From NCBI RefSeq assembly GCF_029873215.1, contig NZ_CP123620.1:2728001-2792000 (forward strand): a stretch of 64,000 nucleotides of DNA. The letters run 5' to 3'. Made by a program: the position numbers and the translations under genes. Under the pieces are notes generated by a model. It made no database searches and was not told where the DNA came from. It saw nothing but the letters and a program-made list of their open reading frames with translations. This DNA is from Nocardioides sp. BP30 (lineage in GTDB: Bacteria > Actinomycetota > Actinomycetes > Propionibacteriales > Nocardioidaceae). Shown here one piece after another: positions 1 through 64,000 of this stretch; positions within the stretch are counted from its first letter, which is position 1; each line of letters starts with the position of its first letter.

Positions 1-81
1 GTGGTCAGCGGTGAGTCAGTCACGTTACGCGACCGTAGCGATTACCGGAGCGTAGGCCTACCGCCCGCGCCGCGGTGTGGG
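1..81. other. Left edge, no gene assigned
   Basis: No convincing coding sequence is visible here. The open frames crossing it on the plus strand are antisense to the dodecin gene. The only structure noticed is a short palindrome, GTAGGCCTAC, at about 52-61. The stretch is probably the 3' side of the dodecin gene plus the end of whatever lies outside the window. Confidence 0.4.
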
Positions 82-297
82 CTAGGCCTCGTCCTCGAGC
101 CGGAAGCCGAGCTTGATCCCGACCTGGAAGTGCTCGACCGAACCGTCCTTGACCTGGCCGCGGACCTGGGTCACCTCGAACCAGTCGATGTGCCGCAGCG
201 TCTTCGAGGCCCGCTCGACGGCGTTGCGGATGGCTTCGTCGATGCCATCGGGAGCGGAGCCGACGATCTCGGTCACGCGGTAGGTGCGGTTGGTCAT
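82..297 (-). CDS. Dodecin family flavin-binding protein
   Basis: A 71-residue protein with the dodecin pattern: it starts MTNRTYRVTEIVG, continues with an acidic helix (GIDEAIRNAVERASKTL) and then the strand containing HIDWFEVTQVRG, whose Trp is the usual flavin-stacking residue. Dodecins form hollow dodecamers that store or buffer riboflavin, FMN or FAD in the cytoplasm. The length is normal for the family (65-75 residues). The ATG lies 7 bases downstream of TAGAGT, suggesting a leaderless mRNA. The gene is divergent from the DUF3099 gene, and nothing in the neighbourhood suggests a dedicated flavin pathway. Confidence 0.93.
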   Translation of the reverse strand: MTNRTYRVTEIVGSAPDGIDEAIRNAVERASKTLRHIDWFEVTQVRGQVKDGSVEHFQVGIKLGFRLEDEA

Positions 298-304
298 GCG
301 ACCG

Positions 305-347
305 ACTCTAGCCGGGTCCGGGCGCCCTGCGACCCGCGGCGTACGAT
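305..347. promoter_or_regulatory. Divergent leaderless promoters
   Basis: Two -10-like boxes face away from each other in the 56-bp gap between divergent genes. TAGAGT (complement of 305-310) is 7 bases before the dodecin ATG. TACGAT (342-347) is 6 bases before the DUF3099 ATG. At that spacing transcription would start at or next to each start codon. No Shine-Dalgarno sequence precedes either gene. Confidence 0.55.
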
Positions 348-353
348 CGGGAC

Positions 354-680
354 ATGGCCAGGGCCCACGATCAGCCGATCCGGATCACCACGGCGGCACA
401 GAGCCGGCAGGTGGACATCGCACACCGGCAGCGGCGCTACGTGATGGCGATGGGCATCCGCACCCTGTGCTTCATCGGCGCCGTCATCGCCGGCGTCAAC
501 CACGTGGTGTGGCTGTGGCCGGTGCTGATCCTCGCGGCGATCTTCCTGCCCTACATCGCGGTGGTGATGGCCAACGCCGCCAACACCAAGGGCGCCACCG
601 AGATGGACCTGCTCGACACGCCGTATCACGCCAACGAGCTGCACAACGACCCCGAGCCCCACCGCGAGGACCGCGGCTGA
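354..680 (+). CDS. DUF3099 domain membrane protein
   Basis: A 108-residue protein that matches the actinobacterial DUF3099 family: a short polar N-terminus (with PIRITTA), a basic stretch (HRQRRYVMAMG), and two adjacent hydrophobic segments at about residues 32-50 and 54-73, giving a two-helix membrane hairpin. The tail is acidic and polar. Its function is unknown. The start is ATG, 6 bases after TACGAT. The stop overlaps the start of the next small gene by one base (TGATG), so the two are probably translationally coupled. Confidence 0.85.
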   Translation: MARAHDQPIRITTAAQSRQVDIAHRQRRYVMAMGIRTLCFIGAVIAGVNHVVWLWPVLILAAIFLPYIAVVMANAANTKGATEMDLLDTPYHANELHNDPEPHREDRG

Positions 681-886
681 TGGAGCCTGACGTCTGTTCG
701 GCCAAGGGCTGCCGCGCGCCCGCCACCTGGGCGCTGGGCTGGAACAACCCGCGCATCCACACCCCCGACCGCCGCAAGGTCTGGCTGGCGTGCGACGAGC
801 ACCAGGAGTCGCTGGCCGCGTTCCTCAGCGCGCGCGGGTTCCTGCAGGAGACGGCGCCGCACGACGGGACGCTGCAGCCCCGGTAG
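680..886 (+). CDS. Small Cys/His protein, possible zinc binder
   Basis: A 68-residue cytoplasmic protein beginning MEPDVCSAKGC. It carries C6, C11, C38 and H41, the last two in the segment LACDEHQESL. This spacing could bind one zinc ion, but no structure is implied by a recognised motif. Trp residues cluster between the two halves (TWALGWNN and KVWLAC). The start overlaps the stop of the DUF3099 gene by one base, which fixes both the start and the likely co-expression. I do not recognise a defined function. Similar short proteins beside DUF3099 genes are usually called hypothetical. Confidence 0.7.
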   Translation: MEPDVCSAKGCRAPATWALGWNNPRIHTPDRRKVWLACDEHQESLAAFLSARGFLQETAPHDGTLQPR

Positions 887-892
887 CCGCCC

Positions 893-1894
893 TCAGCCGC
901 CGATCGCCGACATGGGTCGATCGGGCTGCAGGAAGGTCGGGTCGTCGATCCCGTGTCCCGCGCGCTTGCCGGCCATCGCCGCGACCCAGCGCTGCGCGAT
1001 CTGCTCATCGGGCAGGCCGGCACGCAGCGCGGCGCGCAGGTCGGACTCCTCGCGGGCGAACAGGCAGTTGCGCACCTGTCCGTCGGCGGTCAGCCGCACC
1101 CGGTCGCAGTCGCCGCAGAAGGGCCGGGTCACCGAGGCGATGACACCGACTGTCGCAGGTCCGCCGTCGACGACGAAGAGCTCGGCCGGGGCGCTCCCCC
1201 GCGGCTCGGTCGCCGGGGTCAGGTCGAACTCCTTCTCCAGTCGCGCCAGCGTCTCCGCGGCGGTCACCATCGTCTCGCGGGTCCAGCCGTGCTGGGCGTC
1301 GAGCGGCATCTGCTCGATGAAGCGCAGCTGGTAACCGCCGCGCACGGCCCACTCCAGCAGCTCGGCCGCCTGGTCCTCGTTGACGTCGCGCAGCAGCACC
1401 GCATTGACCTTGATCGGGCCGAGGCCCGCGTCCGCCGCCGCCTCCAGGCCTTCGAGCACGTCGTGCAGCCGGTCCCGGCGGGTGATCCGGTGGAAGGTCT
1501 CGGGCCGGATCGAGTCCAGCGAGACGTTGACCCGATCCAGGCCGGCCTCGGCCAGCGGCCGCGCCAGCCGCGCCAGGCCGAGCCCGTTGGTGGTCAAGGA
1601 GAGCTCCAGCCCCGCATCCAGGGCGCGGGTCCGCGCGACGATGCCGGCCAGGCCTCGGCGTACCAGGGGCTCGCCGCCGGTGAACCGGACCTCGCGGATG
1701 CCCAGCTGGGTCACCCCGATCCCGATCAGTCGCACCACCTCGTCGTCGGTGAGCACCCGCTCGTCGGGCAGCCAGGCCAACCCCTCGGCGGGCATGCAGT
1801 AGCTGCACCGGAGGTTGCACCGATCGGTCAGGGAGACGCGCAGATCGGCGGCGACTCGTCCGAACCGGTCGACCAGGGGTGTCGTCTGCACCAC
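893..1894 (-). CDS. moaA: GTP 3',8-cyclase MoaA
   Basis: A radical-SAM enzyme that converts GTP to 3',8-cyclo-GTP, the first step of molybdenum cofactor synthesis. The SAM cluster motif is at C26-x3-C30-x2-C33 within RCNLRCSYCMP. The second [4Fe-4S] cluster uses C260, C263 and C277 (CGDCDRVRL...RNCLF). The protein ends in the conserved Gly-Gly. At 333 residues it is full length. Two consecutive GTG codons can start it. TAGGAT (1898-1903, complement) lies 3 bases from the first and 6 from the second, so a leaderless start at 1891 is equally likely. No other moa genes are in the window. Divergent from SURF1. Confidence 0.96.
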   Translation of the reverse strand: MVQTTPLVDRFGRVAADLRVSLTDRCNLRCSYCMPAEGLAWLPDERVLTDDEVVRLIGIGVTQLGIREVRFTGGEPLVRRGLAGIVARTRALDAGLELSLTTNGLGLARLARPLAEAGLDRVNVSLDSIRPETFHRITRRDRLHDVLEGLEAAADAGLGPIKVNAVLLRDVNEDQAAELLEWAVRGGYQLRFIEQMPLDAQHGWTRETMVTAAETLARLEKEFDLTPATEPRGSAPAELFVVDGGPATVGVIASVTRPFCGDCDRVRLTADGQVRNCLFAREESDLRAALRAGLPDEQIAQRWVAAMAGKRAGHGIDDPTFLQPDRPMSAIGG

Positions 1895-1946
1895 ACCATC
1901 CTAGGACGGGGCCCATCCCGATCGCGGTCCGGTGCCGTGCGCCGGT

Positions 1947-1952
1947 TAGCCT
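1947..1952 (+). promoter_or_regulatory. -10 box for leaderless SURF1 transcript
   Basis: TAGCCT lies 6 bases before the GTG of the SURF1 gene. A GGAGG-like run directly abuts the GTG, so it cannot act as a normal ribosome site. The gene is therefore more likely to be leaderless. Confidence 0.5.
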
Positions 1953-1958
1953 CGGAGG

Positions 1959-2978
1959 GTGCGATCGTTCCGCTTCCTGCTGAGCCGCCGTTGGGCGCTG
2001 TTCACCCTGGCGGTCGCCATCCTCGCCTACGGCACGTGGTGGCTCGGCGAGTGGCAGTGGGGCCGGCTGCAGGACAAGCACCACGGCAACGCCATCATCA
2101 GCGCCAACCTGAAGCAGGCGCCCCAGCCGGTCGAGGAGGTGATGGCGCCCGGCAAGAAGGTCGACAGCGACACCGAGTGGAAGCGGGTCGTGGTCACCGG
2201 CACCTATGACGCGGCCGACACCATCACGTGGCGCTACCGCACCAACGACCACAGCGAGTCCGGCATCGACGTCGTCGTGCCGCTGATCACCGCCGACGGC
2301 ACCGGCGTCCTGGTGGACCGCGGCTGGCTCGCCTCGACCGACCAGGACAACCACCCGGTGCCGATCCCGCCCCCGCCCAGCGGCCAGGTCACCGTCGTCG
2401 GCTGGGTCCGCGCCGACGCCACCGGCTCGAGCACGCGGGTCAGCCAGCTCGGTACGCGAGCGATCTCCAGCCGGACGATCGCACCGGCGATCGGCCGCAC
2501 GCTGGACAGCGGGTTCCTGATCGTGCAGTCCGAGTCGCCGAAGCCTGCCACGGCGCTCTCCCCCAATGACGAGCCGGACCTGAGCAACGGCCCGCACTTC
2601 TTCTACGCGCTGCAGTGGTGGTTCTTAGGCATCCTCGCCGTCGTCGGGTTCTTCTACCTGATGTACGACGAGCGCCGGCTCTACGTGCGCGGACCGGAGC
2701 CGGCCACCGAGCCGGATCCCGACGTGACCGGCGGGGACGACGAGGATGCCGTCGACGCACACGCCGGCACGCCCACCGGCCCACCGGTCAGCGTCGCCGC
2801 CGCCCGAGGAACGGTCGTGGATGAGCGCAAGGCCCGCCGCCACGACAAGAACGCCCGCAGGCAGGCGCTGGCCGCCGCGTACGCCGCCGCGCGGGCCCGT
2901 GACGAGGCCAACAGGACCAAGGCCTTCGGTCAGAGCATCGAGCGCTCGGGCAGCGGCTCTCAGTCGCGGGAGAGCTGA
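1959..2978 (+). CDS. SURF1 family cytochrome oxidase assembly protein
   Basis: A 339-residue membrane protein of the SURF1/Shy1 family, which helps insert heme A and assemble the aa3-type cytochrome c oxidase. There is a transmembrane helix at about residues 8-28 and a second near residues 213-235. Between them is a periplasmic-side domain with family signatures (GEWQWGRLQ, VDRGWL, YALQWW). After the second helix is a roughly 100-residue cytoplasmic tail, acidic and then very basic and alanine-rich (ARRQALAAAYAAARARDEA), which is longer than in many homologues. The GTG start is supported by the -10 box 6 bases upstream. Its last 19 bases overlap the 3' end of the convergent ABC exporter gene. 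ctaA and ctaB lie 15-18 kb away. Confidence 0.9.
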   Translation: MRSFRFLLSRRWALFTLAVAILAYGTWWLGEWQWGRLQDKHHGNAIISANLKQAPQPVEEVMAPGKKVDSDTEWKRVVVTGTYDAADTITWRYRTNDHSESGIDVVVPLITADGTGVLVDRGWLASTDQDNHPVPIPPPPSGQVTVVGWVRADATGSSTRVSQLGTRAISSRTIAPAIGRTLDSGFLIVQSESPKPATALSPNDEPDLSNGPHFFYALQWWFLGILAVVGFFYLMYDERRLYVRGPEPATEPDPDVTGGDDEDAVDAHAGTPTGPPVSVAAARGTVVDERKARRHDKNARRQALAAAYAAARARDEANRTKAFGQSIERSGSGSQSRES

Positions 2979-4837
2979 CCGGCGAACTGGGTGCGGTAGA
3001 GGTCGGCGTACAGGCCGCCGCCGGCGAGCAGCTCCTCGTGACTGCCTGACTGCACGATCCGACCGTCCTCGACCACCAGGATGACGTCGGCGTCTCGGAT
3101 CGTGGAGAGCCGGTGGGCGATCACCAGCGAGGTCCGGTCGGCCAACGCGGCGTCGAGCGCGCGCTGGACCGCTGCCTCGGACTCGCTGTCGAGGTGGGCG
3201 GTCGCCTCGTCCAGCACGACGATCGCCGGCGCCTTGAGCAGCAGCCGGGCGATCGCCAGCCGCTGACGCTCACCACCGGAGAGCCGGTAGCCGCGGTCGC
3301 CGACGACGGTGTCCAGACCGTCCGGGAGCCCCGCGACCAGGGCGTCGATCTGCGCCGCCGCGAGCGCGTCCCAGATCTGCTGCTCGGTGGCACCCGGGCG
3401 TGCGTAGAGCAGGTTGGCCCGCACCGTGTCGTGGAACATGTGGGCGTCCTGGGTGACGTAGCCGACCACGTCCTCGAGCGACTGCAGCGTTACGTCGCGG
3501 ACGTCCTCGCCACCCACCCTGACCGCACCGCCGGTCACGTCGTAGAGCCGCGCCACCAGGTGGGTCACGGTCGTCTTCCCCGCACCCGAAGGACCCACCA
3601 GCGCGATCATCTGCCCGGGCCGCGCGCGGAAGGTGACGTCGTGCAGCACCTCGGCACTCGAGCGCGGCTCGGTTCGGGCGATGCTTTCCAGCGAGGCCAG
3701 GGAGACCTCGTCGGCCCGCGGATAGGTGAAGCTGACGTGGTCGAACTCGAGGCTGGCCGCATCCGGCGGCAGCACCACCGCGTCCGGCCGCTCCTGGATC
3801 AGCGAGGGCAGGTCGAGCACCTCGAAGACGCGCTCGAAGCTGACCAGCGCAGTCATCACGTCGATCCGGGCGTTGGACAGGCTCTGCAACGGACCCAGCA
3901 GCCGCACCAGCAGCAACCCCAGAGCCGTCAGCGTGCCCAACGAGAAGTGCCCGCGGATCACCAGCCACCCGCCCACGCCGTACACGAGGGCGGTGGCCAG
4001 GGCCGGCACGAGCTGCATGGCCATCGTGAAGACCCGGGTCAGCAGCGAGATCCGCACCCCGAGGTCGCGGACCACGCCCGCCTTGGCCGCGAAGTAGACG
4101 TCCTCCTCGTCGCGCCGGCCGAACAGCTTGAGCAGCATCGCGCCGCCGACGTTGAACCGCTCGGTCATGGCGTTGCCGAGGTCGGCGTTGCCGTTCATCT
4201 GCTCACGGGTCAGCCCTGCCAGCTGGGTGCCTACCCAGCGCGAGGTGACGAACAGGATCGGGAACAGCAGCAGGCACAGCAGCGTGACCTGCCAGCTGAG
4301 GGTGAGCATGGTGGCCCCGACCACCAGCACCGAGATCAGGTTGGCGACGGTGTTCGACAGGGTCGAGGTGAAGGCGCGCTGGGCACCGATCACGTCGTTG
4401 TTCAGCCGGCTGACCAGCGCGCCGGTCTGGGTGCGGGTGAAGAACGCCAGCGACTGGCGCTGCACATGCCCGAAGACGCGGGTGCGCAGGTCGAAGATCA
4501 GACCCTCGCCGATCCGCGAGGAGAGGTAGCCGCTGCCGATCCCGAGCGCCGCGTCCACGATCGCCACCACCGCCATCCCGGCGGCCAGCCACCACACCGT
4601 CGACAGGTCGTGCTGCAGGATGCCGTCGTCGACGACCCACTTGGTCAGCAGCGGGGTGATCACCACCAGGCCCGCGTCCACGACCATCAGCGCCAGGAAG
4701 ACGGAGATCAGCCGCCGGTGCGGTACGGCGAAGGCGAGCACGCGGCGTACGGTCCCGGGCTCGAGACGCTGCCCCAGCACCTCCCGGTCCGAACGCAGGT
4801 TGCGGTAGACACCGCCCATCCCCAGGTTGCCCGCCAT
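2960..4837 (-). CDS. ABC exporter, fused permease and ATPase
   Basis: A 625-residue half-transporter of the MdlB/MsbA type. The membrane domain occupies roughly residues 1-325 with six predicted helices, followed by one ATPase domain. Walker A (GPSGAGKTT) is near residue 415, the signature LSGGERQRLA near 516 and Walker B (IVVLDEAT) near 539. Such proteins dimerise and export lipids, drugs or peptides; the substrate cannot be told from sequence. It lies 12 bases downstream of the ABC-F gene and is probably co-transcribed with it. The ATG is preceded by GAGGA about 10 bases upstream. The 3' end overlaps SURF1. Confidence 0.9.
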   Translation of the reverse strand: MAGNLGMGGVYRNLRSDREVLGQRLEPGTVRRVLAFAVPHRRLISVFLALMVVDAGLVVITPLLTKWVVDDGILQHDLSTVWWLAAGMAVVAIVDAALGIGSGYLSSRIGEGLIFDLRTRVFGHVQRQSLAFFTRTQTGALVSRLNNDVIGAQRAFTSTLSNTVANLISVLVVGATMLTLSWQVTLLCLLLFPILFVTSRWVGTQLAGLTREQMNGNADLGNAMTERFNVGGAMLLKLFGRRDEEDVYFAAKAGVVRDLGVRISLLTRVFTMAMQLVPALATALVYGVGGWLVIRGHFSLGTLTALGLLLVRLLGPLQSLSNARIDVMTALVSFERVFEVLDLPSLIQERPDAVVLPPDAASLEFDHVSFTYPRADEVSLASLESIARTEPRSSAEVLHDVTFRARPGQMIALVGPSGAGKTTVTHLVARLYDVTGGAVRVGGEDVRDVTLQSLEDVVGYVTQDAHMFHDTVRANLLYARPGATEQQIWDALAAAQIDALVAGLPDGLDTVVGDRGYRLSGGERQRLAIARLLLKAPAIVVLDEATAHLDSESEAAVQRALDAALADRTSLVIAHRLSTIRDADVILVVEDGRIVQSGSHEELLAGGGLYADLYRTQFAGQLSRD

Positions 4838-4849
4838 CGTGACCGGTCC

Positions 4850-6448
4850 TCAGGCCAGCGAGACGAGGTCCGCGTAGTCGACGTTCCAGAGGTCCTCGAC
4901 ACCGTCGGGCAGCAGCAGCACCCGGTCCGGCTCGAGCGCGTGCACCGCACCCTCGTCGTGGGTGACCAGGATGATGGAGCCCTCGTAGCGCCGGATGGCG
5001 TTGAGCACCTCCTCGCGCGAGGCGGGGTCGAGGTTGTTGGTCGGCTCGTCGAGCAGCAGGACATTGGCCTGGCTCACCACCAGGGAGGCCAGCGCCAGCC
5101 GGGTCTTCTCGCCGCCGGAGAGGACCCCTGCGGGCTTGTGCGCGTCGTCACCGGTGAAGAGGAACGAGCCCAGCACCGAGCGCGCCTCGGTGTCGGTCAG
5201 CTGCGGCGCCGCGGACTGCATGTTCTCCAGCACCGAGCGGCGTACGTCGAGCGTCTCGTGCTCCTGGGCGTAGTAGCCGAGCTTCAGGCCGTGGCCGGGG
5301 ATCACCATGCCGGTGTCGGGCTTGTCGACTCCGGCGAGGATGCGCAGCAGCGTCGTCTTGCCGGCGCCGTTGAGCCCCAGGATGACGACCCGGGTGCCCT
5401 TGTCGATCGCCAGGTCGACGGCGGTGAAGACCTCGAGGGCGCCGTACGACTTCGAGAGGCCCTCGGCGGTGAGCGGCGTCTTGCCGCAGGGTGCGGGCGT
5501 GGGGAACTTGATCGCCGCGACCTTGTCCGCCTGCCGCTCGCCCTCCACGCCCTCGAGCAGGCGCTCGGCGCGCTTGAGCATCGACTGCGCGGCGGTGGCC
5601 TTCGACGCCTTGGCCCGCATCTTGTTGGCCTGGTCGGTGAGCGTCTTCGCCTTGTTCTGCGCGTTGAGCAGCTCGCGCTTGCGGCGCGCCTCGTCGGTCT
5701 CGCGCTGCTGCAGGTAGTTCTTCCAGCCCATGTTGTAGACGTCGATGACGGCCCGGTTGGCGTCGAGGTGCAGCACCCGGTTGACGGTCTGCTCGAGCAG
5801 CTCGTTGTCGTGGCTGATCACGATGAAGCCGCCCTTGTAGGACTTCATCCAGTCGCGCAGCCACACGATCGAGTCGGCGTCGAGGTGGTTGGTCGGCTCG
5901 TCGAGGATGAGCACCTCGGCGCTGGAGAACAGGATCCGCGCCAGCTCGACGCGGCGGCGCTGGCCGCCCGAGAGCGTGCCGAGGGGCTGGTTGATCAGTC
6001 GGTCGGGGATGCCCAGCGACTGCGCCATCTGCAGGGCCTCGGACTCGGCCGCGTAGCCACCGCCGGCGTCGAGCAGGTCGTGCGCGCGCTGGTACTTGCG
6101 CATCGCCTTCTCGCGGCGGTTCGGGTCGTCCGAGCCCATCTCGACCTCGGCCTCCCGCATCCGACGTACGGCGACGTCGAGGCCGCGAGCCGACAGGATC
6201 CGGTCCTTGACCAGCATCTCGGGGTCGCCCACGCGCGGGTCCTGCGGCAGGTAGCCGAGCTCGCCGGAGTTGACCACCTCGCCCGCCGCCGGCAGCAGAT
6301 CACCGGCGAGCACCTTGGTCAGGGTGGTCTTGCCGGCACCGTTGCGGCCGACCAGACCCACCTTGTCACCGGGCCCGACACGGAAGCTGACGTTCTCCAT
6401 GAGGAGGCGCGCGCCCACGCGTACCTCGAGGTTCTGGGCGGTGATCAT
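4850..6448 (-). CDS. ABC-F family ribosome-associated ATPase
   Basis: A 532-residue soluble protein with two ABC domains and no membrane segment. Walker A motifs are near residues 35 and 354 (GRNGAGKTT, GLNGAGKTT). Signatures are LSGGQRRR near 158 and LSGGEKTR near 441. Between them is the charged, Lys/Arg/Ala-rich linker typical of ABC-F proteins, which bind the ribosomal E site and modulate translation or protect against antibiotics. Position beyond the suf operon suggests the homologue of M. tuberculosis Rv1473 (from memory). The open frame runs far upstream antisense to the peptidase gene, so I take the ATG of MITAQNLEV. TAGACT ends 10 bases before it, giving a near-leaderless start; the upstream GTG is only 1 base from that box. 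Confidence 0.93.
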   Translation of the reverse strand: MITAQNLEVRVGARLLMENVSFRVGPGDKVGLVGRNGAGKTTLTKVLAGDLLPAAGEVVNSGELGYLPQDPRVGDPEMLVKDRILSARGLDVAVRRMREAEVEMGSDDPNRREKAMRKYQRAHDLLDAGGGYAAESEALQMAQSLGIPDRLINQPLGTLSGGQRRRVELARILFSSAEVLILDEPTNHLDADSIVWLRDWMKSYKGGFIVISHDNELLEQTVNRVLHLDANRAVIDVYNMGWKNYLQQRETDEARRKRELLNAQNKAKTLTDQANKMRAKASKATAAQSMLKRAERLLEGVEGERQADKVAAIKFPTPAPCGKTPLTAEGLSKSYGALEVFTAVDLAIDKGTRVVILGLNGAGKTTLLRILAGVDKPDTGMVIPGHGLKLGYYAQEHETLDVRRSVLENMQSAAPQLTDTEARSVLGSFLFTGDDAHKPAGVLSGGEKTRLALASLVVSQANVLLLDEPTNNLDPASREEVLNAIRRYEGSIILVTHDEGAVHALEPDRVLLLPDGVEDLWNVDYADLVSLA

Positions 6449-6526
6449 GAGGTTCACTAGTCTAAGGCGCTGGGCACCTGGTCCCGTATTCGTCGGGTGC
6501 TCGCCGAGTCTCATGGGGGGACACAC

Positions 6527-7465
6527 ATGCGCTTCAACGCCAAGGCGCGGCTCGACGCGAGCCGCACCCAGGACGTCGGCGGCGGTGGCGGCGGCACGGG
6601 CGGCGGGTTCCCGATCCCGATCGGCAAGGCCGGTGGCGGCATCGGTGGCCTCATCGTCGCTGTGATCATCTACCTCGTCGTCACCAACCTGGGCGGGGGC
6701 AGCGCGGGCGGCGTCCTGACCGGCTCGGCGTTCTCCGGGAACTCGGTCGGTCTCTACGGGCAGGACTTCGACTACTCGACCTGCACGAGCGGGGAGGATG
6801 CGAACAACTCCGACGAATGCGCGCTGGTCGCCGTCGAGAACTCGCTGACCGACTACTGGAAGAACCAGGCCCAGGTCGCCGACGTGTTCCAGCCCGAGCG
6901 GGCGATCCACGTCTTCCACGGATCCGTCTCCACGGGCGGCTGTGGCACGGCGACGACCGACGTCGGACCGTTCTACTGCTCGGGCGACCAGACGATCTAC
7001 CTCGACACCGCGTTCTACGACACGATCTTCAAGCAGCTGGGCGGGGAGGCCACGCCGTTCGTGCGGGCCTACGTCATCGCGCACGAGTACGGCCACCACA
7101 TCCAGGACCTGCTGGGGACGATGAGCAAGGTGCGGACCCAGCAGGGCAAGAAGAGCGACTCGGTGCGCCTCGAGCTCCAGGCCGACTGCTACGCCGGAAT
7201 GTGGGCCCACGGTGCCGAGACCACGCCCGACCAGGACGGCAACGTGCTGATCTCCGACATCACCTCCGACGACATCCAGCAGGGCATCACCGCGGCCAAG
7301 GAGGTGGGCGACGACTACATCCAGCAGCGCACCGGCGGCTCGGTGAACCCCGACCAGTGGACGCACGGCTCCTCGGCCGAGCGGCAGCACTGGTTCACCA
7401 CCGGCATGCAAGCGAACGACGACATCTCCGCCTGCGACACCTTCTCCGCCGCCAGCCTCGACTGA
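6527..7465 (+). CDS. Neutral zinc metallopeptidase (YpfJ-like), membrane-anchored
   Basis: A 312-residue protein of the putative neutral zinc metallopeptidase family. A Gly-rich N-terminus (about residues 16-45) leads into one transmembrane helix (IGGLIVAVIIYLVV), so the enzyme domain lies outside the membrane. The HEYGH motif at residues 186-190 supplies two His ligands and the catalytic Glu; the downstream LELQADCYAGMW segment supplies the third ligand. Several Cys (CTSGED, GGCGT, FYCSGDQ) may form disulfides. The start is ATG with GGGGGG about 7 bases upstream, one of the few clear ribosome sites here. Substrate is unknown. Confidence 0.9.
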   Translation: MRFNAKARLDASRTQDVGGGGGGTGGGFPIPIGKAGGGIGGLIVAVIIYLVVTNLGGGSAGGVLTGSAFSGNSVGLYGQDFDYSTCTSGEDANNSDECALVAVENSLTDYWKNQAQVADVFQPERAIHVFHGSVSTGGCGTATTDVGPFYCSGDQTIYLDTAFYDTIFKQLGGEATPFVRAYVIAHEYGHHIQDLLGTMSKVRTQQGKKSDSVRLELQADCYAGMWAHGAETTPDQDGNVLISDITSDDIQQGITAAKEVGDDYIQQRTGGSVNPDQWTHGSSAERQHWFTTGMQANDDISACDTFSAASLD

Positions 7466-7474
7466 GGCCACGCC

Positions 7475-8380
7475 TCAGCCTTCTAGCAGGGCCTCGATCG
7501 CCGGGAACTGCCGCTGCAGGGCACGCAGGTGCGGGGCGACGGCCGGATGACGGAACTTCGCGAGCAGGGCGCCCTCTCCCCCGGCCACCCGGGCCAGCGC
7601 CCACTCCGCGCGGGTCAGGGCGGTGTAGACGGCGGTGATCTGGGCCCCGCGCGTCGCCTGGGCACGGGTGGCGAGGCCGTCGGGCAGACCCAGCAGGTAG
7701 GCGTCGAGCAGCGGCTCGAACTCCTCCCGGGCCGGGAGCAGGTAGAGGCCGAGGTCGGCACCGACAGCGCCGTACCCGAGGCAGGCCCAGTCCAGCGCGA
7801 TCAGCAGGTCGCCGGCACGGCCCGGGAGGTTCGCCGGCGTCGGATCGCCGTGCTGGGCGACCTGCGGCAGCGCGTCCAGCTCGTCGAGGTGCTTCCCGCG
7901 CTGACGCCACAGCTCGTGGGCCACGTCGGCGACGGTCGTCCGCTCCAACGTCGGCCAGCCACCGTGCCGTTCGACCCGCTCGAGCCTGTCGCGCAGCTGG
8001 TTGCGGGCCAGCCAGCGCACGTGGGCGAGGTCGGCCCCGGCGAAGCGTCCCAGGGCGTGCACGACGAAGAGCCCGGCGTTGGCGGCGTCCTCCACCCAGT
8101 CCGAGATCAGCGTGATGCCCTCGGCGTCCTCGTGCACCTCGGTCGGCGTCAGGGCGACACCCGGCACACCCTCCAGCAATCGGAAGCTCGCGACGTCCGC
8201 CTCGCGCCGCCAGAAGGCGAAGTGGCGCGGGTCGCTCAGCTCGGGCGGGTCGTAGTGGGCCGGAGCGGCCAGCCGCTTGATCACCACCGGACGATCGCCG
8301 ATGGAGGCGCGCCAGACCCCGACAGTGGTCGTGCTGGTCCCACCAGGCATCGGATGCCACCCCGGCTCGGGCTGCCACAT
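7475..8380 (-). CDS. Aminoglycoside phosphotransferase-fold protein
   Basis: A 301-residue cytoplasmic protein with the APH/choline-kinase fold. The catalytic loop HGDPTPANL lies near residues 175-183 and the metal-binding strand LIALDWACLG near 190-199. An N-terminal lobe contains VVIKRL, whose Lys may bind ATP phosphate. The small-molecule substrate is unknown, and the sequence does not identify it as a resistance enzyme. The frame can begin 24 bases earlier at GTG, but TAGCGT ends 7 bases before the ATG of MWQPEP, so I chose that ATG. Downstream of acVLRF1 on the same strand. Confidence 0.75.
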   Translation of the reverse strand: MWQPEPGWHPMPGGTSTTTVGVWRASIGDRPVVIKRLAAPAHYDPPELSDPRHFAFWRREADVASFRLLEGVPGVALTPTEVHEDAEGITLISDWVEDAANAGLFVVHALGRFAGADLAHVRWLARNQLRDRLERVERHGGWPTLERTTVADVAHELWRQRGKHLDELDALPQVAQHGDPTPANLPGRAGDLLIALDWACLGYGAVGADLGLYLLPAREEFEPLLDAYLLGLPDGLATRAQATRGAQITAVYTALTRAEWALARVAGGEGALLAKFRHPAVAPHLRALQRQFPAIEALLEG

Positions 8381-8407
8381 GAGCGGGACGCTAGCCCATC
8401 GCACCCG

Positions 8408-8989
8408 TCATTCGGCGTTAAGCACCTCCACACGCGCCGCCTGCGCATCGGCGACGGCCTTGTCGAGGACGTCGCGGCGCGGGTCGGCGATGTGTCCTCC
8501 CAGCAGGAGCGCACCCTCGGGACACGCCTCCTCGATCCCGCCGTAGACCAGCGGGCCCGCCAGGCCGTCGAGGATCCGGGCGGCATGCTCGTCGGCCGCC
8601 GCCAAGGCCACGCGGGCCTGGTTGTCGCGACGTCGCGCGAACCGCTGCTGGCTCCAGCCGCCCGCCTTGGTGCGCCCCTGCACGTGCCGCTTGCCCACCT
8701 TGCTCGCGACGACCTCGCCACCCCGCAGCCGCGCAACGGCGAAGCCGCCCCTGCGGACCAGCAACACGCCCCAGTCGGGCGGCGGCGCGGCCGCCTCCGC
8801 GAAGGCCGCCGGGTCCGCCGCTCCGGCGTACGAGCGATCGAACGGCAGCCGCGCGACGAAGCTGGAGCCGTCCGGTGCCGTCCCGCGCAGGGCATCGTCA
8901 CCGACCGCGAGCTCGACACCGCCGTGCCGCCCGGCGAAGTTGTCGATCCAGCGCTGCACCCGCTCCACAGCGACCAGCACCTCTGCCAT
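8408..8989 (-). CDS. acVLRF1-type peptidyl-tRNA hydrolase
   Basis: A 193-residue protein matching the actinobacterial Vms1/ANKZF1-like release factor family (acVLRF1). These proteins release nascent chains from stalled large ribosomal subunits. The diagnostic segment near residues 95-120 contains VGKRHVQGRTKAGGWSQQR followed by FARRRDNQA, including the GxxxQ-type motif whose Gln is proposed to be catalytic. The first in-frame ATG sits immediately after TAGGGT. The second ATG (MAEVLVAVE) is 6 bases after it, which fits the leaderless spacing used elsewhere, so I start at 8989. The stop lies just ahead of the APH-fold gene. Confidence 0.82.
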   Translation of the reverse strand: MAEVLVAVERVQRWIDNFAGRHGGVELAVGDDALRGTAPDGSSFVARLPFDRSYAGAADPAAFAEAAAPPPDWGVLLVRRGGFAVARLRGGEVVASKVGKRHVQGRTKAGGWSQQRFARRRDNQARVALAAADEHAARILDGLAGPLVYGGIEEACPEGALLLGGHIADPRRDVLDKAVADAQAARVEVLNAE

Positions 8990-9030
8990 CCGCATACCCT
9001 AGCGAGTGACGCACGGGGCGCAGGGCGGGC

Positions 9031-9047
9031 GGACGGCCGCGCCGTCC
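9031..9047 (-). terminator. Hairpin after the suf operon
   Basis: A perfect 7-bp inverted repeat GGACGGC / GCCGTCC with a 3-base loop lies 60 bases beyond the last suf gene and before the acVLRF1 promoter. There is no T-run, as is common in GC-rich actinobacteria. Confidence 0.4.
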
Positions 9048-9106
9048 GAGCACGCGGACGAGGTGACGGCGGACCGATCCGCGCCGTCAGAGCGCCCGAG
9101 CGAGCG

Positions 9107-9469
9107 TCAGACGTTGAACCCCAGCGCCCGGAGCATCTCGCGTCCGTCGGGCGTGATCTTGTCCGGACCCCACGGCGGCATCCACACCCAGTTGATGTGG
9201 ACGTCGTTGACCATGCCCTCCAGGGCCGTGTTGGTCTGGTCGGTGATGACGTCCGTCAGCGGGCAGGCCGCCGAGGTCAGCGTCATGTCGAGGACCACTC
9301 GCGAGTGCTCCTCGATGTGGATGCCGTAGACGAGCCCGAGGTCGACGACGTTGATCCCGAGCTCGGGGTCGACGACGTCCTTCATCGCCTCGGACACGTC
9401 ATCGAGCGTGAGGGTCGCGCCGTCGGCGACGGTGTTCAGACCCTCGTCGGTGTTGGCAGCCTCGGTCAT
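9107..9469 (-). CDS. sufT: SufT-like MIP18/DUF59 protein
   Basis: A 120-residue cytoplasmic protein of the MIP18/DUF59 family. It shows DPELGINVVDLGLVYGI and a conserved Cys in TSAACPLTDVI, the usual reactive Cys of the family. Such proteins assist Fe-S cluster maturation or insertion and close the suf operon in many actinobacteria. The first ~20 residues (EAANTDEGLNTVADG) are a variable extension. The ATG overlaps the sufU stop by four bases (ATGA) and has a GAGGAGAAC ribosome site, so it is translationally coupled. Confidence 0.93.
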   Translation of the reverse strand: MTEAANTDEGLNTVADGATLTLDDVSEAMKDVVDPELGINVVDLGLVYGIHIEEHSRVVLDMTLTSAACPLTDVITDQTNTALEGMVNDVHINWVWMPPWGPDKITPDGREMLRALGFNV

Positions 9470-9918
9470 CGGTTCTCCTCCTTGAGGGCGCGGGCGGTGG
9501 CGTCCTTCCAGGCCATCCACGACAGCAGAGCGCACTTGACGCGGGCGGGGAACTTGGCGACGCCGGCGAAGGCGATGCCGTCCTCCAGCACCTCCTCGTC
9601 CGGCTCGACGCTGCCCTTGCCCTGCATCAGTTGCAGGAACTCCTCCTGGACGACCATCGCCTCGTCGACGGGCTTGCCCACGACGAGGTCGTAGAGCACT
9701 GACGCCGACGCCTGCGAGATCGAACAGCCCAGCGCGTCGTACGACACGTCGGCCACCCGTCCGTCGTCGACGTGCACGCGCAGCGTGATCTCGTCGCCGC
9801 ACGTCGGGTTGACGTGGTGGACCTCGGCTTCGAAGGCGTCGCGCAGCCCCTTGCCGTGGGGGTGCTTGTAGTGGTCCAGGATGATCTCCTGGTACAGCGC
9901 ATCAAGATCTTGACTCAT
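9466..9918 (-). CDS. sufU: Fe-S assembly protein SufU
   Basis: A 150-residue SufU/IscU-type protein. The three conserved cysteines are C40 (in NPTCGDE), C65 (ALGCSISQAS) and C129 (VKCALLSW), with D42 next to the first. These residues bind zinc and accept the persulfide sulfur from SufS. In actinobacteria and firmicutes SufU acts mainly as the sulfur-transfer partner of SufS. It begins 5 bases after the sufS stop and overlaps sufT by four bases. Confidence 0.96.
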   Translation of the reverse strand: MSQDLDALYQEIILDHYKHPHGKGLRDAFEAEVHHVNPTCGDEITLRVHVDDGRVADVSYDALGCSISQASASVLYDLVVGKPVDEAMVVQEEFLQLMQGKGSVEPDEEVLEDGIAFAGVAKFPARVKCALLSWMAWKDATARALKEENR

Positions 9919-9923
9919 ACCGC

Positions 9924-11219
9924 TCAGTCCAACCGGAAGTAGGAGCGGGTGTATTCCAGGCCCTCGACCAGCGCGTCGATCTCGCCGGGCGTCGTGTAGA
10001 GGTACGACGACATCCGGGTGGAGGCCTGGACGCCGAAGCGGGCGTGGGCCGGCTTGGCGCAGTGGTGCCCGGCGCGGACGGCGATGCCCCGCGAGTCCAG
10101 CACCTGCGCCACGTCGTGGGGGTGCACGCCGTCGAGCTCGAAGGAGATCGCACCGCCGCGCAGCGCCGGGTCGAGCGGGCCCAGGACCTTCAGACCCTTG
10201 ACCGTCTGCAGACCCTGCAGCGCGTAGCCGGTGATGGCCTGCTCGTGCGCGTGGATGGCCTCCAGGCCGAGGTGTCCCAGGTACTCCAGGGCCGCGCCGA
10301 GCCCGACCGCTTCAGCGATCGGTGGCGTGCCGGCCTCGAACTTGTGCGGGATCCCGGCGTACGTCGAGGCCTCCATCCGCACGGTGGCGATCATCTCGCC
10401 GCCGCCCAGGAACGGCGGGAGCTGCTCGAGGAGCTCGCGTCGGCCCCACAGCACGCCGATGCCGGTCGGCCCGACGGTCTTGTGCCCGGTGAAGGCCAGG
10501 AAGTCGGGCCGCTCCTCGATCGGCATCGCTGCCAGGTCGATCGGCAGCTGCGGCGCTGCCTGCGAGGCGTCCACGACCACGACGGCGCCGACCTGGTGCG
10601 CCCGGCGGGCGATCTCGGCGATCGGCAGGATGGTGCCGAGCATGTTCGAGACCCACGCCAGCGAGACCACCTTGGTGCGCTCGTTGATCAGCTCGTCGAT
10701 GTTGCCCAGGTCGAGCTGGCCGTCGTCGGTGAGCCCGAACCAGCGCAGCGTCGCGCCCTTGCGCTCGGCGAGCAGCTGCCACGGCACGATGTTGGAGTGG
10801 TGCTCCAGCTCGGTGATGACGATCTCGTCGCCCTCGCCGATGGTGAGATCGGGTCCCGAGCCGGTCGAGGGGCGCGCCCACGCCAGCGTGTTGGCGACCA
10901 GGTTGAGCGCCTCGGAGGCGTTCTTGGTGAAGATCACCTCGTCCCGGTCCGGGGCGCCGATGAAGCGCGCGGTCGTGTCACGACCCGCCTCGAAGGCCTC
11001 GGTCGCCTCTGCGCCCAGGTGGTGCATCGCGCGGGCGATGTTCGCGTTGTGCCGCTCCAGGTGGTCGACCATCGCGTCGATGACGATCTGCGGCTTCTGC
11101 GAGGTGTTGGCGCTGTCGAGGTAGACCAGCGGCAGGCCGTTCTCGAAGCTGCGCTCGAGGATCGGGAAGTCCTTGCGGACGACCTCCAGCTCGGGCAGCA
11201 GCCCGGGAAGCTGCGTCAT
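9924..11219 (-). CDS. sufS: Cysteine desulfurase SufS
   Basis: A 431-residue PLP enzyme that removes sulfur from L-cysteine for Fe-S cluster assembly. The PLP Schiff-base lysine is K247 in FTGHKTVGPTG. H141 (ELEHHSN) stacks on the cofactor. The persulfide-carrying cysteine is C387 in RAGHHCAKPAHARFG, typical of the group II (SufS) class. Length is slightly above the usual 405-415 because of an N-terminal extension and a short Gly/Ser/Pro insertion near residues 117-124. Ribosome site GAAGGAG precedes the ATG. It lies 45 bases after sufC, the widest gap in the operon. Confidence 0.97.
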   Translation of the reverse strand: MTQLPGLLPELEVVRKDFPILERSFENGLPLVYLDSANTSQKPQIVIDAMVDHLERHNANIARAMHHLGAEATEAFEAGRDTTARFIGAPDRDEVIFTKNASEALNLVANTLAWARPSTGSGPDLTIGEGDEIVITELEHHSNIVPWQLLAERKGATLRWFGLTDDGQLDLGNIDELINERTKVVSLAWVSNMLGTILPIAEIARRAHQVGAVVVVDASQAAPQLPIDLAAMPIEERPDFLAFTGHKTVGPTGIGVLWGRRELLEQLPPFLGGGEMIATVRMEASTYAGIPHKFEAGTPPIAEAVGLGAALEYLGHLGLEAIHAHEQAITGYALQGLQTVKGLKVLGPLDPALRGGAISFELDGVHPHDVAQVLDSRGIAVRAGHHCAKPAHARFGVQASTRMSSYLYTTPGEIDALVEGLEYTRSYFRLD

Positions 11220-11264
11220 GACGACTCCTTCGTCAGCGGGGTGGACGGCGGTGCGGGGACGGGG

Positions 11265-12023
11265 TCAGGCGTGCGCGCCGACGTACTTCGTGTAGCCGTT
11301 CGTCTCGAGCTCCTCGGCGAGCTCGGGGCCACCGGACTCGGCGATCCGTCCGTCGACGAACACGTGCACGAAGTCCGGCTTCACGTAGCGCAGGATGCGG
11401 GTGTAGTGCGTGATCAGCAGCACGCCCTTGCCCTCGCGCGAGCGGAAGTCGTTGATGCCGTCCGAGACGACCTTCAGCGCGTCGATGTCCAGGCCGGAGT
11501 CGATCTCGTCGAGGATCGCGACCTTCGGGTCGAGCAGGTCGAGCTGTGCGATCTCCGCGCGCTTCTTCTCGCCGCCGGAGAAGCCCTCGTTGACCGAGCG
11601 CTGCGAGAAGGCCGGGTCGAGGTTCATCCGGTCCAGGGCGCCGTTGACGTCCTTGACCCAGGTGCGCAGCTTGGGGGCCTCGCCGTCGAGCGACGTCTTC
11701 GCGGTGCGCAGGAAGTTGGCCATCGAGACGCCGGGGACCTCGACCGGGTACTGCATGGCGAGGAACATCCCGGCCTGAGCCCGCTCGTCGACCGACATCG
11801 CCAGCACGTCCTGACCGTCGAGGGTCACGGTGCCCCCGGTGATGGTGTACTTCGGGTGGCCGGCGATGGAGTAGGCGGTCGTCGACTTGCCGGAGCCGTT
11901 GGGACCCATGATCGCGTGGGTCTCACCGTCCTTGATGGTCAGCGTGACGCCCTTGAGGATCTCCTTGGGGCCGTCCTCGGTCTCCACCGAGACGTGCAGG
12001 TCCTTGATCTCGAGCGTGCTCAT
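11265..12023 (-). CDS. sufC: Fe-S assembly ATPase SufC
   Basis: A 252-residue ABC-type ATPase that drives the SufBCD scaffold. Walker A (GPNGSGKST) is at residues 40-48, followed by a Q-loop, the signature FSGGEKKRAE and the Walker B segment VAILDEIDSGLD. The IDSGLD sequence is characteristic of SufC and not of membrane transporters. There are no membrane segments. The ATG overlaps the sufD stop by one base (TGATG). It forms a complex with the products of the two upstream genes. Confidence 0.97.
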   Translation of the reverse strand: MSTLEIKDLHVSVETEDGPKEILKGVTLTIKDGETHAIMGPNGSGKSTTAYSIAGHPKYTITGGTVTLDGQDVLAMSVDERAQAGMFLAMQYPVEVPGVSMANFLRTAKTSLDGEAPKLRTWVKDVNGALDRMNLDPAFSQRSVNEGFSGGEKKRAEIAQLDLLDPKVAILDEIDSGLDIDALKVVSDGINDFRSREGKGVLLITHYTRILRYVKPDFVHVFVDGRIAESGGPELAEELETNGYTKYVGAHA

Positions 12024-13231
12024 CAGGCGATGTCCTTCTTCTCGTTCAGTACGTTCTTGGCGAGCTCCGCCTCCACGGTGGCGGTCAGCTTCTCCTCCAG
12101 GTCCGGCACACCGATCTGGCGGATGAGGTCGTTGAAGAACCCGTGCACGACCAGGCGCCGTGCCTCGGCCTCGGAGACTCCGCGGCTGCGCAGGTAGAAC
12201 AGCTGCTCGTCGTCGAAGCGGCCGACCGCCGAGGCGTGACCGGCACCCTCGATCTCGCCGGTCTCGATCTCCAGGTTGGGCACCGAGTCGGCCTGGGCGC
12301 CGTCGGTGAGGACGAGGTTGCGGTTCTCCTCGTAGGTCTCGATGCCCTCGGCGACCTTGCGGATCAGCACGTTGCCGATCCACACAGCGTGGGCGCCGTC
12401 GCCCTGCAGCGCGCCCTTGTAGACGACGTGCGACTTCGTCTTCGGCGCGGTGTGGTCCACGAAGAGCCGGTGCTCGATGTGCTGACCGGCGTCGGCGAAG
12501 TACAGGCCGAGCATCTCCACCGAGCCGCCGGGTCCGGCGTACTCGGCGGTGGTGTCGTTGCGCACGACATCGCCGCCGAAGGTGACGTCGACGTGCTTGA
12601 ACTGCGCGTCGCGGCCCACTCGGATGTGCTTGTGACCGGTCCGCACGGCGTCGTCGGCCCAGTCGTCGATGCTGACGACGGTCAGCTGGGCGCCGTCGCC
12701 GACGAGGATCTCGACGTTGTCCGCCAGGGTCGCCGAGCCCTCGAAGCGGAAGACGACCGTCGCCTTGGAGAAGGCACCGGCGCGCACCACCACGTGCTGG
12801 GCGACCGCCGGCTCGATGCCGGTACCGCGCACCTCGAGCACGACCGCGTCGGGCACGACCGTGTCGGCGGCGATCTCGACCAGCGTGCTGGTCGGCGAGG
12901 CCTCAGCGGCCCGCGCGGCGATCCGGTCGGTCGGCACGAAACCGCTGGTCCCGAGAAGGCCGGAGACCTCGGTGGTGACGCTCACCCCGTCGTGCAGCCG
13001 GCCGTCCATGTCGAGCTTGCCGCCGAACGGCGTCGCGTCGTACAGGCCTCGGAGCCGCTTGAGCGGCGTGAACCGCCAGATCTCCTCGCGACCGGTCGGG
13101 ACCGGGTGGTCGGCGACCTCGAAGCTGCCCTCCGGGTGCAGGTGGGAATCGACCTTGTCGACCTCCAGCGCAGCGGCCAGCGAGCTCGCCGAGGTGTTCG
13201 TCTCGACGGGCTCGGCGTACGTGTCCGTCAT
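12023..13231 (-). CDS. sufD: Fe-S assembly protein SufD
   Basis: A 402-residue paralogue of SufB. The N-terminal helical part contains GREEIWRFTPLKRLRGL; the middle is a beta-helix; the C-terminal part has the SufB/D signature GHASAVGRFDDEQLFYLRSRG with the conserved His and acidic residues. SufD pairs with SufB to form the cluster-building scaffold. ATG overlaps the sufB stop by one base, and the sufC start overlaps its own stop, implying tight translational coupling and matched stoichiometry. Confidence 0.96.
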   Translation of the reverse strand: MTDTYAEPVETNTSASSLAAALEVDKVDSHLHPEGSFEVADHPVPTGREEIWRFTPLKRLRGLYDATPFGGKLDMDGRLHDGVSVTTEVSGLLGTSGFVPTDRIAARAAEASPTSTLVEIAADTVVPDAVVLEVRGTGIEPAVAQHVVVRAGAFSKATVVFRFEGSATLADNVEILVGDGAQLTVVSIDDWADDAVRTGHKHIRVGRDAQFKHVDVTFGGDVVRNDTTAEYAGPGGSVEMLGLYFADAGQHIEHRLFVDHTAPKTKSHVVYKGALQGDGAHAVWIGNVLIRKVAEGIETYEENRNLVLTDGAQADSVPNLEIETGEIEGAGHASAVGRFDDEQLFYLRSRGVSEAEARRLVVHGFFNDLIRQIGVPDLEEKLTATVEAELAKNVLNEKKDIA

Positions 13232-14649
13232 CAGCCGACGGCTCCTTCCATCTGCAGCTCGATCAGGCGGTTGAGCTCGAGGGCGTACTCCATCGGGAGC
13301 TCCTTGGCGATCGGCTCGACGAAGCCGCGCACGATCATCGCCATGGCCTCGTCCTCGGCCATGCCGCGGCTCATCAGGTAGAAGAGCTGGTCGTCGGAGA
13401 CCTTCGAGACGCTGGCCTCGTGGCCCATCGAGACGTCGTCCTCGCGGATGTCGACGTAGGGATAGGTGTCCGACCGGGAGATCTGGTCGACCAGCAGCGC
13501 GTCGCAGAGCACGTTGGACTTCGAGCCGTGTGCGCCCTCGTTGACCTGGATCAGGCCGCGGTACGACGTCCGGCCACCGCCGCGCGCCACCGACTTGCTC
13601 AGGATCGAGCTCGAGGTGTGCGGCGCGGCGTGCACCATCTTGGCGCCGGCGTCCTGGTGCTGGCCCTCGCCGGCGAAGGCGATCGAGAGCGTCTCGCCCT
13701 TGGCGTGCTCCCCCATCAGGTAGACGGCCGGGTACTTCATCGTCACCTTCGAGCCGATGTTGCCGTCGACCCACTCCATCGTCGCGCCGGCCTCGCAGAC
13801 GGCGCGCTTAGTCACGAGGTTGTAGACGTTGTTCGACCAGTTCTGGATGGTCGTGTAGCGGCAGCGGCCGCCCTTCTTGACGATGATCTCCACGACCGCT
13901 GAGTGCAGCGAGTCCGAGGAGTAGATCGGCGCCGTGCAGCCCTCGACGTAGTGCACGTAGGCGTCCTCGTCGACGATGATCAGCGTGCGCTCGAACTGGC
14001 CCATGTTCTCGGTGTTGATCCGGAAGTAGGCCTGCAGCGGGATGTCGACGTGCACGCCCTTCGGCACGTAGATGAACGAGCCGCCCGACCACACCGAGGT
14101 GTTGAGCGCGGCGAACTTGTTGTCGCCGACCGGGATGACGGTGCCGAAGTACTCCTTGAAGAGCTCCTCGTGCTCCTTCAGCGCGGTGTCGGTGTCGACG
14201 AAGATCACGCCCTGCTGCTCGAGGTCCTCGCGGATCGAGTGGTAGACGACCTCGGACTCGTACTGCGCCGCGACGCCCGCGACCAGGCGCTGCTTCTCCG
14301 CCTCCGGGATGCCGAGCTTGTCGTAGGTGTTCTTGATGTCCTCCGGCAGGTCGTCCCAGCTGGCGGCCTGCTTCTCCGAGGAGCGGACGAAGTACTTGAT
14401 GTTGTCGAAGTCGATGCCCGACAGGTCCGAGCCCCACGTGGGCATCGGCTTGCGCCCGAAGAGCTTGAGGCCCTTCAGCCGCAGGTCCAGCATCCACTCC
14501 GGCTCGTTCTTCTTCTCACTGATGTCGCGCACGACGGCGTCGTTGAGGCCGCGCTGTGCCGCCGAACCGGCGACGTCCGGGTCGGCCCAGCCGAACTCGT
14601 ACTTGCCGATCCCCTTCAGTTCGGGGTTCAGCTCCTCGATCGAGGTCAT
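13231..14649 (-). CDS. sufB: Fe-S assembly scaffold SufB
   Basis: A 472-residue scaffold protein, the expected length for the family. Conserved segments include [28 protein letters not shown], the cysteine in [17 protein letters not shown] and the C-terminal [19 protein letters not shown] with its conserved His. SufB accepts sulfur and iron on the SufBC2D complex. It is the first structural gene after sufR, and its ATG overlaps the sufR stop by four bases (ATGA). It also overlaps sufD. Confidence 0.97.
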
Positions 14650-15362
14650 ATCGTGACCTGCTTCCTCTCAGTGTTGCTACCGGTGTTGCTGGTGCTCGGG
14701 ATGCACGTGGTGCAGACCCCGTCGCCGTGGGCGATGGTCGCGAGCCGTTGGACGTGGGTGCCGAGGACCTCGCTGATCGCTGCGGTCTCGGCCTCGCACA
14801 GCTGGGGGAACTCATGGGCGACATGGGAGACCGGGCAGTGCTGTTGGCATAACTGCTCGCCCACCACTGCCAATTCCCTGACCTTGGCGACATAGCCCGC
14901 CTCGGTGAAGACCTGGGCCAGCACCTGCGCGGGACTCAGCCCGGGCTGCTCGGCGCTCAGCCGTGCGAAGCCCTCCCGGATGAAGTCCGCCCGCCGCTGG
15001 GCGAAGGCCCGCAGGCCGTCCTCGCCGGCACTGTCGGCCAGGAAGCGCAGCGCCTGGGCTGCCAGGTCGTCGTACTGCTGGTCGAAGCCGCCGCGACCAC
15101 GCTCGGTGAGCGCGAACACCTTCGCCGGCCGGCCACGGCCCTTGTGCCCGCTCGGTCGCGGCTCGCGCGCCTCCACCGCGCCGTCCTCGACAAGCTGGTC
15201 GAGATGGCGTCGTACGGCGGCGGGGGTGAGGTCGAGCCGCTCCGCGAGCGCTGCCGCCGTCGAGGGCCCGTCGACGAGGATCGACCGCGCGACACGCTGA
15301 CGCGTGTTGCGGTCCTCGGCGCGCCCGGCATCAGCCCGCGCAGCACCCTCGTCGATTTTCAC
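14646..15362 (-). CDS. sufR: Fe-S-sensing repressor SufR
   Basis: A winged-helix regulator, 238 residues from the chosen GTG. The HTH is within residues 20-65 ([24 protein letters not shown] is the core, interrupted here for length). The C-terminal third holds cysteines in [13 protein letters not shown] and VCTTCIP that would bind a [4Fe-4S] cluster. SufR represses the suf operon when Fe-S status is adequate. The open frame extends to a TTG 36 bases upstream, but the GTG of VKIDEGAAR is the more conventional start. It overlaps a 17-bp palindrome, which suggests autoregulation. First gene of sufR-B-D-C-S-U-T. Confidence 0.9.
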
Positions 15363-15375
15363 AACATCATTGTGA
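15359..15375. promoter_or_regulatory. Probable SufR operator
   Basis: A perfect inverted repeat, TCACAA-N5-TTGTGA, covers the chosen start codon of sufR (GTG complement of 15360-15362). TATCGT upstream on the minus strand could serve as -10. A repressor bound here would cover the initiation region. Streptomyces SufR sites have been described as CAAC-N6-GTTG (from memory); the element here is related but not identical. Confidence 0.55.
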
Positions 15376-15515
15376 CGATATTGGGGGCGGCCTTTCAACG
15401 AAGGCGACCCTAACCCGAGGCGGCCGCGCGCCGCATGCGTCCTCAGGATGAGACACTCGCCACACTCACAGGCTCGTTCCCAGGTGCGGAAGCGGGCTCC
15501 GCCGCCTTCGATCCT

Positions 15516-15521
15516 TACACT
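15516..15521 (+). promoter_or_regulatory. -10 box deciding ABC ATPase start
   Basis: TACACT lies 6 bases before the GTG at 15528. This favours that GTG over the ATG 93 bases upstream, whose added residues do not resemble an ABC ATPase. Confidence 0.5.
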
Positions 15522-15527
15522 GGCGCG

Positions 15528-16376
15528 GTGTCACAGCCCGCTGTCGAGGTCTCCGGCCTGCGCATGACCTACGGCACCAAGACCGCCGTCGACGGCCTCT
15601 CGCTCAGCGTCGAGGCCGGTTCGATCACCGCCGTCCTGGGGCCGAACGGCGCTGGCAAGACGACCACGCTGGAGACCTGCGAGGGCTACCGGCGGCCGCA
15701 GTCGGGCACCGTGCGCGTGCTCGGTCTCGACCCGGTGACGCAGCGCCGCGACCTGCTTCCCCGCATCGGCGTGATGCTGCAGGGCCAGGGCGCCTGGAGC
15801 GGCGTGCGCGCCATGGAGATGCTGCGGCACATCGCCCGGCTGCACGCCGATCCGCTGCCGGTCGACGCACTCGCCGACCGGCTGGGGCTGCACGAGTGCG
15901 GGCGGACGCCGTACAGGCGCCTCTCGGGTGGTCAGCAGCAGCGGTTGGGGCTGGCGATGGCGATCGTGGGCCGCCCCGAGATCGTCTTCGTCGACGAGCC
16001 GACGGCCGGGATGGATCCCGCCGCCCGACGTACGACGTGGGAGCTGCTGCGCGAGCTGCGCGAGTCCGGCGTCACCGTCGTGCTGACCACGCACTACCTG
16101 GAGGAGGCCGAGCAGCTGGCCGACCAGGTGCACATCATCGACCACGGCCAGCTGATCGCGTCCGGCTCGCCGGAGGAACTCACCCGCGGCTCGTCGGCCA
16201 CCGTGCGGCTGGTCGTCGACCAGGAGCTCCCCGCCGAGACCGAGGCGGCACTGCGCACCGCCGTGGAGCACTGGAGCAAGGAGTACGGCGTCGGCGTGCG
16301 GTCGATGAGCTTCGGATCACGCACGCTGGAGGACGTCTTCCTCGAGCTCACCGGAAGGGGCATGGGCCATGAGTGA
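15528..16376 (+). CDS. ABC exporter ATP-binding protein
   Basis: A 282-residue ATPase of the CcmA/multidrug-export type. Walker A GPNGAGKTT is at residues 38-46, the signature LSGGQQQRLG near 131 and Walker B IVFVDEPTAGMDPAA shortly after. The C-terminal ~60 residues form the extra domain usual in two-component exporters. It works with the permease encoded next, whose start overlaps it by 8 bases. The synteny (next to sufR and ctaA) matches a conserved actinobacterial exporter pair, possibly linked to heme or cytochrome biogenesis, but the substrate is unknown. A GTG start is chosen from the -10 spacing. Confidence 0.9.
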   Translation: MSQPAVEVSGLRMTYGTKTAVDGLSLSVEAGSITAVLGPNGAGKTTTLETCEGYRRPQSGTVRVLGLDPVTQRRDLLPRIGVMLQGQGAWSGVRAMEMLRHIARLHADPLPVDALADRLGLHECGRTPYRRLSGGQQQRLGLAMAIVGRPEIVFVDEPTAGMDPAARRTTWELLRELRESGVTVVLTTHYLEEAEQLADQVHIIDHGQLIASGSPEELTRGSSATVRLVVDQELPAETEAALRTAVEHWSKEYGVGVRSMSFGSRTLEDVFLELTGRGMGHE

Positions 16377-17154
16377 GCTCTCCACGCCGCTCGACCTGGC
16401 ACCACGGCCCGGTGCGGCCCCGTTCGGCCGTCAGGTACTCGCCCAGGCCTCGATGGAGGCCCGGTTGATGCTGCGCAACGGCGAGCAGCTGCTCCTGGCC
16501 GTGGTGATCCCGGTGCTGATCCTGGTCGGCGGCGTCACCGCCGGGACCCACCTGGACCTCAAGCTGACCGACCCGCGGCCCCTGGTCGACATCTTCACGC
16601 CCGGCGTGATCGCGCTCGCGGTGATGTCGACCTCGTTCACCTCGCTGGCGATCGCCACCGGCTTCGAGCGGCGCTACGGCGTGATCAAGCGGCTGGGCTC
16701 CTCGCCGCTGCCGCGTTCGGGGCTGCTGCTGGGCAAGATCCTGGCGCTCCTCGCCGTCCAGCTGATCCAGATCATCGTGATCGGTGGGGTCGGCCAGCTG
16801 CTCGGATGGACGCCGCGGGCGGGCGTGCTCGGTGCGTTCCTGGGCGTCGCCCTCGGCACGGCCGCCTTCGCCTCGCTGGGGCTACTCGTGGCCGGCACCC
16901 TGCGCGCCGAGGCGACGCTGGCGGCGGCCAACCTGATCTACCTGCTCCTGATGGCCGGCGGTGCCGTCGTGCTGCCCACCAGCGCCTACGGCAGCTTCGG
17001 CCACGTCGCCCGCTGGCTGCCCTCGGGCGCCCTGGGCGAGGCGATGCGCGGCGCCTTCCTCGACGCGAACGTGGCCTGGCGCGACCTCGGTGTCCTCGCG
17101 GTATGGGCGGCGCTCGGGACGGCACTGACGGCAAGGACGTTCAAATGGGAGTGA
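16369..17154 (+). CDS. ABC-2 type exporter permease
   Basis: A 261-residue integral membrane protein with about six helices, matching ABC-2 type permeases. The segment GFERRYGVIKRLGSSPLPRSGLL is the amphipathic coupling region before the membrane core (only its class is meaningful here). It pairs with the preceding ATPase, whose reading frame it overlaps by 8 bases. It also overlaps the following ctaA start by 10 bases, so all three genes are very likely one operon. Confidence 0.9.
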   Translation: MSELSTPLDLAPRPGAAPFGRQVLAQASMEARLMLRNGEQLLLAVVIPVLILVGGVTAGTHLDLKLTDPRPLVDIFTPGVIALAVMSTSFTSLAIATGFERRYGVIKRLGSSPLPRSGLLLGKILALLAVQLIQIIVIGGVGQLLGWTPRAGVLGAFLGVALGTAAFASLGLLVAGTLRAEATLAAANLIYLLLMAGGAVVLPTSAYGSFGHVARWLPSGALGEAMRGAFLDANVAWRDLGVLAVWAALGTALTARTFKWE

Positions 17155-18050
17155 TCTCCACCGCTCGCGCCACCCCCGACACCCGGCGTCCGGGCCGGGT
17201 CAGGAGCTGGCTGCGCGGCCACCTGGTGCCGCTCGCCGTCGCGAACCTGTGCGCGAACATCCTGCTCGTCGTGACCGGCGGCGTCGTACGGCTGACCTCG
17301 TCGGGGCTCGGCTGCCCGACGTGGCCCGAATGCACCGACGGGTCGTATGTCCGCCACGGCGCCACCGGCATCCACGGCGTGATCGAGTTCAGCAACCGGA
17401 TGCTCACCTACGTGCTCACCGCCATCGCGATCGCGGTGGTCGTCGCAGCCTGGGACCGGGTGGGCAAGGTCAGGCGGCTGGCGGTCGGCATCGCCCTCGG
17501 CATTCCGCTGCAGGCGGTGATCGGCGGCATCAGCGTCCTCACCGACCTGAACCCCTGGGTGGTCGCGCTGCACCTGCTCGCCTCGATGGCCATGATCTCC
17601 CTGTGCGTGTGGATGCTCGACACGCTCTGGTCCCCCGCCCGGGGCGCCGCTCCCCGGCGCGTCGCAGGGCTGTCGTGGGCCGTCTTCGCCCTCGGCTGGG
17701 TAGTGCTCTGGCTGGGCACCATCGTGACCGGCTCCGGCCCGCACTCAGGCGACCTGCAGTCCAAGCGCACCGGACTCGACCCGGCAACGATGTCCCACCT
17801 GCACGCGCTCGCTGTCGATCTGCTGGTGGCGCTCACCGTGACGCTGCTGGTGGTCGTGCGGCGCTCGCCCTATCTGCGGCTCGTCGTCGGGGTGCTCCTC
17901 GGCGTGGAGCTCGCCCAGGGCATCGTCGGCTGGATCCAGTACGAGACGGGGCTGCCGGCCTTCGTCGTGGGCCTGCACATGCTCGGTGCCGCCCTCACCG
18001 CCGCCGGGCTCGCCCGGGTGGTGCTCTCCACGCGCCCGCACACCCGCTGA
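17145..18050 (+). CDS. ctaA: Heme A synthase CtaA/COX15
   Basis: A 301-residue polytopic enzyme that oxidises the C8 methyl of heme O to give heme A for cytochrome oxidase. About eight membrane helices are visible. The predicted heme-ligand histidines are H77 (GIHGVIEFSNR), H143 (ALHLLAS), H218/H220 (MSHLHAL) and H278 (VGLHML). The extracytoplasmic cysteine pair C57 and C63 (GLGCPTWPEC) is the redox pair of this class. E81 follows the first His. The ATG overlaps the permease by 10 bases; a GTG two codons later is an alternative. The stop codon runs directly into the 22-bp repeat array. Confidence 0.95.
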   Translation: MGVISTARATPDTRRPGRVRSWLRGHLVPLAVANLCANILLVVTGGVVRLTSSGLGCPTWPECTDGSYVRHGATGIHGVIEFSNRMLTYVLTAIAIAVVVAAWDRVGKVRRLAVGIALGIPLQAVIGGISVLTDLNPWVVALHLLASMAMISLCVWMLDTLWSPARGAAPRRVAGLSWAVFALGWVVLWLGTIVTGSGPHSGDLQSKRTGLDPATMSHLHALAVDLLVALTVTLLVVVRRSPYLRLVVGVLLGVELAQGIVGWIQYETGLPAFVVGLHMLGAALTAAGLARVVLSTRPHTR

Positions 18051-18180
18051 TTCGGGCCTGCGTCCGGGTTGAGTCGGGCCTGCGTCCGGGTCGAGTCGGG
18101 CCTGCGTCCGGGTTGAGTCGGGCCTGCGTCCGGGTTGAGTCGGGCCTGCGTCCGGGTTCATTCGGGCCTGCGTCGTTCCT
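18049..18180 (+). repeat. Tandem 22-bp repeat array (left)
   Basis: Six head-to-tail units with a 22-bp period start on the last bases of the ctaA stop codon. The shared core is GGGCCTGCGTCCGGGTT; most units begin GAGTC. Units 3-5 are identical; unit 1 begins GATTC and unit 2 ends in TC instead of TT. Unit 6 (18159-18180) has degenerate ends. The period is not a multiple of three, so no frame is maintained. A 41-base segment (18112-18152) recurs perfectly in inverted orientation at 19207-19247. No spacers separate units, so it is not CRISPR. Confidence 0.95.
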
Positions 18181-18193
18181 AGATGGCCCGATC

Positions 18194-18230
18194 TCGTCCA
18201 CAGCCGAGGCTGCTGACCGCCTTCTCCACA
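18194..18230 (+). promoter_or_regulatory. Two DnaA-box-like nonamers
   Basis: TCGTCCACA (18194-18202) and TTCTCCACA (18222-18230) lie on the same strand, 28 bases start to start, between the left repeat array and the nuclease gene. Each differs at one position from the actinobacterial DnaA box TTGTCCACA as I remember it. Two sites can be chance; they are listed because of their position inside the repeat-bounded segment. Confidence 0.35.
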
Positions 18231-18281
18231 GGAACCAGCGCCGCGCCGCACGGAGCGGCGTACGGCGACGACGCTCGTGCC

Positions 18282-19208
18282 ATGACCACTCCGACCATCG
18301 TGATCCCCGACCGCCCCTTCCGCCGGGCCGAGCTGCTCGAGCTCGGGCTGACCCGCCGTGACTTCTACCGCCTGGTCGAGGACGGTGTGATCCGGGCGGT
18401 CGTGCGCGAGGCCTTCGTCCGGGCCGACCTCGAGGACACCACCCGGCTCAGAGCGGCGGCCGTCTCGCTGGCCGTCGCCGAGGGGCACGTGGCGGTCGAC
18501 CGCACGGCCGCAGCCATCCACGGGGTGAACACCTTCACCTACGTCGAGCTGGAGGAGCCGCCACCCGTGGAGACCTGCGTGCTGCGCGGAGCCAACCCGA
18601 CCCAGCGGCGAGACGTCCGCGGCCGCACCCGTGATCTCGCACCCGGGGACATCATGGTGATCGACGGTCTGCGCGTGACCACTCCGCTGCGCACGGCTCT
18701 CGACCTCGGCTGCCACCTGCGTCGCCGTGAGGCGATGGCAGCACTCAACACGTTCGGGCGCCTGCACGCCGTGAGCGCGGACGACCTGCGGGTCCTGCTG
18801 CCGCGCTTCCACCGCCGTCGAGGGGTCATCCAGCTGCGCGAGCTCGCGCAGCTCGTCGAGCCGAGGATCGAGTCCGCCCGGGAGTCGTGGACCTGGCTGG
18901 AGATCCACGACGCCGGGCTGCCGATGCCGGAGCCGCAGGTCTGGATCGAGATCGACGGCGTGCCGACCTACCGTCTGGACTTCGCCTACGAACGGCGCCG
19001 GATCGCCATCGAGTACGACGGCGCGGAGTTCCACGACCGCACCGACGAGCAGCGCCGCCATGACGCTGCCCGGCGCGCCTGGCTGCGGAAGAACGGCTGG
19101 ACGGTGATCGTGATCCGGTCGGGTGACTTCACCGGCGAGCGGCGCGACCGGTGGATCCGGGAGCTGCGCCTCGCGCTGGCTGCGACGTACGACAACCGCC
19201 GCTGGTGA
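18282..19208 (+). CDS. DUF559 nuclease-like protein with AbiEi-type N-terminus
   Basis: A 308-residue protein with two parts. Residues ~8-75 resemble the HTH antitoxin-like domain of type IV AbiEi proteins (RPFRRAELLELGLTRRDF, then VIRAVVREAFVR). The C-terminal ~110 residues match DUF559, a Vsr-like PD-(D/E)XK fold: RLDFAYERRRIAIEYDGAEF supplies the acidic residues, and a basic helix and strand follow (WLRKNGWTVIVI). The role is unknown; single-strand or mismatch nicking, defence or mobility are possible. The ATG follows GACGCT by 6 bases; an in-frame ATG at 18183 would add 33 unlikely residues. The gene is bounded by inverted repeat arrays that touch its own stop and those of ctaA and ctaB. 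Confidence 0.8.
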   Translation: MTTPTIVIPDRPFRRAELLELGLTRRDFYRLVEDGVIRAVVREAFVRADLEDTTRLRAAAVSLAVAEGHVAVDRTAAAIHGVNTFTYVELEEPPPVETCVLRGANPTQRRDVRGRTRDLAPGDIMVIDGLRVTTPLRTALDLGCHLRRREAMAALNTFGRLHAVSADDLRVLLPRFHRRRGVIQLRELAQLVEPRIESARESWTWLEIHDAGLPMPEPQVWIEIDGVPTYRLDFAYERRRIAIEYDGAEFHDRTDEQRRHDAARRAWLRKNGWTVIVIRSGDFTGERRDRWIRELRLALAATYDNRRW

Positions 19209-19250
19209 CGCAGGCCCGACTCAACCCGGACGCAGGCCCGACTCAACGAG
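19207..19250 (-). repeat. 22-bp repeat units, inverted (right)
   Basis: Two units of the same 22-bp repeat as at 18049-18180, in the opposite orientation, fill the gap between the stop of the nuclease gene (TGA 19206-19208) and the stop of ctaB (complement of 19243-19245). The first 41 bases are a perfect inverted copy of 18112-18152. Only these two places in the window carry the repeat as far as I could see. Confidence 0.93.
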
Positions 19251-20193
19251 AGATGAGGGGGTCCACCGCGACGGCGACGAAGAGCAGCGAGAGGTAGAGG
19301 TTGCTGCTGTGGAACAGGTGCATCGGCTGGATCACGGAGAGATCCTCCGTGCCGCGAGTGCGAGCGTGCATGCGGTGCGCCTGCAACAGGAAGATCGCGC
19401 CGAGCACCGTCGCCGCAGCCGGGTAGAACCACCCGGTGGAGGCGATCGGCCACAGGGACAGCGAGACAGCGACCATCACCCAGCTGTAGAGCACGATCTG
19501 CCGACCGACCTCGCGGGCCGGTTTGACCACCGGCAGCATCGGCACGTCCACGTTGGCGTAGTCCTCGCGGTAGCGCAGTGCGAGCGCCCAGGTGTGCGGC
19601 GGGGTCCAGAAGAAGACCACCAGGAAGAGGATGACCGGCGCCCAGGAGAGGTGATCCGTGACGGCTGTCCAGCCGATCATCGCCGGGAAGCAGCCGGCGA
19701 TCCCGCCCCAGACGATGTTCTGCGTCGTGCGCCGCTTGAGCAGCATCGTGTAGACGAAGACGTAGAACGCGTTCGCCCCCAGCGACAGCGCCGCCGAGAG
19801 CGTGTTCACCCAGATCGCCAGGATGGCGGTGGAGAGCACCGCCAGGGCCGCTCCGAACACCAGCGCGGCGCCGGGCGAGACGATGTGGCGCGGCAGCGCC
19901 CGCCGCCGCGTACGGCGCATCTGCTCGTCGATGTCGCGGTCGTAGACGCAGTTGAACACCGACGCGGAGCCGGCCGACAGCGTCCCACCCACCACGGTGG
20001 CCACCACGAGGCCCAGGCCGGGGACCCCGCGCGCGGCGAAGAACATCACCGGCACGGTGGTCAGCAGGAGCAGTTCGATGACGCGCGGCTTGGTCAGGCC
20101 GACGTACGCGGCCACGACATCCTTGAGGGTCGCTCGCGGAGAGTCGTGTTCCTGGGTACTGAGACCCGGGCTTCGCTCACCGACGTACGTCAC
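19243..20193 (-). CDS. ctaB: Protoheme IX farnesyltransferase (heme O synthase)
   Basis: A 316-residue UbiA-family membrane prenyltransferase that adds a farnesyl group to heme B to make heme O, the substrate of CtaA. The first Asp-rich motif, [18 protein letters not shown], is near residues 81-98, and nine or so membrane helices follow. The frame opens at a TTG 12 bases upstream, but the GTG of VTYVGERS has GAGGA about 5 bases before it, so I chose it. The last codon and stop lie inside the inverted 22-bp repeat. Divergent from tkt and convergent with the nuclease gene. Confidence 0.94.
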
Positions 20194-20281
20194 GGACTTC
20201 CTCAACTGTTGGTGGAACCTCGGTCTTGTCCCGTGGTGCCATCGCTAGGACAGCGGGTGTGAGTCTAACCCTCGGCATGAG

Positions 20282-20320
20282 TAGGCTCGGATTCGCCGTA
20301 CGTCTCAGAGAGGACTCCCG
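20282..20320 (+). promoter_or_regulatory. Promoter of the pentose-phosphate operon
   Basis: TAGGCT at 20282-20287 is a likely -10 box. It gives a leader of about 25-30 bases that contains GAGAGGA, 7 bases before the GTG of tkt. This gene is therefore leadered, unlike many others here. Confidence 0.45.
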
Positions 20321-22437
20321 TGACTGCAACCCCTGAACTTGAGTGGACCGACCTCGACAAGAAGGCCGTGGACACCATCCGGGTCTTGGCGATGGACGCC
20401 GTGCAGAAGGTGGGCAACGGCCATCCCGGGACCGCCATGAGCCTGGCGCCTGCCGCGTACCTGCTCTTCCAGAAGGTGATGAAGCACAACCCGGCCGACC
20501 CCTCCTGGCTGGGCCGCGACCGCTTCGTGCTCTCCTGCGGGCACAGCTCCATCACCCTCTACCTTCAGCTCTTCCTCGGCGGCTTCGGCCTGGAGATCGA
20601 GGACATCGAGAGCCTGCGCACCTGGGGCAGCAAGACCCCGGGTCACCCCGAGTACGGCCACACCGCCGGCGTCGAGGTCACCACCGGCCCGCTCGGCCAG
20701 GGTGTCGGCAACGCGGTGGGCATGGCGATGGCCGCCCGCCGCGAGCGGGGCCTGCTCGACCCGGACGCCGCTCCCGGGGAGTCGCTGTTCGACCACCACA
20801 TCTACGCGATCGCCTCCGACGGCGACCTGGAGGAGGGCGTCAGCGGCGAGGCCTCCTCCATCGCCGGCACGCAGCAGCTGGGCAATCTCACGCTCATCTA
20901 CGACGCCAACAAGATCTCGATCGAGGGCAACACCGACGTCGCCTTCACCGAGGACGTCGCCAAGCGCTACGAGGCCTACGGCTGGCACGTCCAGATCGTC
21001 GACTGGCTGCACGGCGGCGACCACGCCGACGGCGCGAACTACCACGAGGACGTCCCGGCCCTCTACGAGGCGATCCGCGCGGCCGAGGCGGTCACCGACC
21101 AGCCGAGCATCATCGTGCTGCGCACGATCCTGGCGTGGCCCTCGCCGAAGGCGCAGAACACCGAGGCGGCCCACGGCAGCGCGCTCGGCGCCGAGGAGGT
21201 CGCCGCCACCAAGAAGCTGCTCGGGTTCGACCCCGAGCAGGACTTCTACGTGCCGGCCGACGTCCTGGAGCACACCCGCGCACTGCACGCCCGCGGCAAG
21301 GAGCTGGAGGCGGCCTGGTCGGAGAGGTACGCCGCCTGGGCCGAGGCCAACCCCGAGCAGGTGGCCATCCTCGAGCGGCTGCGCACCCGCGCCCTCCCCG
21401 AGGGCCTCGAGGCGGCGCTGCCGGTCTTCCCGGCCGACGCCAAGGGCGTGGCGACCCGCGCCGCGTCCGGCAAGGTGATCAACGCCATCGCGGACCTGAT
21501 GCCGGAGCTCTGGGGCGGCTCGGCCGACCTCGCCGGCTCGAACAACACCACGATCACCAGCGCCAAGTCGTTCATCCCGGCGAGCCGCTCGACCCACGAC
21601 TGGGAGGGCGACCCCTACCAGGGCCGGGTGCTGCACTTCGGCATCCGCGAGCACGGCATGGGCGCGATCATCAACGGCATCGCCGTGCACGGGGGCACCC
21701 GCGCCTTCGGTGGCACCTTCCTGCAGTTCTCCGACTACATGCGCGGAGCGGTCCGGGTCGGCGCGCTGATGAAGGCGCCCTCGATCTGGGTCTGGACGCA
21801 CGACTCGATCGGCCTGGGAGAGGACGGCCCGACGCACCAGCCGGTCGAGCACCTGTGGGCGCTGCGGGCCATCCCCGGCCTGGACATCGTCCGGCCGGCC
21901 GATGCCAACGAGACGGCTGCCGCCTGGCTGCAGATCCTCAAGAACACCGACCGCCCGGCCGGCCTGATCCTGAGCCGGCAGAACCTGCCGACCTTCCCGC
22001 GCGGCGAGGAGGGGTTCGCGACCACCGAGCACGTCGGCAAGGGCGGCTACGTCCTGATCGACGCCGAGGGCGGGGAGCCGGACGTCATCCTGATCGGCAC
22101 CGGCTCGGAGGTGCAGCTGGCCGTCGCCGCCCGGGAGCAGCTGCTCGCCGAGGGCATCCGCGCGCGGGTGGTCTCGATGCCCTCGATCGAGTGGTACGAG
22201 CAGCAGACGCAGGCCTACCGCGACCAGGTCCTGCTGCCCGGCGTCAAGGCGCGCGTCAGCGTCGAGGCGGGCATCCGCCAGGGATGGCGCGAGTACGTCG
22301 GGGACAACGGGCGGATGGTCAGCCTGGAGCACTACGGCGCCAGCGCGGACGGTGCGCGCATCTTCAAGGAGTTCGGCTTCACCGCCGAGGCGGTCGCCCA
22401 GGCCGCACGCGACAGCATCGAGGCGGCCGCCCACTGA
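20320..22437 (+). CDS. tkt: Transketolase
   Basis: A 705-residue thiamine-diphosphate enzyme that transfers two-carbon units in the pentose phosphate pathway. The TPP-binding region ASDGDLEEGVSGEASSIAG is near residue 165, with the phosphate/substrate segment GNGHPGTAMSLAP at the N-terminus and the pyrimidine domain IREHGMGAIINGIA near 445. A C-terminal regulatory-type domain ends the protein. GTG start with GAGAGGA 7 bases upstream. First gene of tkt-tal-pgi-zwf-opcA-pgl, divergent from ctaB. Confidence 0.97.
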   Translation: MTATPELEWTDLDKKAVDTIRVLAMDAVQKVGNGHPGTAMSLAPAAYLLFQKVMKHNPADPSWLGRDRFVLSCGHSSITLYLQLFLGGFGLEIEDIESLRTWGSKTPGHPEYGHTAGVEVTTGPLGQGVGNAVGMAMAARRERGLLDPDAAPGESLFDHHIYAIASDGDLEEGVSGEASSIAGTQQLGNLTLIYDANKISIEGNTDVAFTEDVAKRYEAYGWHVQIVDWLHGGDHADGANYHEDVPALYEAIRAAEAVTDQPSIIVLRTILAWPSPKAQNTEAAHGSALGAEEVAATKKLLGFDPEQDFYVPADVLEHTRALHARGKELEAAWSERYAAWAEANPEQVAILERLRTRALPEGLEAALPVFPADAKGVATRAASGKVINAIADLMPELWGGSADLAGSNNTTITSAKSFIPASRSTHDWEGDPYQGRVLHFGIREHGMGAIINGIAVHGGTRAFGGTFLQFSDYMRGAVRVGALMKAPSIWVWTHDSIGLGEDGPTHQPVEHLWALRAIPGLDIVRPADANETAAAWLQILKNTDRPAGLILSRQNLPTFPRGEEGFATTEHVGKGGYVLIDAEGGEPDVILIGTGSEVQLAVAAREQLLAEGIRARVVSMPSIEWYEQQTQAYRDQVLLPGVKARVSVEAGIRQGWREYVGDNGRMVSLEHYGASADGARIFKEFGFTAEAVAQAARDSIEAAAH

Positions 22438-22455
22438 GGCGGTGCGCTCGCGCGC

Positions 22456-22461
22456 TAAAGT
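22456..22461 (+). promoter_or_regulatory. Possible internal promoter before tal
   Basis: TAAAGT lies in the only sizeable gap (60 bases) of the pentose-phosphate operon, followed by an AT-richer leader and GGGAG 7 bases before the tal ATG. It could boost transcription of tal and the genes after it. Confidence 0.35.
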
Positions 22462-22497
22462 CGAATTGGATCGATCAAAACGAACGGGAGTTCCATC

Positions 22498-23604
22498 ATG
22501 AGTGACCGTCTCAAGGCGCTGGCCGATGCCGGCGTGTCCATCTGGCTCGACGACCTGTCGCGCGAGCGCATCGAGACCGGCAACCTGGCCGACCTCGTCA
22601 AGGAGTCGTCCGTCGTGGGCGTGACCACGAACCCGACCATCTTCGCCGCGGCGATCGCCGACGGCGAGCGGTACGACGACCAGGTCGCCCGACTCGTCGC
22701 CGAGGGCGCCGACGTCGACAAGGTGATCTTCGAGCTCACCACCGAGGACGTGCGCAACGCGTGCGACATCCTCGCTCCGGTCGCCCAGGCGACCAAGGAC
22801 GACGGACGGGTCTCGATCGAGGTCGAGCCGACCCTCGCCAACGACACCGAGGGCACCATCGGCAGCGCCAAGGCCCTGTGGGCGGCCGTCGACCGGCCGA
22901 ACGCCCTGATCAAGATCCCGGCGACCCTGGAGGGTCTGCCGGCCATCACCGCGGCGATCGCGGCCGGGATCAGCGTCAACGTGACGCTGATCTTCTCCGT
23001 CGAGCGCTACCGCGCCGTGATGGACGCCTACCTGACCGGCCTGGAGCAGGCCAAGGAGGCCGGCATCGACCTGTCGACGATCCGGTCGGTGGCCAGCTTC
23101 TTCGTCAGCCGCGTGGACACCGAGATCGACGCGCGCCTGGAGAAGATCGGTTCGGACGACGCGCTCGCGCTGCGCGGCAAGGCCGCGGTGGCCAACGCCC
23201 GTCTCGCCTACGCGGCCTTCGAGGAGGTGCTCGCCAGCGACCGGTGGCGCACGCTGGCCGACGCCGGCGCGAACGCGCAGCGCCCCCTGTGGGCCTCCAC
23301 CGGCGTGAAGAACCCGGCGTACCCCGACACCCTCTACGTCGCCGACCTCGTCGTCGCCGACACGGTCAACACCATGCCCGAGAAGACCCTGCAGGCCTTC
23401 GCCGACCACGGCGAGGTCAAGGGCGATCAGGTCAGCGGCAGGGGGGCCGAGGCCCAGCAGGTCTTCGACCAGCTCGTCGCCGTCGGGATCGACCTGGACG
23501 ACGTGTTCCTCACCCTGGAGAACGAGGGCGTCGACAAGTTCAAGGGCTCCTGGACCGACCTGCTCGACACCGTCAAGGGCCAGATGGAGAGGGCAGGGGC
23601 CTGA
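22498..23604 (+). CDS. tal: Transaldolase
   Basis: A 368-residue class I aldolase-fold enzyme that exchanges three-carbon dihydroxyacetone units between sugar phosphates. The Schiff-base lysine is K139 in [24 protein letters not shown] near residue 42 holds the conserved Thr-Asn-Pro. Length fits the actinobacterial long transaldolase class. The ATG has GGGAG about 7 bases upstream. It lies between tkt and pgi, linking the non-oxidative branch with glycolysis. Confidence 0.97.
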
Positions 23605-23621
23605 GGGTGGGAGCCGCGCCT

Positions 23622-25289
23622 GTGACAACGACTCCGGTTGATCCCACGGGTACGGCGGCCTGGGGCCGTCTGTCCCAGTACGCCCAGGGCTTCGCCCCGG
23701 ATCTGCGCGGCTGGTTCGCCGCCGATCCGGGGCGGGCCCAGCGGCTCACCTTCGACGCCGCCGACCTGCACGTCGACCTGTCGAAGGGCCTGATCACCCA
23801 GGAGATCCTGGACGCCCTGGTCGAGCTGGCCGGCGAGGTCGGCCTGGAGGAACGTCGCGAGGCGATGTTCCGCGGTGAGCGCATCAACGTCACCGAGAAC
23901 CGCGCCGTCCTGCACACCGCCCTGCGGCTGCCCGAGGACGCCACGCTCGTGGTCGACGGCGTCAACGTGGTCACCGAGGTGCACGAGGCGCTGCGGCACA
24001 TGTTCGACTTCGCCGAGCGCGTCCGATCCGGCGCGTGGACCGGCGTCACCGGCCGCCGTATCCGGACGGTCGTCAACATCGGCATCGGCGGCTCCGACCT
24101 GGGCCCGGTGATGGCCTACGAGGCGCTCGCCCCTTACCGGAGCCCCGAGATCGAGTGCCGGTTCATCAGCAACATCGATCCCACCGACGCGGCCCGCAAG
24201 CTGGCCGACCTCGACCCGACCACGACCCTGTTCATCGTCTCCAGCAAGACCTTCTCCACGCTGGAGACCCTCACCAACGCGCGACTGTGCCGCTCCTGGC
24301 TGCTCGACAACCTTCGCGCCCAGCGGGTCTTCGAGGGCAAGGACGAGGAGGCCGTCGCCCGACACTTCGTCGCCGTCTCCACGGCGCTGGACAAGGTCGC
24401 CGACTTCGGCATCGACCCGGCGAACGCGTTCGGCTTCTGGGACTGGGTGGGCGGCCGCTACTCGGTCGACTCCACGATCGGTACGTCGCTGGCGATCGCG
24501 ATCGGTCCCGAGCGCTTCACCGAGTTCCTCGGCGGGATGCACGCGATGGACGAGCACTTCCGCCACACCGAGCTGACCCGCAACGTCCCGGCGCTCATGG
24601 GCCTGCTCAACATCTGGTACGGCAACTTCCTCGACGCCGGCACCCACGCGGTCCTGCCCTACGCCCAGCTCCTGCACCGCTTCCCGGCCTACCTGCAGCA
24701 GCTGACGATGGAGTCGAACGGCAAGTCGGTGCGGTGGGACGGCAGCCCCGTGACCACCGACACCGGTGAGGTCTTCTGGGGCGAGCCCGGCACCAACGGT
24801 CAGCATGCCTTCTACCAGCTCATCCACCAGGGGACCCGCCTCGTGCCCGCCGACTTCATCGCCTTCGCCACCCCGGCGTACGCGCTCAAGGACGGCGAGA
24901 CCGACGTGCACGAGCTGTTCTTGTCGAACTTCTTCGCCCAGACCCGGGCGCTCGCCTTCGGCAAGACCGCCGACGAGGTGCGCGCGGAAGGTACGGCGGA
25001 GGCGATCGTGGCGGCCCGGGTCTTCCCCGGCAACCGTCCGACGACCTCGATCATGGCGCCGGTGCTCACCCCCGCCGTCCTCGGACAGCTGATCGCGCTC
25101 TACGAGCACATCACCTTCACCCAGGGCGTGGTGTGGGGCATCGACAGCTTCGACCAGTGGGGCGTGGAGCTGGGCAAGCAGCTCGCCCTGCAGATCAGCC
25201 CGGCGGTCTCCGGCGACGAGAAGGCGGCCAGCGCCCAGGACCCCTCCACCAGGGCCCTGATCGACTACTACCGGAGCCACCGGAAGTGA
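23622..25289 (+). CDS. pgi: Glucose-6-phosphate isomerase
   Basis: A 555-residue phosphoglucose isomerase that interconverts glucose 6-phosphate and fructose 6-phosphate. Family segments are [32 protein letters not shown], the catalytic Glu region [11 protein letters not shown], and [19 protein letters not shown] near the C-terminus. The open frame extends far upstream antisense to nothing useful; the GTG of [10 protein letters not shown] has GGGAG about 9 bases before it. Its stop overlaps the zwf start by four bases (GTGA). Between tal and zwf it feeds hexose phosphate into the oxidative branch. Confidence 0.96.
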
Positions 25290-26845
25290 GCCCACGTCCC
25301 GCCCGGGCCACCGCGCCGCGCGACAACCCGCTGCGCGATCCGCAGGACCGCCGACTCCCCCGGATCGCCGGCCCCTGCGGGCTCGTGCTCTTCGGGGTCA
25401 CCGGCGACCTGTCGCGCAAGAAGGTCATGCCGGCGATCTACGACCTCGCGAACCGGGGCCTGCTGCCACCGGGCTTCTCGCTGACCGGCTTCGCCCGCCG
25501 CGACTGGGCCGACGAGGACTTCGCCCAGGTCGTGCACGACGCGGTCAAGGAGCACGCCCGCACGCCGTTCCGCGAGGAGGTCTGGGACCAGCTCGCCGAA
25601 GGGTTCCGGTTCGTCCCCGGCGACTTCGACGACGACGAGGCGTTCGAGAAGCTGCGCGCCACCATCGAGGAGCTCGACGAGGCGCGCGGCACCGGCGGCA
25701 ACCATGCCTTCTACCTCGCCATCCCACCCGGCTTCTTCGGCGCGGTCGTCGGTCAGCTGCGCGAGCACGGCCTGACCGAGGCCGAGGGTGCCTGGCGTCG
25801 GGTCGTGGTGGAGAAGCCGTTCGGCCACGACCTGGAGTCGGCCCGCAAGCTCAACGGGGTGCTCGACGAGGTCTTCCCCGAGGGGTCGATCTTCCGGATC
25901 GACCACTACCTCGGCAAGGAGACGGTCCAGAACATCCTGGCGCTGCGCTTCGCCAACACCATGTTCGAGCCGATCTGGAACGCGAACTACGTCGACCACG
26001 TGCAGATCACGATGGCCGAGGACGTCGGCATCGGCGGACGTGCGGGCTACTACGACGGCATCGGCGCCGCCCGCGACGTCATCCAGAACCACCTCCTCCA
26101 GCTGATGTCGCTGGTGGCGATGGAGGAGCCGGCCACCTTCGACGCGCTGGCGCTGCGGATCGAGAAGCAGAAGGTGCTCGGGTCGGTACGCCTGCCCGAC
26201 GACCTGGAGGCCACGACCGCCCGCGGGCAGTACGCCGCCGGCTGGGCGGGTGGCGAGAAGGTCCCCGGCTTCCTGCAGGAGCAGGGCATCTCCCCCAAGT
26301 CCACCACCGAGACGTTCGCCGCCGTCACGCTCCACGTCGACAACCGGCGCTGGGCCGGGGTGCCGTTCTACCTGCGGACCGGCAAGCGGCTCGGTCGTCG
26401 GGTGACCGAGGTGGCGATCGCCTTCAAGCGCGCCCCGCACCAGCTGTTCAACCCCACCGCGACCGAGGAGCTGACCCAGAACGCCCTCGTCATCCGGATC
26501 CAGCCCGACGAGGGCATGACCGTGCGGTTCGGCTCCAAGGTGCCCGGCACCGCGATGGAGATCCGCGACGTCACCATGGACTTCGCCTACGGCAGCACCT
26601 TCACCGAGGCCTCGCCCGAGGCCTACGAGCGCCTGATCCTCGACGTGCTGCTCGGCGATCCGCCGCTGTTCCCCCGCCACGAGGAGGTCGAGCTGTCCTG
26701 GCAGATCCTGGACCCGATCCTGGACTTCTGGGCGGCTCAGGACAAGAAGGGCAAGCGGCCCGAGGCCTACGACTCCGGCGGCTGGGGGCCCTCGTCGGCC
26801 GAGGCGATGCTGGCCCGCGACGGCCGCGTATGGAGGCGGCCATGA
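25286..26845 (+). CDS. zwf: Glucose-6-phosphate dehydrogenase
   Basis: A 519-residue enzyme that oxidises glucose 6-phosphate to 6-phosphogluconolactone, producing NADPH. The nucleotide-binding start is [15 protein letters not shown] near residue 35. The substrate/catalytic motif [13 protein letters not shown] is near residue 203. The GTG overlaps the pgi stop by four bases, and the stop overlaps opcA by four. It requires the OpcA protein encoded next for full activity or oligomer assembly in actinobacteria and cyanobacteria. Confidence 0.97.
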
Positions 26846-27795
26846 CGCGCCGGCTCACCGGAACCAACAGCGCCGCGATCGCCGCCGAGTTCGTGCGGGC
26901 GCGCACCCACGCCGGCAGCCCCGCGATGGGAATGGTGATGACGCTGATCGTCGTCATCGACGAGGACGCTGTCGAGTCCGCCCTGGAGGCGGCCCGGCTC
27001 GCCTCCCACGAGCACCCCGCGCGGGTGCTGGCGGTCGTCCTCGGCTCGTCGCGAGGAGCGGCCGACGTCGACGCCGAGGTCACTGTGGGCGCCGGCTGGG
27101 GCGGCGAGATGGCGCTGATCCGGCTCTCCGGCGAGGTCGTGCGCCACCCGGAGTCGGTCGTCCTGCCGCTGCTGCTGCCCGACTCGCCGGTGGTGGCCTG
27201 GTGGCCGGGTGCGGCGCCGGTCGATCCCGCCAGCGACCCGCTCGGTCGGCTGGCGCAGCGCCGGATCACCGACACCCAGACGGTCAGCAACCCCAGCACC
27301 CGCGCGCTGCACGTCCAGTGCGCGGCCTATTCGCCGGGCAACACCGATCTCGCCTGGACGCGGCTGACGCCCTGGCGCGCGCTGCTGGCGGTCGCCCTGG
27401 ACCAGCATCCGCTCAAGGTGACAGGTGGCTCGGTCAGCGCCGAACGGGTCAACCCCAGCGCCGACCTGCTGGTCGCCTGGCTCGCCAGCCGACTGCGCGT
27501 CGAGGTGAAGCGGACCGTCTCCCCGGGCCCGGGCGTCACGGACGTGGTGCTCGAGACCGCCAAGGGCCCGATCCGGATCCACCGCGAGGACGGACGGCAC
27601 GCAACCTTCACCTCCCCGGGCAACCCGGACCGACCCGTGGCGCTCAAGCGACGCGACGTGCCCGAGCTGCTCGCCGAGGAGCTGCGCCGGCTCGACGAGG
27701 ACAACGTCTACGCCGCGACCGCGCGCTACCTCACCCGCAGCGTCGCCGGCCGCACCAGCCGGCGCACTCCGACCAGAAAGGGCTCCAAGAAGTGA
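26842..27795 (+). CDS. opcA: G6PD assembly/allosteric protein OpcA
   Basis: A 317-residue protein of the OpcA family, which binds and activates glucose-6-phosphate dehydrogenase. It has no catalytic motif; VVAWWPGAAP and the conserved C-terminal Arg/Glu-rich helix (LAEELRRLDEDNVYAAT) are recognisable. An in-frame ATG 12 bases upstream exists, but the ATG at 26842 has GGAGG at 5 bases and the same four-base overlap (ATGA) as the other operon junctions. Immediate proximity to zwf matches function. Confidence 0.95.
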   Translation: MTRRLTGTNSAAIAAEFVRARTHAGSPAMGMVMTLIVVIDEDAVESALEAARLASHEHPARVLAVVLGSSRGAADVDAEVTVGAGWGGEMALIRLSGEVVRHPESVVLPLLLPDSPVVAWWPGAAPVDPASDPLGRLAQRRITDTQTVSNPSTRALHVQCAAYSPGNTDLAWTRLTPWRALLAVALDQHPLKVTGGSVSAERVNPSADLLVAWLASRLRVEVKRTVSPGPGVTDVVLETAKGPIRIHREDGRHATFTSPGNPDRPVALKRRDVPELLAEELRRLDEDNVYAATARYLTRSVAGRTSRRTPTRKGSKK

Positions 27796-28532
27796 CCACC
27801 ACCCCTGAGCCTCCCCAGCCGCGCGTCGAGGTCCACGAGGACGCCGCTGAGCTCTCCACGGCCGTCGCGGGCGAGCTGCTCAACCGGATCGCCGACGCGC
27901 AGGCTGCCGGCGGCGTACCGAGCATCTGCCTCACCGGCGGCACGATCGCCGAGTCGATCCACCGCGAGATCGCCCGGCTCGCCCCCGAGTCCGGCGTCGA
28001 CTGGGGCGCCGTCGAGTTCTGGTTCGGCGACGAGCGCTTCGTCGACCCCGACTCCCCCGACCGCAACGCGGGCCAGGCGCGGGCCGCCTTCCTCGACGAG
28101 GTCGGCGTCCCCGCCCACCGCATCCACCAGATGCCCTCCCCGGCGGAGGTTCCCGATGTCGACACCGGTGCGGCCGCCTACGCCCAGGAGCTGCTGGCCA
28201 GCGGCGGCCACTTCGACGTGATGATGCTGGGCGTCGGGCCCGACGGGCACGTGGCCTCGCTCTTCCCCGGCTTCCCCCAGCTCGACAGCTTCGACATGCT
28301 CGCCGTCGGCGTCACCGGATCCCCCAAGCCGCCGCCGCTGCGCATCAGCCTCACGTTCCAGGCGCTGCGCAACGCCAGCTCGGTGTGGTTCCTCGTCAGC
28401 GGCGAGGGCAAGGCCGAGGCGGTCGCCAGCGCGCTCGGCGGAGCCGACCTGCACCAGACGCCGGCCGCGGGCGTGTCGGGCCAGGACGAGACCATCTGGT
28501 TCCTGGACCGCGACGCCGCCTCGCGGCTCTAG
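27792..28532 (+). CDS. pgl: 6-Phosphogluconolactonase
   Basis: A 246-residue lactonase of the SugarP isomerase fold (DevB type) that hydrolyses 6-phosphogluconolactone after Zwf. Recognisable segments are SICLTGGTIAESIHREIA, the VEFWFGDERFVDP motif that binds the phosphosugar, and LGVGPDGHVASLFPG with its Gly-His. GTG start overlaps the opcA stop by four bases. It is the last gene of the operon and is followed by a strong hairpin. Confidence 0.95.
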   Translation: MTTTPEPPQPRVEVHEDAAELSTAVAGELLNRIADAQAAGGVPSICLTGGTIAESIHREIARLAPESGVDWGAVEFWFGDERFVDPDSPDRNAGQARAAFLDEVGVPAHRIHQMPSPAEVPDVDTGAAAYAQELLASGGHFDVMMLGVGPDGHVASLFPGFPQLDSFDMLAVGVTGSPKPPPLRISLTFQALRNASSVWFLVSGEGKAEAVASALGGADLHQTPAAGVSGQDETIWFLDRDAASRL

Positions 28533-28578
28533 CCTCGATGCGGTAGTTCCGCGACCGATCCCGGAGTGCCGCGGACGA

Positions 28579-28616
28579 GCGAGGGGCCCCACACGATGCC
28601 GTGTGGGGCCCCTCGC
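28579..28616. terminator. Bidirectional hairpin terminator
   Basis: A perfect 17-bp inverted repeat with loop ATGC; the arms include GAGGGGCCCCACACG and its complement. It separates the convergent pgl and rbpA ends. There is no T-run. Confidence 0.85.
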
Positions 28617-28660
28617 CGCGTGAGGACCCGGTACCCGAGGCGGGAGAGCCCCGAGCCGCG

Positions 28661-29020
28661 TCAGAAGATGATCTCGCCGGACTTGCGCCGCGACCGCAGG
28701 AGGTTGATGGCCTCCTCGAGGATGTCCTCGGCCTCCTTGTCGGAGCGGCGCTCCTTCACGTAGGCGAGGTGGGTCTTGTAGGGCTCGATCTTGGGTGCCG
28801 CAGGTGCGTTCTGCGCGTCCAGACCACCCGGCAGACCGCACTTGGGGCAGTCCCACGCGTCGGGCGGGGTCGCCTCGACCGCGAAGGTGATCACCGAGCG
28901 GTGCTCGTTGGCACAGAAGTAGGTGACGGCCTTGCGGGGCGCTGCATCGCCGCGCTCCGCCTCGCCCATCGGACCAGCGCCGACCCGGCTACCCCGGATC
29001 GCGTTCGCTCCACCAGCCAT
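28661..29020 (-). CDS. rbpA: RNA polymerase-binding protein RbpA
   Basis: A 119-residue actinobacterial transcription activator that binds RNA polymerase and principal sigma factors and stabilises open complexes. The N-terminal tail is flexible, the central barrel carries C36, H40, C58 and C61 (FCANEH and DCPKCG), the zinc ligands present in Streptomyces but lost in mycobacteria, and the C-terminal helix (EAEDILEEAINLLRSRR) is the sigma-interaction region. GAAGGA precedes the ATG. It follows secG by 19 bases, so read-through from the glycolytic operon is likely. Confidence 0.95.
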   Translation of the reverse strand: MAGGANAIRGSRVGAGPMGEAERGDAAPRKAVTYFCANEHRSVITFAVEATPPDAWDCPKCGLPGGLDAQNAPAAPKIEPYKTHLAYVKERRSDKEAEDILEEAINLLRSRRKSGEIIF

Positions 29021-29039
29021 GTTGTCGTCCTTCTCGAGA

Positions 29040-29273
29040 TCAGTAGGCGAGGAGCAGGCCGAGTGCGATCACGCACGCGAACCAGATCACGCCGATGCCG
29101 ATGGTCAGCCGGTCGAGGTTGCGCTCGGCGACCGAGGAGCCGCCGAGCGAGCTCGAGACACCGCCGCCGAACATGTCGGACAGGCCACCACCTCGACCCT
29201 TGTGCAACAGCACCAGCAGGATCATCAGGGCGCTCGCGATCACCAGCACGATGGTGAAGAGAAGTTCCAGCAC
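29040..29273 (-). CDS. secG: Protein translocase subunit SecG
   Basis: A 77-residue inner-membrane protein with two hydrophobic segments (residues 2-22 and 57-76) separated by the Gly/Ser-rich LLHKGRGGGLSDMFGGGV loop typical of SecG. It is an accessory subunit of SecYEG. GTG start; TAGGAT (complement of 29282-29287) ends 8 bases upstream, so the gene may have its own near-leaderless promoter besides transcription from tpiA. Confidence 0.96.
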   Translation of the reverse strand: MLELLFTIVLVIASALMILLVLLHKGRGGGLSDMFGGGVSSSLGGSSVAERNLDRLTIGIGVIWFACVIALGLLLAY

Positions 29274-29303
29274 GATCGGGAATCCTACGTCACTCGCGCC
29301 GCG

Positions 29304-30098
29304 TCACAACGCAGGCAGGTCATAGAAGCGGCAGATCGCCGCGAACTCCTCGACCACCAGGCTGGCTCCGCCGACCAGCGCGCCGTCCACATCCGGCTTC
29401 GCCATGATGCCCACGACGTTGTTCGCCTTCACCGAGCCGCCGTAGAGGACCCGTACGCCGGCACCCGCGGCCTCGCCGTACGTCTCCTCGACCTGGGCCC
29501 GGATCGCGGCGCACACCTCCTGGGCGTCCTCGGGGGTGGCGACCTCGCCGGTACCGATGGCCCAGACGGGCTCGTAGGCGATGACCAGACCGGCCACCTG
29601 CTCCGCGCTGAGCCCGGCGAGCGAGCCGACGGTCTGCTCGGTGCAGTGGTCGACGTGGGTGCCGGCCTGACGGACCTCCAGGCCCTCGCCGACGCAGACG
29701 ATCGGGGTGATCCCGGCAGCCAGTGCTGCGGCGGCCTTCTGCGCCACCAGCGCGTCGGTCTCGCCGTGGTACTGGCGACGCTCGGAGTGGCCGACCACCA
29801 CGTAGCTCACGCCGAGCTTGGCGAGCATCCCCGCGGAGATCTCCCCGGTGTAGGCACCGCTCTCGTGCACCGACACGTCCTGCGCGCCGTAGCGGATGGA
29901 GAGCTTGTCACCGTCCACCAGGGTCTGCACCGAGCGGATGTCGGTGAACGGCGGCAGCACCGCTACCTCGGCCTTGCCGTAGTCGTGCCGCTTGTCGGAG
30001 AGCGTCCACGCCAGCTTCTGGACCAGCACCACCGCCTCTTGGTGGTTGAGGTTCATCTTCCAGTTCCCCGCCATCAGCGGGGTGCGCTTGGCGCTCAT
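29304..30098 (-). CDS. tpiA: Triose-phosphate isomerase
   Basis: A 264-residue TIM-barrel enzyme interconverting glyceraldehyde 3-phosphate and dihydroxyacetone phosphate. Catalytic Lys is in GNWKMNLN near the N-terminus, the electrophilic His in [10 protein letters not shown], and the catalytic Glu in [11 protein letters not shown]. The mobile phosphate-gripping loop AIGTGEVAT is intact. The ATG overlaps the pgk stop by four bases (ATGA). Part of gapA-pgk-tpiA-secG-rbpA. Confidence 0.97.
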
Positions 30099-31285
30099 GC
30101 CTCGAGCACCGTGATGCCGGGGAGCTCCTTGCCCTCCAGGTACTCCAGCGAGGCACCGCCGCCGGTCGAGATGTGACCGAACTGGTCGTCGGTGAAGCCC
30201 AGCGCGCGAACAGCGGCCGCCGAGTCACCGCCACCGACGACCGAGAGGCCGTCGACCTTGGTCAGCGCGGCAGCGACGGCGCGGGTGCCCTCGGCGAAGG
30301 CGGCCTGCTCGAAGACGCCCATCGGGCCGTTCCAGAAGACCGTGGCGGCCTGCTCCACGACCCGGCCGAAGGCGGCGCCGGAGTCGGGACCGATGTCCAG
30401 CCCGAGCGAGTCCGCCGGGATCTGGTCAGCGGCCACGACCCGCGCAGACGCCTCGTCGCCGAAGGAGTCGGCGACCACGATGTCGGTCGGCAGGACGATC
30501 TCGACGCCGTTGGCCTGCGCGCGCTCGAGGTACTCCAGCACGGTGGGGATCTGATCCTCCTCCAGGAGGCTCTTGCCGACCTCGTGGCCCTGTGCCTTGA
30601 GGAAGGTGAAGACCATGCCGCCGCCGATCAGCAGCGTGTCGGCCTTGCCCAGCAGGTTGTCGATCACGCCGAGCTTGTCCGAGACCTTGGAGCCGCCGAG
30701 GACGACGGCGTACGGGCGCTCGGGGGTGTCGGTGAGCCGACGCAGCACGTCGATCTCGGCCCGCACGAGGCCGCCCATGGCGTGCGGCAGCAGCCGGGCG
30801 ACGTCGTAGACGCTGGCCTGCTTGCGGTGCACCACGCCGAACCCGTCGGAGACGAACGCGTCAGCCAGCGACGCCAGCTCGGCCGCGAAGGCAGCGCGGG
30901 TGGCGTCGTCCTTGACCGTCTCGCCGGCGTTGAAGCGCACGTTCTCCAGCAGCGCCACGTCGCCGTCGGCCAGTCCGGCGACCGTCTCCTGGGCGGAGGG
31001 GCCGACGGTGTCGGTGGCGAAGGCCACCGGCCGACCCAGCAGCTCACCGAGGCGCTGGGCGACCGGCGCCAGGCTGTACTTCGGGTCCGGGGCGCCGTCG
31101 GGACGGCCCAGGTGGGCCGTCACGACGACGCGGGCACCGGCCTCGGCGAGCGTCTGGATCGTCGGAACGGAGGCACGGATGCGCCCGTCGTCGGTGATCC
31201 GGCCGTCCTTGAGGGGGACGTTCAGGTCGGAGCGGACGAGGACACGCTTCCCGGCGACCTCGCCGAGACCGGTGTAGGAGCCCAT
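30095..31285 (-). CDS. pgk: Phosphoglycerate kinase
   Basis: A 396-residue two-domain kinase that makes ATP from 1,3-bisphosphoglycerate. The substrate-binding N-terminal segment is [33 protein letters not shown] and [11 protein letters not shown] near the C-terminus are nucleotide-binding family motifs. Start ATG, 3 bases after the gapA stop, and overlapping tpiA by four bases at the other end, consistent with co-translation of the three glycolytic genes. Confidence 0.97.
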
Positions 31286-31288
31286 GGG

Positions 31289-33566
<2,278 letters not shown>

Positions 33567-33567
<1 letters not shown>

Positions 33568-34541
33568 TGCCACGCATCGACCTGTCGCTCAGCGAGCTGT
33601 GGGAGCTGCGTGAGGACCTCCCCGAGCCGCCGGGGCTGGACTCCTTCTGGCACGGGACGCTCGCCGAAGCAGCCGGCGTACCGCTCGACGTGCGCCTGGA
33701 GCGCGTGCCGTCGATCCTCCCGGGGGTCGTGACCCACGACGTGACCTACGCGGGCTTCGGTGGCGCCCCGATCCGGGCGTGGTTGCACCTGCCGGCGGCT
33801 GCCCTGCGGGACGAGGCGCCGCTCGCCGGCGTCGTGCAGTACCAGGGCTACAACGGCGGTCGCGGGCTGCCGCACGAGCACACGTTCTGGGCCCAGGCGG
33901 GCTTCGCCCACCTGGTGATGGACACCCGCGGCCAGGGAAGCGGCTGGACCACGGGCGACACCGCCGATCCTGCGGCGGCGGGACCCGCCCAGGGTGGCTT
34001 CCTCACGCGCGGCATCGAGCGACCCGAGGACCACTTCTATCGCCGGGTGTTCGTCGACGCCGTCCGCGCCGTCGCCGTGCTCCGCGCCCATCCGGAGGTC
34101 GACCCGACGAGCGTGGCTGTCACGGGGCACAGCCAGGGTGGCGGCATCGCGACGGCCGTCGCATCGCTGTCACCGGAGGTGGCCGCGGCGATGCCCGACG
34201 TACCCTTCCTCGCCCACTTCCGGCGCGCGGTGGACCTGTCGCCCGGCGATCCCTACGCCGAGGTCGCCCGCTACCTCGGTGCCCATCGTGACCGCACCGA
34301 GCAGGTGTTCGCGACGCTCGCCCACTTCGACGCCGCGGTGCTCGCTCGCCGGGCCAGCGCCCCAGCCCTGTTCTCGGTGGCCATGATGGACAGCATCTGC
34401 CTGCCCTCGACCGTCTTCGCGGCCTACCACGCCTACGCCGGTCCCAAGGACATCGCCGTCTACGAGTTCAACGACCATGAGGGCGGCGGCGCGTTCCACA
34501 GCGCACGCCAGGTCGACTGGTTGCGCGCCACCCTCGCCTGA
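33567..34541 (+). CDS. CE7 acetyl esterase (acetylxylan esterase/cephalosporin-C deacetylase type)
   Basis: A 324-residue alpha/beta-hydrolase of carbohydrate esterase family 7. Triad residues are S189 (GHSQGG), D275 (MMDSICLPS) and H304 (FNDHEGGG); VMDTRGQGSGW carries the family Arg-Gly-Gln motif near the oxyanion hole. No signal peptide is visible, so it probably deacetylates imported acetylated xylo- or cello-oligosaccharides in the cytoplasm. The ATG overlaps the regulator stop by one base (TGATG). The GH3 glycosidase and sugar importer 3-9 kb away would complete the pathway. Confidence 0.9.
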
Positions 34542-34557
34542 GACCGCGTCATTAGCA

Positions 34558-34586
34558 CGTTTTTCGCTCAAACTCTGGGCGAAACG
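34558..34586 (+). terminator. Weak stem-loop after the esterase gene
   Basis: CGTTTTTCGC and GCGAAACG can pair over eight bases with a two-T bulge around a roughly 11-base loop, 16 bases after the esterase stop. It is in an AT-richer stretch (34550-34620) that also must contain the promoter of the next gene. It may be a terminator or an operator. Confidence 0.3.
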
Positions 34587-34659
34587 CCGTGTCTGCTCTA
34601 ACGTCTACTTTCACACGAGCAACATCCGCAACATCAGTCACGATCGTGAAGGAATGACG

Positions 34660-36306
34660 GTGCACACGACCGGACCTCGGACCAAGCCCACGCGACGGGT
34701 GGTGGCCCTCGCCGCCGCCGCGGCCGTGCTGGCTGCCATCCCTGTCATCGCCCAGCACCACGGCGGCACGAGCCGTCGCGCGGGTGACCAGGACGGCGAC
34801 GGCAGCATCGCCCTGAGCGCGGCGAGCCGCTTCACCTTCACGCGGCCGGCGCGCTCCGGCGACCCGCTCGGCTTCTACCAGCGCAAGGACGGGCACTCCT
34901 TCGCCGGCGTCCTGGGGAGCACGACGGGCACGACCGCGCCCACCGCCGTCGACGCGAACGGCATCGCCACCACCACCCCGACGCCGACCCCCACACCGGT
35001 GACCACGCCGAGCGCGAGCCCGACCGGCTCGGCGACCCCGACGACCCTGCCGGGCTCGGGGACGACGACCACGACCGGTGCACCCACGACCCTGCCGCTC
35101 CCGACCGGTGTCTTCCCCGTCGGCGCCGTGGGCAGCTTCGCGGAGCCGGTCGACCTGACGGCGTACAACGGCGTCCTCGACCCGACCGCCACCATCCGGG
35201 TGAGCGACGGCACCTCCTCGGCCACGATCGACGCCGCGCTGTACGCGCAGGTCGTCACCACCGTGCGGGCCACCACCACCGCTGTCCCCGGCACCGGCAA
35301 CGTGCTCATCACCGCCTCGGTCACCGACCAGTACGGCCTCCCGGTCGTCGGGGCACCGGTGCGACTCGCGGGCCAGGCGGCCGGCACATACGGTCCCCGC
35401 GTCGACCAGCTCGGCGTGACCAACGCCCTCGGCAAGGTCACCTTCACCGGGCCGGGCTCCGGCACCGGGCCGCTGACAGCGACGGGCTACGCGACCGGCG
35501 GCTACCTGGTCTACGCGGACCTCAACGTCAACGACATCCACGGCGGCAAGGAGCCCAGCTACCAGGTGATCGTGGGCACGGTGTCCTACGCCGCCCCGGG
35601 CAAGGCGTTCTACCACAACGACAAGCGCATCAAGAACGCCGGCGGCGTCTACGCCGACGCGGCCCGCGGCACCCGTGCGGCCCACGCCAAGGGCTACACC
35701 TGGATCGACCAGGACGGTCAGCTCGTGTTCCAGGCCCGCCCCCAGAAGCTCGCCGGAGCAGCGCGCATCTCGCAGGCCGCGGATCTGGTCTGGGTCAACG
35801 CCCACGGCTCGCCGTTCAACCCGAAGTGGCTCAAGAAGGGCCGCTTCGAGACCAAGACCTGGGCCGCGATCCAGAACCGGCCCGGCCTGCGCGACGCGGC
35901 CGCCACGATGCGCCAGGACGCGAAGTACGGGCTCTCGGTCGAGTGGGAGGTCAAGAACGTCCACCCGTTCACCAAGGCAGCCACGTTGGACGCGGCGTTC
36001 GCCAACCTCGCGGCGCTCGCCCGGCAGTACTACGGCACCGCGTGGCGCAGCCGGGTCGAGATCAAGGTGCTCTCCAACCTCTCGGGCGGGCAGAAGTACG
36101 CCCTCAAGGTGCTCAAGCACGCGCACGCCGCCGGGTTCACCACGATGTTCCTCTCCCGCGGCAGCACCACCGGGATCCAGATCCCGGCATCGGCTCAGAC
36201 CTACGTCACCTACGTCCGCGGCGCCCGCAGCGGCCTCTACCCGACCATCCCGGCCGCGACGCAGAATGCGCCGGTCGTGGTGACCTCTCCCCCGCGGCGC
36301 AAGTAG
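34660..36306 (+). CDS. Secreted protein, Thr/Pro linker, possible GDPD-like domain
   Basis: A 548-residue exported protein that I do not firmly recognise. An N-terminal signal peptide (basic TRR then VVALAAAAAVLAAIPVIA, cleavage near residue 33) is followed by a polar region, a Thr/Pro/Ser-rich linker at about residues 90-150, an Ig- or carboxypeptidase-regulatory-like domain (ITASVTDQYGLPVVGAPVRL, ~195-295), and a C-terminal ~230-residue domain. That domain (FYHNDKRIKNAGG, GYTWIDQDGQLV, LSVEWEVKN) faintly resembles a glycerophosphodiester phosphodiesterase barrel but lacks a clear His-Arg start. The GTG at 34660 has AAGGA at 6 bases; the ATG two codons upstream abuts it. A strong terminator follows. 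Confidence 0.6.
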   Translation: MHTTGPRTKPTRRVVALAAAAAVLAAIPVIAQHHGGTSRRAGDQDGDGSIALSAASRFTFTRPARSGDPLGFYQRKDGHSFAGVLGSTTGTTAPTAVDANGIATTTPTPTPTPVTTPSASPTGSATPTTLPGSGTTTTTGAPTTLPLPTGVFPVGAVGSFAEPVDLTAYNGVLDPTATIRVSDGTSSATIDAALYAQVVTTVRATTTAVPGTGNVLITASVTDQYGLPVVGAPVRLAGQAAGTYGPRVDQLGVTNALGKVTFTGPGSGTGPLTATGYATGGYLVYADLNVNDIHGGKEPSYQVIVGTVSYAAPGKAFYHNDKRIKNAGGVYADAARGTRAAHAKGYTWIDQDGQLVFQARPQKLAGAARISQAADLVWVNAHGSPFNPKWLKKGRFETKTWAAIQNRPGLRDAAATMRQDAKYGLSVEWEVKNVHPFTKAATLDAAFANLAALARQYYGTAWRSRVEIKVLSNLSGGQKYALKVLKHAHAAGFTTMFLSRGSTTGIQIPASAQTYVTYVRGARSGLYPTIPAATQNAPVVVTSPPRRK

Positions 36307-36316
36307 CGTCCACGAC

Positions 36317-36358
36317 GCCGATCGCCCGGCCGCGCAGCTGCGCGGCCGGGCGATCGGC
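36317..36358. terminator. Perfect 42-bp palindrome
   Basis: The arms start GCCGATCGCCCGGCCGCGC and meet at CAGCTG with no extra loop. It lies 10 bases after the secreted protein gene and before the convergent whiA end, so a strong bidirectional terminator is the simplest reading. Confidence 0.85.
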
Positions 36359-36408
36359 TGTTCCAGGCTCGACGGTCGCTCTCGACGCGCCGAACCGCGA
36401 TGCTCGGC

Positions 36409-37392
36409 TCAGTCCTCGGCGAGCATGTCGGGCGTCAGCGACGCCTCCGTGTCCGGTACGCCGAGCTCCTCGGCGCGCTTGTCCGCCATCGCCAGCAATC
36501 GGCGGATCCGCCCCGCGATCGCGTCCTTCGTCAGTGGGGGCACGTGCAGCTGGCCCAGCTCCTCCAGCGAGGCCTGCTTGTGCTCCAGCCGGAGCTGACC
36601 GGCGAGCTTGAGGTGGTCGGGCACCTCCTCGCCGAGGATCTCCATCGCCCGGTCCACCCGCGCGCCGGCAGCGACGGCGGCGCGAGCCGAGCGCCGCAGG
36701 TTGGCGTCGTCGAAGTTCGCCAGCCGGTTGGCGGTGGCCCGGACCTCGCGGCGCATCCGCCGTTCCTCCCACGCCATCAGCGACTCGTGGGCGCCGAGGC
36801 GGGTGAGCAGCTGGCCGATCGCATCGCCGTCGCGGATGACCACGCGGTCGACACCGCGGACCTCGCGGGCCTTGGCCTGGATGCCCAGCCGCCGGGCCAC
36901 GCCGACCAGCGCGAGCGCCGCCTCGGCACCGGGGCAGGTCACCTCCAGCGAGCTCGACCGGCCGGGCTCGGTCAACGAGCCGTGGGCCAGGAAGGCTCCG
37001 CGCCACGCGGCGACGGCGTCGCACGCGGCACCGGAGACCACGGCGGGCGGTAGCCCGCGCACCGGCCGACCACGCTGGTCGAGCAGCCCGGTCTGGCGCG
37101 CCAGTGCCTCACCGTCCTTGACCACCCGCACGATGTAGCGCGAGCCCTTGCGGATGCCGTTGGCCTGAACGATCGCCACCTCGGCATGGTGTCCGTAGAC
37201 CTCGGCGATGTCCTTGCGCAGACGGCGCGCGGCGGCACCGGTGTCCAGCTCGGCCTCGACCACGATCCTGCCGTTGACGATGTGCAGGCCGCCGGCGAAG
37301 CGCAGGGTGGTGGCCACCTCGGCCTTGCGACAGCACGTCTTCGTGATCTGGGTGCTCGAGAGCTCGGCCTTCACCTGTCCCGTCATCGCCAT
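36409..37392 (-). CDS. whiA: DNA-binding protein WhiA
   Basis: A 327-residue WhiA protein, with an N-terminal LAGLIDADG-like domain ([19 protein letters not shown]) and a C-terminal helix-turn-helix ([19 protein letters not shown]). WhiA controls cell division and, in sporulating actinomycetes, development together with WhiB. Start taken at [12 protein letters not shown] as in homologues; a second ATG is two codons later. AAGACT 7 bases upstream may be a -10. It normally sits directly after yvcK; here GH3 and transporter genes separate them by 6 kb. 22 bases separate it from the GH3 stop. Confidence 0.95.
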
Positions 37393-37414
37393 GCGGCTGA
37401 GTCTTTCACGCTCG

Positions 37415-39901
37415 TCAACGACCCGCTTCACTCGGGACCGACCCGAGCGCCCCGGCTGTGACCTCCCGCGCACCCGGTGTGAGCTTCGCGTCCACGTCGT
37501 GCTCCTCGCCGGCGCCGTGGGGCAGCGGCACGGTCGTGGCCACGGCGATCCGCCGGTCCTCGGCTCCGACGGCATGGACCTCTCCGGTCAGCCGCGCCCG
37601 GACCCGCTCGACGTGCTGGCCGGCCGCCGCGGCACCGTCGGTGACCGCCGCCGAGGCGATGCCCTCGGCGACCACAGCCTCGCTCTTGGCACCGGCGTCC
37701 TCGGCCACCCAGAGCTCCACCTCGCCCGGCTCGACGACGCGCCGCAGCGAACGGTCGGTGAAGGCGAACCGGGCGGTCGGCACCCGGAAGGTCACCCGGG
37801 TCGACTCACCCGGCTCCAGCGCGACCCGGTGGAAGGCGAGCAGCTGAGCGACCGGGCGCGCCACCGAGGCGATCAGGTCGCGTCCGTAGAGCTGCACGAC
37901 ATCGCTGCCCGCGCGCTCGCCGGTGTTCGTGATCGTGACCTGCACGGCCATCTCGCCGTCGGTGGGCACGGCGGCGTCGGCGCTCAGGTCGGAGGACGCG
38001 AAGCTGGTGTAGCTCAGGCCGAAGCCGAACGGGCGCACGGGTGTGGGGTCGGCGCTGGTCACCTCGGAGGGGCCGCCGAGGACGGGACGCAGATAGGAGT
38101 ACGGCTGCGCCCCTGCCGAGCGTGGCAGGCTGACGGGCAGCCGGCCCGACGGGCTCGCCGTACCCGCGAGGACACGGGCGATCGCGCGACCGCCCTCCTC
38201 CCCGGGGAAGAACGCCTGCAGTACGGCCGCGGGGGCGTGGGGGCCGTCGAGCGCCCAGCCGATCGCATAGGGGCGCCCGCTGATGACCAGCAGGACGACC
38301 GGCGTCCCGGTCGCCACCACCGCTTCGACCAGCTCGCGCTGCACCCCGGGCAGGTCCAGGGTGTCGGTGTCGTTGCCCTCCCCCACCGTGCCGCGTCCGA
38401 AGAGGCCTGCCTGGTCACCCACCACGACGATCGCCACGTCGGCGGCACGAGCACTCGCCACGGCCGCCGGGATGCCGGAGCGGTCGTCGCCCTCGACCTC
38501 GCAGCCGGGCGCGAACCCGACGGTGGCCTCCGGCAGCTCGTGGCGAAGCGCCGCCAGCACGCCGGGCACCGCGATGCCGACGGGAACCTCCGGGTGGTGG
38601 GCGAGCACGTGGTTGACGAAGGAGTAGCAGCCCATCATCGCCGCGGAGCGGTCGGCGTTCGGGCCGATCACCGCGATCCGGCCGGTGCGTACGGCCTGCG
38701 ACAACGGCAGGGTACCGTCGTTGCCGAGCAGCACCAGCGACTCCTCGGCGAGCCGGCGTGCGACGTCGCGGTGGGCGGGCCCGTCGATGTCGAGCTGTGT
38801 CGGCGGCGGGCCCGCGAAGTCCTCGTCCAGGAGGCCCAGCTGCTCCTTCTGCCGCAGCACGCGCGTGACCGCGCGGTCGACGATCGCCTGCTCCACCTCG
38901 CCCGCCCGGACGAGCTCGGCCAGCGGCTCCAGGTAGGCGTCACCGGTCGGCAGCTCCACGTCCACGCCCGCCTCGAGCGCGATCGCGGCCGCTCGGCCAC
39001 GATCCTCGGCGACCCGGTGCATGACTGCCAGGAAGGCCACGCCGAAGTAGTCGGCGACGACGACGCCGTCGAAACCCCAGCGGTCCCGCAGCAGCTCGGT
39101 GAGGTACTCCGGCGAGGCATGCAGCGGTACGCCGTCGACGTCGTTGTACGCGGCCATCACCGACCGCGCCTCGCCGTCGAGCACGGCCATCTCGAACGGC
39201 GGCAGGAAGATGTCGGCCATCTCCCGCGGACCGGCCGAGACCGGGGCGTGGTTGCGCCCTGCGCGCGATCCCGAGTAGCCGACGAAGTGCTTGAGCGTCG
39301 CATGCACCCCGGCCGACTGCAGCCCCCGAACGTAGGCAGTGGCGATGGTGCCCACGACGTACGGGTCCTCGCTGATGGCCTCCTCGGTCCGGCCCCACCG
39401 CGGGTCCCGCACCACGTCGAGCACCGGCGCCAGCCCCTGGTGGATACCGAGAGCCCGCATGTCGGCGCCGATCAGCGCTGCCATCTCCTGCACCAGTCCG
39501 GGATCGAAGGAGGCACCCCAGGCCAGCGGCGTCGGGAAGGTGGCAGCCTTCCACGCGGCCAGGCCGGTGAGGCACTCCTCGTGCACCAGGGCAGGGATGC
39601 CGAGCCGGGTCTCACTGACCAGCCGGCGCTGTTCCCCCCACAGCCACGCGGCCCGCTCCACAGGATCCACCGGCCGGGTGCCGTAGACCCGGGAGAAGTG
39701 GCCGATGCCGTGCTGGGTGACATCGGCGAGCCGGGTCGGCGCGCCCGCTGTCATCTCGTCGGCCATCGGCGCGACGACCTCACCCCCGTGGTCGAGCCAG
39801 AAGCCGACCAGCTGCGCCAGCTTCTCCTCGAGGGTCATGCGGGCGAGGAGGTCGGCGACGCGATCGGAGACGTGCGGCATCGCCGTGGGTGAAGTGGTCA
39901 C
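37415..39901 (-). CDS. GH3 family beta-glycosidase (probable beta-xylosidase/glucosidase)
   Basis: An 828-residue glycoside hydrolase family 3 enzyme. The N-terminal barrel contains [18 protein letters not shown] and [10 protein letters not shown]; the nucleophile Asp is D284 in VVVADYFG. The second alpha/beta domain and a C-terminal fibronectin III-like domain ([15 protein letters not shown]) follow. No signal peptide, so it acts on imported oligosaccharides. The open frame continues upstream through the permease gene, but the GTG of [11 protein letters not shown] follows the permease stop and marks the start; an ATG at 39880 is an alternative. GH3 specificity (xylose, glucose, arabinose) cannot be read from sequence; the neighbouring CE7 esterase favours xylan. 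Confidence 0.9.
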
Positions 39902-39945
39902 GAAGGGCTCTTTCGGGTTGCGAGCGTGCAGGGGGTGGGCAGGTC

Positions 39946-40839
39946 TCAGCCCTTGACGGCACCCTGGAGGCCGCCGACGATGCGGCGCTCGAAGGCGGTG
40001 AAGAACACCAGCGCGGGGATCATCGACAGCGAGGTGAAGGCCAGGACGGCGGCCGTGTCGGAGGCGTACTGGGAGTGGAACTGCTGGATGCCCAGGGGCA
40101 GCGTGAAGCTGCTGGTCTTGCTCAGCACGAACAGCGGCAGCAGGTAGCTGTTCCAGCTGGCGACGAACGTCAGGATGCCGGTGGTCAGAACGCCGGGCAG
40201 CGACAGCGGCAGCACCATCCGGAAGAAGAAGCCGAGCCTGCTGCAACCGTCGACCGCGGCCGCCTCCTCGATCTCGTCCGGGATCGCCTGCAGGAACGGC
40301 ACCAGGATGATGATCGTCGTCGGCAGGCCGAAGGCGACCTGGGGCAGGATGACCCCGAGCAGCGAGTCGGTCAGGTTCAGCTTGTCCAAGATGATGAACA
40401 GCGGCGTGATGGCCACGGTGATCGGGAACATCAGGCCCGCCGCGAACAGGCCGAACATGAGTCCCCGACCTCTGAACCTGTACCGGGCGATCACGAAGCT
40501 GGCCGACACGCCCATCGCGACGACCAGCAGGGTCGTCACCCCACCCACGATCACGGAGTTGGCGAACTCGCGCCAGAAGGTCGAGGACGACAAGACGTTG
40601 CTGTAGTTCGCGAACCGCCAGGGGCTGGGCAGGCCGGCCGGGTCGACCGTCAGCTGGGAGTTGTCCCGGAAGCCGCCCAGGACGATGTAGGCCACCGGTG
40701 CGAGCGTGAGGCCGATGACGACGAGCGCGATGAAGTAGACGGCGGGGCTGCCCCAGGGGAGCTTCCTCCTCTGCGGACGTCCGCTGGCACGGCGGGAGCG
40801 CGACGGGCCGGGGGCGGCGTCGAGGGTCGAGGTCGTCAT
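39946..40839 (-). CDS. Carbohydrate ABC permease, MalG-like
   Basis: A 297-residue membrane protein with six predicted helices after a basic, Ser/Arg-rich cytoplasmic N-terminus. The EAA coupling loop is EEAAAVDGCSRLGFFFRMV followed by PLSLPG near residue 200. It is the second permease of a sugar importer. The ATG overlaps the stop of the MalF-like gene by one base. No ATPase gene is present; a shared MsiK-type ATPase encoded elsewhere is the usual arrangement in actinobacteria. Confidence 0.93.
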   Translation of the reverse strand: MTTSTLDAAPGPSRSRRASGRPQRRKLPWGSPAVYFIALVVIGLTLAPVAYIVLGGFRDNSQLTVDPAGLPSPWRFANYSNVLSSSTFWREFANSVIVGGVTTLLVVAMGVSASFVIARYRFRGRGLMFGLFAAGLMFPITVAITPLFIILDKLNLTDSLLGVILPQVAFGLPTTIIILVPFLQAIPDEIEEAAAVDGCSRLGFFFRMVLPLSLPGVLTTGILTFVASWNSYLLPLFVLSKTSSFTLPLGIQQFHSQYASDTAAVLAFTSLSMIPALVFFTAFERRIVGGLQGAVKG

Positions 40840-41867
40840 CAGCGCCTTCCTCCATCGGTCACCGAGCCGGAGATGTCACGCCGAAGCACGAAGCGCTGGT
40901 AGAGCAGCGCCACGATCAACGAGATGACGAACAGGACGACGGCGACCGCGTTGCCGTAGCCGTAGAGACCGGTCCGGGGACCGTAGTGCGCCATGTAGGT
41001 CGCCATCGTCGAGACTCCGTCGCGGTCGAGGTTGAACTCGCCCCAGACGATCCAGGGCAGGTCGAAGAGCTGGAGCGCGCCGATGATGGACAGGAACGCC
41101 CAGATCCGGATCGTGGGGCCGAGCAGCGGGAGGGTGATGTTGCGCTGCATCTGCCAGTACGACGCTCCGTCGATCGAGGCGGCCTCGTAGAGCTCCTCGG
41201 GGATGTTCTGCAGGCCGGCCATCAGCAGGATCACGGCGAAGCCCAGGTACTTCCATGTCAGGATCGCCATCAGCGTCCACAGACCGAGGTGAGGGCCGAG
41301 CCACTGCACCTCGACGTGGCCGAAGACGTGCAGGTTGGTGAGCAAGGCGTTGATCGCACCGTTGACCGGCAGCATCAGGCTCAGGCCGGTACCGGCGATG
41401 ACCTCGGAGACGACCCACGGGACGAAGACGAGCACCCGGATGATCGAGCGACCGCGCATCTCGCGGTTGAGGAGCAGCGCGAGCAGGATGGCCAGCGGGC
41501 CCTGGATGAGCAGGGAGAGCCCGGCGATCTCCACGTTGTGCAGCACGGCCCGGTGGAACTCCGGATCGGTGAGGATCACCCGGTAGTTGTGCAGGCCGAT
41601 GAAGTCGCTCGGCGGCCCGTAGCCCTTCCACCGGTAGAAGCCGTAGTAGAAGGCTGCGATCACCGGCAGGATCACGAACGCGACGAAGACGACGATCGCC
41701 GGGCCCGAGAGCAGGGTGATCTCCAGACGCTCTCGCCGGCTGGCGCGGGCTCGAGGAGGACGCCCGGCGACCGCGGCGGGGGGCGACACCGCGTCAGCGC
41801 CGCCCCCTACCGTGGTCGTGTCGAGCGAGCTCGCCAAGGCCGAGGTGACCTGGGGCGTTTCACTCAT
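40839..41867 (-). CDS. Carbohydrate ABC permease, MalF-like
   Basis: A 342-residue membrane protein with six helices and a 35-residue cytoplasmic N-terminal tail. Its EAA loop is ELYEAASIDGASYWQMQRN near residue 230, with LPLLGPTIR. It pairs with the next permease and the lipoprotein encoded upstream. Starts 9 bases after the binding-protein stop. The whole set reads leftward from the operator-containing promoter at 43243-43293. Confidence 0.93.
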   Translation of the reverse strand: MSETPQVTSALASSLDTTTVGGGADAVSPPAAVAGRPPRARASRRERLEITLLSGPAIVVFVAFVILPVIAAFYYGFYRWKGYGPPSDFIGLHNYRVILTDPEFHRAVLHNVEIAGLSLLIQGPLAILLALLLNREMRGRSIIRVLVFVPWVVSEVIAGTGLSLMLPVNGAINALLTNLHVFGHVEVQWLGPHLGLWTLMAILTWKYLGFAVILLMAGLQNIPEELYEAASIDGASYWQMQRNITLPLLGPTIRIWAFLSIIGALQLFDLPWIVWGEFNLDRDGVSTMATYMAHYGPRTGLYGYGNAVAVVLFVISLIVALLYQRFVLRRDISGSVTDGGRR

Positions 41868-41876
41868 CGCTTGCTG

Positions 41877-43190
41877 TTACCCCTTGGTCGAGGCGTTGTT
41901 GACGGCGTCGACGATGCTCTGAGGGTCACTGGACTGGCCCGACATGAAGTTGACGACAGCGGTGTTCAGCGCGTTGCCGATGTTGGACCCGAACAGCGTG
42001 TCGAGGAAGAGCACGGAGTACTTCGCGTTGTTCGCGGCCTCGAGCGCCGCCTTCGATGCCGCGTCGGTGACGCTGCCCTGGGCGGCCTTGTTCGCCGGGA
42101 TCGCGCTGAAGGCGGTGGCGTACTTGCTCTCCTGGTCGGCGGTGGCGAGGAAGTTCAGGAACTCGTTGCACTGCTGGGGCGCCCAGGCCGAGCAGGAGTA
42201 GCCGTCGGCGCCCTCCATCATCGCCGTCGCGTCGCCCTTGCCGTCGACCGTCGAGGGGAACGGGAAGTAGCCCAGGTCGGCGAGCGGCTTCTTGTCGGGC
42301 GTGAGGTCGCCGACCACACCCGGCTCCCAGGCGCCCATCAGCTCGCCGGCGACCTTGTGGTTCGCCAGCAGGCCGGCTGTGGAGGCGGCACTGCCCTGCG
42401 CGGCGGTGTTGAACGCGTCCTTCTCGAACGGCTTGGTCGCGACGAAGGTGCCGAGGTCCTTGCCGGCCTGGAGGAAGCACGGGTCGGCGAACTGGGCGCT
42501 CGAGGCGGCCTTGTTGAGCGCGTCCTGGCTGCAGTCCCGGACAGCGAACATGTAGTACCAGTGCGCGGCCGGCCAGCCGTCCTTGCCGCCGACGGCGAGC
42601 GGGGTGCCGGCGGCCTGCAGCTTGGCGGCGTCGGAGGTCAGGTCGGCGATCGTCGTCGGCGTACCGGTGAGGCCGGCCTTCTTGAACAGGTCCGTGCTGT
42701 ACCAGATCCCCTCGGGCGTGATGGAGAGCGGGACGCCGTAGGTCTTGCCGTCGGCCTGGAAGATCGACTGTGCGCCGGTGCTGATGTTGCTCGAGGCGTC
42801 GCCGGAGAGGGTGAGCTCGCCGAGCTGGCCCGCCTGCACCATTGCGAGCATCTTGCCGCCGCCGCGCTGGAACATGATGTCCGGCGCCGAGCCCTTGCCG
42901 GCCTGCAGGGCCGTTTGGAGCTTGCCGTCGTAGTCCTCGTTCTGGACGCTCTGCACCTTGATCGTCACGTTCGGGTGCTGGGTGTGGAAGGCCGTTGCCG
43001 CGTCCTTGAAGAACTGCACGCCGGGCCCGGTCGTGGAGTTGGTCCACAACGTCATGGTGACCTTGGCGTTGGCATCGCCGGACGAGCCCGACGCGTCGTT
43101 GCTGCTACCGCAGGCAGCCGTCGTCAGGAGCAGGCCCGCAGCGGCGACGGCGAACGCCGACCGCCGAGCCCGGGTGGGGTTGAAGGACAT
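41877..43190 (-). CDS. Sugar-binding lipoprotein of ABC importer
   Basis: A 437-residue extracellular solute-binding protein of family 1. Lipobox LTTAAC places the acylated Cys at residue 27, after a basic RARR start and a hydrophobic helix. A Gly/Ser/Asp linker tethers the two-lobed domain (VTMTLWTNSTTGPG start). The open frame begins 14 codons earlier, but the ATG of MSFNPTRARR has GAGGTG at optimal distance. It captures oligosaccharides for the two permeases. Probably repressed by the LacI-type protein at 32.5 kb. Confidence 0.93.
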   Translation of the reverse strand: MSFNPTRARRSAFAVAAAGLLLTTAACGSSNDASGSSGDANAKVTMTLWTNSTTGPGVQFFKDAATAFHTQHPNVTIKVQSVQNEDYDGKLQTALQAGKGSAPDIMFQRGGGKMLAMVQAGQLGELTLSGDASSNISTGAQSIFQADGKTYGVPLSITPEGIWYSTDLFKKAGLTGTPTTIADLTSDAAKLQAAGTPLAVGGKDGWPAAHWYYMFAVRDCSQDALNKAASSAQFADPCFLQAGKDLGTFVATKPFEKDAFNTAAQGSAASTAGLLANHKVAGELMGAWEPGVVGDLTPDKKPLADLGYFPFPSTVDGKGDATAMMEGADGYSCSAWAPQQCNEFLNFLATADQESKYATAFSAIPANKAAQGSVTDAASKAALEAANNAKYSVLFLDTLFGSNIGNALNTAVVNFMSGQSSDPQSIVDAVNNASTKG

Positions 43191-43242
43191 CAGACACCTC
43201 GTTGAGTCAGGTCGGCGTGTGAACCACGCCACAACACCCGGG

Positions 43243-43293
43243 ACTCTCTCAAGCCGAACGCCACCGTGTCAATCGTTATCGATAACGTTTTCG
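43243..43293 (-). promoter_or_regulatory. Promoter and LacI operators of sugar operon
   Basis: TTGACA (complement of 43267-43272) and GAGAGT (complement of 43243-43248), 18 bases apart, form a recognisable promoter, leaving a leader of about 46 bases. Immediately upstream are a perfect 14-bp palindrome CGTTATCGATAACG (43274-43287) and an overlapping TCGATAACGTTTTCG (43279-43293). The latter is identical over 15 bases with the operator at 32507-32521. Confidence 0.75.
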
Positions 43294-43337
43294 TAGATCG
43301 TCGACCCCGTATCGCCGAGCGGCCCGGCGCGACGACG

Positions 43338-44348
43338 TCAGCGCCCTGCGAGGATCCTCTGGTAAGCGGCTGCGAGCAGTACCGGATCGTGCCGCGCGGA
43401 ACCGTCGGCCATGGCGATCCGGTCCGTCACCAGCCGTGCTCCCATCGCGTCGGTCATCTCGCGCAGGGCGTCCAGGCCCTCCAGCGACGCGTCGGCCAGG
43501 ACCGTGTGCACCTGCAGGTCCGGGGCGTGCTCGGCCAGCACGCCGAGGTGGTCGGCCGGTCCGAAACCAGGGGTCTCCCCCGCTTGCTCGGCCAGGTTGA
43601 GCACCACCACCACCCGGGCGGAGGTCGCGACGAGGGCGTGGCGCAGCGCGGGCACCATCAGGTGCGGCAGCACCGAGGTGAACCACGAGCCGGGCCCGAT
43701 CACCACCCAGTCCGCCTCGGCGATGGCCCGCAGCGCGTCCGGGCTGGCCGGCGGATCCTCGGGCTCGAGCGCGATGGAGTGGATGACGCCGTCGGTGGTG
43801 GCGACCTCGACCTGGCCCGTCACCGTCGTCAGTGCGTCGGGGTCAGCCGGGTCGATGCCCCGCACCTCCGCCCGGATCTCCATCGGCACCAGGGCCATCG
43901 GCAGCACCCGACCCCGGGCGCCCAGGAGCCGACCGACCCAGTCGAGCGCGGCGACGTGGTCGCCGAGCAGCTCCCACAGACCGACGATGAGGAGGTTGCC
44001 GAGATTGTGGCCGTTCATCTCCCCCTCGCCGGCGAAGCGGTGCTGCAACACGTTCGCCCAGGTCACGCCCCAGTCGTCGCGGCCGCACAGCGCCGCCAGC
44101 GCCATCCGCAGGTCGCCGGGCGGGAGCACGCCGAACTCCCCGCGCAGCCGGCCCGAGGAGCCGCCGTTGTCGGCGACCGTGACCACGGCGGTGAGCTCGT
44201 CGACGATGACCTCCTCCAGCAGGATGCGCAGCGCCGACAGCGACGCGTGCAGCCCGTGGCCACCACCGAAGGCGACGACCGAGACGGCGCGCTCCGCGAC
44301 GTCGGGAGGCAGCAGTCCCACCGATAGGTTGGCGTCGCTCACGCTCAC
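43338..44348 (-). CDS. yvcK: YvcK/CofD-like gluconeogenesis factor
   Basis: A 336-residue Rossmann-like protein of the YvcK family, which binds UDP-GlcNAc and couples carbon supply to peptidoglycan synthesis. Signature segments are VVAFGGGHGLHASLSAL, TVADNGGSSGRLR and VIGPGSWFTSVLPHL. GTG overlaps the rapZ stop by four bases. Third gene of uvrC-rapZ-yvcK; the usual next gene, whiA, has been displaced by the sugar island. Confidence 0.93.
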   Translation of the reverse strand: MSVSDANLSVGLLPPDVAERAVSVVAFGGGHGLHASLSALRILLEEVIVDELTAVVTVADNGGSSGRLRGEFGVLPPGDLRMALAALCGRDDWGVTWANVLQHRFAGEGEMNGHNLGNLLIVGLWELLGDHVAALDWVGRLLGARGRVLPMALVPMEIRAEVRGIDPADPDALTTVTGQVEVATTDGVIHSIALEPEDPPASPDALRAIAEADWVVIGPGSWFTSVLPHLMVPALRHALVATSARVVVVLNLAEQAGETPGFGPADHLGVLAEHAPDLQVHTVLADASLEGLDALREMTDAMGARLVTDRIAMADGSARHDPVLLAAAYQRILAGR

Positions 44349-45214
44349 TCCCGGCCCAGGTCGCGGTGGGCGGTGGCCGCGTCGTGGCCCAGCGCCCGCA
44401 GTCGTCGGGCGATCTCCTCCGACATCGCCACGCTGCGATGCTTGCCGCCCGTGCAGCCGATGGCGATCCGCATGAAGCGCTTGCCCTCGCGCAGGTAGCC
44501 CGGCGCGACCCCCGCCAGCACCGCCACGTAGCCGTCGAGGAACTCCTGGGCACCCGGCTGACCGTAGACGTACTCCGCCACGTCGGCGTCCGTGCCGTTG
44601 CGTGCTCGCAGCTCGGGGATCCAGTGCGGGTTGGGCAGGAACCGCATGTCGGCGACGAAGTCCGCGTCGACGGGGATGCCGTACTTGAAGCCGAAGCTGA
44701 TCACCGTCACCGACAGCCGGGTGCGCTCCGGCGTACCGAACGCCTGGGCCACCCGGTCGGTGAGCTGGTGCACGTTGAGCGCCGAGGTGTCGATGACCAG
44801 GTCGGCCAGCGCCCGCAGCTCACCGAGCACGATGCGCTCGCGCTGGAGCGCATCGAGCAGCCGATCCTTGCCCTGCATGGGATGTGGCCGGCGCGCAGCC
44901 TCCTGGCGGCGCACCAGCACCTCGTCGGTGGCATCGAGGAACAGCAGTGTCTTCTCCCGGCCCAGCGCCTCGTGCTGGAACTCGTCGATGAGCTGGTCGA
45001 AGAATGCGCCCGACCGTACGTCGACCACCACCGCGATCGGCTGCTGCCGGCCGCGAGCGGCGTCCACCAGCCGCACCACGTCCGGAAGCAGTCCGGGCGG
45101 CAGGTTGTCGACGACGTAGAAGCCGAGATCCTCCAGCTCCTTGGCCGCGGTGCTGCGGCCCGCACCGGTCATGCCGGTGACGACGACAAGCTCGCCGGAG
45201 GGGTCCTGGCCCAC
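44345..45214 (-). CDS. rapZ: RapZ-type nucleotide-binding protein
   Basis: A 289-residue P-loop protein, Walker A GMTGAGRS at residues 14-21. The C-terminal domain ends with FMRIAIGCTGGKHRSVAMSEEIA, typical of RapZ/YvcJ. In E. coli it directs cleavage of the GlmZ small RNA and senses glucosamine 6-phosphate; in Gram-positives the role is less clear. GTG start 2 bases after the uvrC stop; its stop overlaps yvcK by four bases. Confidence 0.95.
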   Translation of the reverse strand: MGQDPSGELVVVTGMTGAGRSTAAKELEDLGFYVVDNLPPGLLPDVVRLVDAARGRQQPIAVVVDVRSGAFFDQLIDEFQHEALGREKTLLFLDATDEVLVRRQEAARRPHPMQGKDRLLDALQRERIVLGELRALADLVIDTSALNVHQLTDRVAQAFGTPERTRLSVTVISFGFKYGIPVDADFVADMRFLPNPHWIPELRARNGTDADVAEYVYGQPGAQEFLDGYVAVLAGVAPGYLREGKRFMRIAIGCTGGKHRSVAMSEEIARRLRALGHDAATAHRDLGRE

Positions 45215-45216
45215 GT

Positions 45217-47181
45217 TCAGATCTCCTCAATCTCGCCGGTGGTGACGTTGACAGCAACCCTAGGGGTCGCGGCGCCGGCTGCGACGGCATCCTTGATGGC
45301 GCGCGCCGTGGCCGGGCCGATGCCGGGCACCTCGGCGATCTCCTCGACCGTCGCGGCGCGCAGCTTGCGCAGTGAGCCGAAATGCTTCAGCAGCGTCTTG
45401 CGCCGCACCTCGCCCAGGCCGGGGACGTCGTCGAGCAGGCTCTCCACCATCGACTTGCTGCGCCGGCCGCGGTGATGGGCGATGGCGAAGCGGTGCGCCT
45501 CATCCCGCAGCCGCTGCAGCAGGTAGAGCCCCTCGGAGCTGCGCGCCAGGATCACCGGATCCTCCTCGTCGGGCAGCCAGACCTCCTCCAGCCGCTTGGC
45601 CAGGCCCGCGACCGGGATGTCGTCGATCCCGAGCTCCGCGAGCGCTCGCCGGGCGGCCGCGACCTGGGGCGCCCCTCCGTCGACCACGACCAGACCCGGC
45701 GCGTAGGCGAACTTCCGCGGCCGGCCGGTCTCGGGGTCGACCAGCATCGGGCCGCCGTCGCCCTCGACCGAGGTCGAGGTGGCCTGCTCGTCCAGCAGCC
45801 GGCGGAACCGGCGCGTGATGACCTCGTGCATCGCGCGGACGTCGTCGGAGCCGTCCTGGCCCTTGATGATGAACCGCCGGTACTCGCTCTTGCGCGCCAG
45901 CCCGTCCTCGAAGACGACCATGCTGGCCACGATCTCGCTGCCCTGCAGGTGGGAGATGTCGTAGCACTCGATCCGCAGCGGCGCCTCCTCCAGCGCCAGG
46001 GCGTCGCGGATCTCCTCCAGCGCCCGGTTGCGGGTGGTCAGGTCGCTGGCGCGCTTGGTCTTGTGCAGCGCCAGGGCCTGCTTGGCGTTGGCCGCCACCG
46101 TCTCCTGCAGCGCCCGCTTGTCGCCGCGCTGCGGCACCCGGACCTGCACCTTGGCGCCGCGGACGTCGGCGAGCAGTGCCTCCATCGTCTCGACGTCGGG
46201 CGGCAGCGCCGGGACCAGGATCTCGCGCGGGATCGCCTCGGCGTCCTCACCTGCGTAGAGCTGGAGCAGGAAGTGCTCGACCAGCTCGGCTGTGTCGCCC
46301 TCCTCCACGCGGTCGGCGACCCACCCCCGCTGGCCCCGGATCCGGCCGCCGCGGACGTAGAAGATCTGCACCCCGACCTCGAGCGGGTCCTCGGCCAGGG
46401 CGATGACGTCGGCGTCGGCCCCGTCGCCGAGCACGACCGCCTGCTTCTCCAGCGCCCGCTGCATGGCACCGAGGTCGTCGCGAAGCCGGGCGGCGCGCTC
46501 GAAGTCGAGAGCGTCGCTGGCGGCGTACATCTGCTTCTCGATCCGGCGCAGGAAGCTCGCCGTCTGGCCGCCCATGAAGTCGCAGAAGTCGTCGACGATC
46601 GCGCGGTGGTCCTGCGGGCTGATCTTCCCCACGCACGGCGCGCTGCACTTGTCGATGTAGCCCAGCAGACACGGACGCCCGATCTGCTGGCTTCGCTTGA
46701 AGACCCCGTTGGAGCACGAGCGCATCGGGAAGACCCGCAGCAGCACGTCGACCGTCTCCCGGATCGCCCAGGCGTGCCCATAGGGACCGAAGTAGCGGGT
46801 GCCCTTGCGCTTGGCGCCACGGCCGACCATCACCCGCGGGAACTCCTCGCTCAGCGTCACCGCCAACCAGGGGTAGGACTTGTCGTCGCGGTACTTCACG
46901 TTGAAGCGCGGATCGAACTCCTTGATCCAGGAGTACTCCAGCTGCAGCGCCTCGACCTCGGTGTTGACCACCGTCCACTCGACGCTGGCCGCCGTGGTCA
47001 CCATCGTGGCCGTGCGGGGGTGCAGGTTGCCGATGTCCTGGAAGTAGGACGTCAGGCGCGGCCGCAGCGACTTCGCCTTGCCGACATAGATCACCCGGCC
47101 CTTCGCATCGCGGAACCGGTAGACACCCGGCTGGGTCGGGATCTCCCCCGGCTTGGGCCGGTAGCTGCGCGGATCTGCCAC
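45217..47181 (-). CDS. uvrC: Excinuclease ABC subunit UvrC
   Basis: A 654-residue nucleotide-excision-repair endonuclease. The GIY-YIG domain is at residues ~12-90 ([20 protein letters not shown]), the UVR motif near 205-240, the RNase H-like C-terminal nuclease from ~385 ([11 protein letters not shown]), and helix-hairpin-helix repeats at the end ([15 protein letters not shown]). Leaderless GTG 6 bases after TAGGGT. No SOS box is visible in front of it, unlike uvrA. Confidence 0.97.
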
Positions 47182-47260
47182 GCACCAACCCTAGTTGCGG
47201 GCACCGACACTCCCATGCTGAGGTAGCAGGATCGATTGTCTGGTGTCTTAGTATAGTTAC
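47182..47260. promoter_or_regulatory. Divergent leaderless promoters, uvrC / TPR gene
   Basis: TAGGGT (complement of 47188-47193) is 6 bases before the uvrC GTG. TAGTAT (47249-47254) is 6 bases before the ATG of the TPR gene, overlapping a second candidate TATAGT. The 79-bp gap is otherwise AT-richer than its surroundings. Confidence 0.55.
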
Positions 47261-48565
47261 ATGCGTATCTTGGACCCCTACGGCTACGGCCTGAGCACGA
47301 GCCAGGAAGCCGCCGCGGCGTACATCCGGGGCGTCGGCGACATCCTGAAGCTGCGGGCGGGTGCGCTGAGCCACATCGCCGAGTCGATCGCGCACGACCC
47401 GACCTTCGCCCTGGGCCATGCCGCACTGGCGCTTCTCGGCCACGAGATGTGCGCGCCGGTCGACGTCGACGCCCGGCTGCGACAGGCCGAGCAACTCGCC
47501 GGCCGGACCAGCGAGCGCGAGCGCAGCCACGTCCACGCCATCGGCGCCCACGTCCGCGGCGACTCGCGACCGCTGATCGACCATGTCGCCGCCTACCCGC
47601 GCGACGCCCTCCTGCTCTCCTCGGCCGTCCCCACCATCGCGTTCGCCGGCGCCACCGAGGTGCCGGAGGAGTCCTGGGCGATCGTGGAGCGCTGCATCCC
47701 CGCCTACGGCGACGACTGGTGGTTCACCGGACTACTCGCCTTCGTGCGACAGGAGCAGCACCGGTACGACGAGGCGCTCGCGCTGTCCTGCCGCTCGCTC
47801 GCCCAGGAGCCGGGCGCCGGCCACTCGGCGCACGCCCGCGCGCACGCACACTACGAGACAGGCGACCACGAGGCCGGCCTGGCCTGGATGGACGCCTGGG
47901 TCACCGGCGACGGCGCCGAGATCGACTCCCTCTCGCACTTCTCCTGGCACGCCGCGCTGCACGAGCTCTCGATCGGCGACATCGACGCGGTCCGCCGCCG
48001 CTACGAGGCACAGCTCCAGCCGGGCAACGCGCTCGGCTGTCGCGCGCTGGTCGACACCGGGTCGCTGCTCTTCCGGTGGGCACTGACCCCGGACGCCGGC
48101 GAGGTGCCGGCGATGGCGGAGGTGGTGCGGGTGACCGGCCGGGCCACCCTGGAGCGTCCGGCCACGCCGTTCCTGGCCATGCACGTGGCGGTGGCCCGGC
48201 TCGCGCTCGACGACGCGCCGGCGCTGCGCGAGCTGTCGGCCTGGGCGACCCGACACCGGCACCCGACGTTCCGGGAGGTGGTGGCGCCTCTCGCCGACGC
48301 CCTCGGCGCGATGGCCTCCGGCCGGTTCGGCCCCGCCGCCGACGCCCTCGGCGCGCTCTCACCGCAGATCCGCCGTCTCGGCGGGTCCGATGCCCAGCGG
48401 GAGATCATCGAGGAGGCCCGGATCGCGGCGCTGCTACGGGCCGGCCGCTGGGACGAGGCGCGGGTGCTGCTGGACCTGCGGCTCGATCGGCGGCGCTCCC
48501 CGCGCGACGAGGCCTGGCGCGCACAGCTGCTCGACTCCGCGCTCACCCCTGCCGCGCACGGCTAG
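47261..48565 (+). CDS. Tetratricopeptide-repeat protein, TTC38-like
   Basis: A 434-residue, mostly helical cytoplasmic protein without signal peptide. Several TPR-like helix pairs are visible (AAYIRGVGDILKLRAGALSH, HYETGDHEAGLAWMDAWV, HAALHELSIGDIDAVRRRYE). The pattern resembles TTC38-family proteins of unknown function found in many actinobacteria. It presumably mediates protein contacts. Divergent from uvrC and followed by a terminator. The start is leaderless, 6 bases from TAGTAT. Confidence 0.8.
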   Translation: MRILDPYGYGLSTSQEAAAAYIRGVGDILKLRAGALSHIAESIAHDPTFALGHAALALLGHEMCAPVDVDARLRQAEQLAGRTSERERSHVHAIGAHVRGDSRPLIDHVAAYPRDALLLSSAVPTIAFAGATEVPEESWAIVERCIPAYGDDWWFTGLLAFVRQEQHRYDEALALSCRSLAQEPGAGHSAHARAHAHYETGDHEAGLAWMDAWVTGDGAEIDSLSHFSWHAALHELSIGDIDAVRRRYEAQLQPGNALGCRALVDTGSLLFRWALTPDAGEVPAMAEVVRVTGRATLERPATPFLAMHVAVARLALDDAPALRELSAWATRHRHPTFREVVAPLADALGAMASGRFGPAADALGALSPQIRRLGGSDAQREIIEEARIAALLRAGRWDEARVLLDLRLDRRRSPRDEAWRAQLLDSALTPAAHG

Positions 48566-48582
48566 GCGGATCTCGGTGCCGG

Positions 48583-48627
48583 GACGGTGGCGTGCGGTGC
48601 GCACCGTGCGCGCCGCACGCCACCGTC
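48583..48627. terminator. Hairpin between convergent genes
   Basis: A perfect 15-bp inverted repeat (GACGGTGGCGTGCGG and complement) with a 15-base loop, between the TPR gene and the convergent Rieske gene. Confidence 0.8.
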
Positions 48628-48641
48628 GTCCGCCTGCCGCG

Positions 48642-49124
48642 TCAGCTCTTGACGATGTTGCCGCCGTCGACGCTGACGGCGACCTTCTCCAACGACTGCG
48701 TGGCCGGGCCCTGCACGACCGAGCCGTCCTTGATGGAGAACTTGCTGCCGTGGCAGGTGCAGTTGATGGTGCCGCCGGAGATCGAGGTCACCGGGCAGCC
48801 CTGGTGGGTGCAGATGGCGCTGAAGCCCTCGTAGGTCCCGGCCGTGGGCTGGGTCACCACGACGGCCGCGTCGGTGTAGATCTTGCCGCTGCCGACGGTG
48901 ACGTCGGAGGCCGGCCCGAGGGTCTGCGCGCTGCTGGAGCCGCTGGAGGAGCCGGCTGCCCCACCGCTGCTCGCCGCCGAGCTGCTGCCGCTCGTGTTGC
49001 TGGTGCCGGTGCTGTCGGTGGCGCTGCCGTCGCTCGACCCGCACGCCGCGAGCAGCGGTACGCCGACCCCCACGATCGCGGCGCCCCCGATGACATGCCG
49101 ACGGGTGATCTTCTGCTCGGTCAC
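48642..49124 (-). CDS. Rieske [2Fe-2S] lipoprotein
   Basis: A 160-residue exported Rieske protein. The N-terminus TRRHVIGGAAIVGVG is a Tat signal, with a lipobox (LLAAC) at C28, so it is folded with its cluster and anchored as a lipoprotein. A Ser/Gly/Thr-rich linker (~30-70) follows. Cluster ligands are C105 and H107 (CTHQGC) and C122 and H125 (CTCHG); C110 and C124 would form the stabilising disulfide. A redox partner is unknown. GTG start with GAGAGGA about 9 bases upstream. The leader contains GTGAAG-N9-CTTCAC, a possible operator. Confidence 0.9.
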   Translation of the reverse strand: MTEQKITRRHVIGGAAIVGVGVPLLAACGSSDGSATDSTGTSNTSGSSSAASSGGAAGSSSGSSSAQTLGPASDVTVGSGKIYTDAAVVVTQPTAGTYEGFSAICTHQGCPVTSISGGTINCTCHGSKFSIKDGSVVQGPATQSLEKVAVSVDGGNIVKS

Positions 49125-49251
49125 AGACCAATTCCTCTCGGTGAAGGTGATTGAACTTCACACTACGTGGGCTCACCGGTCATCCAGACAAGCGAACCTG
49201 TGAAGTCTCCGAGAATCACGAGGCGGCAGGCCGTCCGGTTCAACCCCGGCC

Positions 49252-52191
<2,940 letters not shown>

Positions 52192-52216
52192 CGCGGTCCC
52201 TTCTGAAGAGCTTGAC

Positions 52217-52239
52217 TCGAACACGTGTTCGCCATGCTA
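52217..52239 (-). promoter_or_regulatory. LexA (SOS) box and promoter of uvrA
   Basis: TCGAACACGTGTTCGC (52217-52232) matches the Gram-positive/actinobacterial LexA box TCGAAC-N4-GTTCGA with one mismatch in the last base. TAGCAT (complement of 52234-52239) is the likely -10, so LexA would sit on the transcription start. The divergent isomerase gene begins about 60 bases away and could also be affected. Confidence 0.85.
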
Positions 52240-52295
52240 GCAGGTGGGCCGAAACGAGCCTCCCCCGCGCGGCTCGGTGGTGCCAGGATGGCTCC

Positions 52296-53012
52296 GTGAC
52301 CATGTCCGCCGCCACCGAGGCCGATCAGCTGCGCGCCGCTTCGCGCCGGCTGGTGCGCACCGTCGACGCACTGTCCGACGACGACTGGGCCGCGCCGAGC
52401 CGCCTGCCGGGGTGGAGCCGTGCCCACGTGGTGGCGCACCTCGCCCTCAACGCGGAGGGCCTCGCGGGAGCGGTGACGGGCGCCGTCGAGGGCCGGCCCG
52501 TACCGATGTACGTCTCCGACGAGCGCCGCGACGGCGACATCGAGGCGCTGGCCGTGGCGGCGCCCGACCGGCTGCGCGACAGGCTCTTCGGCGGCGTGAC
52601 GACGCTGCTGCAGGCCCTGGCACTGTTGGCACAGGCGCCCGAGGAGGTGGACGCGGCGATGATCGACCGGACGCCGGGTGGCAGGCGCTTCCCGGTCGCG
52701 CGGGTCGCCACGATGCGGTGGCGCGAGGTCGAGATCCACCACGTCGACCTCGGTCGGGGCTACTCCCCCGCCGACTGGCCGGCGGAGTTCAGCAGGGCGC
52801 TCTTGGAGGAGACAGCGCGCCGCCACCGGGACACGGTCGATGCGACGGTCGTCGCCACCGACCTGGACTGGACGCTGCCGCTGGGCAGCGGCCGGCCCAC
52901 CGTCACCGGTGCGGCACACGGGCTGGCATGGTGGCTCACCGGAAGGGCGCCGTACCCGGGTGCCGAGGTGACCAGCGAGAGCGGCGTCCTGCCGAGGATC
53001 GAGGCGATGTGA
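52296..53012 (+). CDS. Mycothiol-dependent maleylpyruvate isomerase family protein
   Basis: A 238-residue DinB/MDMPI-fold protein. Conserved segments are DDWAAPSRLPGWSRAHVVAHL near residue 36, with the metal-binding His, and EVEIHHVDLGRGY near 155 with the second His. In this family the metal and mycothiol thiol isomerise maleylpyruvate or perform thiol-S-transfer; the substrate here is unknown. GTG start 6 bases after CAGGAT; an in-frame ATG two codons later is possible. It overlaps the MBL-fold gene by four bases (GTGA). Confidence 0.85.
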   Translation: MTMSAATEADQLRAASRRLVRTVDALSDDDWAAPSRLPGWSRAHVVAHLALNAEGLAGAVTGAVEGRPVPMYVSDERRDGDIEALAVAAPDRLRDRLFGGVTTLLQALALLAQAPEEVDAAMIDRTPGGRRFPVARVATMRWREVEIHHVDLGRGYSPADWPAEFSRALLEETARRHRDTVDATVVATDLDWTLPLGSGRPTVTGAAHGLAWWLTGRAPYPGAEVTSESGVLPRIEAM

Positions 53013-53683
53013 GCTACACCGGAGAGGTGACGCCGGGCGGCGCGCCCGACGTCCGCGAGCTGGCCGACCTGACCATCACCAAGGTGGCGGTGGACGAGCG
53101 GATGGCCAACAACTGCTACCTCCTGCGCTGCCGGGCGACGGGCGAGCAGTTGCTCGTCGACGCCGCGGCGCAGGCCGCGACCCTGCTGCCCCTGATCGGT
53201 GCCGGCGGCGGCCTGTCCACCGTCGTGACCACCCACCAGCACTGGGACCACCATCGCGCGCTCGCGGACGTGGTCGCCGTGACCGGTGCGGCCACCGTGG
53301 CCGGCGAGCCGGACGCGGCGGCGATCACCGACGCCACCGGCGTGCCGATCACCCGGACCGTGGGCCAGGGCGACACCGTCGCCGTGGGCGAGTGCGTGCT
53401 GGAGGTGATCGCGCTGCGCGGCCACACGCCGGGCTCGATCGCCCTGCTCTACAGCGACCCCCACGGCACCCCGCACCTCTTCACCGGCGACAGCCTCTTT
53501 CCCGGCGGCGTCGGCAACACCCAGAAGGACGAGGCGCGCTTCACCCAGCTGATCGACGACGTGGAGGAGCGGATCTTCCAGCGGCTGCCCGACAGCACGT
53601 GGTTCTACCCCGGCCACGGCGACGACTCCACGCTGGGAGCCGAGCGGCCACACCTCGCCGAGTGGCGCGAACGGGGCTGGTGA
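53009..53683 (+). CDS. MBL-fold metallohydrolase
   Basis: A 224-residue glyoxalase II-like hydrolase. Metal ligands are H76, H78, D80 and H81 (THQHWDHH), with GHTPGS, TGDSLFPGG and FYPGHGDDS downstream. In actinobacteria this class cleaves thioesters or persulfides of mycothiol-like thiols. Translationally coupled to the preceding mycothiol-type isomerase, so the two probably act in the same thiol chemistry. GTG start. Confidence 0.88.
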   Translation: MSYTGEVTPGGAPDVRELADLTITKVAVDERMANNCYLLRCRATGEQLLVDAAAQAATLLPLIGAGGGLSTVVTTHQHWDHHRALADVVAVTGAATVAGEPDAAAITDATGVPITRTVGQGDTVAVGECVLEVIALRGHTPGSIALLYSDPHGTPHLFTGDSLFPGGVGNTQKDEARFTQLIDDVEERIFQRLPDSTWFYPGHGDDSTLGAERPHLAEWRERGW

Positions 53684-53690
53684 GCCGGCT

Positions 53691-53741
53691 GTTCGCCCAA
53701 GGCGAACGCCGTCGTCACGACGACGAGCGCGGGCCTAGCGT
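53691..53741 (+). promoter_or_regulatory. ClgR-type operator and promoter
   Basis: GTTCGCCCAAGGCGAAC (53691-53707) is a perfect 7-bp inverted repeat that fits the ClgR site GTTCGC-N5-GCG. TAGCGT (53736-53741) is 7 bases before the ATG at 53749, so the operator is centred about 50 bases upstream of the predicted start, a position suited to an activator. Confidence 0.65.
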
Positions 53742-53748
53742 GGGTCGC

Positions 53749-54066
53749 ATGGGCCAGGTCTTCGAGTTCCCGCAGCGACCCCAGCCGAGCGAGCCCGCGG
53801 CCGAGCCGCTGTGGCGAGACGCCGTGGGTGAGGTGCTCCGCGACGAGCGCCGCACCCAGGACCGCACCCTGGCCGACGTGGCCGGCGCGGCAGGGGTGTC
53901 CACGCAGTACCTCTCGGAGGTCGAACGCGGCCGCAAGGAGGCCAGCTCCGAGGTCCTCGGCGCGGTGTCGGGCGCGCTCGGACTGCGCCTGATCGACCTG
54001 ACGGGCCGGGTCACCCGCCGCCTCGCCGCCGGCCGGCTCAGCGGCCCGGTCTGCCTGGCCGCCTGA
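53749..54066 (+). CDS. XRE-family regulator, ClgR/PopR-like
   Basis: A 105-residue DNA-binding protein. The HTH is at residues ~40-62 (TLADVAGAAGVSTQYLSEVE), preceded by WRDAVGEVLRDERRTQD, typical of ClgR and PopR. These activators switch on clpP and clpC genes; ClgR is itself degraded through its C-terminal Ala-Ala, and this protein ends in LAA, fitting that. Convergent with the clpP pair 15 bases away. ATG 7 bases after TAGCGT, 48 bases from the ClgR-type box. Confidence 0.85.
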   Translation: MGQVFEFPQRPQPSEPAAEPLWRDAVGEVLRDERRTQDRTLADVAGAAGVSTQYLSEVERGRKEASSEVLGAVSGALGLRLIDLTGRVTRRLAAGRLSGPVCLAA

Positions 54067-54080
54067 GCCGGCCGCACGGC

Positions 54081-54689
54081 TCACGCCACGCCCCGTGGCC
54101 TCCTGCTGGCGATCACGGCGTCGGCGACGCCGTACCTGACCGCCTCCTCGGCGGTGAGGACGAGGTCGCGATCGGTGTCCCGGTGCACCTCCCCCACCCC
54201 GCGGCCGGTGTGCCGGGCCAGGACCGTCTCCAGCTCGGTGCGCAGCCGCAGGATCTCCTTGGCCGCCACCTGGAGGTCGGGTACGTCGCCGCGCGTGCCG
54301 CCCTGCGCCGGCTGCTCGAGCACGACGCGCGCGCGGGGCAGCACGGTGCGCTGCCCCGGCGCACCGGCCGCCAGCAGCACGGCGGCCGCTCCGCGAGCCT
54401 GCCCGACGCAGGTGGTGGCCACGGGCGAGGCGATGAACTCCATCGTGTCGTAGACGGCCAGCATCGCCGTCGGATCGCCGCCGGGACTGTTCAGGTAGAG
54501 GCTGATCGGCGACTCGGGGCTGTCGGACTCCAGATGCAGCAGCTGGGCGATCACCACGTTGGCGACCCCGTCGTCGATCGGCGTGCCGACGTAGACGATG
54601 CGCTCGCCCAGCAGCCTGCTGTAGATGTCGACCGCGCGCTCGCCCTGCCGGGTTCGCTCCACCACCGACGGGATCGTGTAGCTGCTCAT
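54081..54689 (-). CDS. ClpP paralogue lacking catalytic Ser and His
   Basis: A 202-residue ClpP-fold subunit. The Clp fold is clear ([50 protein letters not shown]), but where active ClpP has Ala-Ser, this has R99-G100, and where it has His, this has E125. Only the Asp equivalent (D175 in TDRDLV) is retained. It therefore cannot be a normal serine peptidase and probably forms a mixed tetradecamer with the active ClpP encoded immediately upstream, as ClpR subunits do in cyanobacteria and plastids. ATG overlaps that gene by four bases (ATGA). Confidence 0.9.
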
Positions 54690-55303
54690 CGCGCGATCCC
54701 GAACGCGGTGCCACGACGGGCCGGCGCGACCGACTCCACGTCGTCGAGCACCTCGTCGACCAGGCCGTACTCGCGTGCCTCCTGGGCGGTGAACCAGCGG
54801 TCCCGCACCGAGTCCGCGTCCACCTGCTCGATGCTCCGCCCGGTCCGCTCCGCCGTGATGGCCAGCATCCGGCGGGTCATCCGCTCCAGGCGGGTGGCCT
54901 GCACCTCGATGTCCGCCGCACTCCCGCCGATCCCGGCCGAGCCCTTGTGCAGCAGCACCTCGGCGTTCGGCAGCACGAAGCGCTTGCCCGGCGTACCGGC
55001 CGTCAGCAGGAACTGACCCATGCTGGCGGCCAGGCCCATGCCCAGCGTGGCGACGTCGTTGGGAATCAGCTGCATCACGTCGAAGATCGCCATCCCGGCC
55101 GTCACGGAACCGCCCGGGCTGTTGATGTAGAGGCTGATGTCCCGGTGTGGGTCCTCCGCGGCGAGCAGGAGCAGCTCGGCGCAGATCCGATTGGCGATCG
55201 GGTCGTCGACCTCCTGGCCGAGGACGATGATGCGCTGGTGCAGCAGCCGCGCGGTCAGCTGGTCGTCGAGAGCGCCGAGCGGGTGTTCCTGGGTCTGTGT
55301 CAT
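54686..55303 (-). CDS. clpP: ATP-dependent Clp protease proteolytic subunit
   Basis: A 205-residue serine peptidase with an intact triad: S94 (GLAASMGQ), H119 (EVLLHKGS) and D168 (VRDRWFT). It degrades proteins delivered by ClpC/ClpX hexamers. The ring probably contains the inactive paralogue encoded next. The ATG is 6 bases from CAGGCT. A 15-bp palindrome at 55344-55358, ~48 bases upstream, fits the PopR operator. No trigger factor or clpX gene is adjacent, so this is more like a secondary clpP locus than the housekeeping one. Confidence 0.95.
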
Positions 55304-55343
55304 GCGGCCAGCCTGACCGGGTTCGGCGTACGGGCCCAGCGGA

Positions 55344-55372
55344 TCTGCTGAGGGCAGATCCGCCCTCAGCAG
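55344..55372 (-). promoter_or_regulatory. PopR-like operator / hairpin before clpP
   Basis: On the plus strand TCTGCTGAGGGCAGA (55344-55358) matches TCTGCC-N3-GGCAGA, which I remember as the Streptomyces PopR site, in 11 of 12 positions. It also lies within an 11-bp perfect stem (55345-55372) that could terminate the upstream LEH gene. Centre about 48 bases from the predicted start of clpP. Confidence 0.55.
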
Positions 55373-55382
55373 CGGGACCGGC

Positions 55383-55778
55383 TCAGCGTCTCGTGACCAT
55401 CTTGGCCAGGCCGACCAGGGAGCCGGCGAGCACGTTGCCCATCGCGTAGTGGTCGTCCCACAGCTCGATCCGGCCCGCGCGCACGTGGAAGGTCCCGCAG
55501 ACCCAGAACGACGCCTCCCACCGGCCGATCCGCAGGAAGTCGGTCCGATCGGTGAGGACCACGTCGCCGTCGGCGGCGAGGTGGTGCATGTCGGCCCGGA
55601 ACCGGATGTGGCGCCGCTCCAGGTCGAGCAGGACCCGGCGCATGCGGCGACCGCGCAGGGTCGGCAGGCCGGTGTTGCGCCACTGGGCGTCGGGAGTCAG
55701 CATCTCGACCGCCTCGGCGGCGCGGCCGTTCTCGAGCAGGGACAGGAAGTCGCGGACGACGACGGTGGAGTCGGTCAT
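55383..55778 (-). CDS. Limonene-1,2-epoxide hydrolase-like NTF2 protein
   Basis: A 131-residue cone-shaped fold protein. The LEH catalytic Arg-x-Asp pair is visible as R78 and D80 in LTDRTDFL, and an Asp (D108/109) follows in LWDDHY, so an epoxide hydrolase role is plausible. The natural substrate is unknown. ATG with TACCGT 8 bases upstream. It is upstream of clpP on the same strand but separated by an operator/hairpin. Confidence 0.75.
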   Translation of the reverse strand: MTDSTVVVRDFLSLLENGRAAEAVEMLTPDAQWRNTGLPTLRGRRMRRVLLDLERRHIRFRADMHHLAADGDVVLTDRTDFLRIGRWEASFWVCGTFHVRAGRIELWDDHYAMGNVLAGSLVGLAKMVTRR

Positions 55779-55808
55779 GTCACGCGACGGTACTGGCCGC
55801 GCGGCCGC

Positions 55809-55859
55809 GCCGATAGGGCCGGCCGATCCGTTCGGCCGATCCGCCCGGCCGATAGGCTC
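55809..55859 (+). repeat. 13-bp tandem repeats in map promoter
   Basis: Three consecutive 13-base units beginning GGCCGAT (55821-55859), preceded by a degenerate fourth. The last unit contains the -10 box TAGGCT (55853-55858), 6 bases before the map GTG. Units could be protein-binding sites or slippage products. Confidence 0.6.
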
Positions 55860-55864
55860 ACGAC

Positions 55865-56632
55865 GTGATCGAGCTCCGCACCCCTACCCAGATCGAGCAG
55901 ATGCGGCCGGCCGGCCGATTCGTCGCCGACGTCCTCCTCGCGTTGAAGGAGAAGGCCGATGTCGGCGTCAACCTGCTGGAGCTCGACGAGCTCGCCCACC
56001 GGATGATCCGTGAGCGCGGCGCGGAGTCCTGCTACATCGACTACCACCCGAGCTTCGGCGCCAGCCCCTTCGGCAAGGTGCTGTGCACCAGCGTCAACGA
56101 CGCCGTGCTCCACGGCCTGCCGTTCGACTACGCGCTCCAGAGCGGTGACCTCCTCAGCGTCGACTTCGCGGCCAGCGTCGACGGCTGGGTCGCCGACAGT
56201 GCCCTCTCCGTCGTCGTCGGTACGCCGCGACAGGAGGACCTCGACCTGATCGAGACCACCACCCGCGCCCTCGAGGCCGGCATCGGTGCCGCGCAGGCCG
56301 GCAACCGGATCGGCGACATCTCGCATGCGATCGCCGAGGTGGCGCGGGCAGCGGGCCTGGGTATCAACACCCAGTTCGGCGGCCACGGTGTCGGCCGGAC
56401 CATGCACGGAGACCCGCACGTGCCCAACGACGGACGCCCGGGTCGTGGCTTCAAGCTGCAGCCCGGTCTGGTGATCGCGATCGAGCCGTGGTTCCTGCAC
56501 ACCACCGACGAGATCTACACCGACAAGGACGGCTGGACGCTGCGCAGCAAGGACGGCTCCCGCGGCGCCCACATGGAGCACACGGTGGCGGTCACGGCCG
56601 ACGGGCCGCTGGTGCTGACGGCTCGCGACTGA
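55865..56632 (+). CDS. map: Type I methionine aminopeptidase
   Basis: A 255-residue cytosolic enzyme that removes initiator Met. The dinuclear metal site is recognisable: DLLSVDFAASVDGWVADSA (two Asp), GHGVGRTMHGDP (His), VIAIEPWF (Glu) and MEHTVAV (Glu near the C-terminus), and an upstream His in AVLHGLPF. No N-terminal zinc extension. Leaderless GTG. The downstream hairpin separates it from the convergent marR gene. A separate map copy is usual in the ribosomal-protein region, so this may be a second one. Confidence 0.95.
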   Translation: MIELRTPTQIEQMRPAGRFVADVLLALKEKADVGVNLLELDELAHRMIRERGAESCYIDYHPSFGASPFGKVLCTSVNDAVLHGLPFDYALQSGDLLSVDFAASVDGWVADSALSVVVGTPRQEDLDLIETTTRALEAGIGAAQAGNRIGDISHAIAEVARAAGLGINTQFGGHGVGRTMHGDPHVPNDGRPGRGFKLQPGLVIAIEPWFLHTTDEIYTDKDGWTLRSKDGSRGAHMEHTVAVTADGPLVLTARD

Positions 56633-56637
56633 GCGTC

Positions 56638-56704
56638 GGGATAGTCCGGGGCGGAAATCAGGGATCTTCGGCGATCACCCCTGATTTGCGCCCCGGACTA
56701 CCCC
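56638..56704. terminator. Long hairpin overlapping marR stop
   Basis: An inverted repeat of 22 bp with one mismatched pair (56642-56700). The left arm starts TAGTCCGGGGCG. It lies 9 bases after map and contains the marR stop codon in its right arm, so both convergent genes can end in it. Confidence 0.85.
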
Positions 56705-57183
56705 AACCCGTCGACCGGCTCCTCGAGCCGCAACAGCGCCGGTAGTGCCGCGGCGAGGGCGGCCCGCTCGTCGGCGGACAAGGCTCCGATGCGCCGACGC
56801 AGGGCCGCGATCCGGACCCCCGACCCCTCGGTCACCACCCGCCTGCCCTCGGCGGAGAGCCGCACGAGCAGCGCGCGGCCGTCGTGCGGGTCGGGTGCGC
56901 GCAGCACCAGACCGCGGTCCTCCAGCGCGTTGAGCACCCGCGTCATCGACGCACCGGCGATGCCCTCGGCCTCGGCCAGGGCGGTGGCACGCATCGGGCC
57001 GTGATCGGCCAGCTGCCGCATCGCGCTGAACAGCCCGACCGAGAGCGGGGCGTCGCCCTGCTCGCGTCGCAGCGAGCGCACCAGCCGACCGAGCGCGACG
57101 TACAGGTCCCCGGGCAGGTCCCCGGGCAGGTCCCCGGGCAGGTCCCCGGGCACGTCGGCCGGCCTGCCGTGGCGGCCGCTCAC
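56698..57183 (-). CDS. MarR family regulator
   Basis: A 161-residue winged-helix regulator. The DNA-binding part is within residues ~45-110 (LFSAMRQLADHGPMRATALA, then LEDRGLVLRAPDPHDGR). The N-terminus carries PGDL four times, encoded by a perfect 12-bp tandem repeat, before the conserved YVALGRLVRSLRREQ. GTG overlaps the MFS stop by four bases (GTGA), indicating coupled translation with the transporter, which it probably regulates in response to a toxic compound. Confidence 0.9.
   Translation of the reverse strand: MSGRHGRPADVPGDLPGDLPGDLPGDLYVALGRLVRSLRREQGDAPLSVGLFSAMRQLADHGPMRATALAEAEGIAGASMTRVLNALEDRGLVLRAPDPHDGRALLVRLSAEGRRVVTEGSGVRIAALRRRIGALSADERAALAAALPALLRLEEPVDGLG
57103..57150. 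repeat. Four 12-bp repeats inside marR
   Basis: Four perfect copies of CAGGTCCCCGGG, in frame, encoding PGDL repeats near the MarR N-terminus. Copy number is likely to vary by slippage without frameshift. Confidence 0.92.
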
Positions 57184-58940
57184 TCCTGCTCCGGCGACGC
57201 AGTGCCGGCGGTCGCCTCGGCGCCCACCGGCTCGTCCTGGTGGACGTACTTGCCGCCGGCGAAGAACGATGCGACCGCGGCGAGCACGCACATGCCGGCC
57301 GCGGCGCCGAACACCACGATCAGGCCGTGGTGGAAGGGCTCCGACATCAGCTGGGGGAAGAACTTCTTGCCGGTCAGTGTCGTGACGTCGGGCGAGCCGA
57401 GCGGGATACCGGCCTGCTGGAGCTGGTCGAGGATCGTCTGGATCGGGTTGAACCCGAGGAACGAGGCGAACAGCGACGCCACCGGCGGGAGCTGCCCGGC
57501 CGCCGTCGCGGCCTGGTCGGAGACGCCGTGCGCCTGCAGCCCCCCGGTCAGCGAGGTCGGCAGCTTGGCCGCCAGACCGGCGATCATCAGCGAGAAGAAC
57601 ACGCCGATCGACAGCGAGGAGCCGGCGTTGAAGAAGGTGCCGCGCATGCCGGAGGCGGCACCACGCTGGTTGGCGGGCACGGAGTTCATGATCGCGGAGA
57701 CGTTCGGCGCCGCGAACAGGCCCGAGGCCAGACCGTTGAGCAGCAGGAGCAGCGCGAACTCCCAGTAGTCGAAGCTCACCGGAATGAGCAGGAACCCGAT
57801 GAACGTCGCCGCGACGAGCAGCATCCCGCCGGTCGCGAACAGGCGCGCGCCGAACCGGTCGGAGAGGACCCCCGCGATCGGCCCGGCGACGAGGAAGCCG
57901 ATGGTCAGCGGCAGCAGGTAGATGCCCGCCCACAGCGGGGTGTCGGCGTAGGAGTAGCCGTGCAGCGGCAGCCAGATGCCCTGGAGCCAGATGATCAGCA
58001 TGAACTGCATCCCGCCGCGCGCGATCGAGGAGAGCAGCCCGGCGAGGTTGCCGGCCCAGAACGGCCGGATCTTGAACAGGCTCATCGCGAACATGGGATC
58101 GGCCACCCGGGTCTCGATCCAGCAGAAGAGCGCCAGCAGGGCGGCACCGCCGATGATGCCGGCGAGGACCCAGGGATTGGTCCAGCCCATGGTGTGGTCG
58201 CCGTACGGCTGGATGCCGTAGGTGATGGCGACCAGGATCGCTGTCAGCCCGATCCCGAAGGTGAGGTTGCCCGGGAGGTCGAGACTGCCTTCGCGCCGGA
58301 CGCCGGTCTCGTGCAGCGACTTGTAGGACCACACCGTCCCGAGCACCCCGATCGGCACCGAAACCCAGAAGACCAGCCGCCAGTCGATCTCGGAGAGCAC
58401 GCCACCCACGATCAGCCCGATGAACGAGCCGGCCACCGCGGCGACGTTGTTGATGCCCAGCGCCATCCCGCGCTGAGCGGCCGGGAAGGCGTCGGTGAGG
58501 ATCGCCGTGGAGTTGGCGAAGAGCATCGCCCCACCGACACCCTGGATGACGCGCCCGACGATCAGCCACAGGGCGCCCGCCCCGCCGGTGAACGGATCGA
58601 GGGAGAGGTAGACCGAGGCGATCGAGAACACCACGAAGCCGAGGTTGTAGATCTTCACCCGGCCGTACATATCCCCGAGCCGGCCCAGCATCACCACCAG
58701 CACCGCCGAGACGACCAGGAAGCCCATGATCATCCAGAGCAGGTAGCTGACGTTGCCAGCACCCAGCGGATCGACCTTGATCCCCTTGAAGATCGCCGGC
58801 AGCGAGATGATCACGATCGAGCTGTTGATCGTGGCGATCAGGATCCCGAGGGTGGTGTTGGACAAGGCCACCCAGCGGTACGACGGGTGGTCGGCAGCGA
58901 TCCAGCCGCGCTGGCTCGAGGATGAGGTCACTCGGGCCAT
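57180..58940 (-). CDS. DHA2-family MFS multidrug transporter
   Basis: A 586-residue transporter with 14 predicted helices. Early motifs are LGILIATINSSIVIISLPAI (helix 1) and GRLGDMYGRVKIYN between helices 2 and 3; the long C-terminal half includes the loop GLQAHGVSDQ typical of EmrB/QacA-like proteins. It exports drugs or toxic metabolites using the proton gradient. Its start is in an AT-rich region holding a possible MarR operator. Translationally coupled to marR. The divergent gene is a PLP decarboxylase. Confidence 0.9.
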   Translation of the reverse strand: MARVTSSSSQRGWIAADHPSYRWVALSNTTLGILIATINSSIVIISLPAIFKGIKVDPLGAGNVSYLLWMIMGFLVVSAVLVVMLGRLGDMYGRVKIYNLGFVVFSIASVYLSLDPFTGGAGALWLIVGRVIQGVGGAMLFANSTAILTDAFPAAQRGMALGINNVAAVAGSFIGLIVGGVLSEIDWRLVFWVSVPIGVLGTVWSYKSLHETGVRREGSLDLPGNLTFGIGLTAILVAITYGIQPYGDHTMGWTNPWVLAGIIGGAALLALFCWIETRVADPMFAMSLFKIRPFWAGNLAGLLSSIARGGMQFMLIIWLQGIWLPLHGYSYADTPLWAGIYLLPLTIGFLVAGPIAGVLSDRFGARLFATGGMLLVAATFIGFLLIPVSFDYWEFALLLLLNGLASGLFAAPNVSAIMNSVPANQRGAASGMRGTFFNAGSSLSIGVFFSLMIAGLAAKLPTSLTGGLQAHGVSDQAATAAGQLPPVASLFASFLGFNPIQTILDQLQQAGIPLGSPDVTTLTGKKFFPQLMSEPFHHGLIVVFGAAAGMCVLAAVASFFAGGKYVHQDEPVGAEATAGTASPEQE

Positions 58941-58966
58941 ATTACTTCACTTCTGCTAACTAAATT
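58941..58966 (-). promoter_or_regulatory. AT-rich region with possible MarR operator
   Basis: An unusually AT-rich stretch before the MFS gene contains TTAGTT-N10-AAGTAA, an inverted repeat with one mismatch, adjoining the start codon. Its size and position suit a MarR dimer that blocks the marR-MFS promoter. Confidence 0.45.
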
Positions 58967-59018
58967 GCCGCGGCCGCTCCCGGGCCCGGCTCCGGTGGGG
59001 TGGCCTAGGCTGCCCAGC

Positions 59019-60407
59019 ATGGAAAGGGACCTGACCGACGCCACCCGGATGCACCGCTCCGGACCGGCGACCGAGAAGCTGACCCGAGCACTGGCCGACC
59101 TGAGCATCGCCCGGCTGTGCGATCCCGTCCCGCTCGACGGTGCGAGCACCTTCGAGGCGCTGCAGGCGGCCGCCGGCCAGACGGTGACCGACGCCGGCAT
59201 CGGTGCCGACGCAGCCGTCGAGCTCTGGGACGAGGTGCTCTCCCGTGCCTGCATCTCGACCGACTTCCACGGCTACCTGGCCTTCATCCCCAGCGCACCC
59301 ACCAAGGCGGCGGCTGCCTTCGACATGCTCATCGGAGCCTCCAGCGTGTACGGCGGCAGCTGGCTGGAGGGGTCGGGTGCGGTCTACGCCGAGAACCAGG
59401 CGTTGCGCTGGCTCGCCGATCTCGCCGGCCTGCCCGAGGAGGCGGGAGGGGTGTTCGTGCAGGGCGGCACCTCCGGCAACCTCTCGGCGCTCGTGGCGGC
59501 CCGATCGGCCGCCCAGCACCGCCGCGGCAGTCGGCCCGTCCGCTGGGCCGTGCTGCTCAGTGACGAGACCCATTCCTCGGTCAAGCACTCCCTGGAGTCG
59601 GTGATGGACGTCGACGTGGTCGTCGTCCCCGGTGACGAGCGCGGGCGCGTCACCGGCGCCGCCGTCGCGGCGTGGGCGGCCGATGCCTCCGCCGAGGAGC
59701 TGGATGCGGTCTTCGCCGTGGTCGCCACCGCCGGCACCACCAACGTCGGCGTGGTCGATGACATCGCCGGGATCGCCGACGTCTGCGAGCAACACGGATG
59801 GTGGCTCCACGTCGACGGCGCGTACGGCGGGGCTGCGCTCGCCGCGCCCTCGGTCAGGCACCTGTTCGACGGCGTCGAGCGTGCCGACTCCTTCATCGTC
59901 GATCCGCACAAGTGGCTCTACGCGCCCTTCGACGCCTGCGCGCTGCTCTACCGCGACCCGGTGCTGGCCCGCGCCGCGCACACCCAGAAGGCGGGCTACC
60001 TCGACCCGGTCAACGTGGAGGGCGAGTGGAATCCCAGCGACTTCGCCGTCCAGCTCAGCCGCCGCGCGCGCGGCCTGCCGTTCTGGTTCTCGCTGGCCGT
60101 GCACGGCACCGACGCCTACCGCGCGGCGATCGAGCACACCCTCGCCATGGCCGCCGACGCCCGCCGGATGATCGACCGGGCCGACCACCTGCGGCTCCTG
60201 GTCGAGCCGGATCTGAGTGTGCTGATCTTCGAGCGGGTGGGCTGGTCCGCCGACGACTACGCGCAGTGGAGCGCACGACTGCTGCGCGAGGGCACCGCCT
60301 TCGTGACCCCGACGCGGCACCACGGCCAGGTGTGCACCCGGATCGCGGTGGTGAACCCGATGACGACGCTGGCCGACATCGAGCTGGTGCTCGCATCGAT
60401 GCGCTGA
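59019..60407 (+). CDS. PLP-dependent amino-acid decarboxylase family protein
   Basis: A 462-residue fold-type I PLP enzyme of the group II decarboxylase family (aromatic-L-amino-acid, glutamate and related decarboxylases). The cofactor Lys is K298 in VDPHKWLYAPFD; FVQGGTSGNLSAL binds the phosphate, and HVDGAYGG holds the Asp that contacts the ring nitrogen. The substrate is undetermined. Leaderless ATG 7 bases after TAGGCT (59006-59011). Divergent from MFS; no shared pathway is evident. Confidence 0.9.
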   Translation: MERDLTDATRMHRSGPATEKLTRALADLSIARLCDPVPLDGASTFEALQAAAGQTVTDAGIGADAAVELWDEVLSRACISTDFHGYLAFIPSAPTKAAAAFDMLIGASSVYGGSWLEGSGAVYAENQALRWLADLAGLPEEAGGVFVQGGTSGNLSALVAARSAAQHRRGSRPVRWAVLLSDETHSSVKHSLESVMDVDVVVVPGDERGRVTGAAVAAWAADASAEELDAVFAVVATAGTTNVGVVDDIAGIADVCEQHGWWLHVDGAYGGAALAAPSVRHLFDGVERADSFIVDPHKWLYAPFDACALLYRDPVLARAAHTQKAGYLDPVNVEGEWNPSDFAVQLSRRARGLPFWFSLAVHGTDAYRAAIEHTLAMAADARRMIDRADHLRLLVEPDLSVLIFERVGWSADDYAQWSARLLREGTAFVTPTRHHGQVCTRIAVVNPMTTLADIELVLASMR

Positions 60408-60454
60408 GCGAGGCGTCGGAGCCCCACCGCCGACGGCCTGCGAGAATGGCCGGC

Positions 60455-60706
60455 ATGTCCGGTGCCTTGAGTCAGCGCGAGAGCGAGATCCTGACCTTCG
60501 AGCGGTCCTGGTGGTCGGCCGGCGGCGCCAAGGAGACGGCCATCCGCGAGCGGTTCGACCTGAGCGCTGCCCACTACTACCGGCTCCTGGGCGAGCTGAT
60601 CGACCGTCCGGAAGCGCTGGAGCAGGACCCCCTGCTGGTGCGCCGGCTCCGCCGCCAACGTCTTGCCCGGCAGCGCGCCCGCTCGGTACGGCGGGCCCGG
60701 GGCTAG
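60455..60706 (+). CDS. DUF3263 domain protein
   Basis: An 83-residue protein of the actinobacterial DUF3263 family, with SQRESEILTFERSWW at the start, KETAIRERFDLSAAHYYRLL as a probable helix-turn-helix, and a very basic C-terminus (RRLRRQRLARQRARSVRR). It is probably a small DNA-binding protein. I start at MSGALSQRE, 7 bases after GAGAAT; an in-frame ATG three codons upstream is possible. Its stop is inside a hairpin. Confidence 0.85.
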   Translation: MSGALSQRESEILTFERSWWSAGGAKETAIRERFDLSAAHYYRLLGELIDRPEALEQDPLLVRRLRRQRLARQRARSVRRARG

Positions 60707-60744
60707 CCCGTTCGGGCTAGATCACCCGGTCCTCTCGGGTGATC
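60703..60744. terminator. Two adjacent hairpins
   Basis: CTAGCCCG-TT-CGGGCTAG (60703-60720) includes the DUF3263 stop codon. GATCACCCG-N7-CGGGTGATC (60720-60744) follows directly. Together they form a strong terminator. Confidence 0.8.
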
Positions 60745-60796
60745 TTCGCCCTGGGACGGTGACAGGCGCCCGCGGGCCGGTTAATGTTTCATTCGT

Positions 60797-60830
60797 TGAA
60801 CCGCTGGTGACCCGAGACGCCAGCGGTTCA
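60797..60830. terminator. Hairpin after the channel gene
   Basis: A perfect 11-bp inverted repeat TGAACCGCTGG / CCAGCGGTTCA with a 12-base loop, 7 bases beyond the potassium channel stop. Confidence 0.7.
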
Positions 60831-60837
60831 GCTCATT

Positions 60838-61932
60838 TCAGGAGTCGTACGCCAGGTCCTCGTCATGCGTGCCCGGGCGCGGTGCCCACGGCAGCTCCTT
60901 GGCGGGGCGGACCACCACGAGCCGGTCGCCGCGGGCGAGCTGGGTGACCACCGGGTCGAAGTAGCGGAAGACCTTCTCGTCGCGCACGACGGCGATCACC
61001 TGGTCGGGCAGCTGCTGGGGCTGCTTGCCCACCTCGTTCACCAGCAGGCCGCGTTCGGCCACCTCGAGACCCTCGCCGTAGGTCAGCAGGTCCTCCATCA
61101 CCGAGCCGAGGGTCGGACTCAGCGACGAGAGACCCAGCAGGCGTCCGACCGCGTCGGAGCTGGTGATCACCGAGTTCGCACCCGACTGCTTCATCAGCGG
61201 GGCGTTCTCCTGCTCCCGGGCCGAGGCGACGATCCATGCCTCCGGGTTGAGCTGGCGCACGGTGAGCGTGGCCAGGACGTTGGAGTCGTCGCGGTCGGTC
61301 GTGATGATGACCTGCTGCGCCCGCTCGACGCCCGCGCGCTGCAGCACGTCGCGGCGGGTGGCATCGCCCGTCACGACCGCGAGCCCGTCGGCGTGCGCCT
61401 CCTGCAGCGCCGAGGCCGCCGGGTCGACGATCACGATCCGGTCCCGGTCCTGGCCGTTGTTGACCAGCGTCTGCACGGCGCTGCGCCCCTTGGTCCCGTA
61501 GCCGACGACCACGACGTGGTTGCTCATGTTCTTCCTCCAGCGTGCGATCCGGAACACGTCCCGGCGACGGAACGCCAGGATCTCCATCGTGGTGGTGATG
61601 AGCAGGATCAAGAAGGCGATCCGCAACGGCGTCACGACCAGCGCGTTCACCAGGCGCGCCGCGTCCGTGGCGGGGGCGATGTCCCCGAAGCCGGTCGTGC
61701 TCAGCGTCGTGGCGGAGTAGTAGAACGAGTCCAGGAGGCTCACCTGCCCGACCGGGTCGTTGCCGTCCTGGTAGCCGTCCCGCTGGAGGTACACGAGCAG
61801 CACCACGACGGCGAGGATGGCCACGCCGATGAGGATCCGCCGCATCAGGTGCCACCACGGCGACCGGTAGCGCTCGGGAAGCGACACCCGCCCTCGCGCA
61901 CGACCCTGGTGCACACTCTCCACATCGGACAC
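60838..61932 (-). CDS. Potassium channel with RCK domains
   Basis: A 364-residue two-helix channel. Helices are at residues ~31-50 and ~93-115. The selectivity filter is TTGFGD at 79-84. A cytoplasmic RCK/TrkA-N domain starts at HVVVVGYGTKGRS near residue 139 with the acidic nucleotide-ligand VIVDP, followed by a TrkA-C-like region. It would be gated by nucleotide or ligand binding. GTG start 6 bases from TAGATT. Divergent from aidB. Confidence 0.93.
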   Translation of the reverse strand: MSDVESVHQGRARGRVSLPERYRSPWWHLMRRILIGVAILAVVVLLVYLQRDGYQDGNDPVGQVSLLDSFYYSATTLSTTGFGDIAPATDAARLVNALVVTPLRIAFLILLITTTMEILAFRRRDVFRIARWRKNMSNHVVVVGYGTKGRSAVQTLVNNGQDRDRIVIVDPAASALQEAHADGLAVVTGDATRRDVLQRAGVERAQQVIITTDRDDSNVLATLTVRQLNPEAWIVASAREQENAPLMKQSGANSVITSSDAVGRLLGLSSLSPTLGSVMEDLLTYGEGLEVAERGLLVNEVGKQPQQLPDQVIAVVRDEKVFRYFDPVVTQLARGDRLVVVRPAKELPWAPRPGTHDEDLAYDS

Positions 61933-61970
61933 GAGCGCAATCTATCGCGCTGCGCTCTAGGCTCTCGTCC
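61933..61970. promoter_or_regulatory. 38-bp divergent leaderless promoters
   Basis: Only 38 bp separate the two start codons. TAGATT (complement of 61939-61944) is 6 bases from the channel GTG; TAGGCT (61958-61963) is 7 bases from the aidB ATG. The -35 of each promoter must lie inside the other gene. Confidence 0.6.
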
Positions 61971-63656
61971 ATGGCATCCACGCTCCCGGGCACGGTTCCC
62001 TCCCGCACCGACCTCCGCTCCGTCACCAACCAGGCCCCGCCGCTGGTCGGCCACAACGTGGTGACGAGCGACGCGGCGCTGCGCGAGGCGGTCCTGCGGC
62101 ACGGTGACGCCGGCGTACTGGACACCCTGCTCGCGCTCGGCGCGGAGGCCGGCACCGCCGACGCGCGCGAGCACGGCCTGCTCGCCAACCAGCACTCCCC
62201 CGTGCTGGTCAACTACGACCGCTACGGCAACCGGGTCGACGAGGTGACCTTCCATCCCTCCTGGCACTGGCTGATGGAGCGCGCCGTCGGGCACGGCCTC
62301 GCCGCGGCGCCCTGGGAGCGGCAGCAGGACGGCGACGCGCACGCTCACCTGCGCCGTGCGGCGGGCTTCCTGGCGTGGTCGCAGACGGAGCCGGGCCACG
62401 GCTGCCCGATCTCGATGACGTACGCCGCGGTGCCCGCCCTGCGCGCCGACGCAGCGCTGGCCGCGGAGTGGGCGCCGCTGCTGGCCTCGCTCCGCTACGA
62501 CCCCGGTCTGCGGCCCGCCTCGGCGAAGCTCGGCGTGCTCGCCGGCATGGGCATGACGGAGAAGCAGGGCGGCTCCGACGTCCGCGCGAACCTCACCCTT
62601 GCGCGCCCGACAGGCGTCGAGGGTGAGTACGCCCTCTACGGCCACAAGTGGTTCACCTCCGCGCCGATGAACGACGTGTTCCTGGTGCTGGCCCAGGCGC
62701 CCGGAGGTCTGACCTGCTTCGTGATGCCGCGCGTGTTGCCGGACGGCTCCGCGAACCGACTCGACGTCGTACGGCTCAAGGACAAGCTGGGCAACAGGTC
62801 GAACGCCTCCTCCGAGCTGGAGTTCGACGGCACCCTGGTGCGCCGTCTCGGCGAGGAGGGCCGCGGCGTCCGCACGATCATCGAGATGGTGGCCGCCACC
62901 CGTCTGGACTGCGTGCTGGGATCGGCGTCGCTGATGCGCAAGGCCGTCGCCGAGGCGTCCTGGCACGTGGCGCACCGCTCGGCCTTCGGGTCCCGGCTCG
63001 CCGACAAGCCGCTGATGCGCAACGTGATCGCCGACCTCGCCCTCGAGTCGGAGGCAGCGACGGCGCTCGCGCTGCGGTTGGCCGCCGCGGTCGACCGGGC
63101 CGACGACCCGGCCGAGGCAGCCCTGCGCCGGCTCGCCCTGCCGCTGGCCAAGTTCTGGGTCTGCAAGCGCACGCCGGGCATGGTGGCCGAGGCGCTGGAG
63201 TGCCTGGGCGGGAACGGCTATGTCGAGGAGTCCGGACTGCCACTGCTCTACCGGGAGGCGCCGCTGAACTCGGTATGGGAGGGCTCGGGCAACGTCAACG
63301 CGCTGGACGTCCTGCGGGCGCTCTCGCGCGAGCCGGAGGCGCTGGACGCCTACCTCGCCGAGGTGGGCAGCGCCCGCGGTGCGAACGCGGACTTCGACCG
63401 GGCCATCGAGGACCTGCTTGCCCTGCTGGGCACGCTGATGGGCTCCCCCGACGAGCTGGAGAGCTCCGCCCGTCGGCTGGCCGGGCGGATGGCGGCCGTG
63501 CTGCAGGGCTCGCTGCTGGTCCGGCACGCACCGGCCGAGGTGGCCGACGCGTTCTGTGCGTCGCGACTCGGCGCCGGCCACGACGGCACGTACGGGATGC
63601 TCGCCGGCGGCGACCTCGCCGCCCTGGTCCAGCGGACCACGCCGACGCTCTCCTAG
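61971..63656 (+). CDS. AidB-like acyl-CoA dehydrogenase family protein
   Basis: A 561-residue flavoprotein. Acyl-CoA dehydrogenase elements include GMGMTEKQGGSDVRANLT, HKWFTSAPMNDVFLVLA (FAD-binding beta domain) and LECLGGNGYVEESGLP; the Glu in SVWEGSGNVNALDVLRAL is the AidB-type active-site residue. Sequence features and length match AidB, the DNA-binding alkylation-response protein, more than catabolic enzymes. Leaderless ATG. Divergent from the channel and convergent with glyA. Confidence 0.9.
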   Translation: MASTLPGTVPSRTDLRSVTNQAPPLVGHNVVTSDAALREAVLRHGDAGVLDTLLALGAEAGTADAREHGLLANQHSPVLVNYDRYGNRVDEVTFHPSWHWLMERAVGHGLAAAPWERQQDGDAHAHLRRAAGFLAWSQTEPGHGCPISMTYAAVPALRADAALAAEWAPLLASLRYDPGLRPASAKLGVLAGMGMTEKQGGSDVRANLTLARPTGVEGEYALYGHKWFTSAPMNDVFLVLAQAPGGLTCFVMPRVLPDGSANRLDVVRLKDKLGNRSNASSELEFDGTLVRRLGEEGRGVRTIIEMVAATRLDCVLGSASLMRKAVAEASWHVAHRSAFGSRLADKPLMRNVIADLALESEAATALALRLAAAVDRADDPAEAALRRLALPLAKFWVCKRTPGMVAEALECLGGNGYVEESGLPLLYREAPLNSVWEGSGNVNALDVLRALSREPEALDAYLAEVGSARGANADFDRAIEDLLALLGTLMGSPDELESSARRLAGRMAAVLQGSLLVRHAPAEVADAFCASRLGAGHDGTYGMLAGGDLAALVQRTTPTLS

Positions 63657-63680
63657 CCGGTCGGCGCGCTGGACGGCCCT

Positions 63681-63717
63681 CGCCGAGCGTGCTCGAGACG
63701 CCTCGGCACGCTCGGCG
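63681..63717. terminator. Hairpin between convergent genes
   Basis: A perfect 12-bp inverted repeat CGCCGAGCGTGC / GCACGCTCGGCG with a 13-base loop, between the aidB-like gene and glyA. Confidence 0.8.
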
Positions 63718-63736
63718 GACGGCCGACGCGGCCCGC

Positions 63737-64000
63737 TCAGGCCAGGTCGAGGCCCGGGTAGAGCGGGTGCCGCTCGAGCAGCTCCGCGCTGGCGGCCCGG
63801 GTCCGCTCCGCGACACCGTCGCCGAGCACGTAGGACGCCTTGGAGGGCTCGCCGGCCTTCGTCGTACCGGGCTCGGTGTTCTTCAGGACGTCGACGATCA
63901 GCTCGGCGACCTTGTCGAACTCGTCGTGCCCGAAGCCGCGGGTGGTCAGGGCGGGCGTGCCGAGGCGGACGCCGGAGGTGTACCAGGCGCCGTTCGGGTC
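63737..64000 (-). CDS. glyA: Serine hydroxymethyltransferase, C-terminal part
   Basis: The last 87 codons of a gene whose start lies beyond the window. The segment [16 protein letters not shown] is the conserved C-terminal signature of GlyA, which converts serine to glycine and loads tetrahydrofolate with one carbon. The protein ends PLYPGLDLA. There is no sign of truncation other than the window edge. Confidence 0.92.

Follow-up and report, generated by a model that had tools for sequence, protein, structure and literature searches.

The convergent genes ctaA and ctaB of Nocardioides sp. BP30 are separated by a gene for a putative nuclease, which is enclosed by inverted arrays of a short repeat. 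The question raised by this locus is what kind of genetic element such an arrangement represents. The window, which is the whole stretch of 64,000 nucleotides analyzed here, is part of a 4.28-Mb single-contig genome (labelled G000 in the following). An initial annotation had proposed a discrete cassette inserted between the two heme genes, either a minimal mobile or defence unit or a terminator array expanded around the gene.

A nuclease gene enclosed by inverted tandem arrays

The left host gene ctaA (COX15/CtaA; Pfam PF02628, E=2.9e-20) occupies positions 17145..18050 on the plus strand, and the right host gene ctaB (UbiA family; Pfam PF01040, E=6.4e-66) is encoded convergently on the minus strand (19243..20205). 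Between them lies a left array of approximately six sense copies of the 22-bp unit TGAGTCGGGCCTGCGTCCGGGT, the last one degenerate (18048..18174, plus strand; 5.8 copies according to TRF). It is followed by a spacer up to the nuclease start (18175..18281, plus strand), presumably the promoter side, and by the gene of a 308-aa AbiEi-DUF559 protein (18282..19208, plus strand), which would have 341 aa if translation started at the upstream ATG at 18183. The right array consists of two inverted copies of the same unit (19207..19247, minus strand), referred to as family A. Repeat search, TRF and dinucleotide shuffling agreed with the copy numbers first reported for the two arrays and with the perfect 41-bp inverted match between 18112-18152 and 19207-19247; with up to three mismatches allowed, the unit had six matches in the window compared to none in 100 shuffles. 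The sequence also agrees with the proposed placement of the arrays at the stop codons of all three genes. The first repeat unit opens with the ctaA stop TGA (18048-18050). On the right, the inner end of the array overlaps with the nuclease stop (19206-19208), and its outermost unit contains the stop of ctaB (19243-19245, minus strand).

The gene was assigned based on Pfam, homologues, an AlphaFold2 model and structure matches. In Pfam, DUF559 scored above the curated cut-off and MTES_1575 below it. The model (pLDDT 89) comprises an AbiEi-like part and a nuclease domain with the fold of Vsr and of the homing endonuclease I-Bth0305I; a sequence search of solved structures with an alignment of the protein family gave no match. 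Conserved residues of the protein include D233, E244, H251 and D261. The N-terminal part resembles AbiEi (best PADLOC E=2.7e-8; Foldseek 6y8q_A, E=2.2e-5), and AbiEi binds 23-bp repeats in its promoter, as stated in the available text of PMC7319586. Both observations would fit a defence or toxin-antitoxin cassette, in which an AbiEi-type regulator is combined with a nuclease effector and the arrays serve as operators. However, PADLOC returned AbiEi-like matches alone, confined to the N-terminal part of the protein, and the window gene adjoins ctaA and ctaB with no AbiEii nucleotidyltransferase toxin gene beside it. Moreover, each of the two arrays begins at a host stop codon and not in one promoter, and a gene of this type is absent from the vicinity of most family-A arrays. 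The defence unit considered initially has no direct support, and we regard this explanation as extremely improbable.

Inverted arrays and the DUF559/AbiEi family

We surveyed 80 Nocardioides-type loci (1.52 Mb), which had been fetched by ctaB and not by the presence of arrays. TRF detected intergenic arrays in these loci, among which periods of 21-22 and 31-32 were prominent. For each called gene, the inverted match between its two 330-bp flanks was scored. Scores of at least 25 were obtained for 14 of 19 DUF559/AbiEi genes and for none of 1331 other genes, and scores of at least 20 for 15 of 19 and 3 of 1331, respectively. Among genes between convergent neighbours, the threshold of 25 was reached by 14 of 19 DUF559 genes and 0 of 212 others. 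Thirteen of the 14 positive genes share one orthologous junction and are not independent; from the protein sequences, we take its two host genes to be rbpA and pgl.

Homologues were present in 210 of 296 Actinomycetes genomes (E≤0.001). An extended set of 62 loci included paralogues and loci from these 296 genomes, the latter being the best 30 matches and not a random draw. Here, 45 of the 62 loci had a score of at least 20, and 52 were located between convergent neighbours. At least one locus with such a score was found at 12 of 19 distinct host junctions, and none at the other seven. Outside the genus, 11 of 17 loci scored at least 20 (shuffle maximum 16). The cross-family null distribution had a 99th percentile of 22 and a maximum of 56.5, with single high values where different families share a unit type. 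A first null distribution, built from related loci with shared unit families (99th percentile 97, exceeded by 0 of 64), was replaced by the gene-wide control. The discrete unit of one gene and inverted arrays between convergent genes, as envisaged for the window, hence recurs around other DUF559 homologues and at other host junctions, but with other unit sequences. The units are mostly 22 or 31-32 bp long and differ by lineage. In five loci from other Actinomycete families (L195, L199, L207, L208 and L216), the flanking units contain GATCATGCA and have periods of 22 or 32-38.

Dispersed copies of the 22-bp unit

A search of G000 with the whole cassette yielded 156 matching pieces, two of which were paralogous genes. 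Scanning 40 fetched stretches and the window for family A revealed 56 arrays, a number that is a count and not a density because the stretches had been picked for matching the unit. Two of the 56 are in the window and two are single units; 54 arrays or single units are located elsewhere in G000, at unrelated gene ends, which refutes the idea that the repeat belongs to the cassette only. A DUF559 gene adjoins only a minority of them. In 40 of 56 cases, the start of a family-A array falls between -22 and +15 bp relative to a same-sense stop codon, with 15 of the 56 exactly on it; for 11, no same-sense stop codon was found within the limits applied. They occur on both strands, according to lists read by eye for replication-strand bias, and contain 1 to 11 copies, with site-specific variants recurring within an array. 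The window array had no match in 36 other genomes of the genus, a set that excludes the two closest relatives; a single genome farther away gave a weak match (E 9e-4). Adjoining one family-A array is a 95-bp unit present in 2.1 copies (L017:3491-3691), which has family-B-like sequence inside (family B is introduced below).

Different units at the same sites in close relatives

Judged by ctaB, the nearest named relative is Nocardioides sp. Iso805N (97% identity). The nuclease gene adjoins ctaB in only three of 30 ctaB loci, those of G000 and of the genomes G070 and G087. In G087, another 22-bp unit flanks it, in 5.5 copies on one side and 2.8 on the other; this unit has 33 matches across the G087 genome and no match in G070. 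In G070, the closest relative, the ctaA side carries 2.5 copies of a third unit, and inspection by eye of the right flank revealed only one degenerate and one family-A-like copy; the two flanks match each other weakly (14.5). In a comparison by eye of sites in G000, G070 and G087, array ends merged with stop codons, and no clear target-site duplication, as expected of an IS-type transposon, was seen. Differences of this kind also occur elsewhere. By eye, the arrays of G000 and G070 at the orthologous stop codon belong to different families at site 2874413 and are similar at site 2709989. At G000:C1:2626150 the array stands directly at the stop codon, and G070 (L238:8480-8630), again by eye, has a plain terminator-like hairpin there.

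The G070 ctaA (L067) is only 48% identical to that of the window over approximately 100 residues, compared to 97% for ctaB, and the part of the G087 ctaA seen is 86% identical to the window's ctaA. From these sequences, it appears as if the ctaA next to the element had been replaced in G070. In G000 and G070, the repeats that flank more distant DUF559 homologues (L186 and L188) are palindromic and hairpin-like and not 22-bp tandem units; the G000 homologue contains an internal TGA.

Occupied, empty and gene-less sites

An insertion between ctaA and ctaB, as suspected initially, is consistent with the empty site found in most relatives examined. Beyond the three of 30 ctaB loci, the gene was present at 2 of 65 scorable ctaB-ctaA junctions in the 80 other loci, one of the two lacking a TRF array, and 10 of the 65 had arrays only, some of these being weak two-copy matches. 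The rbpA-pgl junction carried the gene in 21 of 62 scorable cases in the 80 loci. TRF arrays were found at 19 of these 21, and the other two had inverted matches of 42.5 and 49.5. Of the 41 gene-less rbpA-pgl junctions, six had arrays and 35 had none.

The units of three paralogues are each dispersed, two families often as inverted pairs that enclose no gene. Family B, common to the loci L180, L181 and L182 at one site, has 48 matches in G000, 51 in G070 and 34 in G087, and paralogues in the same genome carry other units; the third of the paralogue unit families has seven matches, in G000 only. Among the matches listed, opposite-strand neighbours less than 2 kb apart pointed inwards in 46 of 46 cases (29 family B, 10 family A, 7 G087), an orientation that is not independent evidence of mobility because the arrays stand behind stop codons. 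One of the ten family-A pairs encloses the window gene and another a called gene of approximately 1.7 kb (G000:C1:3488739 to 3490531; L060). A rearrangement was observed between N. luteus JCM 3358 and BAFB (L146:1726-4201 vs L160), where a 2.4-kb segment that lies between inverted arrays, with rbpA and pgl on either side, is inverted. It holds the DUF559 gene and a secreted-nuclease-like gene, and its identity is 75% compared to 90-92% in the collinear flanks.

Stop codons as the preferred position would also be expected if the arrays were transcription-end or insulator elements of convergent genes, which block read-through, and if the nuclease gene merely lay between two of them. The 40 of 56 family-A arrays near a sense stop codon point in this direction, as do the plain hairpin that replaces the array of site 2626150 in G070 and the strong folding of two of three idealised arrays of 31/32-bp units (z -2.5 and -4.7; third -1.2). 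However, for both family A and the G087 unit, idealised arrays of four units fold no better than shuffled sequences on either strand (z -1.3 to +1.6), and the window array has no T-run. The GC-rich hairpin and T-run of an intrinsic terminator are thus absent from family A, and the terminator array suggested initially is unsupported by folding for this family; the 31/32-bp units lend it some support. Furthermore, the 212 other genes between convergent neighbours lack such flanks, 35 of 41 gene-less rbpA-pgl junctions do without an array, and close relatives differ in unit sequence at the same stop codon. Taken together, a terminator or insulator function as the explanation for the arrangement is unlikely.

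DUF222-HNH genes sharing the arrays

G000 also contains ten copies of a gene for a DUF222 protein of approximately 413 aa, with 87-95% identical DNA (one copy: L055:6325-7563). The copy tested matched the DUF222 domain in Pfam (E=1.2e-30) and has an HNH-like C terminus, based on a motif recognised by eye. In these copies, the 5' homology boundary lies in family-A sequence, approximately 220-360 bp before the called gene start, and the homology ends near the gene stop; one copy has a single full and a partial family-A unit. The link to arrays was seen in G000 and, by eye, at one site in G070, where a related copy stands behind family-B-like units; at another site, the element is absent from G070 (by eye). 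As most family-A arrays lack a DUF559 gene and ten lie 5' of DUF222-HNH genes, another nuclease may have spread them. If the multicopy DUF222-HNH element had spread the family-A arrays of G000, the DUF559 gene would be a bystander or share its sites, and the ten copies with a boundary in family-A sequence agree with this. We nevertheless consider it very doubtful as the general explanation, as inverted arrays flank DUF559 genes in loci that gave no DUF222 hit (80 ctaB loci searched; tblastn, E≤1e-20), and inspection of the DUF222 copies by eye showed no family-A unit at their 3' ends.

Units follow the nuclease lineage

At the rbpA-pgl junction, unit similarity tracked nuclease identity when host identity was controlled for (partial r=0.41, p=0.0002, n=21; flanks trimmed to the junction and still including nuclease 5' sequence). 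The correlation also held when the comparison was restricted to 95 bp counted from the nuclease stop (partial r=0.56, p=0.0002, n=21), which still reach the host gene end in some loci, e.g. L109 and L127. A first Mantel test was dropped because its 330-bp flanks extended into host genes. The correlation is explained by co-inheritance as well as by recognition of the unit by the protein. As co-inheritance alone yields it, the arrays could be minisatellites that spread passively, by slippage and gene conversion between stop-codon regions, with the nuclease genes as cargo. The copy numbers of 1 to 11 and the site-specific variants repeated within arrays resemble the products of such a process. 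Slippage, however, does not explain why the arrays are specific for one nuclease family or why they recur at several junctions in other Actinomycetes families, and we therefore judge passive spreading decidedly unlikely.

How the element may spread

The arrays and the nuclease, in this soil-type actinobacterium and many relatives, likely constitute a small selfish gene. We see about an even chance that the window gene is mobile in a homing-like manner, with a protein that would recognise arrays of its own unit and cut them. In such a scheme, the AbiEi-like part would bind the unit and the nuclease would break array pairs without the gene. The break would then be repaired from a pair that carries the gene, which would thereby be copied in, the arrays serving as homology arms; recombination among arrays may keep the members of a unit family similar to each other within one genome. 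The neighbouring genes would remain intact because the array starts at the stop codon and supplies the TGA. This homing-like reading does not account for the way in which an array first arises at a new stop codon. New sites are not explained by classical homing to a single conserved sequence either, because the host genes differ between sites.

A more far-reaching proposal, for which our confidence falls somewhat short of even, is that Actinomycetes harbour an undescribed class of selfish elements, for which the AbiEi-DUF559 proteins provide the mobility function. The inverted arrays at stop codons would be the ends of these elements and gene-less pairs their landing sites. Each protein would recognise the unit of its own lineage, which spans about two or three turns of DNA, and co-evolve with it, and each lineage would rewrite dozens of gene ends. 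A binding site can be predicted for each nuclease, because the sequence itself reveals the unit. The strong link to inverted tandem arrays gives a frequent Actinomycetes gene family a testable job, and it would account for one class of repeats that are scattered over gene ends. Among the literature matches listed, no title or abstract start described arrays around DUF559 genes and no study addressed the role of this family in Actinomycetes; as far as these matches reach, the architecture is undescribed.

Comparison with known systems

The element shares features with several known systems. In AbiE, a type IV toxin-antitoxin system, AbiEi binds 23-bp repeats (available text of PMC7319586), and the window protein contains an AbiEi-like part. 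In contrast to AbiE, this part is fused to a nuclease, the repeats flank the gene at host stop codons, and the window has no AbiEii gene, which places the element outside this system. The DUF222-HNH genes, which we presume to be 13E12-type repeats, have the family-A arrays of G000 in common with it, but carry an array at one end only and encode another protein family. Foldback transposons of eukaryotes likewise have inverted termini built from short tandem repeats, whereas the window element is bacterial, has a single nuclease gene and is located at stop codons.

I-Bth0305I is a free-standing homing endonuclease of the EDxHD family, according to the available text of PMC6083498 and PMC3943268. 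The window element has two features of such homing genes. Based on the structure model, its nuclease domain probably adopts this known homing endonuclease fold, and the gene is optional between conserved genes (present in 3 of 30 ctaB loci and at 21 of 62 rbpA-pgl junctions); cutting and copying-in would complete the likeness. Unlike the EDxHD homing genes, the window gene has inverted arrays of its own on both sides, many copies of which are dispersed, and its family occupies many unrelated gene pairs and has an AbiEi-like part.

REPIN-RAYT systems combine REP sequences with their Y1 transposase. Here as there, a single gene is flanked by inverted short repeats, many copies of which are dispersed in extragenic positions, often as inverted pairs. 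RAYTs have a Y1/HuH transposase, whereas none was found in the associated gene by Pfam, PADLOC or the structure model, which identified an AbiEi-like part and a Vsr/EDxHD-fold nuclease instead; without a Y1 transposase, the element falls outside REPIN-RAYT. Its repeats also differ, as they are tandem arrays of 21-22 or 31-32-bp units and not single palindromic hairpins; the 22-bp units folded here do not form hairpins, and two of three 31/32-bp units fold. By analogy, the homing-like element of our best reading would be a counterpart of REPIN-RAYT, in which a similar pairing of repeat and nuclease would have been assembled from unrelated parts.
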